Position numbers and translations under genes: made by a program. Positions 1-64,000 of a stretch of DNA of 64,000 bases are shown here, piece by piece (the first letter of the stretch is position 1; each line of letters starts with the position of its first letter). This DNA comes from Pseudomonadota bacterium (GTDB taxonomy: Bacteria > Pseudomonadota > Gammaproteobacteria > Burkholderiales > Usitatibacteraceae), in assembly GCA_029781595.1 (NCBI GenBank), contig JAKOWJ010000227.1, positions 1-64,000 of the forward strand, read 5' to 3'. The notes under the pieces were generated by a model that was not told where the DNA came from, made no database searches, and worked only from the letters and a program-made list of their open reading frames with translations.

Positions 1-70
1 CGCTGCCGAAGGCCTGCGCGAAGAACCGCGGGGAGTAGGCGGGGATGAGGATCGAGACGAGCGGCTGCAT
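1..70 (-). CDS. Glycosyltransferase family 2, N-terminal fragment truncated by window edge
   Basis: Reverse complement from ATG at 70 reads MQPLVSILIPAYSPRFFAQAFGS, typical GT2 N-terminus (VSILIPAYN-like); runs off the window. Confidence 0.7.
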   Translation of the reverse strand, partial: MQPLVSILIPAYSPRFFAQAFGS

Positions 71-92
71 CGGTCGCGAAGGGGCGCCGCGC

Positions 93-386
93 CTAACGCG
101 ACTGCGCCGGCGCGCCGGGAACCACGACCTGGTAGAAGACCTCGTCGGTGCGGATCATGCCGAGTTCGGTGCGGGCGCGCTCCTCGATGGCGTCCAGCCC
201 CTGCTTGAGGTCGCGCACCTCGGCATCCAGCGCGTCGTTACGCGCCCTGAGGCCGGCGTTCACCGCCTCCTGCGCGAGCACCTGGCGGTCGAGCTCGCGC
301 ACGCGCAGCCAACCTCCCTTCCCGAACCACAACGGGTACTGGAGTACCACGATGAGACCGGCGAGGAAGGCGGCGAGCGCTTTCAC
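93..386 (-). CDS. ftsB: Cell division protein FtsB (septum formation initiator), GTG start
   Basis: [36 protein letters not shown]...[19 protein letters not shown]-terminal TM, coiled coil and the 'ARxELGMI..DE.FYQ' FtsB signature; adjacent to eno. The 146 aa ORF is artificially extended through repeat DNA. Confidence 0.9.
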
Positions 387-390
387 AGCA

Positions 391-563
391 TCGTCATCCC
401 CGCGAAGGCGGGGATCGTCTCCGTCATCCCCGCGCGCTTCGTCATTCCCGCGAAGGCGGGGATCCAGTGTTCGTCGTCGCTGGATTCCCGCCTTCGCGGG
501 AATGACGTAGCGCACCGGAATGACGAAGCGCACCGGAATGACGAAGCGCGCGGGAATGACATG
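391..563. repeat. Cluster of GTCATTCCCGCGAAGGCGGGAAT-type palindromic repeats plus short tandem repeats
   Basis: CGTCATCCCCGCGAAGGCGGGGATCG at 392-417; 28 bp inverted repeat 440-467 / 480-507 with one mismatch; 18 bp unit CGCACCGGAATGACGAAG at 511-528 and 529-546 with a partial third copy. Confidence 0.9.
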
Positions 564-570
564 TTTCGCT

Positions 571-1911
<1,341 letters not shown>

Positions 1912-1954
1912 CTAATCCCAACGGGTGCCGGCCGCCCCCCGCGGCCGGGGCGCC

Positions 1955-2446
1955 TCAGAGCTTCTTCTCGAGGGCGTCGGCCACCTTTCGCGCGTCGTCG
2001 TCCTCGCGGTCCGCGGGCTTGGCGCCGCCGACGGTGATGACCACCCAGGTGCGGCCCTTGAGCATCTGCAGGTTGCCGAGCTTGGCGCTCCAGAAGGCCG
2101 AGGCCCCGCCGATCAGCATGGGCTTGGACTGGAACTTGAGCTTCTCCTCGCCGAAGGCGTGGCCCGCCTCCGCGTCGCTGCGGGCGAAGCGGAAGGTGAC
2201 GCTCGCCGAGACGGGCTTGCCGTCCTTCGAGCCGTGGTAGGTGCAGGTGGGGATCACCTTCGGCCGGCGCACCTTCGGGTTGATCGGCTCGGGCTCGGCG
2301 GCGGTGCCCAGCGCCGCCTTGGCCATGGCCTGCGTGAAGACCTCGCAGGCGTCGAAGCCGGGCTCGGCCGCGGGCGCGGCCAGGGCCGCCGCCGGCAGGC
2401 CCGCCAGCAGGGCCGCCAGCGCGGCCGTCAAGGGAGTGGTTCGCAT
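1955..2446 (-). CDS. Secreted hypothetical protein
   Basis: 163 aa, signal peptide (MRTTPLTAALAALLAGLPAAALAAP), codon-usage-consistent ORF, Cys-containing mature domain. Confidence 0.7.
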   Translation of the reverse strand: MRTTPLTAALAALLAGLPAAALAAPAAEPGFDACEVFTQAMAKAALGTAAEPEPINPKVRRPKVIPTCTYHGSKDGKPVSASVTFRFARSDAEAGHAFGEEKLKFQSKPMLIGGASAFWSAKLGNLQMLKGRTWVVITVGGAKPADREDDDARKVADALEKKL

Positions 2447-2512
2447 GTCGTCGTCTCCTGTCCGTCGCGTTTCCGGGGAATGGCCAACGTGCGCCCGGCG
2501 CCTTGCGGCCCG

Positions 2513-3400
2513 TCAGCCGGTGGGGTTGCGGGTGCCCCCGAGCCGGCCGTTGTAGGTGCAGAACTGGTCCTGCCCGCTGAAGGTGGCGTGGAAACCGTTG
2601 GCCTGCGCGTCCAGCGCGGAAAGCGCGAACACGCCCGAGTTGGCCTGGAAGCCGTTCACGATGCACGAGAAGCTGCCCGAGGGCACCGCGAGCAGTCGCC
2701 CCTGCAGGGCGTAGTTGCCGACGAGGGTGCAGGTGGCCGGCGCGCCCGAGGCCGCGACGAACGCCACCTTCACCGTGAGCTGGGTGGCGGTCTGCGTGAC
2801 CGTGGTCGTGCCCAGCCAGTCCACCTGGCCGTTGTCGCTGGCGGTGCCGCAGGAGGAGGCGAGCGCCACCAGGCCGCCCGCGTAGGAGCCGCCGGCCGAG
2901 GTCGCCTTCCAGCTCTGCCGGCCGATGGCCTTGACCACCGCCGTGCCGTCCACCGTGTACGAGAGGGTGCCCGTCGAGGGCGAGTCGAACGTGACCGTCA
3001 CGTTGCCGACCGGCGTCACGCCCACCTGCGCGGGATCGAACGCGCCGCCGAACCAGGGGCCCGTGGTCGAGTAGAGCGTCCCGGCGAAGCGCGTGCCGGT
3101 GGATGGCTGGGGATTGGTGGGCGTCACGGCCGAGGCCACGTACCAGCGCGGCGACTTGTCGGGGCCGTAGACGAAGAAGGTGAGGAAGAGCGTGTCGTCC
3201 TGCTGGACGACGTTCACGCCCCAGCCGCTCTCGCTCTCGGCCGGCACGGCCCACCAGAGGTCGGAATAGTCGACGGAGTACGAGGTCGCCCGCGCGGGCG
3301 CGCAAGGCACGATGCAGGCGAGGGCCAGGAGGGCCGCGGCGGCAAGCCGGGCGGCGGACTTCGTCATCGGGTCGGACCGGGCGGGTTGCGATGCCCGCAT
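2513..3400 (-). CDS. Secreted hypothetical protein with WW..P.ESGWGVNVVQQ..LFLTFFVYG motif
   Basis: 295 aa, signal peptide, Gly/Thr/Ser-rich beta-type composition. Confidence 0.7.
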   Translation of the reverse strand: MRASQPARSDPMTKSAARLAAAALLALACIVPCAPARATSYSVDYSDLWWAVPAESESGWGVNVVQQDDTLFLTFFVYGPDKSPRWYVASAVTPTNPQPSTGTRFAGTLYSTTGPWFGGAFDPAQVGVTPVGNVTVTFDSPSTGTLSYTVDGTAVVKAIGRQSWKATSAGGSYAGGLVALASSCGTASDNGQVDWLGTTTVTQTATQLTVKVAFVAASGAPATCTLVGNYALQGRLLAVPSGSFSCIVNGFQANSGVFALSALDAQANGFHATFSGQDQFCTYNGRLGGTRNPTG

Positions 3401-3412
3401 TCTAGACCGGAC

Positions 3413-5119
3413 CTAGCGGCTCTTGCTCGTGCGCACCGTGAGCACGCTGGGCGGCGCCTCGAAGGTGTCGGGCCGCGCGTTCTGCCAGAAGACCTGGTAG
3501 ACGGGGTGGCTCGGCACGCCCTCGAGCAGCTCGCCGGGCCTGAGCCAGGGGTGCAGCGTGGAGAGCGAGCGCACCTCGTTGGAGGAGACGCGCCGGATCA
3601 CGTGCTCGGGCCCCAGCTCGCTGGGGTGCGAAAGGCCCGCGGCGCCCAGCAGCTCCTTCAGGGCCTTGAGCGTGTTCTGGTGGAAGTTGCAGACGCGGTC
3701 GGCCTTGTCGGGGACCACGAGCGCGCGCATGCGGCGCGGGTCCTGCGTGGTCACGCCCGTGGGGCAGTGGCCCGTGTGGCAGGTCTGCGCCTGCAGGCAC
3801 CCCAGCGCGAACATGAAGCCGCGCGCGCTGTTGCACCAGTCCGCGCCGATGGCCATGGTGCGCGCGATGTCGAAGGCGGTGACGATCTTGCCGCTCGCGC
3901 CCACGCGCACCTTCTCGCGCAGGTTCACGCCCACGAGCGAGTTGTGCACCAGCATGAGCCCCTCGCGCAGCGGCGCGCCCACGTGGTCCGTGAATTCCAG
4001 GGGCGCGGCGCCCGTGCCGCCCTCGCCGCCGTCGACGACGACGAAATCCGGCGTGATTCCCGACTCCACCATGGCCTTGACGATGCCGAACCACTCCCAG
4101 GGGTGGCCGATGGCGAGCTTGAAGCCGGTGGGCTTGCCGCCGGAGAGCGTGCGCAGCCGGTCGATGAAGTGCAGCAGCTCCAGGGGCGTCGCGAAGGCCG
4201 AGTGCTTCGCCGGCGAGATGCAGTCCACGCCCACCGGCACGTGGCGCGCCTCGGCGATCTCGGGCGTGACCTTCGCCCCCGGCAGCACGCCGCCGTGTCC
4301 GGGCTTCGCCCCCTGCGAGAGCTTCACCTCGATCATCTTCACCTGGTCCGAGGTGGCGTTGGCCACGAAGCGCGCCTCGTTGAAGCGCCCGGCGTCGTCG
4401 CGGCAACCGAAGTAGCCGCTGCCGATCTCCCACACCAGGTCGCCGCCCCTCTCGCGGTGGTAGCGCGAGATCGAGCCCTCGCCCGTGTCGTGGAAGAAGC
4501 GCCCGCGCTTCGCGCCCTCGTTGAGCGCGAGGACCGCGTTGGCCGACAGCGCCCCGAAGCTCATCGCCGAGATGTTGAAGACGCTCGCCGAATAGGGCTT
4601 CGCCACCCGCCCCTCGCCGATGGCGATGCGGAAGTCGTGGCTCGCGATCTCCACGGGCGCGATGGAGTGGTTGATCCACTCGTACTGCGGCTCGTAGAAG
4701 TCCATCTGCGTGCCGAAGGGGCGCTTGTCCACCACGCCCTTGGCGCGCTGGTAGACGATGGAGCGCTGCTGGCGCGAGAACGGCGTGTGGTCGTTGTCCG
4801 ACTCGATGAAGTACTGGCGGATCTCGGGGCGGATGTACTCGAAGAAGAAGCGGAAGTGCGCGATGACCGGGTAGTTGCGGCGGATGGCCTGGCGCGGCTG
4901 CATGAAGTCGAAGGCGCCCACCAGCGCGAGGACGGCGAAGGCCGCCGTCGGCCACCACCACCACGGCGAGGCGGCCGTGGCCGCCGCGCAGGCGAGCGCG
5001 AGCAGCCCGCAAGCGGCCCAGGCCCAGTACCGTTGCGGGACGATCTCGTCGACGACGCTCAACACGGGCCCTCCCGGGGCGTTTGCGGCCTCGCGGCCAC
5101 CGGCGGCGATTCTGCGCAA
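3413..5119 (-). CDS. FMN-binding glutamate synthase family protein
   Basis: 568 aa with N-terminal TM segments and GltS FMN/Fe-S-like domain (FNISAMSFGALSANAV...VDGGEGGTGAAP...GCLQAQTCHTGHCPTGVTTQ). Confidence 0.92.
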   Translation of the reverse strand: MRRIAAGGREAANAPGGPVLSVVDEIVPQRYWAWAACGLLALACAAATAASPWWWWPTAAFAVLALVGAFDFMQPRQAIRRNYPVIAHFRFFFEYIRPEIRQYFIESDNDHTPFSRQQRSIVYQRAKGVVDKRPFGTQMDFYEPQYEWINHSIAPVEIASHDFRIAIGEGRVAKPYSASVFNISAMSFGALSANAVLALNEGAKRGRFFHDTGEGSISRYHRERGGDLVWEIGSGYFGCRDDAGRFNEARFVANATSDQVKMIEVKLSQGAKPGHGGVLPGAKVTPEIAEARHVPVGVDCISPAKHSAFATPLELLHFIDRLRTLSGGKPTGFKLAIGHPWEWFGIVKAMVESGITPDFVVVDGGEGGTGAAPLEFTDHVGAPLREGLMLVHNSLVGVNLREKVRVGASGKIVTAFDIARTMAIGADWCNSARGFMFALGCLQAQTCHTGHCPTGVTTQDPRRMRALVVPDKADRVCNFHQNTLKALKELLGAAGLSHPSELGPEHVIRRVSSNEVRSLSTLHPWLRPGELLEGVPSHPVYQVFWQNARPDTFEAPPSVLTVRTSKSR

Positions 5120-5146
5120 TGCGCCGCCCCTTGTAAATCGACGCGC

Positions 5147-5884
5147 CTAGCGCAGCACCCCGCGCAGCGCGTCCAGGGCGCCCTCCACGCCGCCGCGGCG
5201 CAGCAGCTCGGCGTTGGTGAGCAGCGTGCGCGCCACGCTGCCGGTGAGCGCGGCGGCCACCCGCTCGGCCGCCTGCCCCGCGGTGACGCCCCCGCCGTGC
5301 CGGCCCAGGTCGCGCACGTCCACGTCCGGCAGGGCGAAGGTGATCCCCTGGCCCTTGAGCGCCGGGTTGGTCATGGTCACGCGCGCCCCGCGCAGGGTCA
5401 CGCGGCCGATCACGTAGCGGCGGCCGGAGGGGGGCGCGCCGCCCTTCCCGGCGCCCTCTCCTCGCGCCTGGCCATCGGCGGCGCGGCCGAGCCCGGCCTC
5501 GATGTGGCGGCGGATCGCCTCCAGGTTGTTGGTGCCGCCCTTGAGCTCGTAGGTGATCTCGGGGGCGTCCACGAGGATGTCGTGGATCGTCACCACGTCG
5601 GCGCCGAGCGTGGAAGGGTCGAGCGAGACGGCGATGGTGCCGGCGCGGATCGCCCGCGGCGCGCCGTAGCCCGGCGGATTGCCCACCTCCAGGCCGCGCA
5701 GGACGCCGCGGCCCTCGCGCGCGGCGATGGAGACCTCGCGGACGGTGACCGGGGCGCCCACGAGCCCGGGGCCGAAGCGCTCGATCGCGGTCTTCACCAC
5801 GTAGTCGAGGGAGTTCAGGAACCACCAGGCCCCGCCGGCGAGCAGGGCCGCGACCACCAGGACGGCCAGGAGCGCGCGCTTCAC
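5147..5884 (-). CDS. AsmA-like / DUF748-like membrane-anchored protein
   Basis: GTG start at 5884: VKRALLAVLVVAALLAGGAWWFLNSLDYVVKTAIERFGPGLVGAPVTVREVSIAAREGRGVLRGLEVGNPPGY; N-terminal TM and AsmA-type sequence. Confidence 0.75.
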   Translation of the reverse strand: MKRALLAVLVVAALLAGGAWWFLNSLDYVVKTAIERFGPGLVGAPVTVREVSIAAREGRGVLRGLEVGNPPGYGAPRAIRAGTIAVSLDPSTLGADVVTIHDILVDAPEITYELKGGTNNLEAIRRHIEAGLGRAADGQARGEGAGKGGAPPSGRRYVIGRVTLRGARVTMTNPALKGQGITFALPDVDVRDLGRHGGGVTAGQAAERVAAALTGSVARTLLTNAELLRRGGVEGALDALRGVLR

Positions 5885-5900
5885 CGTCCGCCGGGATCGC

Positions 5901-7268
5901 CTAGGACAGCGCGGCGAGCGCGGCGCGAAGGCCCAGCGCCTCGCCGCCCGCGGGGCGACCGGGACGCGAGGCGTCGTTCCACGCGAAGGTGTCGAAGTGC
6001 GCCCAGGCCACCGACGCGGGCACGAAGCGCTCGAGGAAGAGCGCGCCGACGATGGCGCCGGCGAAGCCGCCGCGGCCGCTGTTGGCGAAGTCGGCCACGT
6101 CGCTGTCGAAGAGGCGCCGGTAGCCGGGCCACAGCGGCAGGCGCCAGACCGGGTCGTCCACCGCCTCGCCGCCCGCGAGGAGCCGGGCCGCGAGCCTGTC
6201 GTCGTTGGCGAAGAGCGCCGGCAGCTCGGGCCCGAGGGCCACGCGCGCCGCGCCCGTGAGCGTGGCGAAATCGATGATCGTGCGCGGCCTGTCCTCGGCG
6301 GCGTAGGCCAGCGCGTCGGCCAGCACCACGCGCCCCTCGGCGTCGGTGTTGCCGATCTCCACGGTGAGGCCGGCGCGCGTGCGCACGATGTCACCCGGAC
6401 GGTAGGCGTTGCCGGAGACGGCGTTCTCCACGGCGGGCACCAGCAGCTGCAGGCGGTACGGCAGCCCGCGCTCCATCACCAGCTGCGCCAGGGCGATGGC
6501 GTGCGCGGCCCCGCCCATGTCCTTCTTCATGAGGCGCATGCCGTCGGCGGTCTTGAGGTCCAGGCCCCCGGAGTCGAAGCACACGCCCTTGCCGACGATC
6601 GCCAGGCGCGGGTGCTTCGCGCTGCCCCAGTTGAGCTCGAGCAGGCGCGGCTCGCGGGTCGCGGCGCGCCCCACGGCGTGGATGGCCGGGAAGTTCTGCG
6701 CAAGCAGCTCGTCGCCCACCCACTCGTCGAACTCGGCGCCGTGGCGCTCCGCGAGGCCCCGCACCACGTCCGAGAGCTCGGCCGGGCCCATGTCCTCGGC
6801 CGGCGTGTTCACCAGGTCGCGCACGAGCTTGACCGCCCCGGCCTCGCCGAGCGCGGCGGCCACCTTCGCGGAGGGCTCGACCTGCAGGTCCGCGGGCTTG
6901 CGGCGCGCCTTGCGGTAGCGCGTGAACTGGTAGCTGCCCAGCGCCCAGCCGAAGGCGGCGCGGTCGGTCCCGAGCGTGACGGGCGACTTGCCGAGCGCGT
7001 AGCGCCCCGGCGCGAGCTTCATCGGCAGCGAGGCGAGCGCCCAGGGGTCGTCGGCGTCGCGCACGCCGGCGAGCACCGCGTGCGCCTCGCCCCGCGCGCC
7101 CGGCACCACGCAGTGCGCGTGCGGCTGCGCGTCGAAGCCGCTCGCCTGCACCCACCGGCGCTGCGCCGGGGTGAGCTTGTCGAGCAGGCGCGGCAGGCGC
7201 TTCGCGTCGGTGGCGAGGATCGGCGTGGCGGCCTTGTCGAAGGCCTTGCGGTCGGCGATGACGGTCAT
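5901..7268 (-). CDS. M17 family leucyl aminopeptidase
   Basis: 455 aa; IVGKGVCFDSGGLDLKTADGMRLMKKDMGGAAHA and NTDAEGRVVLADAL motifs. Confidence 0.95.
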   Translation of the reverse strand: MTVIADRKAFDKAATPILATDAKRLPRLLDKLTPAQRRWVQASGFDAQPHAHCVVPGARGEAHAVLAGVRDADDPWALASLPMKLAPGRYALGKSPVTLGTDRAAFGWALGSYQFTRYRKARRKPADLQVEPSAKVAAALGEAGAVKLVRDLVNTPAEDMGPAELSDVVRGLAERHGAEFDEWVGDELLAQNFPAIHAVGRAATREPRLLELNWGSAKHPRLAIVGKGVCFDSGGLDLKTADGMRLMKKDMGGAAHAIALAQLVMERGLPYRLQLLVPAVENAVSGNAYRPGDIVRTRAGLTVEIGNTDAEGRVVLADALAYAAEDRPRTIIDFATLTGAARVALGPELPALFANDDRLAARLLAGGEAVDDPVWRLPLWPGYRRLFDSDVADFANSGRGGFAGAIVGALFLERFVPASVAWAHFDTFAWNDASRPGRPAGGEALGLRAALAALS

Positions 7269-7341
7269 GGGGGATCGGCTGGCGGGGGAGCGGGCGAAGG
7301 CCGGATTCTACCGGGTTCGCCGCGCCCTTCCGCGCGGCGCC

Positions 7342-7347
7342 TATAAT
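7342..7347 (+). promoter_or_regulatory. Putative -10 box TATAAT upstream of copper chaperone gene
   Basis: Exact TATAAT 34 nt upstream of the ATG at 7380; no transcript evidence. Confidence 0.45.
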
Positions 7348-7379
7348 TCCGGGAGACGACGACCCCGAGGGGAAAAGCG

Positions 7380-7841
7380 ATGAAGACGCTGTGGAAGGCA
7401 GGCACGCTGGCCGCGCTGGCGGTGGTTTCGGCGCAGGCCTGGGCGCAGGTCACCGTGACGGAGGCGTGGGTGCGCGGCACCGTGCCCAAGCAGACGGCCA
7501 CCGGCGCGTTCATGAAGATCCGCAGCGACAAGGATCTGTCGCTCGTGAACGCGGCCTCGCCCGCGGCCAACATCGTCGAGGTGCACAAGATGCTGATGCA
7601 CGACAACGTGATGGTGATGCGGGCCATCGACGAGCTGCCGCTGCCGGCCGGCAAGACGGTGGAGCTCAAGCCCGGCGGCTACCACGTGATGCTGATCGAG
7701 CTGGTGAAGCCGCTGGAGGCCGGGCAGAAGGTGCCGATCACGCTCACCCTCTCCGACAAGGACGGCAAGAAGACCAAGGTCGAGGTGACGGCCGAGGTCC
7801 GCGCCATGACCGCGGGCCACGGGCACGACAGGAAGCACTAG
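7380..7841 (+). CDS. Copper chaperone PCu(A)C family protein
   Basis: 153 aa with signal peptide; VEVHKMLMHDNVMVMRAIDELPLPAGKTVELKPGGYHVMLIEL (H..M..M...H.M pattern). Confidence 0.92.
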   Translation: MKTLWKAGTLAALAVVSAQAWAQVTVTEAWVRGTVPKQTATGAFMKIRSDKDLSLVNAASPAANIVEVHKMLMHDNVMVMRAIDELPLPAGKTVELKPGGYHVMLIELVKPLEAGQKVPITLTLSDKDGKKTKVEVTAEVRAMTAGHGHDRKH

Positions 7842-7848
7842 CCGCGCT

Positions 7849-8772
7849 TCAGGCCGAGACCAGCTCGCGCACGTGCGCGGCCACGCTGCGCGCGAGCGCG
7901 TGCAGGTGGTAGCCGCCCTCCAGCATCGAGATCACCCGCCCGCCGCAGTACGCGTGCGCCGCGCGCACCAGCTCGGCCGTGACCCAGGCGTAGTCCGACT
8001 CCACCCAGCGAAGGCCCGCCATGTCGTCGGCCTGGTGCGCGTCGAAGCCCGCGGAGATGTACAGCAGCTGCGGCTGGAAAGCCTCCAGGGCGGGCAGCCA
8101 GTAGTCCTGCACCGCGGCGCGCAGCTGCTCGCCCGTGGCGCCGGCGGCCAGGCCCACGTTCACCATGTTCAGGCCCTTGGGCTCGTCGCCCTGGAAGGGG
8201 TAGAGGCCGCGCTGGAAGGTCGAGACCATGAGCACGCGCGGGTCGGAGGCCAGGATGTCCTCGCTGCCGTTGCCGTGGTGCACGTCGAAGTCCACGAGCG
8301 CCACGCGCTCCAGGCCGTGCGCGTCCAGCGCGTGGCGGATGCCCACCGCCACGTTGTTGAAGAAGCAGAAGCCCATGGGCGCGTCGCGCTCGGCGTGGTG
8401 GCCCGGCGGGCGCACGGCGCAGAAGGCGCTGCGCACTTCGCCCTTGAGCACGAGGTCGGTCGCGAGCACCGCCGCCCCGGCCGAGCGCAGCGCCGCCTGC
8501 ACCGTGTGCGGGTTCATCGCGGTGTCCGGGTCGACGTGCACGTAGCCGGATTCCGGCGCGCTCGCGAGGATCTCGGCGACGTGGCGCGCGGTGTGCGCAC
8601 GCTCGAGCTGCTCCACGGTGGCGGGCGGCGCGTCGTAGGGGATGAGCAGGCTCATCAGCCCCTGGGCCAGCAGGTGGTCCGAGATGGCGTCCAGCCGCTC
8701 CGGGCATTCGGGGTGGCCCTCTCCCATCTCGTGGAGCAGGCAGTCGCGGTGCGTGATCCAGGCGCAGGGCAT
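7849..8772 (-). CDS. Histone deacetylase family protein
   Basis: 307 aa; RPPGHHAERDAPMGFCFFNNVAVG, LVDFDVHHGNGSEDI, LYISAGFDAHQAD. Confidence 0.95.
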   Translation of the reverse strand: MPCAWITHRDCLLHEMGEGHPECPERLDAISDHLLAQGLMSLLIPYDAPPATVEQLERAHTARHVAEILASAPESGYVHVDPDTAMNPHTVQAALRSAGAAVLATDLVLKGEVRSAFCAVRPPGHHAERDAPMGFCFFNNVAVGIRHALDAHGLERVALVDFDVHHGNGSEDILASDPRVLMVSTFQRGLYPFQGDEPKGLNMVNVGLAAGATGEQLRAAVQDYWLPALEAFQPQLLYISAGFDAHQADDMAGLRWVESDYAWVTAELVRAAHAYCGGRVISMLEGGYHLHALARSVAAHVRELVSA

Positions 8773-8884
8773 TCTTGTGGTCTCCTCCCGCCTTCATCCT
8801 AGGCACCGGCTGCCGGCCGGCCCTTGCGCGCGGTCAAGCCGCCGGGGGTGGCGCCCGCGGGCGCGGCGCGGCTAGGATCGCGCC

Positions 8885-9595
8885 ATGGCGACCCAAGACC
8901 GACCCTGGCTTCGCTCGCGCGCGGCCGACCGCGGCCTCTCCGGCCTGGTGACCCTCCTGCTGGTGGACATCGGCTTCGTGGTGCCGTTCGTGGCCACGGG
9001 CGCGCTCAACCGGCACCTGCACGACTTCGCGCTGGTGGTGATCGTGGGCGTGGGCGCCTATGCCCTGTGGACGCACCTCGCGGCCGCCCGCGTCCTCGGC
9101 GCGCTGGTCGGCGCCCTCGCGGCCATCCGCCTGGCGAACCTGTGGGTGCCGGACGCGACGCTGCGCTTCTGGGACGCCGCCTTCATGCTGGCCGCCTGCG
9201 GGCTGCTCGCCTGGCTCGTCCTGCGCCAGGCCCTCTTCGGCGCCGGGCGCATGAACTGGCACCGCGTGCAGGGGGCGGTGGCCGCCTACCTGCTGGTGGG
9301 CGTGGCCTTCGCGCAGGCCTACCGCATCGTCGCGATGCACGCGCCGGGCGCCTTCCTCGTGCTGGGCCAGCCCGCCTCCTACGACGAGGTCGTGCCCAAC
9401 CTGCACTACTACAGCCTCATCACGCTCGCCACCGTGGGCTACGGCGACATCTCGCCGGCCCACCCCTTCGCGCGCTCGCTCGCCATGCTCGAGGCGCTCT
9501 TCGGCGTGCTCTTCCCCGTGATCATGATCTCGTGGATGGTGAGCCTGGAGGCGGACGCGCAGCGCGAAGCGCAACAGGAGGGCAAGGAACCGTAA
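8885..9595 (+). CDS. Potassium channel family protein (ion channel, Ion_trans_2-like)
   Basis: 236 aa, multiple TM segments, selectivity filter LITLATVGYGDISP. Confidence 0.9.
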   Translation: MATQDRPWLRSRAADRGLSGLVTLLLVDIGFVVPFVATGALNRHLHDFALVVIVGVGAYALWTHLAAARVLGALVGALAAIRLANLWVPDATLRFWDAAFMLAACGLLAWLVLRQALFGAGRMNWHRVQGAVAAYLLVGVAFAQAYRIVAMHAPGAFLVLGQPASYDEVVPNLHYYSLITLATVGYGDISPAHPFARSLAMLEALFGVLFPVIMISWMVSLEADAQREAQQEGKEP

Positions 9596-9654
9596 CGCCA
9601 GCGCGGCCGGCACGGCGGAAGAATGGCGCGAGCCCCCTTCCCCCAGGAGCGCCC

Positions 9655-10164
9655 ATGACCACCGCCCGCCGCCTCGTCCTCGCCGCCCTCGCCTGCCTGC
9701 CGCCCGCCGCCGCCGCGCAGGCGCCCGCCCCCGCCGGCTGCGACACGCCCGAGGCGCGCCAGCTCGACTTCTGGGTGGGCGACTGGGAGCTCTCCTACGA
9801 AGGCGGCACGAGCCGCAACCGCATCACGAAGACGCTGGGCGGCTGCGTCATCCTCGAGCAGTTCACCGGCGCGCCGGGCACGAAGCTCGACGGCACGAGC
9901 GTGTCGACCTTCGACCGCGCGAGCGGCCTGTGGCGCCAGGTCTGGGTGGACAACACGGGCGCCTGGCTCGACTTCACCGGCGGCACCGACGGCGGCGACC
10001 GCACCTTCGAGCGGGAGCTGACCAAGGACGGCAAGCGCATCCGCCAGCGCATGGTCTTCCGCGAGGTGAAGGCCGACAGCCTCAAGTGGCTCTGGCAGCG
10101 CTCGGACGACGGCGGCGCCACCTGGAAGACCACCTGGGCCATCGACTACCGGCGCGCGCGCTAG
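9655..10164 (+). CDS. Secreted DUF1579-like protein
   Basis: ATG at 9655; signal peptide then LDFWVGDWELSYEGG...NRITKTLGGCVILEQFTG...WLWQRSDDGGATWKTTWAIDYRR. Confidence 0.75.
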   Translation: MTTARRLVLAALACLPPAAAAQAPAPAGCDTPEARQLDFWVGDWELSYEGGTSRNRITKTLGGCVILEQFTGAPGTKLDGTSVSTFDRASGLWRQVWVDNTGAWLDFTGGTDGGDRTFERELTKDGKRIRQRMVFREVKADSLKWLWQRSDDGGATWKTTWAIDYRRAR

Positions 10165-12311
10165 GCGCGCTTCAGGTCCTCCTTGCGCAGCGGCAGGCGC
10201 CGGATGCGCCTGCCGGTGAGCGCGAAGACGGCGTTGAGCACCGCGGCCTGGAAGGGCAGGATGCCCGGCTCGCCGTGCCCGCCCCAGAAGCCGCCGCTGG
10301 GCACCAGCACCAGCTCGACCTTCGGCATGTCGGGCAACCGCGGGATCGGGAAGTCGTCGAAGTTCGTCTGCTCGACGCGCCCGTCCTTGACCGTGCACGC
10401 CTCGAAGAGCGCGCCCAGGCCGTAGATCGCGTTGCTCTCGGCCTGCGCCGCGCAGGTGTCGGGGTTCACCACGTGGCCCGAGTCGATGGCCACCACGTAG
10501 CGCAGCACCTTGAGCGCGCCGTCGGCCGCCACCGAGACCTCCGCCACCCCGGCGGCGTAGCTGCCGAAGCCGTTCACCACCGCCAGGCCCCGCCCCACGC
10601 CCGCCGGCGGCGCCGTGCCCCAGCCCGCGGCCTTCGCCGCCGCCTCGAGCACCGCGCGGTCCTTGCTGCCGGGCGCGAGCATCGCCAGTCGGAAGGCGAG
10701 CGGGTCCTGGCCGGCCGCGTGCGCCAGCTCGTCGAGGAAGCACTCGCGGTAGACGCCGTTCTGCTGGCCCGGCGCGCGCCAGAAGCCCACCGGCACGTGG
10801 CCGTTGGTCATGGCGTAGCCCACGCGCTGGTTCGGCACGTCGTAGGGCATGTCGTTGAGCGTGCGCACCGCGGAGAAGTCCACGTTGCCGCGCATCGCCT
10901 GCGGCATCACCACCTTGAGGATGGAGGGGCACGCGATGTCGGCCTCGAAGGCGACGAGCCGGCCCCGGGCATCGAGCCCGCCCTTGAGCTTCGCGAGGCT
11001 CGCCGGTCGGTAGAAGCCGTGCTGCATGTCCTCCTCGCGCGACCACATGAGCTTCACCGGCTTGCCGCGCAGCTGCATCGCGATGAGCACGGCCTGGCGC
11101 ACGAAGTCCTGCGTGGCGCCGCGCCGGCCGAAGCCGCCGCCCAGCATCGTCTTGTGCACCTCGGCGCGCGCCGGGGGCACGCCCGCCGTCTCCGCGGCCG
11201 TGGAGAGCGCGGCCTCGCCGTTCTGCGTGCTGGTCCACACCTCCACGAAGCCGTCGGGCTTCACCCACGCCGTGCACACCTGCGGCTCCATCGTCGCGTG
11301 GTTGAGGTAGGGCGAGGCGTACTCGGCCTCGACCACCTTCGCCGCCGCGGCCATCGCCGCCGCCGCATCTCCCGCCTTGCGCGCCTCGGCGCGGCCCGGG
11401 TCGGCGAGCCCGGCGCGGAACATCGCCTCGATGGTCGCGTCCGAGGCCTTCCCGTTGCCGCCCGTGTCCCACTCGACCTTCACCTTCTCCAGGGCCTCGT
11501 TGGCGCGCCACCAGCTGTCGGCCACCACGGCGACGAAGTCCTTCTCGCGCACGACCTTCTTCACGCCGCGCTGGCGCAGCGCCTCGGCGTCGTCGACCGA
11601 CTTCACGGTTCCGCCGAAGACGGGGCACTGCGCGATGGAGGCGTGCAGCATCCCCGGCAGCATCACGTCCGTGCCGAAGACGGGCTTGCCCAGCACCTTG
11701 TCGGGGATGTCCAGGCGGTGCAGGGGCTTGCCGGCGATCCGCCAGTCCTTCGGGTCGCGCAGCGTGATCTCCCTGGGCGGCGGGAGCTTCGCAGCCTCGG
11801 CGGCCACCTGCCCGTAGCGCAGGTGCCGGCCCGTGGGGCCGTGCGTGATCACGCCCTCGGACACGGTGCACTCGGCGGCCGGCACCTTCCAGCGGGCGGC
11901 GGCGGCGGCCACGAGCATCTCGCGCGCCGCGGCGCCCCCTCGGCGCACGTAGTCGTGCGAGCTCCTCACGCCCTGGCTGCCGCCGGTGGACATGGAGCCC
12001 CAGGGCCGGCCGCGCTTCACGCTCGCGTTGGGCGAGGCGAACTCGGCGGAGACCTTGTGCCAGTCGCAGTCGAGCTCCTCGGCCACGAGCTGCGCCAGGG
12101 CGGTGTAGGTGCCCTGCCCCATCTCGGAGCGGGCGATGCGCACGACCACGCGGTCGTCGGGGTGGATGACCACCCAGGCGTTCACCTCGGTGGCAGGCGC
12201 GCCCGAGGCGGCCTGCGCGGCGAAGGGGAACGAGAACTCGAGCACGAACGCGCCGCCGGCGGCGGCCGAGGCGCGCAGGAAGTCGCGGCGGGCGGGGGAG
12301 CGGACGGTCAT
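10161..12311 (-). CDS. Xanthine dehydrogenase family molybdopterin-binding subunit (isoquinoline 1-oxidoreductase beta-like)
   Basis: 716 aa, Tat-like signal RRDFLRASAAAGGAFVLEFSF; RSEMGQGTYTALAQLVAEELDCDW; molybdenum-hydroxylase motifs. Confidence 0.93.
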   Translation of the reverse strand: MTVRSPARRDFLRASAAAGGAFVLEFSFPFAAQAASGAPATEVNAWVVIHPDDRVVVRIARSEMGQGTYTALAQLVAEELDCDWHKVSAEFASPNASVKRGRPWGSMSTGGSQGVRSSHDYVRRGGAAAREMLVAAAAARWKVPAAECTVSEGVITHGPTGRHLRYGQVAAEAAKLPPPREITLRDPKDWRIAGKPLHRLDIPDKVLGKPVFGTDVMLPGMLHASIAQCPVFGGTVKSVDDAEALRQRGVKKVVREKDFVAVVADSWWRANEALEKVKVEWDTGGNGKASDATIEAMFRAGLADPGRAEARKAGDAAAAMAAAAKVVEAEYASPYLNHATMEPQVCTAWVKPDGFVEVWTSTQNGEAALSTAAETAGVPPARAEVHKTMLGGGFGRRGATQDFVRQAVLIAMQLRGKPVKLMWSREEDMQHGFYRPASLAKLKGGLDARGRLVAFEADIACPSILKVVMPQAMRGNVDFSAVRTLNDMPYDVPNQRVGYAMTNGHVPVGFWRAPGQQNGVYRECFLDELAHAAGQDPLAFRLAMLAPGSKDRAVLEAAAKAAGWGTAPPAGVGRGLAVVNGFGSYAAGVAEVSVAADGALKVLRYVVAIDSGHVVNPDTCAAQAESNAIYGLGALFEACTVKDGRVEQTNFDDFPIPRLPDMPKVELVLVPSGGFWGGHGEPGILPFQAAVLNAVFALTGRRIRRLPLRKEDLKRA

Positions 12312-12321
12312 GGCGCTCTCC

Positions 12322-12801
12322 TCACGGCTTGCCGGCGGTGACGTTGGCCACCGGCGTGGCCGCGGCCGCGGCGTGGATGGCCTTGCGCACGCGCGCGTAG
12401 GTGCCGCAGCGGCACAGGTTCGTCATGGCCTCGTCGATGTCCTGGTCGGTGGGCCGCGGCTTCTTCTCGAGCAGGGCCACGGCGGCCATGATCATGCCCG
12501 TCTGGCAGTAGCCGCACTGCGGCACCTCGTGCTCGATCCACGCCTTCTGCACGCGGTGCAGGCCGGGACGCGCCAGGCCCTCGATGGTGAGGACCTTGCG
12601 GCCCTTGACCTGGCCCACGGTCATGGAGCACGAGCGCACCGGCTCGCCGTCCACCAGCACCGTGCAGGCGCCGCACAGCGCCGCGCCGCAGCCGTACTTG
12701 GCGCCCGGAAGGCCCAGGTGGTCGCGCAGCGCCCAGAGCAGCGGCATTTCCGGCTCCACGTCCAGGTTGCGGGCGCGGCCGTTCACCACGAGCTTGATCA
12801 T
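12322..12801 (-). CDS. (2Fe-2S)-binding protein, isoquinoline 1-oxidoreductase alpha-like
   Basis: 159 aa; [26 protein letters not shown] and [10 protein letters not shown]...[10 protein letters not shown] (two 2Fe-2S motifs). Confidence 0.95.
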
Positions 12802-12936
12802 GCGAGGTTCTCCCGTCGACGTCGGCGGGCCTGCGGCACGCGGCGCGCGCCCGGGGCCCGCTCGAAAACTATACCGGGAAAGGACCGCCGAAGACGCCTG
12901 CGGTTCCGCGTCGCCGCGCGGCGACGGCGTGGCGGC

Positions 12937-14025
12937 CTACCGGCCCGCCGGTGCGGCGGGAGGGGCGGCCGGGCGGGCGCCGCGCGTGAAGCCCAGCGCG
13001 GACCAGTCGCCGGAGTCGACCGCCTGGCGCAGGACGTTTCGGTAGCGGTCCAGGAGCTGCGCGTCGTAGGGCGAGGCGCCGTAGTAGAACATGTAGTCCG
13101 CCAGGCTCCCGACGCCGCAGTGGCCCTGGTAGGCGCAGCCCGAGACCACCACGTTGTTGGACTCGTCGCAGGCGTAGCCGTACTCGCAGGCGAGGAGCAT
13201 CGCGGCATTGCGGAAGGCGCGCGGCTCGATGGGCTCCTGGTCGGCGCCCAGGCGCACCGTCACGTCGCCGAAGGTGTTGGAGAGCACCCGGCCGGCGATC
13301 ACCATGGCCTCGGGGTCGCGCGAGCCCAGCGCGGAGCGCAGCGTTTCGAGCTGCGCGTCGTTGAGCGTGGGCCCGCCGGCGCCGCGCCCGGAGGCACGCC
13401 TCGCCTGCCACATGTCCTGCTCGACCTGGTAGGCGCGCGCCTTCGGGTCGCCGGCGTTCACGGCGCCCGCGAGCAACGCGGCGAGCTCGCCCTCCGTGGT
13501 CGCCAGGCCCTCGAGCCCCTCGCAGGGGTCGGCCATCAGCCGGTCCACGGCCGCCAGGCGCTGCGCGCGCCGCGGGTCGCCCTCGGCGTAGTCGGCCGCG
13601 ATGCGCTCGCGCCGGCTCTCGAGGAAGCGCCCCTGCGGGCGGCGCACGCCTCCCGCCTTCCGCTCTCCGATGGAAGCGCACTCGCGCAGGATCTTCTGCA
13701 GGTAGAACTGGCCCTCCGGCGTGCGGCCCTCCGGCGTGCCGCGCAGGCGCTCGTAGAGCGCCTTGTAGCGCGTGGCCGTGGCGAACTCGCGCTCCAACGC
13801 GGAAGCGGCGCCGCCGTGCGCGGCCGGGCGCAGGAAGTTGGGCGCGCGGCCCACGTCCGCCGGCCCGAGGGGCTTCGCGGCCGCGACCGGGGCCGGCGCG
13901 GCGGCCTTCGCGGGCGCGGGTGGCGCCTGCGCCGTCGCGGGCGCCGGCGCGGGCCGCAGCAGGTCCCAGGCCAGGGCCGCCACCGCCGCCGCGGCCACGG
14001 CTCCCAGCAGGTGCACGCGCCTCAA
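12937..14025 (-). CDS. Hypothetical membrane-anchored protein (TTG start overlapping upstream stop)
   Basis: Frame of ORF 12937..15588; TTG at 14025 gives MRRVHLLGAVAAAAVAALAWDLLRPAPAP...; start codon uncertain. Confidence 0.65.
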   Translation of the reverse strand: MRRVHLLGAVAAAAVAALAWDLLRPAPAPATAQAPPAPAKAAAPAPVAAAKPLGPADVGRAPNFLRPAAHGGAASALEREFATATRYKALYERLRGTPEGRTPEGQFYLQKILRECASIGERKAGGVRRPQGRFLESRRERIAADYAEGDPRRAQRLAAVDRLMADPCEGLEGLATTEGELAALLAGAVNAGDPKARAYQVEQDMWQARRASGRGAGGPTLNDAQLETLRSALGSRDPEAMVIAGRVLSNTFGDVTVRLGADQEPIEPRAFRNAAMLLACEYGYACDESNNVVVSGCAYQGHCGVGSLADYMFYYGASPYDAQLLDRYRNVLRQAVDSGDWSALGFTRGARPAAPPAAPAGR

Positions 14026-15632
14026 CGCCCGTCCTCGAGGATCATGGCCGCGCCCTTCTCCGCGATCATGTAGCAGGGCGCGTTGGTGTTGCCCGAGGTG
14101 ATGCGCGGCATGATCGAGGCGTCCACCACCCGCAGCCCGTCGATGCCGCGCACGCGCAGGCGCTCGTCGACCACGGCGCGCGGGTCGGGCCCCATGCGGC
14201 AGGTAGAGACGGGGTGGAAGATGGTGGTGCCCAGGTCGCCCGCGGCCTTCACCAGCGCCTCGTCGGACTGCGCCGCCGGGCCGGGGCGCCATTCCTCCGG
14301 CGAATAGCGCGCCAGCGCCTGCGAGGCCATGATCCGGCGCGTGAAGCGCATGCCGTCGGCAGCGACCTTCCGGTCCTCGTCCGTCGACAGGTAGTTCAGG
14401 CGGATCTCGGGCGCGGCGAAGGGGTCCGGCGAGACGATGCGCACCCAGCCGCGCGAGGTCGGCCGCAGGTTGCACACCGAGGGCGTGATGGCGGGGAACG
14501 GGTGCAGCGGGTCGCCGAACTTGTCGAGCGAGAGCGGCTGCACGTGCCACTCGATGTTGGGCGTGGGCTGCGCCGGGTCGCTCCTCGCGAAGGCGCCCAG
14601 CTGCGAGGGCGGCATGGTGAGCGGGCCTGTCTTGAAGAGGAGGTACTCCAGGCCCATGGCCGCCTTGCCCAGGAGCGAGTTCACGCGCTCGTTGAGCGTG
14701 GTGACGCCGCGCACCTTGAACACCATGCGGATCTGCAGGTGGTCGTGCAGGTCCTCGCCCACGCCGGGCAGGTCGTGCAGCACCGGGACGCCGTGCGCCG
14801 CGAGGAGTGCGCCGGGACCCACGCCCGAGAGCTGCAGCAGCTGCGGCGTGCCGATGGCGCCGGCGGCGAGCACCACGGCCTTGCGCGCGTCCACGCTGCC
14901 GGGCCCGTGGCCCTCGGCCACGAAGTCCAGGCCGCGGGCGCGGCGGCGGCCGTCCGCCGCCTCGACGCGCACGCGCGTGGCGTGCACACCGGTGCGCACC
15001 TCGAGGTTGGGCCGGCCCAGCGCCGGGCGCAGCCACGCGTTGGTGGCGCTCCAGCGCACGCCGCGCTTCTGGTTCATGTGGAAGTAGGCGTTGCCGAAGT
15101 TCTCGCCGCGGTTGAACTCGTCGATCTTCGGGATGCCGCACTCCTGCGCGGCCTCGCGCCAGGCGTCCAGGATCTCCCAGCGCACGCGCGGCTCCTCCAC
15201 GCGCAGTTCGCCCCCCGCGCCGTGGAACTCGCCCGCGCCCGCGAAGAAGTCCTCGTGCCGCTTGAACAGCGGCAGCACCTCGTCCCAGGACCAGCCCGGG
15301 TTGCCGAGCGAGGCCCACAGGTCGTAGTCCTCGCGCTGCCCGCGCATGTAGACCATGGCGTTGATCGTGGAGCACCCGCCCAGCACGCGGCCGCGCGCGT
15401 AGCCGAGCTGGCGGCCGTTCAGGCCCGGGTCGGGCGCGGACTTGAAGCACCAGTCCGTGCGCGGGTTGCCGATGGTGTAGAGGTAGCCGACCGGGATGGG
15501 GATCCAGAACCAGTCGTCCTTCCCGCCGGCCTCGAGCAGCAGCACGCTCGCGCGGCCGTCGGCGCTGAGGCGGTTGGCGAGCAGGCACCCGGCGCTGCCG
15601 GCGCCGACGATCACGTAGTCGTATTCACGCAT
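14022..15632 (-). CDS. GMC family oxidoreductase (choline/alcohol dehydrogenase-like)
   Basis: 536 aa; YDYVIVGAGSAGCLLANRLS; GGCSTINAMVYMRG; HPVSTCRMG; C-terminal MPRITSGNTNAPCYMIAEKGAAMI. Confidence 0.97.
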   Translation of the reverse strand: MREYDYVIVGAGSAGCLLANRLSADGRASVLLLEAGGKDDWFWIPIPVGYLYTIGNPRTDWCFKSAPDPGLNGRQLGYARGRVLGGCSTINAMVYMRGQREDYDLWASLGNPGWSWDEVLPLFKRHEDFFAGAGEFHGAGGELRVEEPRVRWEILDAWREAAQECGIPKIDEFNRGENFGNAYFHMNQKRGVRWSATNAWLRPALGRPNLEVRTGVHATRVRVEAADGRRRARGLDFVAEGHGPGSVDARKAVVLAAGAIGTPQLLQLSGVGPGALLAAHGVPVLHDLPGVGEDLHDHLQIRMVFKVRGVTTLNERVNSLLGKAAMGLEYLLFKTGPLTMPPSQLGAFARSDPAQPTPNIEWHVQPLSLDKFGDPLHPFPAITPSVCNLRPTSRGWVRIVSPDPFAAPEIRLNYLSTDEDRKVAADGMRFTRRIMASQALARYSPEEWRPGPAAQSDEALVKAAGDLGTTIFHPVSTCRMGPDPRAVVDERLRVRGIDGLRVVDASIMPRITSGNTNAPCYMIAEKGAAMILEDGR

Positions 15633-15656
15633 GGCGAGTTACCCGAGCCAAAGGCC

Positions 15657-15799
15657 GGGACACGGATGAACACGGATGAACACGGATTTCCTGTCTGTTC
15701 CCGGTTGGGTACGCCCTGCCAGCTGCATCGAACGCGCCCCGTTCGGCGGGGCGCCTCGAACCGGAAACATCCGTGTTCATCCGTGTTCATCCGTGTCCC
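15657..15799. repeat. MITE-like inverted-repeat element, copy A
   Basis: 31 bp perfect terminal inverted repeat GGGACACGGATGAACACGGATGAACACGGAT (15657-15687; reverse complement 15769-15799); interior homologous to the reverse complement of copy B. Homology extends left to about 15634. Confidence 0.9.
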
Positions 15800-15807
15800 T
15801 GCTTTAC

Positions 15808-16734
15808 TCAGACCCGGCCCGCCGCGCGGCGCGCCTCGTAGGTCTTGAGGTGCGCGAGGGCGAGGGCGAGGACCGTGTCGTCGATGCCGTGCTTGCGCGC
15901 GAGGCCCAGCATGTGGCCGATGATGTGGTCGGCCTCGACGGGCTTGCCGGCCTCCATGTCGCGCAGCATCGAGGCGCTCTGCGGCCCCGGGGTGTTGAGG
16001 CGCTCCCTGGCCCACGCGAGGATGCGCTCGCCCGGCGGGTGGCCCTCGGCGGTGGCGATGGCCACGTTGGCGGCGAAGCAGCGGTCGATGGCCTCGCGCC
16101 CGCCCGTGGCGGCCAGCACCTCGGCGATGTTGCCGCGGAAGAGGCAGGTGGTGGCCGCGAGCGTGGCCAGGAACGCGACCTTCTCCCACATGTCCTGCAG
16201 GATGTCCTCCGACCAGGTCCAGTCGATGCCCGTCTTCGCGATGGCGTCGGCGAAGGCCTTCGCCCGCGCCAACTTCGAGCGGTCCCGCTCGCCGAAGAGC
16301 AGGCGGTTGAGCGGCTCCATGTGCTTCACGGTGCCGTCGGCCGCGAGGCTCACGTTGATCTGGCAGGTGCCGCCCATCACGCTCGCCGCGCCGAAGCGCG
16401 CGTCCAGCCTGTCCAGGTGCGCGAGGCCGTTGAGCATGGGCAGCACCGCGCAGCCGCCCTGCATGGCGGGGGCGATGGCGTCCATGGCCGAGTCGAGGTC
16501 GTAGGCCTTGCAGGTGAAGAGCACAAGGTCGTAGCCGGGCCTGAGCTCTTCGGCCACGACGGTGGTGGCGGCGATCCGCGCGTCGCCCTTGGGGCTCGCG
16601 ATCACCAGCCCGTCGCGGGCGATCTGCTCGCGGCGCTTCGGCCGCACGAGGAAGGTGGTGTCGACGCCCGCCTGCGCGAGGCGCCCGCCGAAGTAGCCGC
16701 CGATGCCGCCGGCGCCGAGAACAAGGAGTTTCAT
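15808..16734 (-). CDS. panE: 2-dehydropantoate 2-reductase family protein
   Basis: 308 aa; [52 protein letters not shown]. Confidence 0.93.
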
Positions 16735-16756
16735 GGGGATCCTGGTCGTGGGAAGT

Positions 16757-16811
16757 CGAAATCGGGGACGTTCCCCGATTTGCGCAAACCGGGGAACGTC
16801 CCCGGTTTTCG
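16757..16811. repeat. Long hairpin-forming intergenic repeat
   Basis: CGAAATCGGGGACGTTCCCCGATTT-GCGC-AAACCGGGGAACGTCCCCGGTTTTCG, near-perfect 25/26 nt arms with 4 nt loop, between kdsA stop and panE start. Confidence 0.85.
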
Positions 16812-16816
16812 CGATT

Positions 16817-17650
16817 CTAGGCCAGCTCGGCGAAGCCGCGGCGCTTGACCAGCGCGTCGAGCTCCACGAGGGTCTCCAGGAGCTCGCGCATGCGCCCGAG
16901 CGGCCAGGCGTTGGGGCCGTCGGACAGGGCCTTCGCGGGGTCGGGGTGCGTCTCCATGAAGACGCCCGCCACGCCCGTGGCCACCGCCGCGCGCGCGAGC
17001 ACCGGCACGAACTCGCGCTGCCCGCCCGAGGAGGTGCCCTGCCCGCCGGGCAGCTGCACGGAGTGCGTGGCGTCCATCACCACGGGGCAGCCCGTCTCGC
17101 GCAGGATGGCGAGCGAGCGCATGTCGGAGACGAGGTTGTTGTAGCCGAAGGAGGCGCCGCGCTCGCACACGAGGATGTTGTCCGCCCCGCTCGCCTCGCG
17201 CGCCTTGTCGACGACGTTCTTCATGTCGTGCGGCGCGAGGAACTGGCCCTTCTTGATGTTGACCGGCAGGCCCGCCGAGGCCACCGCGCGGATGAAGTCC
17301 GTCTGCCGGCACAGGAACGCGGGGGTCTGCAGCACGTCCACGTGCTTCGCGACTTCGGCGATCTCCGCCTCGGTGTGCACGTCGGTGAGCACGGGCACGC
17401 CCAGGGCCTTGCGGACTTTGGCGAGGATCTCCAGGCCCTTCTCCATGCCCGGGCCGCGGAAGCTCCTGCCGCTGGAGCGGTTGGCCTTGTCGTAGGAGCT
17501 CTTGAAGATGAACGGCACGCCGAGCGAGCCCGTGATCTCCCGGAGCTGGCCGGCCACGTCCATCTGCAGCTGCTCGCTCTCGACCACGCACGGGCCGGCG
17601 ATGAGGAAGAGGGGCCGGTCGAGGCCGGCGTCGAATCCGCAGAGCTTCAT
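16817..17650 (-). CDS. kdsA: 3-deoxy-8-phosphooctulonate synthase
   Basis: 277 aa; [61 protein letters not shown]. Confidence 0.98.
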
Positions 17651-17698
17651 GGCTTGGGCGATGGATGGAGAGGACGGGAGTTACGCGGGCCAAGAACG

Positions 17699-17851
17699 GG
17701 GACACGGATGAACACGGATGAACACGGATGTTTCCAGGTGTGTCCGGTTCGATGCGCCGTGCCGAACATGGCGCTTTCGATGCAGCCGGCAGGCAGCATG
17801 CAACCGGGAACACAAAAAAAATCCGTGTTCATCCGTGTTCATCCGTGTCCC
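17699..17851. repeat. MITE-like inverted-repeat element, copy B (opposite interior orientation to copy A)
   Basis: Same 31 bp perfect terminal inverted repeat (17699-17729; 17821-17851). Weaker TIR homology extends to about 17676 and 17875. Lies between pyrG stop and kdsA start. Confidence 0.9.
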
Positions 17852-17888
17852 AGCCCTTGGGTCGCATCACTCCCCGCCGCCCGCGAAC

Positions 17889-23210
<5,322 letters not shown>

Positions 23211-23214
<4 letters not shown>

Positions 23215-23858
23215 GCGAGGCGCTGCTGCGCGAGCGGGTGGTGGCCACGGCCCGGCGCATGAACGCGCTGGGCATCAACAACGGCGCCTCCGGCAACGTG
23301 AGCGCGCGCGTGGAGGGCGGCTTCCTCGTCACGCCCTCGGGCATCCCGTACGACGCGCTCGCGGCCGCCGACGTGGTGCACGTGAGCCTCTCGGGCCATG
23401 CCACCGGGCACCGCGAGCCCTCCAGCGAGTGGCGGTTCCACCGCGACATCTACGCGAAGCGCCCCGAGGCGGGCGCCGTGGTGCACACGCACTCGGCCTT
23501 CGCCACCACCCTCGCCTGCCTGGAGCGCCCCATCCCCGCCTTCCACTACGAGGTCGCCTTCGCGGGCGGGGCCGACATCCGCTGCGCGCCCTACCACAGC
23601 TTCGGCACGCAGGCGCTCTCCGACGCGGCGCTCGCCGCGCTGGAGGGGCGGCGCGCTTGCCTGCTCGCCCACCACGGCGTCATCGCCTTCGGGGCCGACC
23701 TGGACGACGCCCTGCGCCTCGCGGACAAGGTGGAGGCGCTCTCGCGCCTGTACTGGCAGGCCATCCAGGTGGCCGAGCCCGCGCGCCTGGACGACGCCGA
23801 GATGGCGCGCACCGTCGAGCGCTTCCGCCACTACGGGCCGCGGGTCGGCGAGGCCTGA
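23211..23858 (+). CDS. Class II aldolase/adducin family protein
   Basis: ATG at 23211 overlaps mtnA TGA (ATGA); NNGASGNVSARVEGGFLVTPSGIPYD...SSEWRFHRDIYAKRPEAGAVVHTHSAFAT...LLAHHGVIAFG. Confidence 0.95.
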
Positions 23859-23864
23859 GCGGCG

Positions 23865-24881
23865 CTAGCGGCGGCCCTGCTCGTCGCGGCTGCGATCGCC
23901 GCGCGAGCGGTCCCCTCCCCGCTCCGCCGGCGCCTGCCTGTTGCCGGAGGCGTGGGATGGCCCGCCGGAGCCCTGTCCCTGCCGCGTGCCCTGCGTCGTG
24001 GCCGGCGCGCTGCGCGAGGATTGCGAACCCTGCGGCGTGGTCCGCCGGTCGCCCTGTGGCGCGGCACCCTGGCTGCGAGACGGCTGGGACGACGGCTGCG
24101 GATGCGCGGATCGGTTCGGCTGCGGCTGTGGCTGCGGTGGCGCGGCGCGGGAGGGCGAGGCGTGCGGCGCGAATCCGGAGTGCGGCGCGGGGTGCGCGTC
24201 GGGCCTGGGCGCGCGCTCATGCCTGTCCGGGCGCGCCTCGTGCCTGTCCGGGCGCACGTCGTGCCGTTCCGGGCGAACGTCGTGCCGGTCCGGACGCGGG
24301 TGCGCGTGGCGATCCTCGGCGCGCTTGCGCTCGATGAAGGCGTGGCGCTCGCGCACCACCTCCGGGCGCATCTCGTGGCGGTACCAGTCGTGGCGGTGCC
24401 AGGCGTGCGATCGGTCCCACTCGCGCCAGTGCGAGTGGAAGTCGCGGTACGGGATGTGGCGGTATCCGGACGGCAGATAGAGGGCGTAGTCGGGTGGCAC
24501 GCCCGCCACGAAGCCCGGCACGAACCGCGCCTCGATCCAGCCCCAGGGCCCGGCGTAGTCGGCGGCGCGGTACCACGCCCCGGCATGGAACCGGTACCAC
24601 CAGCCGCCGTGGAAGTAGACCCCGTAGGTGCGCGGCACCATGTACACGTAGGCGTCGCCGCTCGGCACCACCACCATCGTGGGCGACCCGGAGAAGGCGA
24701 GCGGCGGCGGCGCTTCCGCGTAGCCGGACTGCGCCACCTGAACCTCGGGCGGCGCCCCGTTCAGGGTGTCGAGAATGGTGCCGATTCTCTCCAGCTCCCG
24801 CTCCCAGCCGGCGGCGGCGGGCAGCGCGAGAGTGGCGAAGGCGGCCGCGAGGCCGAATCCCGCGAGGCGTGCGCGTTTCAT
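23865..24881 (-). CDS. Secreted hypothetical protein with His/Arg/Pro-rich repetitive C-terminal half
   Basis: 338 aa with signal peptide; [29 protein letters not shown] repeats followed by a Ser/Gln/Pro-rich tail. Confidence 0.75.
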
Positions 24882-25147
24882 GGGCGTCCTTTCCCTGTTC
24901 TTTTCGGGACGGGCGCGGAAGGAACCTTCCGCTCCCCCGCCAGTCCAGCCTAGGAGCCGCCCCCCGGCCGGACTTGACCGGGGTCAAGCGCCGCGCCCGC
25001 CGTGCAGCCCACCGGCGTGACAGCGGTAACAGGGTTCCTGAGCGCAAGTGCAAGGTCGGGCGCGGGAATGCCTGTGCAATAATCGTCGGCTCGAACACCA
25101 TGCGGGCGGCCACGCCGCGACGGCCCGCGCGTCCTGGAGGAAGGAAC

Positions 25148-26971
25148 ATGCAAGCCCAAGTCTCGCCCGTCCCGGGCGCCGCGCCCACGCGCAACGCGAA
25201 GCTCCTGCGCTGGGTCGCCGAGATCGCCGCGCTCACCCAGCCCGAGGCCATCCACTGGTGCGACGGCTCCGACGAGGAGTACGACCGCCTCTGCGGCGAG
25301 CTCGTCGCGGCCGGCACGTTCCGGCGGCTGGACGACAAGCTGCGCCCCAACTCCTACCTCGCGTGGTCCGACCCGTCCGACGTCGCGCGCGTCGAGGACC
25401 GCACCTTCATCTGCTCGAAGTCGAAGGACGACGCCGGCCCGACCAACAACTGGGTCGAGCCCGGCGAGATGCGCGCCACGCTGCACGGCCTGTTCAAGGG
25501 CTGCATGCGCGGCCGAACGATGTACGTGGTGCCCTTCAGCATGGGCCCCATCGGCTCGCACATCTCGCACATCGGCGTCGAGATCTCCGACAGCGCCTAC
25601 GTGGCGGTCAACATGAAGCTCATGACGCGCATGGGCGCGGCGGTGCTGGCCACGCTGGGCGATCACGGCGACTTCGTGCCCTGCGTGCACTCGGTGGGCG
25701 CGCCGCTCGCCGCCGGCGCGAAGGACGTGCCCTGGCCCTGCAACCGGGACCACAAGTACATCGTCCACTTCCCGGAGGACAAGGAGATCTGGTCCTTCGG
25801 CTCCGGGTACGGCGGCAACGCGCTGCTGGGCAAGAAGTGCTTCGCGCTGCGCATCGCCTCGGTGATGGGCCGCGAGCAGGGCTGGCTCGCCGAGCACATG
25901 CTGATCCTGGGGGTGGAGTCGCCCGAGGGCGTGAAGCACTACGTGACCGCGGCCTTCCCCAGCGCCTGCGGCAAGACCAACTTCGCGATGCTCATCCCGC
26001 CGCCGGCGTTCAAGGGCTGGAAGGTGACCACCATCGGCGACGACATCGCCTGGATCAAGCCCGGCGAGGACGGGCGCCTGCACGCCATCAACCCCGAGGC
26101 CGGCTTCTTCGGCGTGGCGCCCGGCACCGGCTACGACACCAACCCCAACTGCATGGAGGCCATCAAGGCCGACACCATCTTCACCAACGTGGCGCTCACG
26201 CCCGAGGGCGACGTGTGGTGGGAGGGGATGACCAAGGAGCCGCCGCCGAAGCTCACCGACTGGACCGGCAAGGAGTGGACGCCGGGCTGCGGGCGCCCCG
26301 CGGCGCACCCCAACTCGCGCTTCACCGTGTCCGCCACGCGCTCGCCGTCCATCGACCCCGCCTGGGACGATCCCAACGGCGTGCCCGTCTCCGCGTTCAT
26401 CTTCGGCGGAAGGCGCTCGTCCACCGTGCCCCTGGTCGCCGAGGCGGCCACGTGGGACGAGGGCGTGTACATGGCCGCCACGCTGGGCTCGGAGACCACC
26501 GCGGCCATCGTCGGCCAGGTGGGCGTGGTGCGCCGCGACCCCTTCGCGATGCTGGCGTTCTGCGGCTACAACATGAGCGACTACTTCGCGCACTGGATCG
26601 AGATGGGGCGCAAGGTCGCGATGCCGCCGCGCATCTTCATGGTGAACTGGTTCCGCAAGGGCGAGGACGGCAGGTTCCTCTGGCCGGGATACGGCGAGAA
26701 CATGCGCGTGCTCAAGTGGATCGTCGAGCGCGTGGAGGGCATCGCCGACGCCGAGCGCACGCCCGTGGGCTTCGTGCCCAAGCACCGCGACCTCGACTGG
26801 CAGGGCCTGGAGGGCTTCGCCGCCGAGCGCTACCTCGCCATCTCCGCCATCGACCGCTCGATGTGGAAGCAGGAGATGCCCCTGCACCGGGAGTTCTTCG
26901 ACAAGCTCGGCAGCCGGGTGCCTCCGGCGATGCGCGCGCGCTTCGAGTCGCTGGCCGGCGCGCTGGGCTGA
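25148..26971 (+). CDS. pckG: Phosphoenolpyruvate carboxykinase (GTP)
   Basis: ATG at 25148; [64 protein letters not shown]. Confidence 0.98.
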
Positions 26972-26988
26972 TCCCCGCGGGGGCCGCG

Positions 26989-28104
26989 GTGCGCCTCGCC
27001 GACCTGGAGACGCCGCGCCTCGTCCTCGAGGCCGGGCGCATGGAGGCCAACGTCGCGCGCCTGAAGGCGCGCCTGGCGGGGCTGGGCGTGGCGCTGCGCC
27101 CGCACGTGAAGACCTGCAAGAGCGTGGAGGTCGCCCGCGCCATCGTCGGGGACCAGGCCGGGCCGATCACGGTCTCGACGCTTCGCGAGGCCGAGCACTT
27201 CCTCGAGAACGGCTTCACGGACATCCTCTACGCCGTGGGCCTCGCGCCCGGCAAGCTCAACCACGTCCTCGCCCTTCGCCACCGCGGCGCCGACCTCGCG
27301 GTGGTGGTCGACAGCGTGGAGGCCGCGCAGGCCGTGGCCGCGCGCGCCGAAGGCATCCCGGCGCTCATCGAGGTGGACTGCGACGGCCACCGCGCGGGCG
27401 TGAAGCCCGCCGACCCCCTGCTGCTGGACATCGCGCGCGCCCTGGCCCGCGGCGCCGAGCCGCGCGGCGTCATGACCCACGCGGGCGACTCGTACAACTG
27501 CCGCGGCGCGGAGGCGATCGCCGGGATGGCCGAGCGCGAGCGCGACGCCGTGGTGCGCAGCGCGGCGCTGCTGCGCTCGGCCGGCTTCGCCTGCCCCGTG
27601 GTGAGCGTGGGCTCCACCCCCACCGCCACCTTCGCGCGCTCGCTGGAGGGCGTGACGGAGGTGCGCGCCGGCGTCTTCGTGTTCCACGACCTGGTGATGG
27701 CGGGCCTCGGCGTGTGCGGCGTCGAGGACATCGCGATCTCGGTGCTCGCCACCGTCATCGGGCACCAGCGCGACAAGGGCTGGATCATCACGGACGCGGG
27801 CTGGATGGCCCTGTCGCGCGACCGCGGCACGTCGCGCCAGGCCGTCGACCAGGGCTACGGCCTGGTGTGCGCCGAGGACGGGCGCGTGCTCGGCGACCTC
27901 GTGGTGGCGGACGCCAACCAGGAGCACGGCATCGTCGCGCGGCGCGACGGCTCGCCCTTCGACGTCACGCCCTGGCCCGTGGGCACGCACCTTCGCATCC
28001 TGCCCAACCACGCCTGCGCCACCGCGGCGCAGCACGACGCCTACCAGGTCGTCCGCGCGGGAGACGATCTCGTCGCGCGGTGGCCCCGCTTCAACGGCTG
28101 GTGA
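26989..28104 (+). CDS. DSD1/D-threonine aldolase-fold PLP enzyme (probable D-serine/D-hydroxyamino acid ammonia-lyase)
   Basis: GTG at 26989; VRLADLETPRLVLEAGRMEANVARLKARLAGLGVALRPHVKTCKS (PLP-Lys motif); VSVGSTPTA; C-terminal PNHACAT (H-x-C). Confidence 0.88.
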   Translation: MRLADLETPRLVLEAGRMEANVARLKARLAGLGVALRPHVKTCKSVEVARAIVGDQAGPITVSTLREAEHFLENGFTDILYAVGLAPGKLNHVLALRHRGADLAVVVDSVEAAQAVAARAEGIPALIEVDCDGHRAGVKPADPLLLDIARALARGAEPRGVMTHAGDSYNCRGAEAIAGMAERERDAVVRSAALLRSAGFACPVVSVGSTPTATFARSLEGVTEVRAGVFVFHDLVMAGLGVCGVEDIAISVLATVIGHQRDKGWIITDAGWMALSRDRGTSRQAVDQGYGLVCAEDGRVLGDLVVADANQEHGIVARRDGSPFDVTPWPVGTHLRILPNHACATAAQHDAYQVVRAGDDLVARWPRFNGW

Positions 28105-28117
28105 ACGGAGACGATCC

Positions 28118-28507
28118 ATGAGGACCCTCGAATCGGTGACGGCGCCGGGGCTGGAGAAGCCCGCGGGCCACTACTCGCACGCCATCGTCCACGGCGGCAT
28201 CGCATACCTCGCGGGCCAGCTGCCGCGCGTGCCGGGCGACCCCGACCGCCGGCCCGGCACGATCGAGGAGCAGACGCGCCAGGTGCTGCTCAACGTCGAC
28301 GAGGCGCTGCGCGCCTGCGGCAGCCGGCGCGACCGGGTGCTGCGCTGCACGGTCTTCGTCGCCGACATCGCGCACTGGCCCGCCGTCAACCGCGTGTACG
28401 CGGAGTTCTTCGGCGAGCACCGCCCGGCGCGCTCCGTGGTGCCGGTGAACGAGCTGCACCACGGCTACGCCATCGAGGTCGAGGTCACGGCGGCGGTGGA
28501 CCCGTGA
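28118..28507 (+). CDS. RidA family (2-iminoacid deaminase-like) protein
   Basis: 129 aa; APGLEKPAGHYSHAIVHGGIAYLAGQLPRVPGD...EEQTRQVLLNVDEALRACGSRRDRVLRCTVFVADIAHW. Confidence 0.92.
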   Translation: MRTLESVTAPGLEKPAGHYSHAIVHGGIAYLAGQLPRVPGDPDRRPGTIEEQTRQVLLNVDEALRACGSRRDRVLRCTVFVADIAHWPAVNRVYAEFFGEHRPARSVVPVNELHHGYAIEVEVTAAVDP

Positions 28508-29844
28508 TCGAGCAGGCCGTCGCCGCCCGCGCCGGCGGGCTCGTGCAAACGCTCCTCGAGAGCGTGCGCATCCCCTCGGTCAGCCTCACGGGACAGGGCA
28601 TCGCCGAGCAGGTGGCCTTCCTGCGCGCGCGGCTCGAGCGCTGGGGCTTCGCCGTGGAGGTGCACGAGACGGCCTCGCAGCCCATCGTCTACGCCGAGAT
28701 CGGCCCGCGCGAGGCGCCCTTCACCTGGCTCACCTACGGGCACTACGACGTGTACCCCGCCGACGCGATGGCCGAGGGCTGGCGCACGGATCCCTTCGAG
28801 CCCGTGGTGGACGGCGACCGCATCTGGGGCCGCGGCACCGGCGACAACAAGGGCCAGCACCTGGCGCTCCTGGGCGCCATCGCCCTCTGGCGCGAGCTGC
28901 GCGGCGAGCTGCCCGTGCGCGTGAAGGTGATCCTGGAGGGCGACGAGGAAACCGGCAGCGGCCCGTTGCCCGGCTTCGTCGAGGCGAATCGCGACCGCCT
29001 GGCCGCGGACCTCGTGTGCTACTCCGACGGGCCGATGTTCCCCAACGACCAGCCCGTGCTGCTCATGGGCGTGCGCGGCATCCTGGGGCTGGAGTTCGTG
29101 GCCACCGGCGCGAAGCGCAACCTGCACTCGGGCAACTTCGGGGGCGTCGCGCCCAACCCCACGCTGGACCTCGTGCACCTGCTCGCGGAAATGGTCGATC
29201 GCCAGGGCCGGCTCGTGGTGCCGGGCGCGGGCTACGCGGACGTCACCGTCACGCCCGCCGAGGCCGCGGCCGTCGCGGCGCTGCCGGTGGACCGCGCCGG
29301 CGTCGAGGCGAGCCTGGGCGTGGCGCCCGCCGTCCCCGATTCGGAGTTCCACGAGCGCCTCATGCTGCGCCCGTCGTTCAACGTCTCGGGCCTGGCCGCC
29401 GGCTACGCGGGCGCCGGGCAGAAGTCGGTGATCTACCGCGAGGCGCTCGCCAAGGCGGACATCCGCCTGGTGGGCGGGCAGGACCCGGCGCAGGTGCTCG
29501 CCGCCGTGCGGGCCTTCGCCGCGGCCCGCGGCTACCCGGGCATCGAGATCCGGCCTCTCAAGGCGACGCCGGCCTCGCGCACGCCGCTGGAGCACCCCCT
29601 GGTGCCGCGCGTGAAGGCGGCGGTGGCGCGCGGCTTCGGGCGCGAGCCGCTGGTGGTGCCCAGCCTGGGAGGCACGACGCCCGACTGGGTGTTCACGCGG
29701 CTGCTCGGGCTGCCCTCGATCGTGGTGCCGCTCGCGCCCTACGACGAGAACAACCACGCCCCCAACGAGTCGACGAAGGTCTCGCTCTACCTCGCGGGCG
29801 TGCGCACCGGGCTCGCGCTGCTGGAGTCGCTCGCGGCCCGCTAG
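28504..29844 (+). CDS. M20 family metallopeptidase (dipeptidase/acyl-amino acid hydrolase)
   Basis: 446 aa; GTG start overlapping RidA stop; TYGHYDVYPAD, GRGTGDNKGQHLA, EGDEETGSG. Confidence 0.95.
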   Translation: MIEQAVAARAGGLVQTLLESVRIPSVSLTGQGIAEQVAFLRARLERWGFAVEVHETASQPIVYAEIGPREAPFTWLTYGHYDVYPADAMAEGWRTDPFEPVVDGDRIWGRGTGDNKGQHLALLGAIALWRELRGELPVRVKVILEGDEETGSGPLPGFVEANRDRLAADLVCYSDGPMFPNDQPVLLMGVRGILGLEFVATGAKRNLHSGNFGGVAPNPTLDLVHLLAEMVDRQGRLVVPGAGYADVTVTPAEAAAVAALPVDRAGVEASLGVAPAVPDSEFHERLMLRPSFNVSGLAAGYAGAGQKSVIYREALAKADIRLVGGQDPAQVLAAVRAFAAARGYPGIEIRPLKATPASRTPLEHPLVPRVKAAVARGFGREPLVVPSLGGTTPDWVFTRLLGLPSIVVPLAPYDENNHAPNESTKVSLYLAGVRTGLALLESLAAR

Positions 29845-30527
29845 TCCGGCGCGCGCGTGAGGACCAGCTCGGCCCGCGCGCGACGGTCGAGCAGCACGAC
29901 GCGGTCGTCGGCCACCTTCGCCACGCGCCACTCGTGCAGCGTCTGGCCGCCGCGCGTCACCGAGAGGTTGCGGCCCGCGAGGCGCCAGCGCCCCCCGAGG
30001 ATGGAGGGCCGCGCCTGCCGCCACGAGCTGAAGCGGCGCCCCTCGCGCCCGATGCCGAAGGCGAGCTCCTCGTCGGGGCAGGCGCCCTCGCAGGTCCAGC
30101 GGCCCACCAGCGCGGCCTCCGCCCCGCTCGCGAGGCGCGCGAGGCGCCCCGAGAAGCCGCAGGCCGCGCCGTGGAACGCGAGGCACTCCGACTCCTCGAT
30201 CGTGGCCCCCCGCCCGTCGGGGTCGAAGACCACCGTCACGCGGCAGCGCTCCGCGCCCTTCGCGGGCTCCAGCGGCGCGAGGGCCAGCGTGCGGCCCGTG
30301 AGGCGCCCGCGTCCCGCGAAGGCTCCCGCGCAGCCCGGCAGGCCCACGCCGGCGCGCGCGGTCGCGAGCCCCGTGCGCGCGTCGATCGCCGGCACGCGCA
30401 GCTCGATCTCCCCCTCGCCCTGCCCGAGGAAGAAGCCGCTGTAGCGCGCGACGTCGGCCGCGGCGGCGGGCAGCGCGCCGGCCGCGAGGCAAAGGGGCAC
30501 GGCGCGGCAGGCGGCGGTGAGGCGCAT
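29841..30527 (-). CDS. Secreted hypothetical protein
   Basis: ATG at 30527: MRLTAACRAVPLCLAAGALPAAAADVARYSG..., signal peptide, Cys-rich mature region. Confidence 0.65.
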   Translation of the reverse strand: MRLTAACRAVPLCLAAGALPAAAADVARYSGFFLGQGEGEIELRVPAIDARTGLATARAGVGLPGCAGAFAGRGRLTGRTLALAPLEPAKGAERCRVTVVFDPDGRGATIEESECLAFHGAACGFSGRLARLASGAEAALVGRWTCEGACPDEELAFGIGREGRRFSSWRQARPSILGGRWRLAGRNLSVTRGGQTLHEWRVAKVADDRVVLLDRRARAELVLTRAPD

Positions 30528-30624
30528 GCGGTCCCTCCCTTCGGGTCGCCCGGCGGGCGCCGGGTGCGTCACGGTATCATCCGGGCGGCGGCGCCGTGAA
30601 GCCCGCGCGCGCCCGGGAGAGACC

Positions 30625-31683
30625 ATGAGCACCTCGCTTCGCCTGTCGGAGAAATGGTTCAAGCGCGGCCTGTGGCTGGTGGCGTTCGTCTTCGCCGGCT
30701 TCCTGATCGGCCTGGGCAGCACGGTCGTGGGCGACCTGCCCAAGGTCGAGACGCGCGCGCGCCTCGACGACTACCTCGACCGCGCCGAGGCCGACCGGCT
30801 GCGTGCGGAGGTCAAGCGCGCCCGCGCCGCCGGCCGCCAGGCCCGCGAGGCGCTGGCGCAGGCGCAGCTCAAGCTCAACGTCGCCCAGTCCGACAGCCGC
30901 GCGGCGGGCGACGCCTTCAACGCCTGGCTCGCCACGCGCCGCGCCACCGAGCGCAGCGACCGCGACACCGAGCTCGTCGAGCGCACCGCGGCGCTGGAGA
31001 AGCTGCGCCAAGCGCAGCGCGAGGCGCAGGCCGCCGTGGAGGCCGAGCAGCAGGCGGCGCTCGACGCGACGCAGGCCGAGGGCCGCGCGCAGGCGCGCCT
31101 CGCGGACATGGAGTCCGAGGCCCGCGGGCGCTTCGAGTCCGCGGAGCGCGCGCAGGAGCTGCGCGTCTTCGGCTACCGCCTCGCCCTCACGCTGCCGCTG
31201 CTCGTCGTCGCGGGCTGGCTCTTCGCGCGGAAGCGCAAGGGCACCTGGTGGCCCTTCGTGTGGGGCTTCATCCTCTTCGCGGCCTTCACGTTCTTCGTCG
31301 AGCTGGTGCCCTACCTGCCCAGCTACGGCGGGTACGTCCGCTACGCCGTGGGCATCGTCGTCACCGTGCTCGTGGGCCGCCAGGCCATCGTCGCCATGAA
31401 CCGCTACCTCGAGCGCCAGCGCGCCGCCGAGGCCCAGCCCGACGCCGAGCGCCGCCGCGAGCTGGGCTACGACATGGCCCTCGCGCGCCTGGCCAAGGGC
31501 GTGTGCCCGGGCTGCGAGCGCCTGGTGGACCTGAAGAACGAGCGCATCGACTACTGCCCGCACTGCGGCATCGGCCTCTTCGACCGCTGCGCCGCGTGCA
31601 ACGAGAGGAAGAGCGCCTTCTCGCCCTTCTGCCACGCCTGCGGCTCGCCGGCCCGCCCCGCCGGGGCCGCGGCCGCCGGCTGA
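30625..31683 (+). CDS. Membrane protein with coiled coil and double zinc ribbon
   Basis: ATG at 30625; N-terminal TM, long charged coiled coil, further TM segments, C-terminal CPGC..CPHC and CAAC..CHAC knuckles. Confidence 0.8.
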   Translation: MSTSLRLSEKWFKRGLWLVAFVFAGFLIGLGSTVVGDLPKVETRARLDDYLDRAEADRLRAEVKRARAAGRQAREALAQAQLKLNVAQSDSRAAGDAFNAWLATRRATERSDRDTELVERTAALEKLRQAQREAQAAVEAEQQAALDATQAEGRAQARLADMESEARGRFESAERAQELRVFGYRLALTLPLLVVAGWLFARKRKGTWWPFVWGFILFAAFTFFVELVPYLPSYGGYVRYAVGIVVTVLVGRQAIVAMNRYLERQRAAEAQPDAERRRELGYDMALARLAKGVCPGCERLVDLKNERIDYCPHCGIGLFDRCAACNERKSAFSPFCHACGSPARPAGAAAAG

Positions 31684-31715
31684 TCCCCGACCCGCAACGC
31701 AAGGAACCCCACGAC

Positions 31716-32720
31716 ATGGAATACCGCAGCCTCGGCCGCAGCGGCCTGAAGGTCTCCCCCCTGTGCCTCGGCACGATGATGTTCGGCGACCGCACCGACT
31801 ACCAGGAGGCCGCGCGCATCGTGGGCTCGGCGCGCGAGGCGGGCGTGAACTTCATCGACACGGCCGACATGTACGCGAAGTGCGAGTCCGAGCGCATCGT
31901 CGGCAAGCTCATCGCCTCCGACCGCGACCACTGGGTGCTCGCCACGAAGGTCGGCAACCCCACGGGCGAGGGGCCCAACGAGCGCGGCACGGGCAGGAAG
32001 CGCCTGCTGCAGGCCATCGACCAGAGCCTCGCGCGCCTGGGCACGGACCACGTGGACATCTACTACCTGCACAAGGACTTCGCCGAGATCCCGCTGGAGG
32101 AGACGGTCGGGACGATGGGCGACATCCTCGCCTCGGGCAAGGCGCGCTATTTCGGCGTGTCGAACTTCCGCGGCTGGCGCATCGCCGAGGTGGTGCGCGT
32201 GTGCGGCGAGCTGGGCGTGGCGCGCCCCGTCGTCTGCCAGCCCTACTACAACGCCTTCAACCGCCAGCCCGAGGCCGACATCCTGCCCGCCTGCCACCAC
32301 TACGGCATCGGCGTGGCGCCCTACAGCCCGCTCGCGCGCGGCGTGCTGCTGGGCAAGTACGCGCCGGGCGAGGCGCCGCCGGAAGGCACGCGCGCCGCGC
32401 GCAACGACAAGCGCATCATGGAGACGGAGTGGCGGCCCGAGTCGCTCGTGCTCGCGCAGCGCCTGAAGGCGCACGCGGCCGCCAAGGGGCTCACGCCCAC
32501 GCAGTTCGCCTTCGCCTGGGTGCTCGCCAACCGCATCGTCTCCAGCGTCATTGCCGGCCCGCGCACGCTGGAGCAGTGGCAGGCCTACGTCGACGCCGTC
32601 GGCACGCGCCTGGACGCCGAGGACGAGGCGCTCGTCGAGTCGATGGTGCGCACGGGGCACCCGTCGACGCCGGGCTACAACGACCCGGCCTACCCGCTCA
32701 CCGGGCGGCTCGTGGCCTGA
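31716..32720 (+). CDS. Aldo/keto reductase
   Basis: MEYRSLGRSGLKVSPLCLGTMMFGDRTD...FIDTADMYAK...RLGTDHVDIYYLHKD. Confidence 0.96.
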   Translation: MEYRSLGRSGLKVSPLCLGTMMFGDRTDYQEAARIVGSAREAGVNFIDTADMYAKCESERIVGKLIASDRDHWVLATKVGNPTGEGPNERGTGRKRLLQAIDQSLARLGTDHVDIYYLHKDFAEIPLEETVGTMGDILASGKARYFGVSNFRGWRIAEVVRVCGELGVARPVVCQPYYNAFNRQPEADILPACHHYGIGVAPYSPLARGVLLGKYAPGEAPPEGTRAARNDKRIMETEWRPESLVLAQRLKAHAAAKGLTPTQFAFAWVLANRIVSSVIAGPRTLEQWQAYVDAVGTRLDAEDEALVESMVRTGHPSTPGYNDPAYPLTGRLVA

Positions 32721-32841
32721 CACGCGGCCGTCAAGGCCGTTTCACATTCGCTCGCTACCCTGCCGGGGAATCGCATCGCGATCCCCGGCGGCCTCCCCTG
32801 GCGGCCGGGACTACCCGTCCCCGATCCCAGGAGAGCCCTCC

Positions 32842-34803
32842 ATGCCTCGCCCGCACGACGCCTCGCGCCGTCACGCCCTCAAGACCCTCGTCGGCGTTCC
32901 CCTGTTCCCGCTCGCCGCCTCGCCCCTGGCCGCCTCGCTGGCCGCCTGCTCCAACATGAACGGGAAGCCCGGCTTCGTGAGCGGCGCCTTCAAGGCGATG
33001 GCCGCGCCCACACTCGCCAACCCCGCCGCGATGGCCACCACCACGGTGGGCTCGGGCTTCGTCACGACCTGGTCCGACGGCTCCACGCAGGAGTACGCGC
33101 TGAGCTACGAGAAGTTCTTCATCACGGGCGCCAAGGTCGCCAACGGCAGCGGCGGCACGGTGGTCGCTGGCGGCTACTGGGACATCCACAACCAGCCCAT
33201 CGTCGATCCCACGGACGCGGGTGGCCGGCAGTTCTACTCGGACTGCCCGGACGGGATGACGCTCACCACGCTGGCCAGCCCGACGGTGGCCGGCGTCAAG
33301 GGCAACACGGTCTTCGCCGTCGTGCAGTTCGAGTAAGTCACGCGCAACCGCGCCGGCGCCTCCATGTACGGCCTGCTGCCCTCGCCCATCGCCGTGCTCA
33401 CGCTGGACCAGGACAAGAGCACCGGCAAGCTCTCGCTCGTGAAGTACCACAACGTGGACACGAGCGGCGTGAAGGGCCTGTGGATCACCTGCGGGGCGAG
33501 CCTGTCGCCCTGGGGCACGCACCTCTCCAGCGAGGAATACGAGCCGGACGCGACGGTGATCCCCAACGCCCAGCTGCGCGCCTTCAGCCAGAACCTCTTC
33601 GGCGATCCGGACGCGGCGAGCCCATACGACTACGGGCACCTGCCGGAGGTGACGGTGAAGCCCGACGGCACCGGCACGATCGCCAAGCACTACTGCCTGG
33701 GCCGGATCTCCCACGAGCTGGTGCAGGTGATGCCGGACGAGCGGACCGTCCTCATGGGCGACGACGCGACCAACGGCGGCCTCTTCCTGTTCATCGCAGA
33801 CAAGGCGAAGGACCTCTCCGCGGGCACGCTCTACGTGGCCAAGTGGACGCAGACCTCGGGCACGGGCCCGGGCTCGGCCACGCTCTCGTGGATCAAGCTG
33901 GGCTCGGCCACCAGCGCGGAGATCAAGGCGCTGGTCGCCGGCGGCATCCGGGCCGCCGACATCCTGGACGTGAAGAAGGCCGACCCGCAGGACGCGACCT
34001 ACACGAAGATCCCCTACGGCGGCTCGTACAACTGGGTGAAGGTGAAGCCCGGCATGGAGAAGGCGGCCGCCTTCCTCGAGACGCACCGCTACGCCGCGCT
34101 CATGGGCGGGAGCCTGGGCTTCACCAAGATGGAGGGCACCACCGTCAACGCGAGGGACAAGGTGGCCTACAGCGCGATGTCGCGCATCGAGTCGAGCATG
34201 CTCAACGGCTCGGGCGACGTGAAGGTGGAGGGCCCGTATTCGGGCGCCGTCTACGCGCTGAACCTCAGGGGCGGGCAGTCCGACCGCGCGGGCGCGGCCA
34301 TCGCGAGCGAGTGGGTGCCGGTGGACATGGCCGCCGTGCCGGCGCTGGTGAGCGAGGACCTGGGCGGCGGCAAGCTCAGGCAGCAGGACGCGCTGGGCAA
34401 CTACGCCAACCCGGACAGGATCGCGACGCCCGACAACCTCAAGTTCTCCGAGAAGCTGCGCACGCTCTTCATCGGCGAGGACAGCAACACGCACGTGAAC
34501 AACTTCCTGTGGGCGTACGACGTCGACACGAAGAAGCTCTCCCGCCTGCTCTCCTGCCCGGCCGGGGCGGAGTCCACGGGCCTGCACGCCGCGGACGAGG
34601 TCAACGGCTTCACCTACGTGCTCAGCAACTTCCAGCACCCGGGCGACTGGGAGGTCTCGCGCGACGCCAACGGCAACGTGACCGGCGGCCTGCACTCGGT
34701 GGTGATCGGCGTGCTCGACCCGCTGGTGCGCGCCAACTACGACGACCGCTACGGCGCGGCCGTCGGCTACCTCGCGGGCCTGCCCGTGATGGGCGGCGAC
34801 TGA
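32842..34803 (+). pseudogene. PhoX-like alkaline phosphatase (DUF839-type), interrupted by in-frame TAA at 33334-33336
   Basis: Two ORFs in the same frame (32842..33336 and continuation to 34803, 27 nt apart at next ATG). First carries a Tat-like signal (RRHALKTLVGVPLFPLA); second carries GASMYGLLPSPIAVLTLDQDKSTGKLSL...WITCGASLSPWGTHLSSEEYEPD...NPDRIATPDNLKFSEKLRTLFIGEDS. Confidence 0.85.
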
Positions 34804-34832
34804 GCCCTCGCGGCGGCGGGCGCCCTGGCGGG

Positions 34833-35330
34833 TCAGAACCTCGCCACGACGGCGTCCGCCGCCTTCACCTGCGGCAGCTTTCCCCTGGGCGCCAGGAACT
34901 GGATCGTGAGGCGGCCCTTGCGCACGGTGAGCGCGCCGTTGATGTCCGTCCACACCGCGTCGTCGCCGATCCCCGAGATGTCGCTGTAGGCGCCCTTCGG
35001 CAGCCGCCCCTTCCACGGGCCCGTCTCGCCGGCGACCATGAGGTTGTCGCGGTAGGCCTCGAGCTCCGCCGCGGCCTTCTTCGCGTCGGCCGCGACCGCG
35101 ACGCTGAACGCGAGCCCCGGCGCGCCGCCCCCCACGGCGTACTGGCACATCACCAGGTGCGCGTGCACCTTCGAGACCGTGCGCTTCACCTGGCCGGGCG
35201 CCGCGCCCAGGAGCTTCGCGGCGTCGGCGGCGGAGAAGCCGCCGCAGTCGGCCGGATCGCCCGCGGCGGCGGCGGGCAGGGCCGCGAGGACGGCGGCGGC
35301 GAGCAGTGCATGGGAGCGCTTGGCGGTCAT
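34833..35330 (-). CDS. Secreted hypothetical protein
   Basis: ATG at 35330: MTAKRSHALLAAAVLAALPAAAAGDPADCGGFSAADAAKLLG...; similar overall layout to the protein at 1955..2446. Confidence 0.7.
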   Translation of the reverse strand: MTAKRSHALLAAAVLAALPAAAAGDPADCGGFSAADAAKLLGAAPGQVKRTVSKVHAHLVMCQYAVGGGAPGLAFSVAVAADAKKAAAELEAYRDNLMVAGETGPWKGRLPKGAYSDISGIGDDAVWTDINGALTVRKGRLTIQFLAPRGKLPQVKAADAVVARF

Positions 35331-35418
35331 GGGACCCTCCCCGCCGGCGAAGGAGAAGCCGGACCGGCCGAGGATTGCACCGGCGCCCGGCGCCGTCAAA
35401 CGCGAACCCTTTGGAAAT

Positions 35419-36579
35419 CTACGCGGCCGCGGCCCCCACGACGCGGTTGCGGCCGCCGCGCTTGGCCTCGTACAGGCGCGCGTCCGCCGCGGCGAAGACG
35501 CGGTCCCAGTCCGTGCCGTCCTCGGGGAACCGTGCGAGGCCCCCGCTCAGCGTGACGGCGAGCGCGGCCCCGTCGCGCACCAGGGGCGTGGCGCCGACCA
35601 CCTCGCGCAGCCGGTCGGCGGCGGTCGACTCGCCGCCGGACTGGTGGCCGCACATCATCACCACGAACTCCTCGCCGCCCAGGCGCCCCAGCACGTCCTC
35701 GGTGCGCTTGGCGCCCCCGAGCACGCGCGCCACGTGGCGCAGCAGCGCGTCGCCCGCGAGGTGGCCGTGCGCGTCGTTCACCCGCTTGAAGCGGTCGACG
35801 TCGAAGACGGCCAGCGCGAAGCCCATGCCCGTGCGCGACCAGCGCGCCGCCTCCTCCTCGAAGCGGGCGACGATGGCGCGCCGGTTGGGCAGGCCCGTCA
35901 GCGGGTCCGTGAACGCCATGCGGGCGATGGCCGCCTGCACCAGCCTCACCTCGACCCACAGCAGGCCGAAGGTGGCGCCCACGCCGAGCAGCACCTGGGC
36001 GATGGCGAAGGACGAGACCACCACGTCGAGCCGCTCGCGGTCCACGGGCTCCGCCAGGAGCGAGGGCATCGCCAGCACGCGAAGCCACCACACCGCCACG
36101 GCCGCGAGCAGCGTGGCCGCCACGAACCGGGCCGCGCGCGTCGCGTCGGGCGTCGGATCGCGCAGGAGCCGCACGCCCCCGTAGCCGAACACGAGCGAGG
36201 CGAACACCGTGGGCGCGACGAAGTTGGCGAGCAGGCTCGACTGCGCGACGAAGTTGCCCGCCGCGAGGGCCACGGCGGTGAGCGCGAGGCCCGGGCCCCA
36301 CCACGCGGCGCTCAGCCGCGCCCGCCCGTAGTGCAGCGCGCCCTGGATGGCGAGCACGGCGGAGGCGGCGATGAGCGTGTTGCCCAGGAACGCCGCGACG
36401 GGCCTGGGCAGCGCGAGGCCCAGCGTGAGCGCAAGGCCCGCCGCGTAGGCGAGCATCCCCCGCCCCCAGCCGCGCAGGCCCGGCGAGCCGCTCGCGCCGC
36501 GCGCCGCCGCCAGGCACAGCGCGCCCAGCAGCGCGTGCACGCACAGCAGCGCGAGGACGAGGAACTGGGCGCGGGCCAC
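35419..36579 (-). CDS. GGDEF diguanylate cyclase with N-terminal membrane region
   Basis: 386 aa; DPLTGLPNRRAIVARFE, VFDVDRFKRVNDAHGHLAGDALL, GRLGGEEFVVMM; multiple N-terminal TM segments. Confidence 0.96.
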   Translation of the reverse strand: MARAQFLVLALLCVHALLGALCLAAARGASGSPGLRGWGRGMLAYAAGLALTLGLALPRPVAAFLGNTLIAASAVLAIQGALHYGRARLSAAWWGPGLALTAVALAAGNFVAQSSLLANFVAPTVFASLVFGYGGVRLLRDPTPDATRAARFVAATLLAAVAVWWLRVLAMPSLLAEPVDRERLDVVVSSFAIAQVLLGVGATFGLLWVEVRLVQAAIARMAFTDPLTGLPNRRAIVARFEEEAARWSRTGMGFALAVFDVDRFKRVNDAHGHLAGDALLRHVARVLGGAKRTEDVLGRLGGEEFVVMMCGHQSGGESTAADRLREVVGATPLVRDGAALAVTLSGGLARFPEDGTDWDRVFAAADARLYEAKRGGRNRVVGAAAA

Positions 36580-36586
36580 GCGCGGC

Positions 36587-36937
36587 TCAGGCGACGGCGG
36601 CGACGGCGATGATCTCCACCTTGTAGGCGGGGTTGGCCAGCCGCGCCTCGATGGTGGCGCGCGCCGGCGTGTGCCCCGGCACGACCCAGCGCTCCCACAC
36701 CGAGTTCATGGCCGCGAAGTCGCCCATGTCCGGCAGCACGATCTGCGCGAAGAGCAGGCGGGACTTGTCGCTGCCGGCCTCGGCGAGCAGGCGGTCGATG
36801 GCGGCGAGGACCTGCTCGGTCTGGCCGATGATGTCGCGGGTCATGTCCGCCGCCACCTGGCCGGCGAGGTAGATCGTGCCGCCGTGCACGACCATCTCCG
36901 AGAGTCGGTGGGCCACGTGGTGTCGCTGGATCGTCAT
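36587..36937 (-). CDS. RidA family protein
   Basis: 116 aa; MVVHGGTIYLAGQVAADMTRDIIGQTEQVLAAIDRLLAEAGSDKSRLLFAQIVLPDM. Confidence 0.93.
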   Translation of the reverse strand: MTIQRHHVAHRLSEMVVHGGTIYLAGQVAADMTRDIIGQTEQVLAAIDRLLAEAGSDKSRLLFAQIVLPDMGDFAAMNSVWERWVVPGHTPARATIEARLANPAYKVEIIAVAAVA

Positions 36938-36971
36938 GCGCGTTGTCTCCGGGTCGGAAGGAAGGGGGGCG

Positions 36972-38186
36972 CTACTCGTCGAACGTGCGCACGCGGGCGG
37001 CGAAGCCGGCGGCGGCCAGGGCCGCGACGATCTCGCCCACGTGCTCGTGGCTGCGCGTCTTGAGGACGAGGTCCACCTCGGCGTTCTGCACCGCGAGGTG
37101 CGTGAACGCGCGCTGGTGGTGGACCTCCTCGATGTTGGCGTTGAGCTCGGCGATGCACGCGGTCACCTTCGCGAGCGCGCCGGGCAGGTCGCGCACCTCC
37201 ACGCGCACCCGCGCCAGGCGCCCGGCGCGCACCATGCCGCGCTCGATGATCTCGGAGAGCACCAGGGGGTCGATGTTGCCGCCGGTGAGCACGAGCCCCA
37301 CGCGCCGGCCGCGGAAGCGCGCCGGCTCGCGCAGGATGGCCGCCAGGCTCGCCGCGCCGGCGCCCTCCACGACGGTCTTCTCGATCTCCAGCAGCAGCAC
37401 GATGGCCTGCTCGATGTCGCCCTCGTCCACGAGCGCCACGTCCGAAACCAGGCGCGCGGCGATCTCGCGCGTGAGGCGCCCCGGCTCCTTCACGGCGATG
37501 CCCTCGGCGATCGTGGAGGCGCCGAACACGGCCGGCGTCCCGCGCAGCGCATGGTGCATGGAGGGAAAGCGCGCCGTCTGCACCCCCATCACCTCGATGG
37601 CGGGCTTGACCGCCTTGGCGGCCGTGGCCATGCCGGCGATGAGGCCGCCGCCGCCCACCGGCACGAGCAGCAGGTCCAGCTCCGGCCGCTCGCGCAGCAT
37701 CTCGAGGGCGATGGTGCCCTGGCCGGCGATCACCCGCTCGTCGTCGTAGGGATGCACGAGCGTGAGGCCGCGGCTCTCGGCGAGGGCGAGCGAGTGCGCC
37801 TTGGCCTCGTCGAAATTCTCGCCGTGCAGGATCACCTCGGCGCCGTGGCGGCGCGTGTGCTCGACCTTCACGAACGGCGTGTGGCGCGGCATCACGATGG
37901 TGGCGGGGATGCCGAGGCGCGCGGCGTGGTAGGCCACGCCCTGGGCGTGGTTGCCGGCCGAGCAGGCGATGACGCCGCGCCGCGCCGCCCCGGGCGCGAG
38001 CGAGGCCAGCTTGTTGAGCGCGCCGCGCTCCTTGAACGAGGCGGTGAACTGGTGGTTCTCGAACTTGAGGTGGATCTCGGCCCCGGTGATCTCCGAGAGG
38101 GTGCGCGAGTGCAGGCAGGGCGTGTCCACGACCTGCCCGTGCAGGGTGGCGGCCGCGGCGCGGATGTCCTCGAGGCTGACGCTCAT
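36972..38186 (-). CDS. Threonine ammonia-lyase with C-terminal ACT-like domain
   Basis: 404 aa; LKFENHQFTASFKERGALNKL (PLP lysine motif), CSAGNHAQGVAYHA, VPVGGGGLIAGMATA; C-terminal VRVEVRDLPGALAKVTACIAE. Confidence 0.95.
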   Translation of the reverse strand: MSVSLEDIRAAAATLHGQVVDTPCLHSRTLSEITGAEIHLKFENHQFTASFKERGALNKLASLAPGAARRGVIACSAGNHAQGVAYHAARLGIPATIVMPRHTPFVKVEHTRRHGAEVILHGENFDEAKAHSLALAESRGLTLVHPYDDERVIAGQGTIALEMLRERPELDLLLVPVGGGGLIAGMATAAKAVKPAIEVMGVQTARFPSMHHALRGTPAVFGASTIAEGIAVKEPGRLTREIAARLVSDVALVDEGDIEQAIVLLLEIEKTVVEGAGAASLAAILREPARFRGRRVGLVLTGGNIDPLVLSEIIERGMVRAGRLARVRVEVRDLPGALAKVTACIAELNANIEEVHHQRAFTHLAVQNAEVDLVLKTRSHEHVGEIVAALAAAGFAARVRTFDE

Positions 38187-38217
38187 GGCGCCATTGTCCG
38201 CGATTTCGCGGCCGCGA

Positions 38218-40566
38218 TCAGGCGCCGCCCGGGCCCGCCGCCGGCGCCCCCGCGGGACCCGCGGCCAGCGCGCGGTCGACGGCCTGGGCGAGGGCCTCCA
38301 CCGTGCTGGGCTTGAGGAGCACCTGGGCGATGCCCAGGCCGCGGGCCGCGTCCTCGTCCTCCGCGCGCACGTAGCCGGAGGTGAGGATGACCGCAGCGGC
38401 CGGGTTGGCCTCGCGCACCGCCCGCGCGAGCTCGAAGCCCGTGAGCCCGGGCATCGCGAGGTCCGTGACCACCACGTCGAAGGCCGACGGGTCGGCGCGG
38501 TAGCGCGCCAGCGCCTCGCGCGGATCGGCGAACGCCGTCACCTCGTGGCCCAGGCGGCCCAGCGAGCGCGTGATGAGCCGGACGATGGCGTCCTCGTCGT
38601 CGACGTAGAGCACGCGCACGCGCCGACCCGGCGTGGCCCGCGGCTCGGGCGCCGGGGGCGGGGCGGCCGGCTCGCCGGCCGACGGCAGGCCCACGCGGAA
38701 GGTCGTCCCGCGCCCGGGCTCGCTCTCGACGGCGATGGTGCCACCGTGGCGGGTCACGATGCCGTGCACGACGGACAGCCCCAGCCCCGTGCCCTCCCCC
38801 TGCGGCTTGGTGGTGAAGAAGGGGTCGTAGATGCGCTCCAGCAGCGCCGCGTCCATCCCGCACCCGGTGTCGGAGACGCGCAGGCGCACCTGCCCGTCCG
38901 CCCCGGGCTCGAGGGCGATCTCGATGCGCCCGGCGGCGCGCCCGATGGCGTGCGCGGCGTTGGTGGCGAGGTTCACGATCACCTGGTGGATGTCGGTGGG
39001 ATCGATCGCCACGGCCGGCAGCGCCTCGGGCAGTCTCGCGCGGATCTCGATCATGGCCGGAAGCGTCGCGCGCACGAGCTGGACCGCCTCCTGCACCACC
39101 GGCCGCAGGTCCACCGGGCGGCGCTCGCCCCGCGGCGGCCGGCTGAAGGCGAGGATGCGCCCCACGAGGACGCTCGCGCGGTGGCCCGCGCGCTCGATCT
39201 CCGCGATGGCCTCGGCCGCGGCGTGGCCGGCCGGCAGCAGGCCCGCCGCCAGCCGGGCGTTGCCCTGGATGGCGTAGAGGATGTTGTTGAAGTCGTGGGC
39301 GATGCCGCCGGCCAGCGTGCCCAGCGACTCGAGCTTCTGGCTGCGCAGCATGGCCGCCTCGGCGAGCCGGCGCTCGGTCACGTCCTGCGTCGTGCCCGTC
39401 ACCTCCACGAGCGCGCCGTCGCCGTCGCGGCGCGCCTGCGCGCGCTCGCGCACCCAGCGCGTCGCGCCTCCCGTCACGATCCGGTGCTCGAAGTCCACGG
39501 TCTCGCCGCGCAGGGCGGCGCGCCAGGCGTGCGCGGCCGGTCGGCGGTCGGCGGGGTGCACGAGCGCGAGGAACGCCCGCGGCGTGATCGCCGTCCCGGA
39601 CGCGAGCCCGAAGATGCGCAGCGTCTCCGCGCTCGCCTCCACGCGCCCCCCGGCGGGCAGGACGTGCCAGCTCCCGGTGTGCGCCACCGCCTGCGCCCGC
39701 CGCAGCCCTTCCTCGCTTCGCCGCAGGGCGGCCTCGGCGCTCGCCTGCGCCGTCACGTCGCGGAAGCTCCAGACGCGGCCCACGATGCGCTCGCCGATGC
39801 GCTGCGGGCGCGAGTAGCGCTCGAAGACGCGGCCGTCGCGGAAGGGCAGCACGTCGAAGGACTCCCGGTCCGGGTTCGCCTGGAGCTCCAGCACGCGCTG
39901 CAGGAACGCCTCCGGATCGCGCAGCTGGCCGACCACCCATTCGAGCATGCGCGCGTTGTCGCGGCTCTCCGCCAGCGCTTCCGGCAGGCGCCACATCGCG
40001 ACGAAGCGCCGGTTGAACGCCGACGCGCGCCCGTCGAGGTCCACCACCAGCAGGCCGTCGGCGGTGGATTCGAACGCGGCCTGCGTGAGCGAGAGGGCCT
40101 CGCGCGTGCGCTCGCGGTCGCGCGCCAGGGACCGCCGCGATCCCACGAGCCGCGCCACCACGGTGCTGGTCACGGCGCCCGACATGGCCAGCGCCGCGAG
40201 CTGCACCCAATACCCCCGGCCCGCGGCGAGCTGCGGGCTGAGCTCCGGCATCACGTACTTCGCCACCCCCGCGACGGAGATGGCGGTCGCCGCGAACCCC
40301 GGCCCCCAGCCGCCCAGCCAGGCGCAGGCCATGACCGGCAGCAGGTACAGGAGGGAACCGGGCTGGTCGCCCAGCTCGGGGCCGACGCCCGCGCGGAAGG
40401 CGACGGCGGCCGGCGCGAGGATGATCGCGAGCGCATACGCGAGGCCCGTGCGCGCGCCGTCGCCCAGCCCGTCGTCGGCCGCGGAACCAGGGGTGCCTTT
40501 CTTGTCGTTTTCGGTGAGGCCTTTGACCACCGCGAGCTCGCCGTGGGTGCGCCGATGGTGCAGCAT
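38218..40566 (-). CDS. PAS-domain hybrid sensor histidine kinase/response regulator
   Basis: 782 aa; N-terminal TM (DUF4118/MASE-like), PAS domains, LAGGIAHDFNNILYAIQGNARLA H-box, NLATNAAHAI N-box, DTGCGM and GLGLSVVHGIV, C-terminal receiver VLYVDDEDAIVRL...VVVTDLAMPG...LLKPS. Confidence 0.95.
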   Translation of the reverse strand: MLHHRRTHGELAVVKGLTENDKKGTPGSAADDGLGDGARTGLAYALAIILAPAAVAFRAGVGPELGDQPGSLLYLLPVMACAWLGGWGPGFAATAISVAGVAKYVMPELSPQLAAGRGYWVQLAALAMSGAVTSTVVARLVGSRRSLARDRERTREALSLTQAAFESTADGLLVVDLDGRASAFNRRFVAMWRLPEALAESRDNARMLEWVVGQLRDPEAFLQRVLELQANPDRESFDVLPFRDGRVFERYSRPQRIGERIVGRVWSFRDVTAQASAEAALRRSEEGLRRAQAVAHTGSWHVLPAGGRVEASAETLRIFGLASGTAITPRAFLALVHPADRRPAAHAWRAALRGETVDFEHRIVTGGATRWVRERAQARRDGDGALVEVTGTTQDVTERRLAEAAMLRSQKLESLGTLAGGIAHDFNNILYAIQGNARLAAGLLPAGHAAAEAIAEIERAGHRASVLVGRILAFSRPPRGERRPVDLRPVVQEAVQLVRATLPAMIEIRARLPEALPAVAIDPTDIHQVIVNLATNAAHAIGRAAGRIEIALEPGADGQVRLRVSDTGCGMDAALLERIYDPFFTTKPQGEGTGLGLSVVHGIVTRHGGTIAVESEPGRGTTFRVGLPSAGEPAAPPPAPEPRATPGRRVRVLYVDDEDAIVRLITRSLGRLGHEVTAFADPREALARYRADPSAFDVVVTDLAMPGLTGFELARAVREANPAAAVILTSGYVRAEDEDAARGLGIAQVLLKPSTVEALAQAVDRALAAGPAGAPAAGPGGA

Positions 40567-40619
40567 CGTCGCGCCTTTCCCGGGCGCCCTTGCGCCAGAT
40601 CAAACGCCGGGGGCCGCCG

Positions 40620-41876
40620 CTAGCCTGGCAGGAAGCGGAAGGCTATCCCCGGGTCCCGGCCCGAGACGAGGTCGGCGACCGCCGCGCCCGACCCGCAGGC
40701 CATCGTCCAGCCCAGCGTGCCGTGGCCCGCGTTCACCCACAGGTTCGCGAGGCGCGTGCGCCCGACCAGGGGCACGTTGGACGGCGTGGAGGGGCGAAGC
40801 CCCGCCCAGTACTCGGGCCGGTCCCAGTGGCAGGCCGCCGGGAAGAGCGCGGACACGCGCCTGACCAGCGCCTCGCAGCGAACGGGATTGAGGTCCGTCG
40901 ACCAGCCCGAGAGCTCGGCGGTGCCCGCCACGCGCAGGCGCTCGCCCAGGCGCGAGACGACGATCTTCGCCTCGTCGTCCGTGAGGCTCACGCGCGGCGC
41001 CTTGTCGGGGTCGGCGACGGGCACCGTGGCCGAGTAGCCCTTTGCGGGGTAGATCGGCAGCGCGATGCCCAGCGGACGCAGCAGCGGCGCGGTGTGCGCG
41101 CCCAGGCACGCCACGTAGGCATCGCCCGCGACCGTGGCGGCCGCGCCGGCCGCGTCCGTGACGGCCACGCCCGCGAGCCGCCCGCCCTCGGCGCGCAGGC
41201 CCGCGAGCGAGGCGCCGAAGCGGAAGCGCACGCCGCGCGACTGCGCGAGGCGCGCCAGCGCGTCGGTGAAGGCGTGCGCGTCGCCCGACTCGTCCGAGGG
41301 CGTGTATGTCGCGCCCACGAGCCGGTCGGCGCAGGCCGCGAGCGCCGGCTCGATGGCCACGGCCTCGGCGGGCGTGCGCACCGACCGGTCCAGGCCGTGC
41401 GCGCGCATGCGCTCGGCCGCCACGCACGCGGCGTCGAACTCGGCCTGCTGCGTGTAGTAGTGCAGGATGCCGCGCGTGGAGGCGTCGTAGGCGATGCCCG
41501 TGGCCGCGCGCAGCGCCTGCAGCTTCGCGCGGCCGTGGAAGGCCATCGCCAGGATCTGCGGCACGTTGTCGCGCGTGCGCCACGGCAGGCACTCGAGCAG
41601 GAAGCGAAGGCCCCACGCCCACTGGTGCGGGTCGGCGCGCAGGCGGAAGAGCAGCGGCGCGTCGTCGCGCGGCAGCCACTTCAGGATCTTCGCGGGCGCC
41701 CCCGGGTTGGCCCAGGGCTCGGCGTGGCACACGGAGATCTGCCCGCCGTTCGCGTAGGAGGCCTCGAGCCCGGCGCCGTCGCGGCGCTCGACCACCTCGA
41801 CCTCGTGGCCCGCCTCGGCGAGGTACCAGGCGGTGGCGGTGCCGACCACGCCCGCCCCCAGGACAATGACTTTCAT
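40620..41876 (-). CDS. dadA: D-amino acid dehydrogenase
   Basis: ATG at 41876: MKVIVLGAGVVGTATAWYLAEAGHEVEVVERR; GLRPSTPSNVPLVGRTRLANLWVNAGHGTLGWTMACGSGAAVADL. Confidence 0.95.
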   Translation of the reverse strand: MKVIVLGAGVVGTATAWYLAEAGHEVEVVERRDGAGLEASYANGGQISVCHAEPWANPGAPAKILKWLPRDDAPLLFRLRADPHQWAWGLRFLLECLPWRTRDNVPQILAMAFHGRAKLQALRAATGIAYDASTRGILHYYTQQAEFDAACVAAERMRAHGLDRSVRTPAEAVAIEPALAACADRLVGATYTPSDESGDAHAFTDALARLAQSRGVRFRFGASLAGLRAEGGRLAGVAVTDAAGAAATVAGDAYVACLGAHTAPLLRPLGIALPIYPAKGYSATVPVADPDKAPRVSLTDDEAKIVVSRLGERLRVAGTAELSGWSTDLNPVRCEALVRRVSALFPAACHWDRPEYWAGLRPSTPSNVPLVGRTRLANLWVNAGHGTLGWTMACGSGAAVADLVSGRDPGIAFRFLPG

Positions 41877-41903
41877 TCTCGCTGTTCGGAGGCCCGAAAC
41901 GGA

Positions 41904-41940
41904 CAAGGGGAGAAACGCCTTTCGTGCGCTTCTCCCCTTG
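41904..41940. promoter_or_regulatory. 11 bp perfect inverted repeat in divergent dadA/Nudix intergenic region
   Basis: CAAGGGGAGAA (41904-41914) and TTCTCCCCTTG (41930-41940), 15 nt spacer. Confidence 0.5.
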
Positions 41941-42001
41941 CCCGCTTCCCCTCCCCGGAGTTGCCGCGGATTCTGGGGAAATGGCCTAGACTTGTCAACG
42001 A

Positions 42002-42877
42002 ATGAAGACCCGCCTCTACGCGGACCTCCTCGCCTTCACGCGGGCCGCGTGCACGCACGCCTCCCACCTGGACCGCGAGGTGCCGCTCCTGCCGTTCTAC
42101 GTGCGCGGCCACGCGGTGGGCTGGCTGCGCCCCTCTTTCGCCGACCTGCTGCGCCGCTGGCCGCACCACTTCGAGGCCACGGCGGCGTTCGTGTCGCTGC
42201 GCGCGAGCCCCGACACCGTGCACGGCCGCACCGCGGCGATGGCCGAGGTCACGCGCGCGCTCGCGGCGGAGGGCGTGATCCGCGGCTGGCGCGAGGAGGA
42301 GGTGAGCGTCTCGCACGCCTACGCCGCGCCGGAGCTGCTGCGCGTGGAGCGCGCCGCCACGCGCCACTTCGGCATGATGGCCTACGGCGCGCACCTGAAC
42401 GGCTTCACGCGCCGCGACGGCGAGCCCTGCCTGTGGATCGCGCGGCGCGCGGCCTCGAAGGCCATCGACCCCGACCGCCTCGACAACCTCGTGGGCGGGC
42501 GCATCGCCTGCGGCTTCACCGTGCAGGAGACGCTCGCGAAGGAGGCCTGGGAGGAGGCGGGCATCCCCGCCTCGCTGCTCGCGGCCACGGCCTGCGCGTC
42601 CGTGGTGCGCGTGGAGTACTCCGTGCCCGAGGGGCTGCACCGCGAGGTGCTCTTCGTGCACGACCTGTGGCTGCCGGAGGACTTCCGCCCGCAGAACCAG
42701 GACGGCGAGGTGGCGCGCCTCTACTGCCTCACGGTGCCCGAGACGATCGACGCCATCGTCGCGGGCGAGTTCACGATGGACGCGGGCGCGGTCACCGTCG
42801 ACGCGCTGCTGCGCAACGGCATCCTCGCCCCCGAGGACCCGCAGTACCTCGAGCTCGTGCGGCTCCTGCGGCCCTGA
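42002..42877 (+). CDS. DUF4743-containing Nudix hydrolase
   Basis: 291 aa; GMMAYGAHLNGFTRRDGEPCLWIARRAASKAIDPDRLDNLVGGRIACGFTVQETLAKEAWEEAGIP (Nudix box variant). Confidence 0.9.
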   Translation: MKTRLYADLLAFTRAACTHASHLDREVPLLPFYVRGHAVGWLRPSFADLLRRWPHHFEATAAFVSLRASPDTVHGRTAAMAEVTRALAAEGVIRGWREEEVSVSHAYAAPELLRVERAATRHFGMMAYGAHLNGFTRRDGEPCLWIARRAASKAIDPDRLDNLVGGRIACGFTVQETLAKEAWEEAGIPASLLAATACASVVRVEYSVPEGLHREVLFVHDLWLPEDFRPQNQDGEVARLYCLTVPETIDAIVAGEFTMDAGAVTVDALLRNGILAPEDPQYLELVRLLRP

Positions 42878-42887
42878 CTCGCCGGGC

Positions 42888-44093
42888 ATGCGCGAGGCCC
42901 TGTTCCCGCTGGCCGCGACCACCGCGGTGCAGCTGCTCGTGTCGATGGCCGTCGTGACCGTGCCGGTGATCGCGCCCGAGCTCTCGCGCGAGGCCGGGCT
43001 CGCGCCGGCCTTCGTGGGCCTCTTCATCGCCGCGGTGTACGGCGTGAGCATGCTCTCCGGCCTGGCGGCAGGGGGCCTGGTGCGCCGCCTCGGCGCCATC
43101 CGCGTGAGCCAGGGGTGCCTGGCGGCCTGCGCCGCGGGCCTCGCGCTGGTGGCCGGGGGCTCGGCCCCGCTGGTGGCCGCCGGCGCGCTGCTGCTCGGCG
43201 TGGGCTACGGGCCCATCACGCCCGCGAGCTCGCACGTGCTCGCGCGCACCACGCCCGCGGGCATGATGTCCTTCGTCTTCTCGCTCAAGCAGACGGGCGT
43301 GCCGCTGGGCGGGGCGCTGGCCGGCGCCGTGGTGCCCCCGCTGGTGCTGTGGGGCGGCTGGCGCGCCGGCGCCCTCGCGGTGGGCGCCGCGTGCCTGGCC
43401 ACGATCGCCCTCGCCCAGCCGCTGCGGGCCGCGCTGGACGCCGACCGCGAGCCCGGGCGCCGGCTCGCCGCGGCGGGGCTGGCCGGCCCGCTGCGCTACA
43501 CGCTGGGCCACGCGGGCCTGCGTCGCCTGGCGGTGTGCTCGTTCTTCTTCGCCGCGCTGCAGCTGTGCCTCATCACCTTCATCGTCACCCACCTCACGCG
43601 CAACCTCGGCTACTCGCTGGTGGCCGCCGGCCTGATGCTCACCGCGGCGCAGGCCGGGGGCGTGCTGGCGCGCATCGCCTGGGGCGCCCTCGCCGACCGC
43701 TGGGGCCGGCCCGTGGCGCTGCTGGGGCTGGTCGCGCTCGCCATGGGCGTGGCGGCGCTCGCGACCTCGCGCTTCACGCCGCAGTGGCCGCCGGCGGCCG
43801 TGGCCGCGGTGTGCGCGGCTTTCGGCGCCACGGCCATCGGCTGGAACGGCGTGTACCTCGCGCAGGTGGCGAGGCTCGCGCCGCCGGGCCACGCGGGCGA
43901 CGCCACCGGCGGCTCGCTCGTCTTCACCTACGGGGGCGTGCTCTTCGGGCCGCCGGCGTTCTCGCTGCTCGTGGCCTCGGGCGTCGACTACGCGAGCGCC
44001 TATCTCCTGGTGGCCGCGCCGGCGGTGGCCTGCGGGCTGTGGCTGCTCGCGGCCGACCGCGGCGGCGCCCGGCCCGCGGAGCCCTCCCCGTGA
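42888..44093 (+). CDS. MFS transporter
   Basis: 401 aa, about 12 hydrophobic segments, SFVFSLKQTGVPLGGALAGAVVPPL and LADRWGRP motifs. Confidence 0.92.
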   Translation: MREALFPLAATTAVQLLVSMAVVTVPVIAPELSREAGLAPAFVGLFIAAVYGVSMLSGLAAGGLVRRLGAIRVSQGCLAACAAGLALVAGGSAPLVAAGALLLGVGYGPITPASSHVLARTTPAGMMSFVFSLKQTGVPLGGALAGAVVPPLVLWGGWRAGALAVGAACLATIALAQPLRAALDADREPGRRLAAAGLAGPLRYTLGHAGLRRLAVCSFFFAALQLCLITFIVTHLTRNLGYSLVAAGLMLTAAQAGGVLARIAWGALADRWGRPVALLGLVALAMGVAALATSRFTPQWPPAAVAAVCAAFGATAIGWNGVYLAQVARLAPPGHAGDATGGSLVFTYGGVLFGPPAFSLLVASGVDYASAYLLVAAPAVACGLWLLAADRGGARPAEPSP

Positions 44094-44794
44094 ACCGTCC
44101 CGCGCGCGAGCGGGTCGCCGACGAGCTGGACCTGCTGCGGCGCCTGGTGCCGCTCGCCGGCGCGCGCGTCGCGGACCTGGGCTGCGGCGACGGGCAGCTC
44201 GCGCGGCGCCTGCTCGCCGAGGCCGGCGCGGCGAGCGTGCTCGCCCTCGAGGTGGACGCCGTGCAGCACGCGAGGAACCTCGCCGCGCCGCCCGTGCCCG
44301 GCCTCGCCTTCCACCTCGCGGGCGCCGACGCCATTCCCGCGGCCGACGGCACGCTGGAGGCCGTGACGATGTTCAAGTCGCTGCACCACGTGCCGGCGCA
44401 GCGCCTGGACGCGAGCCTCGCGGAGGTGGCGCGCGCGCTCGCGCCGGGCGGGCTGCTCTACGTCTCCGAGCCGGTGTTCGCCGGCGAGCTCAACGAGGTG
44501 ATGCGCCTCTTCCACGACGAGCAGGCCGTGCGCGCGCAGGCGCTCGCCGCGCTGCGCCGCGCCGCCGCCGCGGGCGTGCTCGAGGCGGTGGACGAGATCG
44601 TATTCGACGCGCCCGTCGCCTTCCGCGACTTCGACGACTTCCACGCGCGCATGGTGGGCGTCACCCACACCACCCACCGCCTGGACGGGGCGACGCTCGC
44701 GCAGGTGCGCCGGCGCTTCGAGGCGCACCTGGGACCGGCGGGCGCGCGCTTCGAGCGGCCCATGCGCGTGAACCTGCTGCGCCGCCCCGCGTGA
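44090..44794 (+). CDS. Class I SAM-dependent methyltransferase
   Basis: GTG at 44090 overlapping MFS stop; GARVADLGCGDGQLARRLL, LEAVTMFKSLHHVP, ALAPGGLLYVSEP. Confidence 0.92.
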   Translation: MNRPARERVADELDLLRRLVPLAGARVADLGCGDGQLARRLLAEAGAASVLALEVDAVQHARNLAAPPVPGLAFHLAGADAIPAADGTLEAVTMFKSLHHVPAQRLDASLAEVARALAPGGLLYVSEPVFAGELNEVMRLFHDEQAVRAQALAALRRAAAAGVLEAVDEIVFDAPVAFRDFDDFHARMVGVTHTTHRLDGATLAQVRRRFEAHLGPAGARFERPMRVNLLRRPA

Positions 44795-44831
44795 GGCCCG
44801 CCGGGCCGCGGACGGGTAACATGGCGGTCCG

Positions 44832-45698
44832 ATGACCGGCCTCGCCCTCCTGCTCGTCCTCTCCTCGGCGCTCATCCACGCCAGCTGGAACTTCCTGCTC
44901 AAGAAGAGCGGCGGCGGGCCGGGGCTCATCGCCGCCGCCTGCCTCGCTTCGCTCGTGGCCTACGCGCCGGTGGCGGTGGGCGCCGCGTGGGTGCAGCACT
45001 ACGGCTTCCACCCCATGCACCTCGCCCTCATGTTCGCGAGCGGCATGATCCACACGGCCTACTTCCTGCTGCTCGACCGCGCCTACCGCAGCGGCGGCGA
45101 CCTCTCCATCGTCTACCCGCTCGCGCGCGCCACCGGGCCCCTGCTCACGATCGCGGTGGCGGTGCTGCTGCTGGGCGAGCGACCCGGGCCCACGGCGCTG
45201 GGCGGGGCGGTGCTCGTGGTGGCCTCGGCGCTGATGCTCACCGGCAACCCCTTCGCCTGGCACAAGTCGGAGGCGAGGAGCGCCGTGGGCTTCGCCCTGC
45301 TCACGGGCTTCACCATCTCGCTCTACACGATCAACGACAAGTGGAGCGTGGCGGCCTGGCTCATCCCGCCGCTCGTCTTCGACTGGGGCTGCAACTTCTT
45401 CCGCTCGCTGGTGCTGGTGCCCTTCACGCAGCGGCGCTGGCCGGGCGCGATCGGCGCGGCCTGGCGCGAGCGGCGCAAGACGGTGCTCGCCATCGCCCTG
45501 CTCTCGCCGCTGTCGTACATCTTCGTGCTCACGGCCATGGTCTTCACGCCGGTGAGCCTGGTGGCGCCGGCGCGCGAGGTCTCCATCCTCTTCGCCGCGC
45601 TCATGGGCGCGCACTTCCTCAAGGAAGGCGACCTGATGCGCCGCCTGGTGGCGGCGGCGGGCATGGCCCTGGGCGTGGCGGGCCTCACGGCCGGCTAG
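44832..45698 (+). CDS. EamA/DMT family transporter
   Basis: 288 aa, about 10 TM segments, SALIHASWNFLLKKS and repeated drug/metabolite transporter modules. Confidence 0.9.
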   Translation: MTGLALLLVLSSALIHASWNFLLKKSGGGPGLIAAACLASLVAYAPVAVGAAWVQHYGFHPMHLALMFASGMIHTAYFLLLDRAYRSGGDLSIVYPLARATGPLLTIAVAVLLLGERPGPTALGGAVLVVASALMLTGNPFAWHKSEARSAVGFALLTGFTISLYTINDKWSVAAWLIPPLVFDWGCNFFRSLVLVPFTQRRWPGAIGAAWRERRKTVLAIALLSPLSYIFVLTAMVFTPVSLVAPAREVSILFAALMGAHFLKEGDLMRRLVAAAGMALGVAGLTAG

Positions 45699-45712
45699 GG
45701 CTCCCCCGCAGT

Positions 45713-45718
45713 TATAAT
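45713..45718 (+). promoter_or_regulatory. Putative -10 box TATAAT upstream of pgi
   Basis: Exact TATAAT in the short gap between the EamA stop and pgi GTG start. Confidence 0.4.
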
Positions 45719-45759
45719 CGGCGGGGTATGCGTCGCCCCCCGACGCCGGCCGCCACCCC

Positions 45760-47334
45760 GTGTCCACCCTGACCTCCAGCCCAGCCTGGCAAGCCCTCGA
45801 GGCGCACCGCGACGCGATCGCGGCGACCCGCGTCGATTCGCTCTTCGCGCAGGACCCCGGGCGCGGCCCCGCGCTCACCGTGGCCTGCGCGGGCCTCACG
45901 GTGGACCTGTCCAAGCAGCGCCTGACCGGGGAGACGCTGCGCCTGCTGGTGGCCCTGGCGCGCGAGCGCGACGTGCCGGGCGCGGTGGAGCGGCTCTTCA
46001 CGGGCCAGCCGGTCAACAACACCGAGGGACGCGCGGCCCTGCACACGGCGCTGCGCGGCGACGAGCGCGTGACGGCCGGCGGCGAGGACGTGCTCGCGCA
46101 CGTGCAGCGCTGCCGCGAGCGCATGCGCAGCTTCGCCACCGCGGTGCGCGACGGCTCCTGGAAGGGCGCCACGGGCCAGCCCGTGCGCCACGTGCTGGCG
46201 CTGGGCATCGGCGGCTCCTACCTGGGCCCGAAGCTCGCCGTCGAGGCGCTCGCCCCCCTGGCGGACGGGCCGCCCGTGCGGTTCGTGGCCAACGTGGACC
46301 CGGCGGCGCTCGACGACGCGCTGGCCGGCCTGGACCCGGCCACCACCCTCGTGGTGGTGGCCTCCAAGACCTTCACCACGCAGGAGACCCTGGCCAACGC
46401 CCTGGCCGCGCGCGACTGGATCGTCGCGGCGCTCGGCGAGGAGGCCGTCGCCCGCCACTTCGTGGCCGCCACCGCCCGCGCCGGGGAGGCCGAGCGCTTC
46501 GGCATCCCGGCCTGCAACGTCTTCCCGTTCGCCGACTGGGTGGGCGGGCGCTTCTCGGTGTGGTCCAGCGTCGGGCTGCCGGTGGCGATCGCCCTGGGCA
46601 TGCCGGCCTTCGAGCGCTTCCTGGCCGGGGCGCACGCGGTGGACCTCGAGTTCCGCTCGGCGCCGCCGGAGCGCAACGCGCCGCTCCTGGTGGCGCTGGC
46701 GGGCCTGTGGAACCGCGACTTCCTGGGCCTCGCCGTGCACGCGGTGCTGCCGTACGCGCAGCGCCTGTCGAGCCTGCCCGGCTACCTGCAGCAGCTCGAG
46801 ATGGAGTCGCTGGGCAAGGCCGTCGCGGCCGACGGCGCCGCGGTGGGCGTGCCCACCTGCCCCGCGCTCTTCGGCGAGGCCGGCACGCTGGGCCAGCACG
46901 CCTTCTACCAGTGGCTGCACCAGGGCGCCGACGGCGCGGCCTGCGACTTCGTGGTGGTGGCGCGCGCCATGGGCTCGCGCGAGGCCGCGCACGAGGCGCT
47001 GCTCGCCAACGCGCTCGCGCAGTCCGAGGCGCTCATGACGGGGCGCTCGACGGGCGACCCCCACCGCGACTGCCCCGGCGACCGGCCCAGCACCACCATC
47101 GTGCTGCCGGCGCTCGAGCCCGCGGCCCTGGGCGCGCTGGTGGCCCTGTACGAGCACAAGGTCTACGCGCAGGCCGTCCTGTGGGGCCTCAACGCCTTCG
47201 ACCAGTTCGGGGTGGAGCTCGGCAAGGCGATCGCCGGCCGCATCCTGCCGGCGTTCGCCGGCGACGACGCCGCGCTGCACCCGGCCACCCGGCACCTGCT
47301 CGGCCTGCTGCGCCGCGCCGGCCCCTCGCGCTGA
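45760..47334 (+). CDS. pgi: Glucose-6-phosphate isomerase
   Basis: 524 aa; VLALGIGGSYLGPKLAVEAL, GRFSVWSSVGLPVAIALG, LPGYLQQLEMESLGK, NAFDQFGVELGK. Confidence 0.98.
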   Translation: MSTLTSSPAWQALEAHRDAIAATRVDSLFAQDPGRGPALTVACAGLTVDLSKQRLTGETLRLLVALARERDVPGAVERLFTGQPVNNTEGRAALHTALRGDERVTAGGEDVLAHVQRCRERMRSFATAVRDGSWKGATGQPVRHVLALGIGGSYLGPKLAVEALAPLADGPPVRFVANVDPAALDDALAGLDPATTLVVVASKTFTTQETLANALAARDWIVAALGEEAVARHFVAATARAGEAERFGIPACNVFPFADWVGGRFSVWSSVGLPVAIALGMPAFERFLAGAHAVDLEFRSAPPERNAPLLVALAGLWNRDFLGLAVHAVLPYAQRLSSLPGYLQQLEMESLGKAVAADGAAVGVPTCPALFGEAGTLGQHAFYQWLHQGADGAACDFVVVARAMGSREAAHEALLANALAQSEALMTGRSTGDPHRDCPGDRPSTTIVLPALEPAALGALVALYEHKVYAQAVLWGLNAFDQFGVELGKAIAGRILPAFAGDDAALHPATRHLLGLLRRAGPSR

Positions 47335-47354
47335 AGGCCCCTGCGCCCGCGGCC

Positions 47355-49604
47355 ATGGCCACCGAGGACTTCAAGCGCGTCGTCGAGACCCTTCGCACCG
47401 CGATCGCGATCGCCGATCCGAAGGGCGTCGTCGCCTTCGCCAACCCCGCCTTCGTGCAGCTCTCCGGCGACCCGGACCACGGCGTCTGCGGCGAGCCGCT
47501 CGCCTCGCTGTTCCACCGCGACGACGCGCGCCGCGTCACGCAGGCCGTGTCGCGCATCGCCGAGGGCAAGACGGCCTCCGCGATCCTGGACGTTCGCGTG
47601 GCCGCCGGCGGCGACTGGGCGCAGCTCGCGCTGCAGCCGGCCCTGGACGCGCGCGACCAGCCCGCCGGCATCGTGGCCGTGCTGCACGATGTCGCCGGGC
47701 AGCGCGAGACGGAGGACGCGCTGAACCTCTCCACCGCGCGCCTGCTCGCGCTGGTGGAGGACTCGCCCAGCGCCAAGCTCATCGAGAACGCCGACGGCGA
47801 GGTGGAGCTGGTGAACGACGCCTTCTGCCGGCTGCTGGGCCTGGAGAGCGCGCCGCAGTCGCTGCTGGGGCTGCCCGCCGTCGAGGTGATCGGCCGCTCG
47901 AAGGCGGTGGACGCCGCCGCCCTCGCCGGCGCGCACCGCCGGCCGGACGCGCCGGCGAGCATCCCCCTCGCGCGCGCCGACGGGGTGCCCGCCACGCTCG
48001 AGCGCCAGCCGCTGCTGGTGGACGAGTCGCCCGCCGGCGCGCTGTGGTCCTCGCACGCCGAGACCGGGGCGCCCGCGCCGGCCGAGCGCGGCGCCTCCGA
48101 GATCGCGCTCATCGAGAAGATCGGCGCCGAGCTCTCCGTGGCGCTCGAGGGCCTGGCGGCCATCTCGATCCGCGCGCAGCAGATGGAGTTCGACCCGGCG
48201 CTGGTCGAGCACTTCGTGGACATCCGCGCCGCCACGGAGACGGCGCTGGGCGCCATCGGCGACCTGGTGGACTTCTCCAAGGTCGAGGGCGGCATCGAGC
48301 TCGCGCGCGCGGAGTTCCGGCTGCGCCCGGCGGTGGCGGAGCTCGTCAGGCGCGTGGTGGCACGCGCCGAGGAGACGGGCTGCCGCCTGCGCGTGAAGGT
48401 GGAGCAGGACGTGCCCGACTGCCTCGAGGGCGACGTCGAGCGCCTGCGCCTGCTGCTGAGGAACCTCCTGGAGAGCGCCTTCGCCGTGTACCCGGGCGCG
48501 GAGGCGACCCTCGCCATCTCGCCGGAGTACCAGACCTCCTCGGGCATCCAGCTCTCCTTCGCGGTGTCCGTGGCCGCCGGCCCCGACAAGGGCGCGCCGC
48601 GCGCCTCGGTGGAGGCGGGCATGGGCGTGGCCGTCGCGCGCTTCATGGTGGGCGCCATGGGCGGGCGCCTCGCGGTGGGCACGCGGCCGGGCGATGCGCT
48701 GTACGCCTTCACGATCGAGTTCCCGGTGCGCCCCGCGCCGCCCGCGCCGCACCGCCCGTCCTACGTCTCGCTGGTGGCCATGCCCGTGCTCGTGGTGAGC
48801 GAGGACTCGGCGCAGCGCCTGGCGCTCGCCAACGTGCTGCGCGGCTGGCGCATGACGCCCATCGAGGCGGACAACGCGGCCATGGCGCTCGCGCTGCTCG
48901 AGCGCCTGCACGGCGAGGGCAGCCCCGTGCCGCTGATGCTCGTGTCCAACCGCATGGCGCACCAGGACGGGTTCCTGCTCGCCTTCCGCGTGAAGAACCA
49001 CCCGGACCTCGCCTCGACGCTGATCATGATGCTCGCCACCGACGGGCGGCCCGGCGACGCCATCGCCTGCCGCGAGAACGGCATCAGCGCGTACCTGCGG
49101 TACCCGCTCGCCGACAAGCAGCTCAACGACGCCATCGTGGCCGTCACCGGCGCCTCGGTGGATGCCGACGAGACGCCCACCCTGGTCACCCGCCACTCGC
49201 TGCGCGAGCAGCGCAAGGGCGCCACCATCCTGCTGGTGGACCCGCACCGCGACAGCCACATGCTGGCCGCGCACATCCTGAGGAAGCGCGACTCCAGCCT
49301 GGTGGTGGCCGCGGACCTCGCCGAGGCCATCGCCTCGCTGGAGCAGGACCTCTACGACCTCGTCTTCGTGGACGTGACGGTGGAGGGCCTGGAGGGGCCG
49401 GGCGCCCCCGCGCTGCTGCGCGGGCACGTCAAGCGCGACGTGCAGGCCACGCGCTTCTACGCCACCAGCGTGGACCACTCGCCCGAGTGGCGCGCCGCGC
49501 GCCTGGCCGAGGGCTTCGACGGCACGCTTGCCAAGCCCTTCCGCCGCGACAACCTCTTCGCCATCCTCGCCGAGATCGGGCGCCTGCCGGATCCGCAGGA
49601 GTAG
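47355..49604 (+). CDS. Hybrid histidine kinase-like protein with two PAS domains, degenerate kinase core and two receiver domains
   Basis: ATG at 47355; PAS-like segments; GMGVAVARFMVGAMGGRLAV (G2-like); receivers at about 48780 (VLVVSEDSAQ...LMLVSNRM) and about 49222 (ILLVDPHRDS...LVFVDVTVEG...LAKPF). Confidence 0.88.
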   Translation: MATEDFKRVVETLRTAIAIADPKGVVAFANPAFVQLSGDPDHGVCGEPLASLFHRDDARRVTQAVSRIAEGKTASAILDVRVAAGGDWAQLALQPALDARDQPAGIVAVLHDVAGQRETEDALNLSTARLLALVEDSPSAKLIENADGEVELVNDAFCRLLGLESAPQSLLGLPAVEVIGRSKAVDAAALAGAHRRPDAPASIPLARADGVPATLERQPLLVDESPAGALWSSHAETGAPAPAERGASEIALIEKIGAELSVALEGLAAISIRAQQMEFDPALVEHFVDIRAATETALGAIGDLVDFSKVEGGIELARAEFRLRPAVAELVRRVVARAEETGCRLRVKVEQDVPDCLEGDVERLRLLLRNLLESAFAVYPGAEATLAISPEYQTSSGIQLSFAVSVAAGPDKGAPRASVEAGMGVAVARFMVGAMGGRLAVGTRPGDALYAFTIEFPVRPAPPAPHRPSYVSLVAMPVLVVSEDSAQRLALANVLRGWRMTPIEADNAAMALALLERLHGEGSPVPLMLVSNRMAHQDGFLLAFRVKNHPDLASTLIMMLATDGRPGDAIACRENGISAYLRYPLADKQLNDAIVAVTGASVDADETPTLVTRHSLREQRKGATILLVDPHRDSHMLAAHILRKRDSSLVVAADLAEAIASLEQDLYDLVFVDVTVEGLEGPGAPALLRGHVKRDVQATRFYATSVDHSPEWRAARLAEGFDGTLAKPFRRDNLFAILAEIGRLPDPQE

Positions 49605-49646
49605 CGCCGCGCGGGAACCCGCGGGCCGCCGCGGCGTCTGAGCAGC

Positions 49647-50312
49647 ATGCGACTGCTGCTCGTCGAGGACGACGCGATGATCGGCGCCGCGGCCCGCGAC
49701 GGGCTGCGGGAGGACGGCTTCGCCGTCGACTGGGTGCGCGACGGGCGCGAGGCGCAGGCCGCCCTCGCGCCGGGCGTGCACGAGATGGTGCTGCTGGACC
49801 TCGGGCTGCCCGGCCGCGACGGCCTCGCCATCCTGCGCGGCCTGCGCGCCCGCGGCGACGCGACGCCCGTCATCATCCTCACGGCGCGCGACGCGGTCGC
49901 GGACCGGGTCGCGGGCCTGGACGCCGGCGCCGACGACTACCTGGTCAAGCCCTTCGACCTCGACGAGCTGGCCGCGCGCATCCGCGCGCTGCGTCGGCGC
50001 CACGCGGGACGCGCGCGCGCCGCGGTGCGGATCGGCCCGCTCACGATGGACCCGGCCACGCGCGAGGTCGCCTGGCACGGGCGCCGCGTGCAGCTCTCGG
50101 GGCGCGAGTACGCGCTGCTCGCCGCGCTCGCGGACCGCCCCGGCGCCATCCTCTCGCGCGCCCAGCTCGAGGAGCGCATCTACGGCTGGGACGAGGAGGT
50201 CGGCAGCAACGCGGTGGAGGTCTTCGTGCACGGGCTGCGCCGCAAGCTCGACCCCGGCTTCATCCGCAACGTGCGCGGCCTGGGCTACACCCTCTCGCCC
50301 GACGCCGGCTGA
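49647..50312 (+). CDS. OmpR/PhoB-family response regulator (QseB/TctD-like)
   Basis: 221 aa; MRLLLVEDDAMIGAAARDGLRE...VLLDLGLPGRDGL...DYLVKPFDLDEL...winged-helix C-terminus. Confidence 0.96.
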   Translation: MRLLLVEDDAMIGAAARDGLREDGFAVDWVRDGREAQAALAPGVHEMVLLDLGLPGRDGLAILRGLRARGDATPVIILTARDAVADRVAGLDAGADDYLVKPFDLDELAARIRALRRRHAGRARAAVRIGPLTMDPATREVAWHGRRVQLSGREYALLAALADRPGAILSRAQLEERIYGWDEEVGSNAVEVFVHGLRRKLDPGFIRNVRGLGYTLSPDAG

Positions 50313-51643
50313 TGTCGCTGCGCCGGCGCCTGCTCTTCTGGCTGCTCACGAGCGTGCTCGCCGGGGGCCTGCTCGCCTCGTCGGTGGTCTTCTTCCAGGC
50401 CCTGGGCGAGACCAACGCCATCTTCGACTACCAGCTGCGCCAGCTCGCGCTCTCGCTGCGCGACCGCCAGTTCAGCCGCGCGGCCGTGGTCGAGGCGCTG
50501 CAGGGCGAGGATGTGCCGGACCTCGCCATCCAGGCCTGGGCGCCCGACGGCACGCTGCTCTACGACTCCGCGCCCGGCGCGGGCCTGCCTTCCGTGGTGC
50601 GGCTGGGGCTCTCCACGCTCTCGACGCCCCGGGGCGCGTGGCGGCTGTACGCCACGCAGCTTCGCGGCCTCACGATCCAGGTGGCGCAGCCGACTGCCGT
50701 GCGCGACCGCCTCGCCGCGCAGGCGGCCGGGCGCACGCTCCTGCCCTTCCTCGTGGCCCTGCCGCTCATGGGCCTGCTCATCTGGCGGCTGGTGGGCCGC
50801 GAGCTCGCCCCGCTCGAGCGCACGGCCGAGGCGGTGGCGCGCCGCAGCCCGGCCTCGCTGGAGCCCATCCCGGCGGGAGACGCGCCCGAGGAGATGCGCG
50901 GGCTCATCGACTCGCTCAACACGCTGCTCGGGCGCCTGGATGCCGCGCTCGAGAGCCAGCGCCGCTTCGTGGCCGACGCCGCGCACGAGCTGAGGAGCCC
51001 GCTCACCGCCCTGTCGCTGCAGCTGCAGCTCGCCACGCGCGCGCGCACCGAGGAGAAGCGGGCGCAGGCGCACGAGTCGCTGCGCCAGGGCGTGGAGCGC
51101 GCCACGCGCCTGGTCGAGCAGCTCCTCGCCCTCGCGCGCCAGTCGCCCGACGCGCCGGCCGAGCCGCTGGCGCCGGTGGACCTCGCCGCGCTCGCGCGCG
51201 GGGCCGTGGAGCACCACGCGGCCGCGGCGGCGGCCAAGGGCCTGGACCTCGCGTGCGTCGGCGCGGGTCCCCTCGCCATCCAGGGCGAGCGCGGGGCGCT
51301 GGCGGTGCTGGCCGACAACCTCGTGGGCAACGCCGTGCGCTACACGCCCGCCGAGGGGCGCGTGCGCGTGTCCACCGGCGCGGACGCCGGCACGGCGTTC
51401 CTCACCGTGGCCGACGACGGCCCCGGCATCCCGCCCGGGGAGCGCGAGCGCGTCTTCCACCGCTTCTACCGCGGCGCGGACGCGGGCGGCCCCGGCAGCG
51501 GGCTGGGCCTCGCCATCGTGAAGGAGGTGGCGGACCGCCACGGCGCCACCGTCACCCTCTCGGACGGCCTGGGCGGCCGCGGGCTGCGCGTGCGCGTCGC
51601 CTTCCCGCCCGCCGCGGCGCGCGCGGCCTTAAGTCCCGCCTAA
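50312..51643 (+). CDS. Sensor histidine kinase (QseC/TctE-like)
   Basis: ATG at 50312 overlapping RR stop (TGATG); RRFVADAAHELRSPLTALSLQLQLA, NLVGNAVRYTP, VADDGPGIPPGE, GSGLGLAIVKEVADRHG. Confidence 0.96.
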   Translation: MSLRRRLLFWLLTSVLAGGLLASSVVFFQALGETNAIFDYQLRQLALSLRDRQFSRAAVVEALQGEDVPDLAIQAWAPDGTLLYDSAPGAGLPSVVRLGLSTLSTPRGAWRLYATQLRGLTIQVAQPTAVRDRLAAQAAGRTLLPFLVALPLMGLLIWRLVGRELAPLERTAEAVARRSPASLEPIPAGDAPEEMRGLIDSLNTLLGRLDAALESQRRFVADAAHELRSPLTALSLQLQLATRARTEEKRAQAHESLRQGVERATRLVEQLLALARQSPDAPAEPLAPVDLAALARGAVEHHAAAAAAKGLDLACVGAGPLAIQGERGALAVLADNLVGNAVRYTPAEGRVRVSTGADAGTAFLTVADDGPGIPPGERERVFHRFYRGADAGGPGSGLGLAIVKEVADRHGATVTLSDGLGGRGLRVRVAFPPAAARAALSPA

Positions 51644-51709
51644 GCGCCGCGCGCGACAGTTCTCCCGTCCGGCGCCGATTCCCGGCGCCCCGCAGACAGG
51701 AGAACCCGA

Positions 51710-53179
51710 ATGAAGCTCAAGATCCTCATCGCGTGCCTGGCCATCGCCGGCCTCGCCTCCACGGGCGTCGTCGCCTGGCGCGACCACGCCGCCCTCGCCC
51801 AGGCCGCCGAGCCGGTGCACACCGCCATGACGGCGCCGGCCGCGCCGGCCGCCGCGACGCCCGTCCCGAAGCTCGAGCTCACCGACTTCAGCGCGCTGGT
51901 GAAGCGGTACGGGCCCGCGGTGGTGAACATCAGCGTGACCTCGAACGTGAAGGCGTCCTTCGGCGGCGTGCCCGGCTTCGGCGGCGGCGACCGCAACGAT
52001 CCCTTCTTCGAGTTCTTCCGCGGCTTCCGCATCCCGCAGGACGCCGTGCCGGCGCCGGTGCGCGGCCAGGGCTCGGGATTCATCGTCTCGAGCGACGGCT
52101 ACATCCTCACCAACACGCACGTGGTGGACAACGCCTCGGAGGTCACCGTCAAGCTCACCGACCGGCGCGAGTTCAAGGCGAAGGTGGTGGGCGCCGACAA
52201 GCAGAGCGACGTGGCGCTCATCAAGATCGACGCGAAGGACCTGCCGACGGTGCGGCTGGGCAACTCGCACGACACGCACGTGGGCGAGTGGGTCGTGGCC
52301 ATCGGCGCGCCCTACGGATTCGAGAACACCGTGACCGCGGGCATCGTGAGCGCCAAGTCGCGCTCGCTGCCGGACGGCTCCTACGTGCCGTTCATCCAGA
52401 CCGACGCGGCGGTGAACCCCGGCAACTCGGGCGGGCCGCTCTTCAACCTGGCCGGCGAGGTGATCGGCATCAACTCGCAGATCTACAGCCGCACCGGCGG
52501 CTTCCAGGGCCTGTCCTTCGCGGTGCCCATCGAGATCGCCCTGAAGGTGAAGGACGACCTGCAGGCGCACGGCAAGGTCACGCGCGGGCGCCTCGGGGTG
52601 ACGATCCAGGAGGTGAACGCGGCCCTCGCCGACTCCTTCGGGCTGGACCGGCCGCACGGCGCGCTGGTCTCGGACGTGGAGAAGGGCGGGCCGGCCGACC
52701 GCGCGGGACTGAAGGCCGGCGACGTGATCCTCAAGATGGACGGCAAGCCCGTCGAGCGCTCCATCGACCTGCCGGTCATGGTGGCCAACGCGAAGCCGGG
52801 CACCGAGACGACGCTCGACGTCTGGCGCAAGGGCGACGACCGCACGATGAAGGTGACCCTGGGCGAGCGCGTCGACGCCAAGGTGGCCTCCAGCGACGGT
52901 GCCGCGCCCGGCACCGGCCGCCTGGGCCTCGCCGTGCGCCCGCTCACCTCCGACGAGAAGCGCGAGACGGGCGAGCACGCCGGCGTCGTGGTCGAGGACG
53001 CCTCCGGCCCGGCCGCCCGCGCCGGCATCCAGCCCGGCGACATCATCGTGTCGCTCAACGGGCTTCCCGTGACCAACCCCGGCCAGCTGCGCGAGCTCGC
53101 GGCGAAGGGGGGCAAGCGCCTCGCGCTCCTGGTGGAACGCGACGGCGGCAAGCTCTTCGTCCCCGTGGACATCGGCTAG
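51710..53179 (+). CDS. Do family serine endopeptidase (DegP/MucD-type) with two PDZ domains
   Basis: 489 aa; GSGFIVSSDGYILTNTHVV, SDVALIKID, QTDAAVNPGNSGGPLFNL, two PDZ domains. Confidence 0.97.
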   Translation: MKLKILIACLAIAGLASTGVVAWRDHAALAQAAEPVHTAMTAPAAPAAATPVPKLELTDFSALVKRYGPAVVNISVTSNVKASFGGVPGFGGGDRNDPFFEFFRGFRIPQDAVPAPVRGQGSGFIVSSDGYILTNTHVVDNASEVTVKLTDRREFKAKVVGADKQSDVALIKIDAKDLPTVRLGNSHDTHVGEWVVAIGAPYGFENTVTAGIVSAKSRSLPDGSYVPFIQTDAAVNPGNSGGPLFNLAGEVIGINSQIYSRTGGFQGLSFAVPIEIALKVKDDLQAHGKVTRGRLGVTIQEVNAALADSFGLDRPHGALVSDVEKGGPADRAGLKAGDVILKMDGKPVERSIDLPVMVANAKPGTETTLDVWRKGDDRTMKVTLGERVDAKVASSDGAAPGTGRLGLAVRPLTSDEKRETGEHAGVVVEDASGPAARAGIQPGDIIVSLNGLPVTNPGQLRELAAKGGKRLALLVERDGGKLFVPVDIG

Positions 53180-53203
53180 CGGCCCCGAACCAGGAGAACC
53201 GAG

Positions 53204-53653
53204 ATGAAGACACGCCTCTACGCCATCGTCCTTCCCACCCTGCTCGCCGCCGGCGCCGCCGCGGCGGGCCAGGCCGGCGCGCCGGCCGCCATGCCCGCGG
53301 TGCACAAGCAGGGCGAGGTCTCGTACGTCAGCGGCGGCGTCGGCCGGGACGAGGCCACGGCCTTCCGGCACGCCGCCAAGGCCTGGCCGCTCGAGCTCGT
53401 CTTCGTGCAGAAGACGGGCCGGCGCGACAGCTACCTCGCCGACATCCCCGTCACCATCCGCGACGCGAAGCGCCGCGTCGTGTACGAGGGGCGCGCCGAC
53501 GGGCCGTACTTCCTCGCGCGCCTGCCCAAGGGCGACTACACGGTGAGCGCGCGATGGGAGTCGTGGAACTTCACGCGCCACCTGCACGTGGGCGACAAGC
53601 ACCAGAAGGTGGTGTTCGAGTGGAAGAAGGCCGCGTCCGACCGGCGGGCCTAG
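53204..53653 (+). CDS. Secreted carboxypeptidase regulatory-like domain protein
   Basis: 149 aa, signal peptide; YLADIPVTIRDAKRRVVYEGRADGPYFLARLPKGDYTVSARWE resembles the CarboxypepD_reg fold. Confidence 0.7.
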   Translation: MKTRLYAIVLPTLLAAGAAAAGQAGAPAAMPAVHKQGEVSYVSGGVGRDEATAFRHAAKAWPLELVFVQKTGRRDSYLADIPVTIRDAKRRVVYEGRADGPYFLARLPKGDYTVSARWESWNFTRHLHVGDKHQKVVFEWKKAASDRRA

Positions 53654-54450
53654 CCCCGGCGCGCCGCGAGGACCGCCTCGGCGAGTTCCGCGAAGCCCGC
53701 GGAACCCGCCGACGGCGTCACGTAGCGCGGCAGCGCGGTAATGAGGTCGGCCATCGCGCGCACGTTGGCCACGCCCGTGGCGTGAGGGAAGAAGGCGAAC
53801 ATCGGCTGGTCGTTGGGCGAGTCTCCCGCGAAGACGAAGCGCTCGCGCTCGGCCGCCAGGTCGATGCCGAAGTCCTCGGCCAGCATGAGGCGCGTGGTGG
53901 AGAGCTTGTCGTAGCCGCCGAACCAGCCGTTCACGTGGATCGAGCTCACCTTGGCGGTGAGGCCCTCGGCCTGCATGATCTCCACGATGCGCGCCACGGC
54001 CTCGCGCGGCAGGGCGGGAACGTCCTCGCAGAAGTCGATGGCGAGGTCGGCCTCGCGGTAGGCCTGGTCGGAGGCGATGGCCGAGCCGGGCACCTCGGCG
54101 AGGATGCGCGCGGCGATGGCCTGCATCCGGTCGGCGCGGCGCGCGCGCTCGGCCTCGCCGATCACGTAGCGCTTGAGGAGCCGGCCCGCCGCCGCGTCGT
54201 GCCGGAACCAGAACGCGCCGTTCTCCCCCACCACCGCGTCCACCGGCCACATGCGCGCGATGTGGTCGCACCAGCCTGCCGGCCGCCCCGTGACGGGCAC
54301 CACCAGCAGGCCCGCCTCGCGCAGGCGCTCCAGCGCCGAGTAGGCGACGGCCCGGAGCCGCCCGTGCGTGGTGAGCGTGTCGTCGATGTCGGCGAGCACG
54401 CCGCGCAGCGCGCGGCGCGCCTGCGCCGGGAACTCGGCCAGGGGCTTCAG
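53650..54450 (-). CDS. HAD-IIB family hydrolase (start codon uncertain)
   Basis: GVLADIDDTLTTHGRL (motif I), VPVTGRPAGW (motif II), FAGDSPNDQPMFAFFPHATGVAN (motif IV). Start could be CTG at 54450 or an internal GTG. Confidence 0.87.
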   Translation of the reverse strand: MKPLAEFPAQARRALRGVLADIDDTLTTHGRLRAVAYSALERLREAGLLVVPVTGRPAGWCDHIARMWPVDAVVGENGAFWFRHDAAAGRLLKRYVIGEAERARRADRMQAIAARILAEVPGSAIASDQAYREADLAIDFCEDVPALPREAVARIVEIMQAEGLTAKVSSIHVNGWFGGYDKLSTTRLMLAEDFGIDLAAERERFVFAGDSPNDQPMFAFFPHATGVANVRAMADLITALPRYVTPSAGSAGFAELAEAVLAARRG

Positions 54451-55961
54451 GCGCGGACCTTCGCCGCGACGTAGGCCTCGACCGCCTCGCGCTGGGCCGC
54501 GTCCATGTGCAGCCCGCACTTGGTGCGGCGCCACAGCACGTCCTCGCCCGTGCGCGCCCACTCCTCGGCCACCAGGCAGTCGACCTCGCGCTCGGTGAGG
54601 CCGGCGCCGAAGTGCCTGCCGAGCTGGTCCACGCGGGTGACCTCGCCCAGGACGTGCGTCGTGCGGCTGCCGTGGCGGCGCACCACGCCGTCCAGCACGT
54701 CGCGCGGGAAGCCCTTGTAGCGGTCGAACATGTCGTCGCGGAAGGCGTTGAAGTTGGCCATCTCGCCGCCAGGCAGGTAGGCGTCCTTCGTCCACTCCGG
54801 CCCCATGGGCGGCAGGTAGGGCGCGAGCTTCTTCAGCACCGACTCGGCCAGGCACCGGTAGGTGGTGATCTTGCCGCCGAAGAGCGAGAGGAACGGGGCC
54901 TTGCCGTCCTCGTCGTCCAGCTCGAGCACGTAGTCTCGCGTGATCGAGGAGGGATCGGACTTGCCGTCGTCGTAGAGCGGGCGCACGCCCGCGAAGGTCC
55001 ACACCACGTCGGCCCTCGAGATCGGCTTCGCGAGGAAGCGGTTCACCGCCTCGATGAGGTAGTCCGTCTCCTGCGGCGTGATGTCCACGGCCTCCTCGGG
55101 CGAGTCCACCGGCACGTCCGTGGTGCCGATGAGGCTGTACTTGCCCTCGAAGGGGATGACGAAGATCACGCGCCGGTCGGTGTTCTGCAGGATGCAGGCG
55201 TGGCCCAGCGAGTGCACCTTGGGCACGACGATGTGGCTGCCCTTCACCAGGCGCACCTTGGCGCCCGTGGCCCGGTGCGGCACCCCCGAGAGCACGCGCG
55301 AGACCCACGGGCCGGCCGCGTTGACCACCGCCTTCGCGGTGACGGCGCGCTTCGCGCCCGTGGCGAGGTCCTCGATCTCGCAGGCCCACGCGCCGGCCTC
55401 GCGGCGCCCGCCCGTGAACTTCGTGCGCGTGAGGACGGTGGCGCCCTTGTCCCGCGCCGACATGGCGGTGAGCACCGTCAGGCGCGCGTCGTCCACGCGG
55501 CAGTCGGAGTAGACGATGCCCGAGCGGATCTCGGGCTTCAGGCCCGCGCTGTACTCGATGTGCGGGAAGGGCACGGCCTGCGAGCCGGGCAGCGAGACGC
55601 GCTTGCCCAGGTGGTCGTACATCCACAGCCCGATGCGGATCATCCACACCGGGCGCATGGTGCGGTCGTGCGGCAGCACGAAGCGCATCGGGCGCACGAT
55701 GTGGGGCGCGGCGTGCAGCAGCACCTCGCGCTCCTCGAGCGCCTCGCGCACGAGGCGGAACTCGTAGTACTCGAGGTAGCGAAGCCCCCCGTGGATGAGC
55801 TTGGAGCTCCAGCCGCTGGTGGCCGAGGCGAGGTCCGCCATCTCCACCATCAGCACCTTCAGGCCCCGCCCCGCCGCGTCGCGGGCGATGCCCGCGCCGT
55901 TCACGCCCCCGCCGATGACGAGGAGGTCGTAGTCCGTGCCGCCTGCCGACTGGGTCGACAT
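54447..55961 (-). CDS. glpD: Aerobic glycerol-3-phosphate dehydrogenase
   Basis: ATG at 55961: MSTQSAGGTDYDLLVIGGGVNGAGIARDAAGRGLKVLMVEMADLASATSGWSSKLIHGGLRYLEYYEF. Confidence 0.97.
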   Translation of the reverse strand: MSTQSAGGTDYDLLVIGGGVNGAGIARDAAGRGLKVLMVEMADLASATSGWSSKLIHGGLRYLEYYEFRLVREALEEREVLLHAAPHIVRPMRFVLPHDRTMRPVWMIRIGLWMYDHLGKRVSLPGSQAVPFPHIEYSAGLKPEIRSGIVYSDCRVDDARLTVLTAMSARDKGATVLTRTKFTGGRREAGAWACEIEDLATGAKRAVTAKAVVNAAGPWVSRVLSGVPHRATGAKVRLVKGSHIVVPKVHSLGHACILQNTDRRVIFVIPFEGKYSLIGTTDVPVDSPEEAVDITPQETDYLIEAVNRFLAKPISRADVVWTFAGVRPLYDDGKSDPSSITRDYVLELDDEDGKAPFLSLFGGKITTYRCLAESVLKKLAPYLPPMGPEWTKDAYLPGGEMANFNAFRDDMFDRYKGFPRDVLDGVVRRHGSRTTHVLGEVTRVDQLGRHFGAGLTEREVDCLVAEEWARTGEDVLWRRTKCGLHMDAAQREAVEAYVAAKVRA

Positions 55962-56005
55962 TTCTTGTTCTCCCTGATTTCTCGCGCCTTCGCCCGGGAT
56001 ACCCG

Positions 56006-56578
56006 CTACTTTACGCCCGCCCGACCGAAGCGGGACCACCACAAAAGGCCTAGGATCGTCTTGGTGTCCGTGACGAGCCCGGCCTGCACCCAGGCCAGGG
56101 CGTCCTCGATGCGCGCGGCGAAGACCTCCAGGTGCTCGCCGGGATCCAGCCTCGCGCCCACGTGCCGCAGGTCGCGCGCCCCGTAGACCTCGATCAGCTC
56201 GTTGGAGTAGCCCACGCAGGGGTGGAGCGTGGCCACGTGCCACCACTCGCCCGCCTCGTAGCCGCACTCCTCGACCAGCTCGCGGCGGGCGGTGGCCAGG
56301 GCCGGCTCGCCCCGCTCCATCTTCCCGGCCGGAAGCTCGATGAAGTGGCGCTGCAGGGGATAGCGGTACTGGCGCTCGAGCAGGATCGTCCCGTCGTCGG
56401 GGAAGGCCATCATCACCACCGCGCCCGGGTGCTCCACGTACTCGCGCCAGGCCGCCGCCCCGTCGGGCAGGCGCACCTCGTCGCGCCGCAGGCGCAGGAA
56501 CCCGCCGTCGTAGGCGAGGCGCGTGGAGAGCGTGGCTTCCGTGAAGTCGCCGGTGGGCTCCGGCGGGAGCTTGGCCAT
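56006..56578 (-). CDS. Nudix hydrolase (ADP-ribose pyrophosphatase-like)
   Basis: 190 aa; ELPAGKMERGEPALATARRELVEECGYEAGEW matches the Nudix box GX5EX7REUXEEXGU. Confidence 0.95.
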   Translation of the reverse strand: MAKLPPEPTGDFTEATLSTRLAYDGGFLRLRRDEVRLPDGAAAWREYVEHPGAVVMMAFPDDGTILLERQYRYPLQRHFIELPAGKMERGEPALATARRELVEECGYEAGEWWHVATLHPCVGYSNELIEVYGARDLRHVGARLDPGEHLEVFAARIEDALAWVQAGLVTDTKTILGLLWWSRFGRAGVK

Positions 56579-56581
56579 CGG

Positions 56582-58036
56582 CTACAGGCTCGCGGTGATG
56601 GCCCGGGCGCAGAGGTCCATCAGGGGCGCGGGCACGATGCCCAGGGCCAGCACGGCCAGGGCGTTGGCCGACAGCAGCACCCGCGCGTCCGCACGGGGCG
56701 CGATCGTGATCTCGCCGGCCGGCTCGTCCATGTACATGAGCTTGACCAGCCGCAGGTAGTAGAACGCGCCCACCACGCTCATGAGGACCGCGAACACCAC
56801 CAGCCAGCCGAACCCGGCCTCGAAGGCCGCCTGCAGCACCGCGAGCTTGGCCAGGAACCCCACCGCCGGCGGGATGCCCGCGAGCGAGAAGACCACCACC
56901 AGCATCACGAAGGCGTACCAGCGCGACTTGCGGTTCAGGCCCCGGAAGTCCTCGAGCTCCTCGGCCTCGAACCCCGCGCGCGACAGCAGCAGGATCATCC
57001 CGAAGGCGCCCAGCGTCATGAGCACGTAGGTGAGCACGTAGAACATCGCCGAGGCGTAGCCGTTCGTCGTGCCCGCCGCCAGGCCCATGAGCAGGAACCC
57101 CATGTGCGAGATGGTGGAGTAGGCGAGCATGCGCTTGAGGTTCGTCTGCGCGATGGCCACGAGGTTGCCCAGGCCGATGGAGGCCGCCGCGAGGAGCGCG
57201 AGCATCGCCTGCCAGTCGTGGTCCAGGCCCCCCAGGGCCTGCGCGAGCAGGCGGATCACGAACGCGAAGGCCGCGATCTTGGGCGCCGCGCCGATGAAGA
57301 GCGTCGCGGGCGTGGCCGCGCCGTGGTAGACGTCGGGGATCCACATGTGGAAGGGCACGGCCCCGAGCTTGAAGGCGATGCCGGCCACGACGAAGACCAC
57401 GCCGAAGACGGCGAGCGTCTGGCTCGCCCCCGCCCCGCCGAGCGAGGCCGCCACGCGCGCGATGTCCAGCGAGCCGGTGGCCCCGTAGAGCATCGACAGG
57501 CCGTAGAGGAGCATCCCCGAGGCGAGCGCGCCCAGCACGAAGTACTTCATGGCCGCCTCGGTGGCGCGGGCCGAGTCGCGCTGCAGGGCCACCATGGCGT
57601 AGAGCGAGAGCGCCAGCAGCTCCAGGCCCAGGTAGAGCGTGAGGAAGTGGTGCGCCGAGATCATCACCATCATCCCCAGCGTCGCGAAGAGCGCGAGCGA
57701 GAGGAACTCGCCGCGCAGCAGCGAGCGCGCCTCCAGGTACAGGCGCCCGTAGACGAGCGTCACCGCGGAGGCGCCCAGCGCGGCCACCTTGAGCACCTGC
57801 GACATCGGGTCGGAGACGAACATGCCGTGGAAGGTGACGGCGGTGGCGTTGCCCACGGTGGCGCCCGCGAGCACGGCCGTGCCGGCGAGCGAGGCGATGG
57901 CGAGCCAGAAGCTCAGGTGCTTCTCGCGGTCGGGCACGAAGAGGTCGACGAGCAGCAGCGCCGACACGCAGGCGAGCAGCGCGATCTCCGGGATGGCGGG
58001 CGCGACCGTGGCGAGCGAGAAGGTGGCCGTGTTCAT
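56582..58036 (-). CDS. nuoN: NADH-quinone oxidoreductase subunit N
   Basis: ATG at 58036: MNTATFSLATVAPAIPEIALLACVSALLLVDLFVPD...; polytopic; distal in nuo order. Confidence 0.97.
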   Translation of the reverse strand: MNTATFSLATVAPAIPEIALLACVSALLLVDLFVPDREKHLSFWLAIASLAGTAVLAGATVGNATAVTFHGMFVSDPMSQVLKVAALGASAVTLVYGRLYLEARSLLRGEFLSLALFATLGMMVMISAHHFLTLYLGLELLALSLYAMVALQRDSARATEAAMKYFVLGALASGMLLYGLSMLYGATGSLDIARVAASLGGAGASQTLAVFGVVFVVAGIAFKLGAVPFHMWIPDVYHGAATPATLFIGAAPKIAAFAFVIRLLAQALGGLDHDWQAMLALLAAASIGLGNLVAIAQTNLKRMLAYSTISHMGFLLMGLAAGTTNGYASAMFYVLTYVLMTLGAFGMILLLSRAGFEAEELEDFRGLNRKSRWYAFVMLVVVFSLAGIPPAVGFLAKLAVLQAAFEAGFGWLVVFAVLMSVVGAFYYLRLVKLMYMDEPAGEITIAPRADARVLLSANALAVLALGIVPAPLMDLCARAITASL

Positions 58037-59526
58037 GAGAGCTTGGAGGTCGCCACGTGCTTCAGCAGCTCCTGGATGGTGGGGTTCATCACGTCGGCGA
58101 AGGGCTTCGGGTACACGCCCATGGCCAGGACGCACGCCGCGAGCAGCACGAGGAAGACGAGCTCGCGCGCGCCCACGTCGCGCAGCGCCGCCACCTGCGG
58201 GTTGGCCACCTCGCCGTAGACCACGCGCTTGACCATCCACAGCGTGTAGGCCGCGCCGAAGACGAGCGTGGTGGCCGCCAGGAACCCGAGCCAGAAGTTG
58301 GCCTTCACCGCGGCCAGGATCACCAGGAACTCGCCCACGAAGCCGCTGGTGGCGGGCAGCCCCGAGTTGGCCATGGCGAAGAGCACGAGGAAGGCGGAGA
58401 AGACGGGCATGGTGTTGGCCACCCCGCCGTAGTCCGATATCTGCCGGGAGTGCACGCGGTCGTAGAGCACGCCCACGCACAGGAACATGGCCGCCGAGAC
58501 GAAGCCGTGCGAGACCATCTGCACCAGGCCCCCCAGCACGCCCTCGGCGCTGAAGAGGAAGAAGCCGAGGGTGACGAAGCCCATGTGCGAGATGGACGAG
58601 TAGGCGATGAGCTTCTTCATGTCGCCCTGCACCAGCGCCACCAGGCCGATGTAGACCACGGCGATGAGCGAGAGCGTGATCATGAACCCGGCCAGGGCGT
58701 GCGAGGCGTCCGGCGCGATGGGCAGGTTGAAGCGCAGGAACCCGTAGGCGCCGATCTTGAGCGTGATGGCCGCCAGGATCACCGAGCCGCCCGTGGGCGC
58801 CTCCACGTGCGCGTCCGGCAGCCACGTGTGCACCGGCCACATCGGCACCTTCACGGCGAAGGACATGAACATCGCCAGGAACACGAGCGTCTGCGCCGTG
58901 GCCGTGAGCGGCAGCCGGTGGAAGTCCAGGATCTCGAAGCTGCCGTTGGTCTGGTGATAGAGGTAGATGAAGGCCGCCAGCATGAGCAGCGAGCCCAGCA
59001 GCGTGTACAGGAAGAACTTCACCGCGGCGTACACTCGGTTCGGGCCGCCCCACACCCCGATGATGAGGAACATCGGGATGAGCATGGCCTCGAAGAACAC
59101 GTAGAAGAGCACCGCGTCCAGGGCGGCGAAGGTGCCGTTGATGAGCCCGGACATGACGAGGAAGGCCGCGAGGTACTGCCCCACCTTGTCGGTGACCACC
59201 TCCCAGTGCGCCACCACCACCAGCACCGTCATGAAGCTGTTGAGCAGGATGAGCGGCATCGAGATGCCGTCCACGCCCAGGTGGTAGTTCACGTTGAAGA
59301 GCGGGATCCAGGGGGCCATCTCCTGGAACTGCATCTGCCCGCCGGCGGCCGTCGAGAAGCCCGTCCACAGCGGCAGGCCCACGGCGAATCCCGCGACGGC
59401 GCCCGCGAGGGCCGTCCAGCGCGCCGCGGCAGGGCGCCGGTCGTCCGCGACGGCGAGCACCAGCAGCCCGAAGGCGATGGGCACCCAGGTGACGAGCGAG
59501 AGCAGCGGCAGGCCGGTCTGCGCCAT
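58033..59526 (-). CDS. nuoM: NADH-quinone oxidoreductase subunit M
   Basis: 497 aa; FNVNYHLGVDGISMPLILLN...; PMWPVHTWLPDAHVEAPTGGSVILAAITLKIGAYGFLRF. Confidence 0.98.
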   Translation of the reverse strand: MAQTGLPLLSLVTWVPIAFGLLVLAVADDRRPAAARWTALAGAVAGFAVGLPLWTGFSTAAGGQMQFQEMAPWIPLFNVNYHLGVDGISMPLILLNSFMTVLVVVAHWEVVTDKVGQYLAAFLVMSGLINGTFAALDAVLFYVFFEAMLIPMFLIIGVWGGPNRVYAAVKFFLYTLLGSLLMLAAFIYLYHQTNGSFEILDFHRLPLTATAQTLVFLAMFMSFAVKVPMWPVHTWLPDAHVEAPTGGSVILAAITLKIGAYGFLRFNLPIAPDASHALAGFMITLSLIAVVYIGLVALVQGDMKKLIAYSSISHMGFVTLGFFLFSAEGVLGGLVQMVSHGFVSAAMFLCVGVLYDRVHSRQISDYGGVANTMPVFSAFLVLFAMANSGLPATSGFVGEFLVILAAVKANFWLGFLAATTLVFGAAYTLWMVKRVVYGEVANPQVAALRDVGARELVFLVLLAACVLAMGVYPKPFADVMNPTIQELLKHVATSKLS

Positions 59527-59529
59527 GGC

Positions 59530-61560
59530 CTAGGACCCCAGCCGCCCGGCCACGGCGGCGATCGCGCCCGACAGGCGCGGCAGCGTGGTCCACAGCCCCA
59601 CGAGCACCACCGCCCCGAGGATCATCGCGAAGGCGTAGTGGTAGACCAGGCCCGTCTGGGCGCGGCGCGCGAGTCCCGCGAGCCAGCCCACCAGGCGCGC
59701 GGTGCCGTTCACCATGAAGCCGTCGATGAAGGTGCGGTCGCCCCACTTCCACAGCCCCCCGCCCAGCGCGCGCGCGCCGCCGGCGAAGAACCAGTCGTTG
59801 AAGTCGTCGAAGCCGTACTTGCGCTCCAGGATCGTGGCGAGCACGCCCGACTTCGCCTTGATGCGCGCCGGCAGCTCCGGCCGCACGAGGTAGAGCCAGC
59901 CCGCCAGGCCCGCGCCGCCCAGCGCCAGCCAGAAGGGCGCCGAGGCGAAGGCGTGCAGCACCATCGCGCCCGGGCCGTGGAACTCGCGCGCCATCTCCTT
60001 CATCGTCTCCGTGGGCGCGATGGCCTGGCCGAACCAGCCGCCGTAGAGCATGGGCTCGATGGCCCACCAGCCGATGGCCACCGACGGGATGGCGAGCAGC
60101 ACCAGCGGCACCGTCACCACCCAGGGCGACTCGTGGGGCTTGCCGCCGTGGCCGCCTTGGCCGTGGCCCGCCTCGCCGTGCCCGCCGTCGCCGTGCCCGA
60201 AGCGCTCGGCGCCGTGGAAGGCGAAGAAGACCAGGCGGAAGGAGTAGAAGCCGCCCACGAACACGCCCGCCAGCGCCAGCGCGTAGGCGAAGGCCGCGCC
60301 CGGCGTGTGCGACAGGTGCAGCGCCTCGAGGATGGAGTCCTTCGAGAAGAAGCCCGCGAAGGGCGGCAGCCCCGCGTTGGCCAGCGCGCCGACGAGCACC
60401 GTGGCGTAGGTGATCGGCATGTAGCGGCGAAGGCCGCCCATGCGCCGCATGTCCTGCTCGTGGTGCAGGGCGATGATGACCGAGCCCGCGCCCAGGAACA
60501 GCACCGCCTTGAAGAAGGCGTGCGTCATGAGGTGGAAGATCGCCACCGGGTAGGCCGCCGCGCCCAGCGCCATGGTCATGTAGCCCAGCTGCGAGAGCGT
60601 CGAGTAGGCCACCACGCGCTTGATGTCCGTCTGCACGATGGCCACCAGCGCCATGAAGAAGGCGGTGATGGCGCCGATCACGATCACGAAGGACAGGGCC
60701 GCCTGCGAGAGCTCGAAGAGCGGCGACATGCGCGCCACCATGAAGATGCCGGCCGTCACCATGGTCGCCGCGTGGATGAGCGCGGAGATGGGCGTGGGAC
60801 CCTCCATGGAATCCGGCAGCCACACGTGCAGGGGGAACTGCGCGCTCTTGCCCATGGCGCCCACGAACAGGCCCACGCAGATGATGGTGCCCAGGGCCCA
60901 GGAGTCGCCGGGGATGAGCTCGATGCCGGTGTAGGCGAGCTGCGGGGCCTTCACGAAGACGGTGGCGTAGTCGAGCGTGCCGAAGTAGGCGAAGACGAAG
61001 CCGATGCCCAGGAGGAACCCGAAGTCGCCCACGCGGTTCACCAGGAAGGCCTTGAGGTTCGCGTAGATGGCCGTGGGCCGCGTGTACCAGAAGCCGATGA
61101 GCAGGTACGAGACCAGGCCCACCGCCTCCCAGCCGAAGAAGAGCTGCAGGAAGTTGTCCGCCATCACCAGCATCAGCATCGCGAAGGTGAAGAGCGAGAT
61201 GTAGGCGAAGAAGCGCTGGTAGCCCGGGTCGTCGGCCATGTAGCCGATGGTGTAGAGGTGCACCATGAGCGAGACGAAGGTGACCACCACCATCATCACC
61301 ACGGTGAGCCGGTCCACCAGGAAGCCGATGTGCAGCGACCAGCCCGGCCCCGTGAGCCACGTGAAGAGGGTGCCGGCGAAGGAGCTGCCCCCGGCCACCT
61401 CCTTGAGCAGCACGAGCGAGGCCGCGAGCGAGACGGCCACCGAGGCGATCGTCACCGTGTGCGCGAAGGCCCGGCCGAGCCTCGCGCCCAGCAGGCCGGC
61501 GAGCAGCGCGCCGGCGAGCGGGGCGAAGGCGGCGATCATCGCGATCGTCATCAGGTCCAT
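59530..61560 (-). CDS. nuoL: NADH-quinone oxidoreductase subunit L
   Basis: 676 aa; SVSLAASLVLLKE...FPLHVWLPDSMEGPTPISALIHAATMVTAGIFMVARMSPLFE. Confidence 0.98.
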   Translation of the reverse strand: MDLMTIAMIAAFAPLAGALLAGLLGARLGRAFAHTVTIASVAVSLAASLVLLKEVAGGSSFAGTLFTWLTGPGWSLHIGFLVDRLTVVMMVVVTFVSLMVHLYTIGYMADDPGYQRFFAYISLFTFAMLMLVMADNFLQLFFGWEAVGLVSYLLIGFWYTRPTAIYANLKAFLVNRVGDFGFLLGIGFVFAYFGTLDYATVFVKAPQLAYTGIELIPGDSWALGTIICVGLFVGAMGKSAQFPLHVWLPDSMEGPTPISALIHAATMVTAGIFMVARMSPLFELSQAALSFVIVIGAITAFFMALVAIVQTDIKRVVAYSTLSQLGYMTMALGAAAYPVAIFHLMTHAFFKAVLFLGAGSVIIALHHEQDMRRMGGLRRYMPITYATVLVGALANAGLPPFAGFFSKDSILEALHLSHTPGAAFAYALALAGVFVGGFYSFRLVFFAFHGAERFGHGDGGHGEAGHGQGGHGGKPHESPWVVTVPLVLLAIPSVAIGWWAIEPMLYGGWFGQAIAPTETMKEMAREFHGPGAMVLHAFASAPFWLALGGAGLAGWLYLVRPELPARIKAKSGVLATILERKYGFDDFNDWFFAGGARALGGGLWKWGDRTFIDGFMVNGTARLVGWLAGLARRAQTGLVYHYAFAMILGAVVLVGLWTTLPRLSGAIAAVAGRLGS

Positions 61561-61567
61561 CGCGGCC

Positions 61568-61873
61568 TCATCCCTTGAGGGAATCCAGGTCGTCGACGCG
61601 GATCGACCGGAGGTTGCGGAAGAGCGTGACCAGGATCGCCAGGCCGATGGCCGACTCGGCGGCGGCCACCGTGAGGATGAAGAACACGAACACCTGCCCC
61701 GCCGGGTCGCCCCAGTAGTGCGCGAAGGCCACGAAGTTCGTGTTCACCGCGAGGAGCATCAGCTCGACGGCCATGAGGATGACGATGAGGTTCTTGCGGT
61801 TCAGGAAGATGCCCGTGACCGCGATCGCGAAGAGCAGTGCCCCCAGCACGAGGTACCACGACAGCGGGATCAT
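61568..61873 (-). CDS. nuoK: NADH-quinone oxidoreductase subunit K
   Basis: ATG at 61873: [51 protein letters not shown]; 101 aa. Confidence 0.98.
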
Positions 61874-62514
61874 CGCGGCGCCTCCCCGGCGGGCGGGGCC
61901 TCGGCCGGCGCCGGCGCGGCGGCCGGCGGCACCTTCAGCACCCGCAGGCGCGTGGCCTTGGTCGCGGCGAGCTGCACGGCCGGATCCTGGTAGCGCGAGG
62001 CCTTGCGCGGCCGCAGCGTGAGGGCGATGGCCGCGACGATGGCCACCAGCAGCACCACCGCCGCCAGCTCGAAGGGGTAGACGTAGTCGGTGTACAGCAG
62101 CAGCCCCAGCTCGCGCGTGTTGGAGTACCCGGGGGCCGGGGCGGGCGGCGCAACCACCTGGCCCGCGCCGAACTCGCCCGTGCCCAGCACGAGGAACATC
62201 TGCAGGGCCATGAGCCCGCCCACGGCGAGCGCCACCGGGAGGTTGCGCCACATGCCCTGCCGCAGCCGCTCGAAGTTGATGTCGAGCATCATCACCACGA
62301 AGAGGAAGAGCACCATCACCGCCCCCACGTAGACCAGCACCAGGGCCACCGCGAGGAACTCCGCGTAGGCGAGCAGCCACAGGCAGGAGGCGCTGAAGAA
62401 GGCGAGCACCAGCCAGAGCGCGGCGTGCACGGGGTTGCGCGCCGTGATGACCAGCAGGGCCGAGGCGAGGAGGATGGTGCCGCTCGCGAGGAAGTCGGCC
62501 AGCACGGGGGTCAT
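61870..62514 (-). CDS. nuoJ: NADH-quinone oxidoreductase subunit J
   Basis: ATG at 62514: [78 protein letters not shown]. Confidence 0.97.
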
Positions 62515-63005
62515 CAGCGGTACCTCGCGTCCTCGGCCCGGTCGGCCGCGATTTGCTTCTCGTACCGGTCGCCGATGGCGAGCAGCACGGGCTTGGTGTA
62601 GTAAAGGTCCCCGCGCGCTTCCCCGTGGTACTCGAGGATGCGCGTCTCGACGATGGAGTCCACCGGGCAGCTCTCCTCGCACAACCCGCAGAAGATGCAC
62701 TTGGTGAGGTCGATGTCGTAGCGCGTGGTGCGGCGCGTGCCGTCCTGGCGCTGCTCGCTCTCGATGGTGATGGCCAGGGCCGGGCAGACGGCCTCGCACA
62801 GCTTGCAGGCGATGCAGCGCTCCTCGCCGTTGGGGTAGCGGCGCAGCGCGTGCAGCCCCCGGAAGCGCGGCCCCTGCGGCGTCTTCTCCTCGGGGTAGAG
62901 CACCGTGATCTTGCGGGCGAAGAGGAAGCGGCCGGTGAGCGCGAGGCCCTTGGCCAGCTCCGAGAGCATGAGGCTCGAGACGATCTGCCTGGCGCGGTCG
63001 AACAC
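62514..63005 (-). CDS. nuoI: NADH-quinone oxidoreductase subunit I
   Basis: GTG at 63005: [32 protein letters not shown]...[16 protein letters not shown]...[16 protein letters not shown]; two 4Fe-4S motifs, 163 aa. Confidence 0.96.
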
Positions 63006-63010
63006 GGCCC

Positions 63011-64000
63011 TCACCTCCCGAACCAGATCGAGAAGGGGAACGTGCCCGAGAGCGGCTCGAGCATCATCACGCCCGTGACCACGATCCACACCAGCGTGAT
63101 AGGGATGAACACCTTCCAGCCCAGGCGCATGATCTGGTCGTAGCGGTAGCGCGGGAACGAGGCGCGCACCCACAGGAACACGAACATGAAGAAGGCGATC
63201 TTGCCGAGCAGCCACAGGATCGAGGGCGCGCCCAGCATGCCCCACGCCGCCGGGAAGGGCGAGAGCCAGCCGCCCCAGAAGAGCAGGCTCGCGAGCGTGG
63301 AGACGAGGATCATGTTGGCGTACTCGGCCAGGAAGAAGACCGCGAAGGTCATCCCCGAGTACTCGACGTGGAAGCCGGCCACCAGCTCGCTCTCGCCCTC
63401 GGCCACGTCGAAGGGGTGGCGGTTGGTCTCCGCCAGGCCCGCGATGAAGTAGACCGCGAAGAACGGCAGCAGCGGGAGCCAGAACCACTCGAGCAGGCCG
63501 TACGCGCCCGCCTGGCGCGCGACGATCTCGGAGAGGTTGAGGCTGCGGCCGGCCATGAGCGCGCCCACCAGCGCGAAGCCCATGGCGATCTCGTAGGCCA
63601 CGACCTGCGCGGCCGAGCGCATCGCGCCCAGGAAAGCGTACTTCGAGTTGGAGGCCCAGCCCGCGATGATGATGCCGTACACGCCCATGGAGGTCATGGC
63701 CAGCACCACGAGCAGGCCCGCGTCCACGTTGGCGATGACCCAGCCCGGCGCGAAGGGCACCACGGCCCAGACGGCCAGCGCCGGCGCCACCGCCAGGATG
63801 GGCGCCAGGGCGAACAGGCCCCGGCTCGCGCCCGCGGGCACGATGCGCTCCTTCACGAGGAGCTTGAGCGCGTCGGCGATGGGCTGCAGCACGCCCTTCC
63901 AGCCCACGCGGTTGGGGCCGCGGCGCACCTGGATCCAGCCGATCACCCAGCGCTCGACGAGCTGGTAGTAGAGCACCGTGAGCAGCAGCGGCACGAGCAC
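63011..64000 (-). CDS. nuoH: NADH-quinone oxidoreductase subunit H, 5' end beyond window
   Basis: [72 protein letters not shown]. Confidence 0.98.

Follow-up and report, generated by a model that had tools for sequence, protein, structure and literature searches.

A pgi-associated pseudo-hybrid histidine kinase with degenerate catalytic motifs and a well-conserved first receiver domain

Introduction

RetS of Pseudomonas resides in the membrane and carries a periplasmic sensor. It has a hybrid-kinase body (6dk8) that binds another kinase, as in the RetS-GacS complex (7n0e). DivL of Caulobacter combines PAS domains with a DHp-CA fold, lacks the phospho-His, binds ATP poorly and works by binding (PMC4211667). 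The ChrS pseudokinase heterodimer (PMC9491836) and protein-protein regulation by pseudo-receivers (PsR; PMC12632262) are further precedents for action through binding. ShkA of Caulobacter (6qrj) shows the domain order PAS-DHp-CA-pseudoREC1-REC2, retains autokinase activity as well as a working REC2, and is activated by c-di-GMP, which binds to its REC1 (PMC7010744).

Pseudo-histidine kinases and pseudo-receivers are common, and their mechanisms are largely unknown. The His residue is missing in 0.9% of HisKA domains and the Asp residue in 2% of receivers, and the mechanisms of PsR have been called 'a mystery' (PMC12632262). In true receivers, both DD1 and DD2 are always acidic (100%), while about 80% of pseudo-receivers lose DD2 (PMC12632262). 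It is established that receivers usually signal their output through the alpha4-beta5-alpha5 face (see also PMC12632262).

Here, a 64,000-nucleotide DNA stretch from a member of the Usitatibacteraceae (the window) was analyzed computationally. An earlier note had read the product of one of its genes as a PAS-pseudokinase scaffold in which the first receiver is dead and only the second is active. The scaffold and the dead first receiver are supported by a family-wide alignment, and the evidence leans towards a lineage-specific pseudo-hybrid kinase of single origin that is kept as a soluble sensing and docking protein acting by binding.

Results and Discussion

Domain layout and loss of catalytic residues

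The open reading frame at 47355-49604 (+) comprises 749 codons without a stop. Antisense or alternative-frame coding was rejected: the minus strand is also open, but as high G+C predicts, and the homology lies in the plus frame. Pfam assigned two PAS and two receiver domains to the window protein, left HATPase_c as a sub-threshold trace (E 0.11) and gave no HisKA match; among 20 family members, HATPase_c was matched weakly in 10. The curated NCBIfam kinases BarA, TorS and ArcB matched far below their cut-offs, which indicates hybrid-kinase descent without membership in those families. No membrane segment was predicted by inspection. The gene and its parts are as follows:

47355-49604, + strand: pseudo-hybrid histidine kinase, 749 aa, PAS-PAS-pseudoDHp-pseudoCA-pseudoREC1-REC2 (ORF, Pfam, alignment, model)
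47364-47705, + strand: PAS1, residues 4-117 (PF00989; model)
47730-48068, + strand: PAS2, about residues 126-238 (second PAS stretch by Pfam; model)
48099-48290, + strand: pseudo-DHp, residues 249-312, with A258 at the phospho-His site (48126-48128) (alignment; helices 246-276 and 281-302 in the model; HisKA match in 0/20 members)
48291-48737, + strand: pseudo-CA domain, residues 313-461, with S374 for the N-box Asn and V406 for the G1 Asp (alignment; Foldseek matches to GacS, RetS and DHp-CA structures)
48570-48617, + strand: place where the ATP lid is deleted, residues 406-421, with 14 residues versus 30 in canonical kinases (alignment)
48786-49154, + strand: pseudo-REC1, residues 478-600, with S482 (DD1), S531 (Asp), A561 (Thr) and Y583 (Lys) (alignment, domain identities)
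49041-49154, + strand: REC1 alpha4-beta5-alpha5 segment, residues 563-600, candidate docking face (69% identity between genera)
49155-49220, + strand: REC1-REC2 linker, residues 601-622, ending in DETPTLVTRHSLREQRKG (100% identity among same-genus copies, 57% between genera)
49221-49574, + strand: REC2, residues 623-740, with D629, D673 and K727 present and P630 at DD2 (PF00072; alignment)

Family members were aligned to seven canonical hybrid kinases, and counts refer to the members spanning each region. In the window protein, A258, S374, Ala and V406 stand in place of the phospho-His, N-box Asn, N-box Lys and G1 Asp, respectively. This agrees with the earlier note, which had seen no phospho-His, a degenerate N-box and an unrecognisable D-x-G-x-G box, and all strings quoted there (EKIGAELSVALEGLAAISIRAQQ, RLLLRNLLESAFAVYP, VAAGPDKGAP, GMGVAVARFMVGAMGG, LMLVSNRM, RYPL, FVDVT and AKPF) are present in the open reading frame. 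Since the segment from the D-box to G2 has 14 residues, compared with 30 in 7/7 canonical kinases, the ATP lid is deleted; the segment has 10-15 residues in every family member covering it. ATP lid and G1 are absent from 22/22 members covering the region, whereas H, N, G1 and lid are kept in 7/7 canonical kinases. The F box and the G1 Asp are likewise absent from all members covering them, and the G2 glycines are retained in groups g1 and g4 only.

The phospho-His column holds Ala, Glu, Arg, Gln or Met in 20/22 members. The two others, L015 and L019 (both of group g2), have His exactly at this column, although their ATP lid is deleted; this His may be a chance reversal or may have a phosphotransfer role. 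Given the variability of the column, the position is unconstrained. In group g4, i.e., the second genus (L008-L011), the N-box Asn is kept (NLLDNAFQLVP) in three of four copies; thus, the N-box was lost later than the G1 box and the lid, or independently. The losses are not due to chance or sequencing error, since they are found again in independently sequenced genomes whose copies are 77-81% identical within the genus and 34-61% identical in other genera. Orthologues with canonical motifs, named beforehand as the finding that would speak against a pseudokinase, did not turn up, and the orthologues carry the same losses. From what is known of these protein families, neither autophosphorylation nor relay via DHp or REC1 would be expected.

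Predicted fold and described relatives

An AlphaFold2 model built on a 20-sequence alignment reached a pLDDT of 78.6 and a pTM of 0.48: the single domains are good, and their relative placement is unsure. Both PAS and both receiver domains are folded in the model, along with a pair of DHp helices and an alpha/beta CA domain, and the predicted fold is still hybrid-kinase-like. Foldseek searches against the PDB returned NifL, ShkA, phytochromes, GacS, PleD and RetS with low whole-chain TM-scores, as expected of flexible multi-domain chains, and the sequence profile matched GacS, RetS, ShkA and DivL.

Like DivL, the protein has PAS domains and a DHp-CA part without phospho-His, and the family profile matches DivL (4q20), with sequence similarity at the general level of the kinase fold only. 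Unlike DivL, which has no receivers and keeps its ATP lid (PMC4211667), it has two receivers and a deleted lid. It fits the DivL-like class of pseudo-histidine kinases in having a kinase fold without catalytic residues that is conserved as such; the two receivers and the occurrence in a Betaproteobacterial lineage only do not fit an orthologue of DivL, which belongs to the CckA/DivK network of Alphaproteobacteria and has PAS-DHp-CA without receivers. RetS is among the best sequence and fold matches; the pseudokinase differs from it in its pair of PAS domains and in the absence of a predicted membrane segment. The nearest full-length relatives are canonical PAS-HK-REC-REC-HPt kinases of Burkholderiales (e.g., L087-L089), in which the REC1-REC2 linker likewise ends in LITRHSLRE; these differ in their intact catalytic residues, their C-terminal HPt and their scores to the family profile (254-282 bits versus at least 983).

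Conservation of the two receivers

In REC1, DD1 is Ser and Thr is Ala in 22/22 members, the Asp position holds Ser, Ala, Thr or Pro, and the Lys position holds Tyr, His, Gln or Asp. The catalytic loss described in the earlier note thus holds for all 22 copies, but REC1 is more than a dead domain, being the best conserved one. Between groups g1/g4 and g2, the pseudokinases are 34% identical in DHp, 36% in CA, 58% in REC1 and 30% in REC2, with 69% over the alpha4-beta5-alpha5 segment of REC1. For six canonical hybrid kinases, mean identities were 72% (DHp), 51% (CA), 40% (REC1) and 54% (REC2); these are mixed paralogues and absolute identities are unmatched for divergence, so that the domain order within each set is the point of comparison. 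This order is reversed in the pseudokinases, with the dead REC1 conserved best and REC2 least. Constraint is strongest in REC1 and in the linker between REC1 and REC2.

Most likely, the protein is a DivL/RetS-like pseudokinase whose REC1 binds another protein as its means of signalling. High conservation of REC1 would equally fit the binding of a small molecule. REC1 could form a pocket for a nucleotide or a pgi-linked sugar phosphate, in the way that REC1 of ShkA binds c-di-GMP (PMC7010744), and ShkA, with its shared domain order, was the second-best PDB fold match. However, ShkA is an active kinase regulated by its REC1, whereas the pseudokinase has no activity to regulate, and its linker, which reads DADETPTLVTRHSLRE, shows no clear DDR motif of the ShkA type. 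Such a pocket is considered rather doubtful.

REC2 retains more of its active site: DD1 is kept in 22/23 members, Asp in 22/23 (Glu in L010) and Lys in 23/23. This is what would be expected if REC2 still accepted phosphate from another kinase acting in trans, with the pseudokinase body only positioning or reading it, as the earlier note had supposed. D673 and K727 are retained, as seen in that note. A single active receiver is not supported, since the metal-binding DD2, the second acidic residue, is Pro, Ala or Ser in 23/23 members, and by the criteria of PMC12632262 REC2 would be classed as a pseudo-receiver too. In addition, the Thr/Ser position is Glu, Glu, Gly or Asn in four g2 members, REC2 is the least conserved domain and the neighboring kinase is not conserved beside the gene. 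A phosphoacceptor role for REC2 thus appears improbable.

Genomic context

Three neighbors of the pseudokinase gene were considered:

45760-47334, + strand: pgi, glucose-6-phosphate isomerase, 20 nt 5' of the pseudokinase start (PF00342, E=3e-164; adjacency kept across genera)
49647-50312, + strand: intact OmpR-type response regulator (QseB/PmrA-like), neighbor only (NCBIfam/Pfam; not conserved with the pseudokinase)
50312-51643, + strand: QseC-like sensor kinase with intact HisKA and HATPase_c, neighbor only (NCBIfam/Pfam)

At 15/15 of the examined loci that have native pgi, this gene immediately precedes the pseudokinase gene on the same strand, with a gap of -4 to +29 nt at 14/15; these values depend on the start codons chosen among candidates. 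The gap measures 20 nt in the window and 5-22 nt over the window's genus and the one nearest to it. In g2, it is -4 nt at four loci and 12, 29 and 127 nt at the others. The four 4-nt overlaps suggest that pgi and the pseudokinase gene may be translationally coupled. Other neighbors change: upstream of pgi, an EamA transporter gene, or DNA ligase genes or urocanate hydratase are found depending on the group, and the genes downstream of the pseudokinase vary everywhere. A literature search for operons that combine pgi and a histidine kinase gene found no paper, and the literature found on Usitatibacter was ecological, or taxonomic in passing, only. RetS is not known to adjoin pgi.

There are exceptions to the association with pgi. 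G009 and G019 keep the pseudokinase, and the only pgi found in them (L090 and L091, respectively) lies at another place, away from the pseudokinase gene, and is 46-47% identical to that of the window; it may have been taken up from a foreign source as a replacement. No pgi was detected in G025. In G006 (same genus, 98% complete), pgi (L086, 9164-10735, - strand) is not followed by the pseudokinase gene, a natural loss.

The downstream pair, to which a link had been suggested, adjoins the gene at four loci only (window, L034, L038 and L040); the conserved neighbor is upstream pgi. The pair is absent from L035, L036, L037, L039 and the g2 loci, and no other genus checked has it adjoining, L040 excepted. 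A functional unit with the QseBC-like pair was rejected as a conserved context on account of this patchiness. In the window, the pair is followed by a DegP/HtrA-type protease with Trypsin_2 and two PDZ domains (the set spanning 49647-53179); the regulator-kinase-protease set recurs in L034 and L040 and is missing from several other same-genus loci.

If the pseudokinase acted on glucose-6-phosphate isomerase itself, as its partner or regulator, the two genes would be kept coupled, as is seen at the 15 native-pgi loci while other neighbors change. However, pseudokinases persist in G009 and G019 beside only a non-adjacent, divergent pgi, G006 keeps pgi without a pseudokinase, and operon membership alone can mean co-expression. 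An action on the isomerase is thus quite unlikely.

Distribution, origin and selection

In a search of 61 related genomes, the genomes of the window's family each gave a single strong match, and by profile search an orthologue was present in 24/28 family genomes, including 12/13 of the well-assembled ones. Identity was 77-81% within the genus, 56-61% in a second genus and 34-39% in two further genera. The records bearing orthologues include Betaproteobacteria MAGs (FeB_7, TGS_PRO46 and others) and the complete genomes GR16-43 and UKL13-2. Outside the family, the best match among 250 genomes of the order scored 282 bits versus at least 983 for full-length members; the four non-family kinases at 254-282 bits came from G177, G093, G242 and G139, and on reading those of G177, G242 and G139 had canonical motifs. 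Among 274 genomes of the class there were no relatives at E 1e-70, and a wider scan of genome contigs returned further family members plus three weak unrelated matches and nothing else. The order and class sets were samples, and the number of candidates taken up at first look was limited, so that confinement of the gene to the family is likely, not proven.

In a tree with canonical kinases, the pseudokinases formed one clade with a support of 100/100. Whole-gene dN/dS was 0.10-0.34 for pairs with estimable dS, and the purifying selection shows that the gene is not decaying. Although many catalytic residues are lost and G006 lacks the gene, a functionless, decaying pseudogene is very improbable and was rejected on dN/dS and retention, since the frame is open in every complete copy, the gene is kept across at least four genera at identities down to 34%, and REC1 is more conserved than in canonical kinases.

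Proposed mode of action and significance

For the binding pseudokinase favored here, the following scheme may be proposed. A PAS-HK-REC-REC ancestor would once have lost ATP binding and phosphotransfer, giving rise to the pseudo-hybrid kinase. The PAS pair would sense a cytosolic signal, and the DHp helices would have kept their ability to dimerise, or would pair with those of an active kinase. As DivL and RetS act by binding, so the alpha4-beta5-alpha5 face of REC1 may bind and gate a partner, which could be a response regulator or a hybrid kinase that is active. Co-expression with pgi would tie the amount of pseudokinase to the supply of sugar-phosphate enzymes. By analogy with the described systems, PAS sensing and action through REC1 docking are proposed with moderate confidence. 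Two observations run counter to this: nearly all members keep Asp and Lys of REC2, residues for which a pure scaffold would have no use, and L015 and L019 have His at the phospho-His column, albeit without an ATP lid.

A more far-reaching version can be put forward only tentatively, namely a fully non-catalytic hybrid kinase with the dead receiver as its working part: a pgi-coupled sensor that docks its pseudo-REC1 on a partner kinase or regulator and reports the cytosolic, possibly sugar-phosphate, state without phosphate transfer within the protein. If true, this would be a signalling design without phosphate transfer at any step inside the protein. Both kinds of loss occur in one protein and are fixed across a bacterial family, in which evolution marks the dead receiver as the part that matters. 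With a comparison set provided by nature and a candidate interface of small size, the role of the pseudo-receiver can be tested directly, and the association with pgi suggests a connection with central carbon metabolism.
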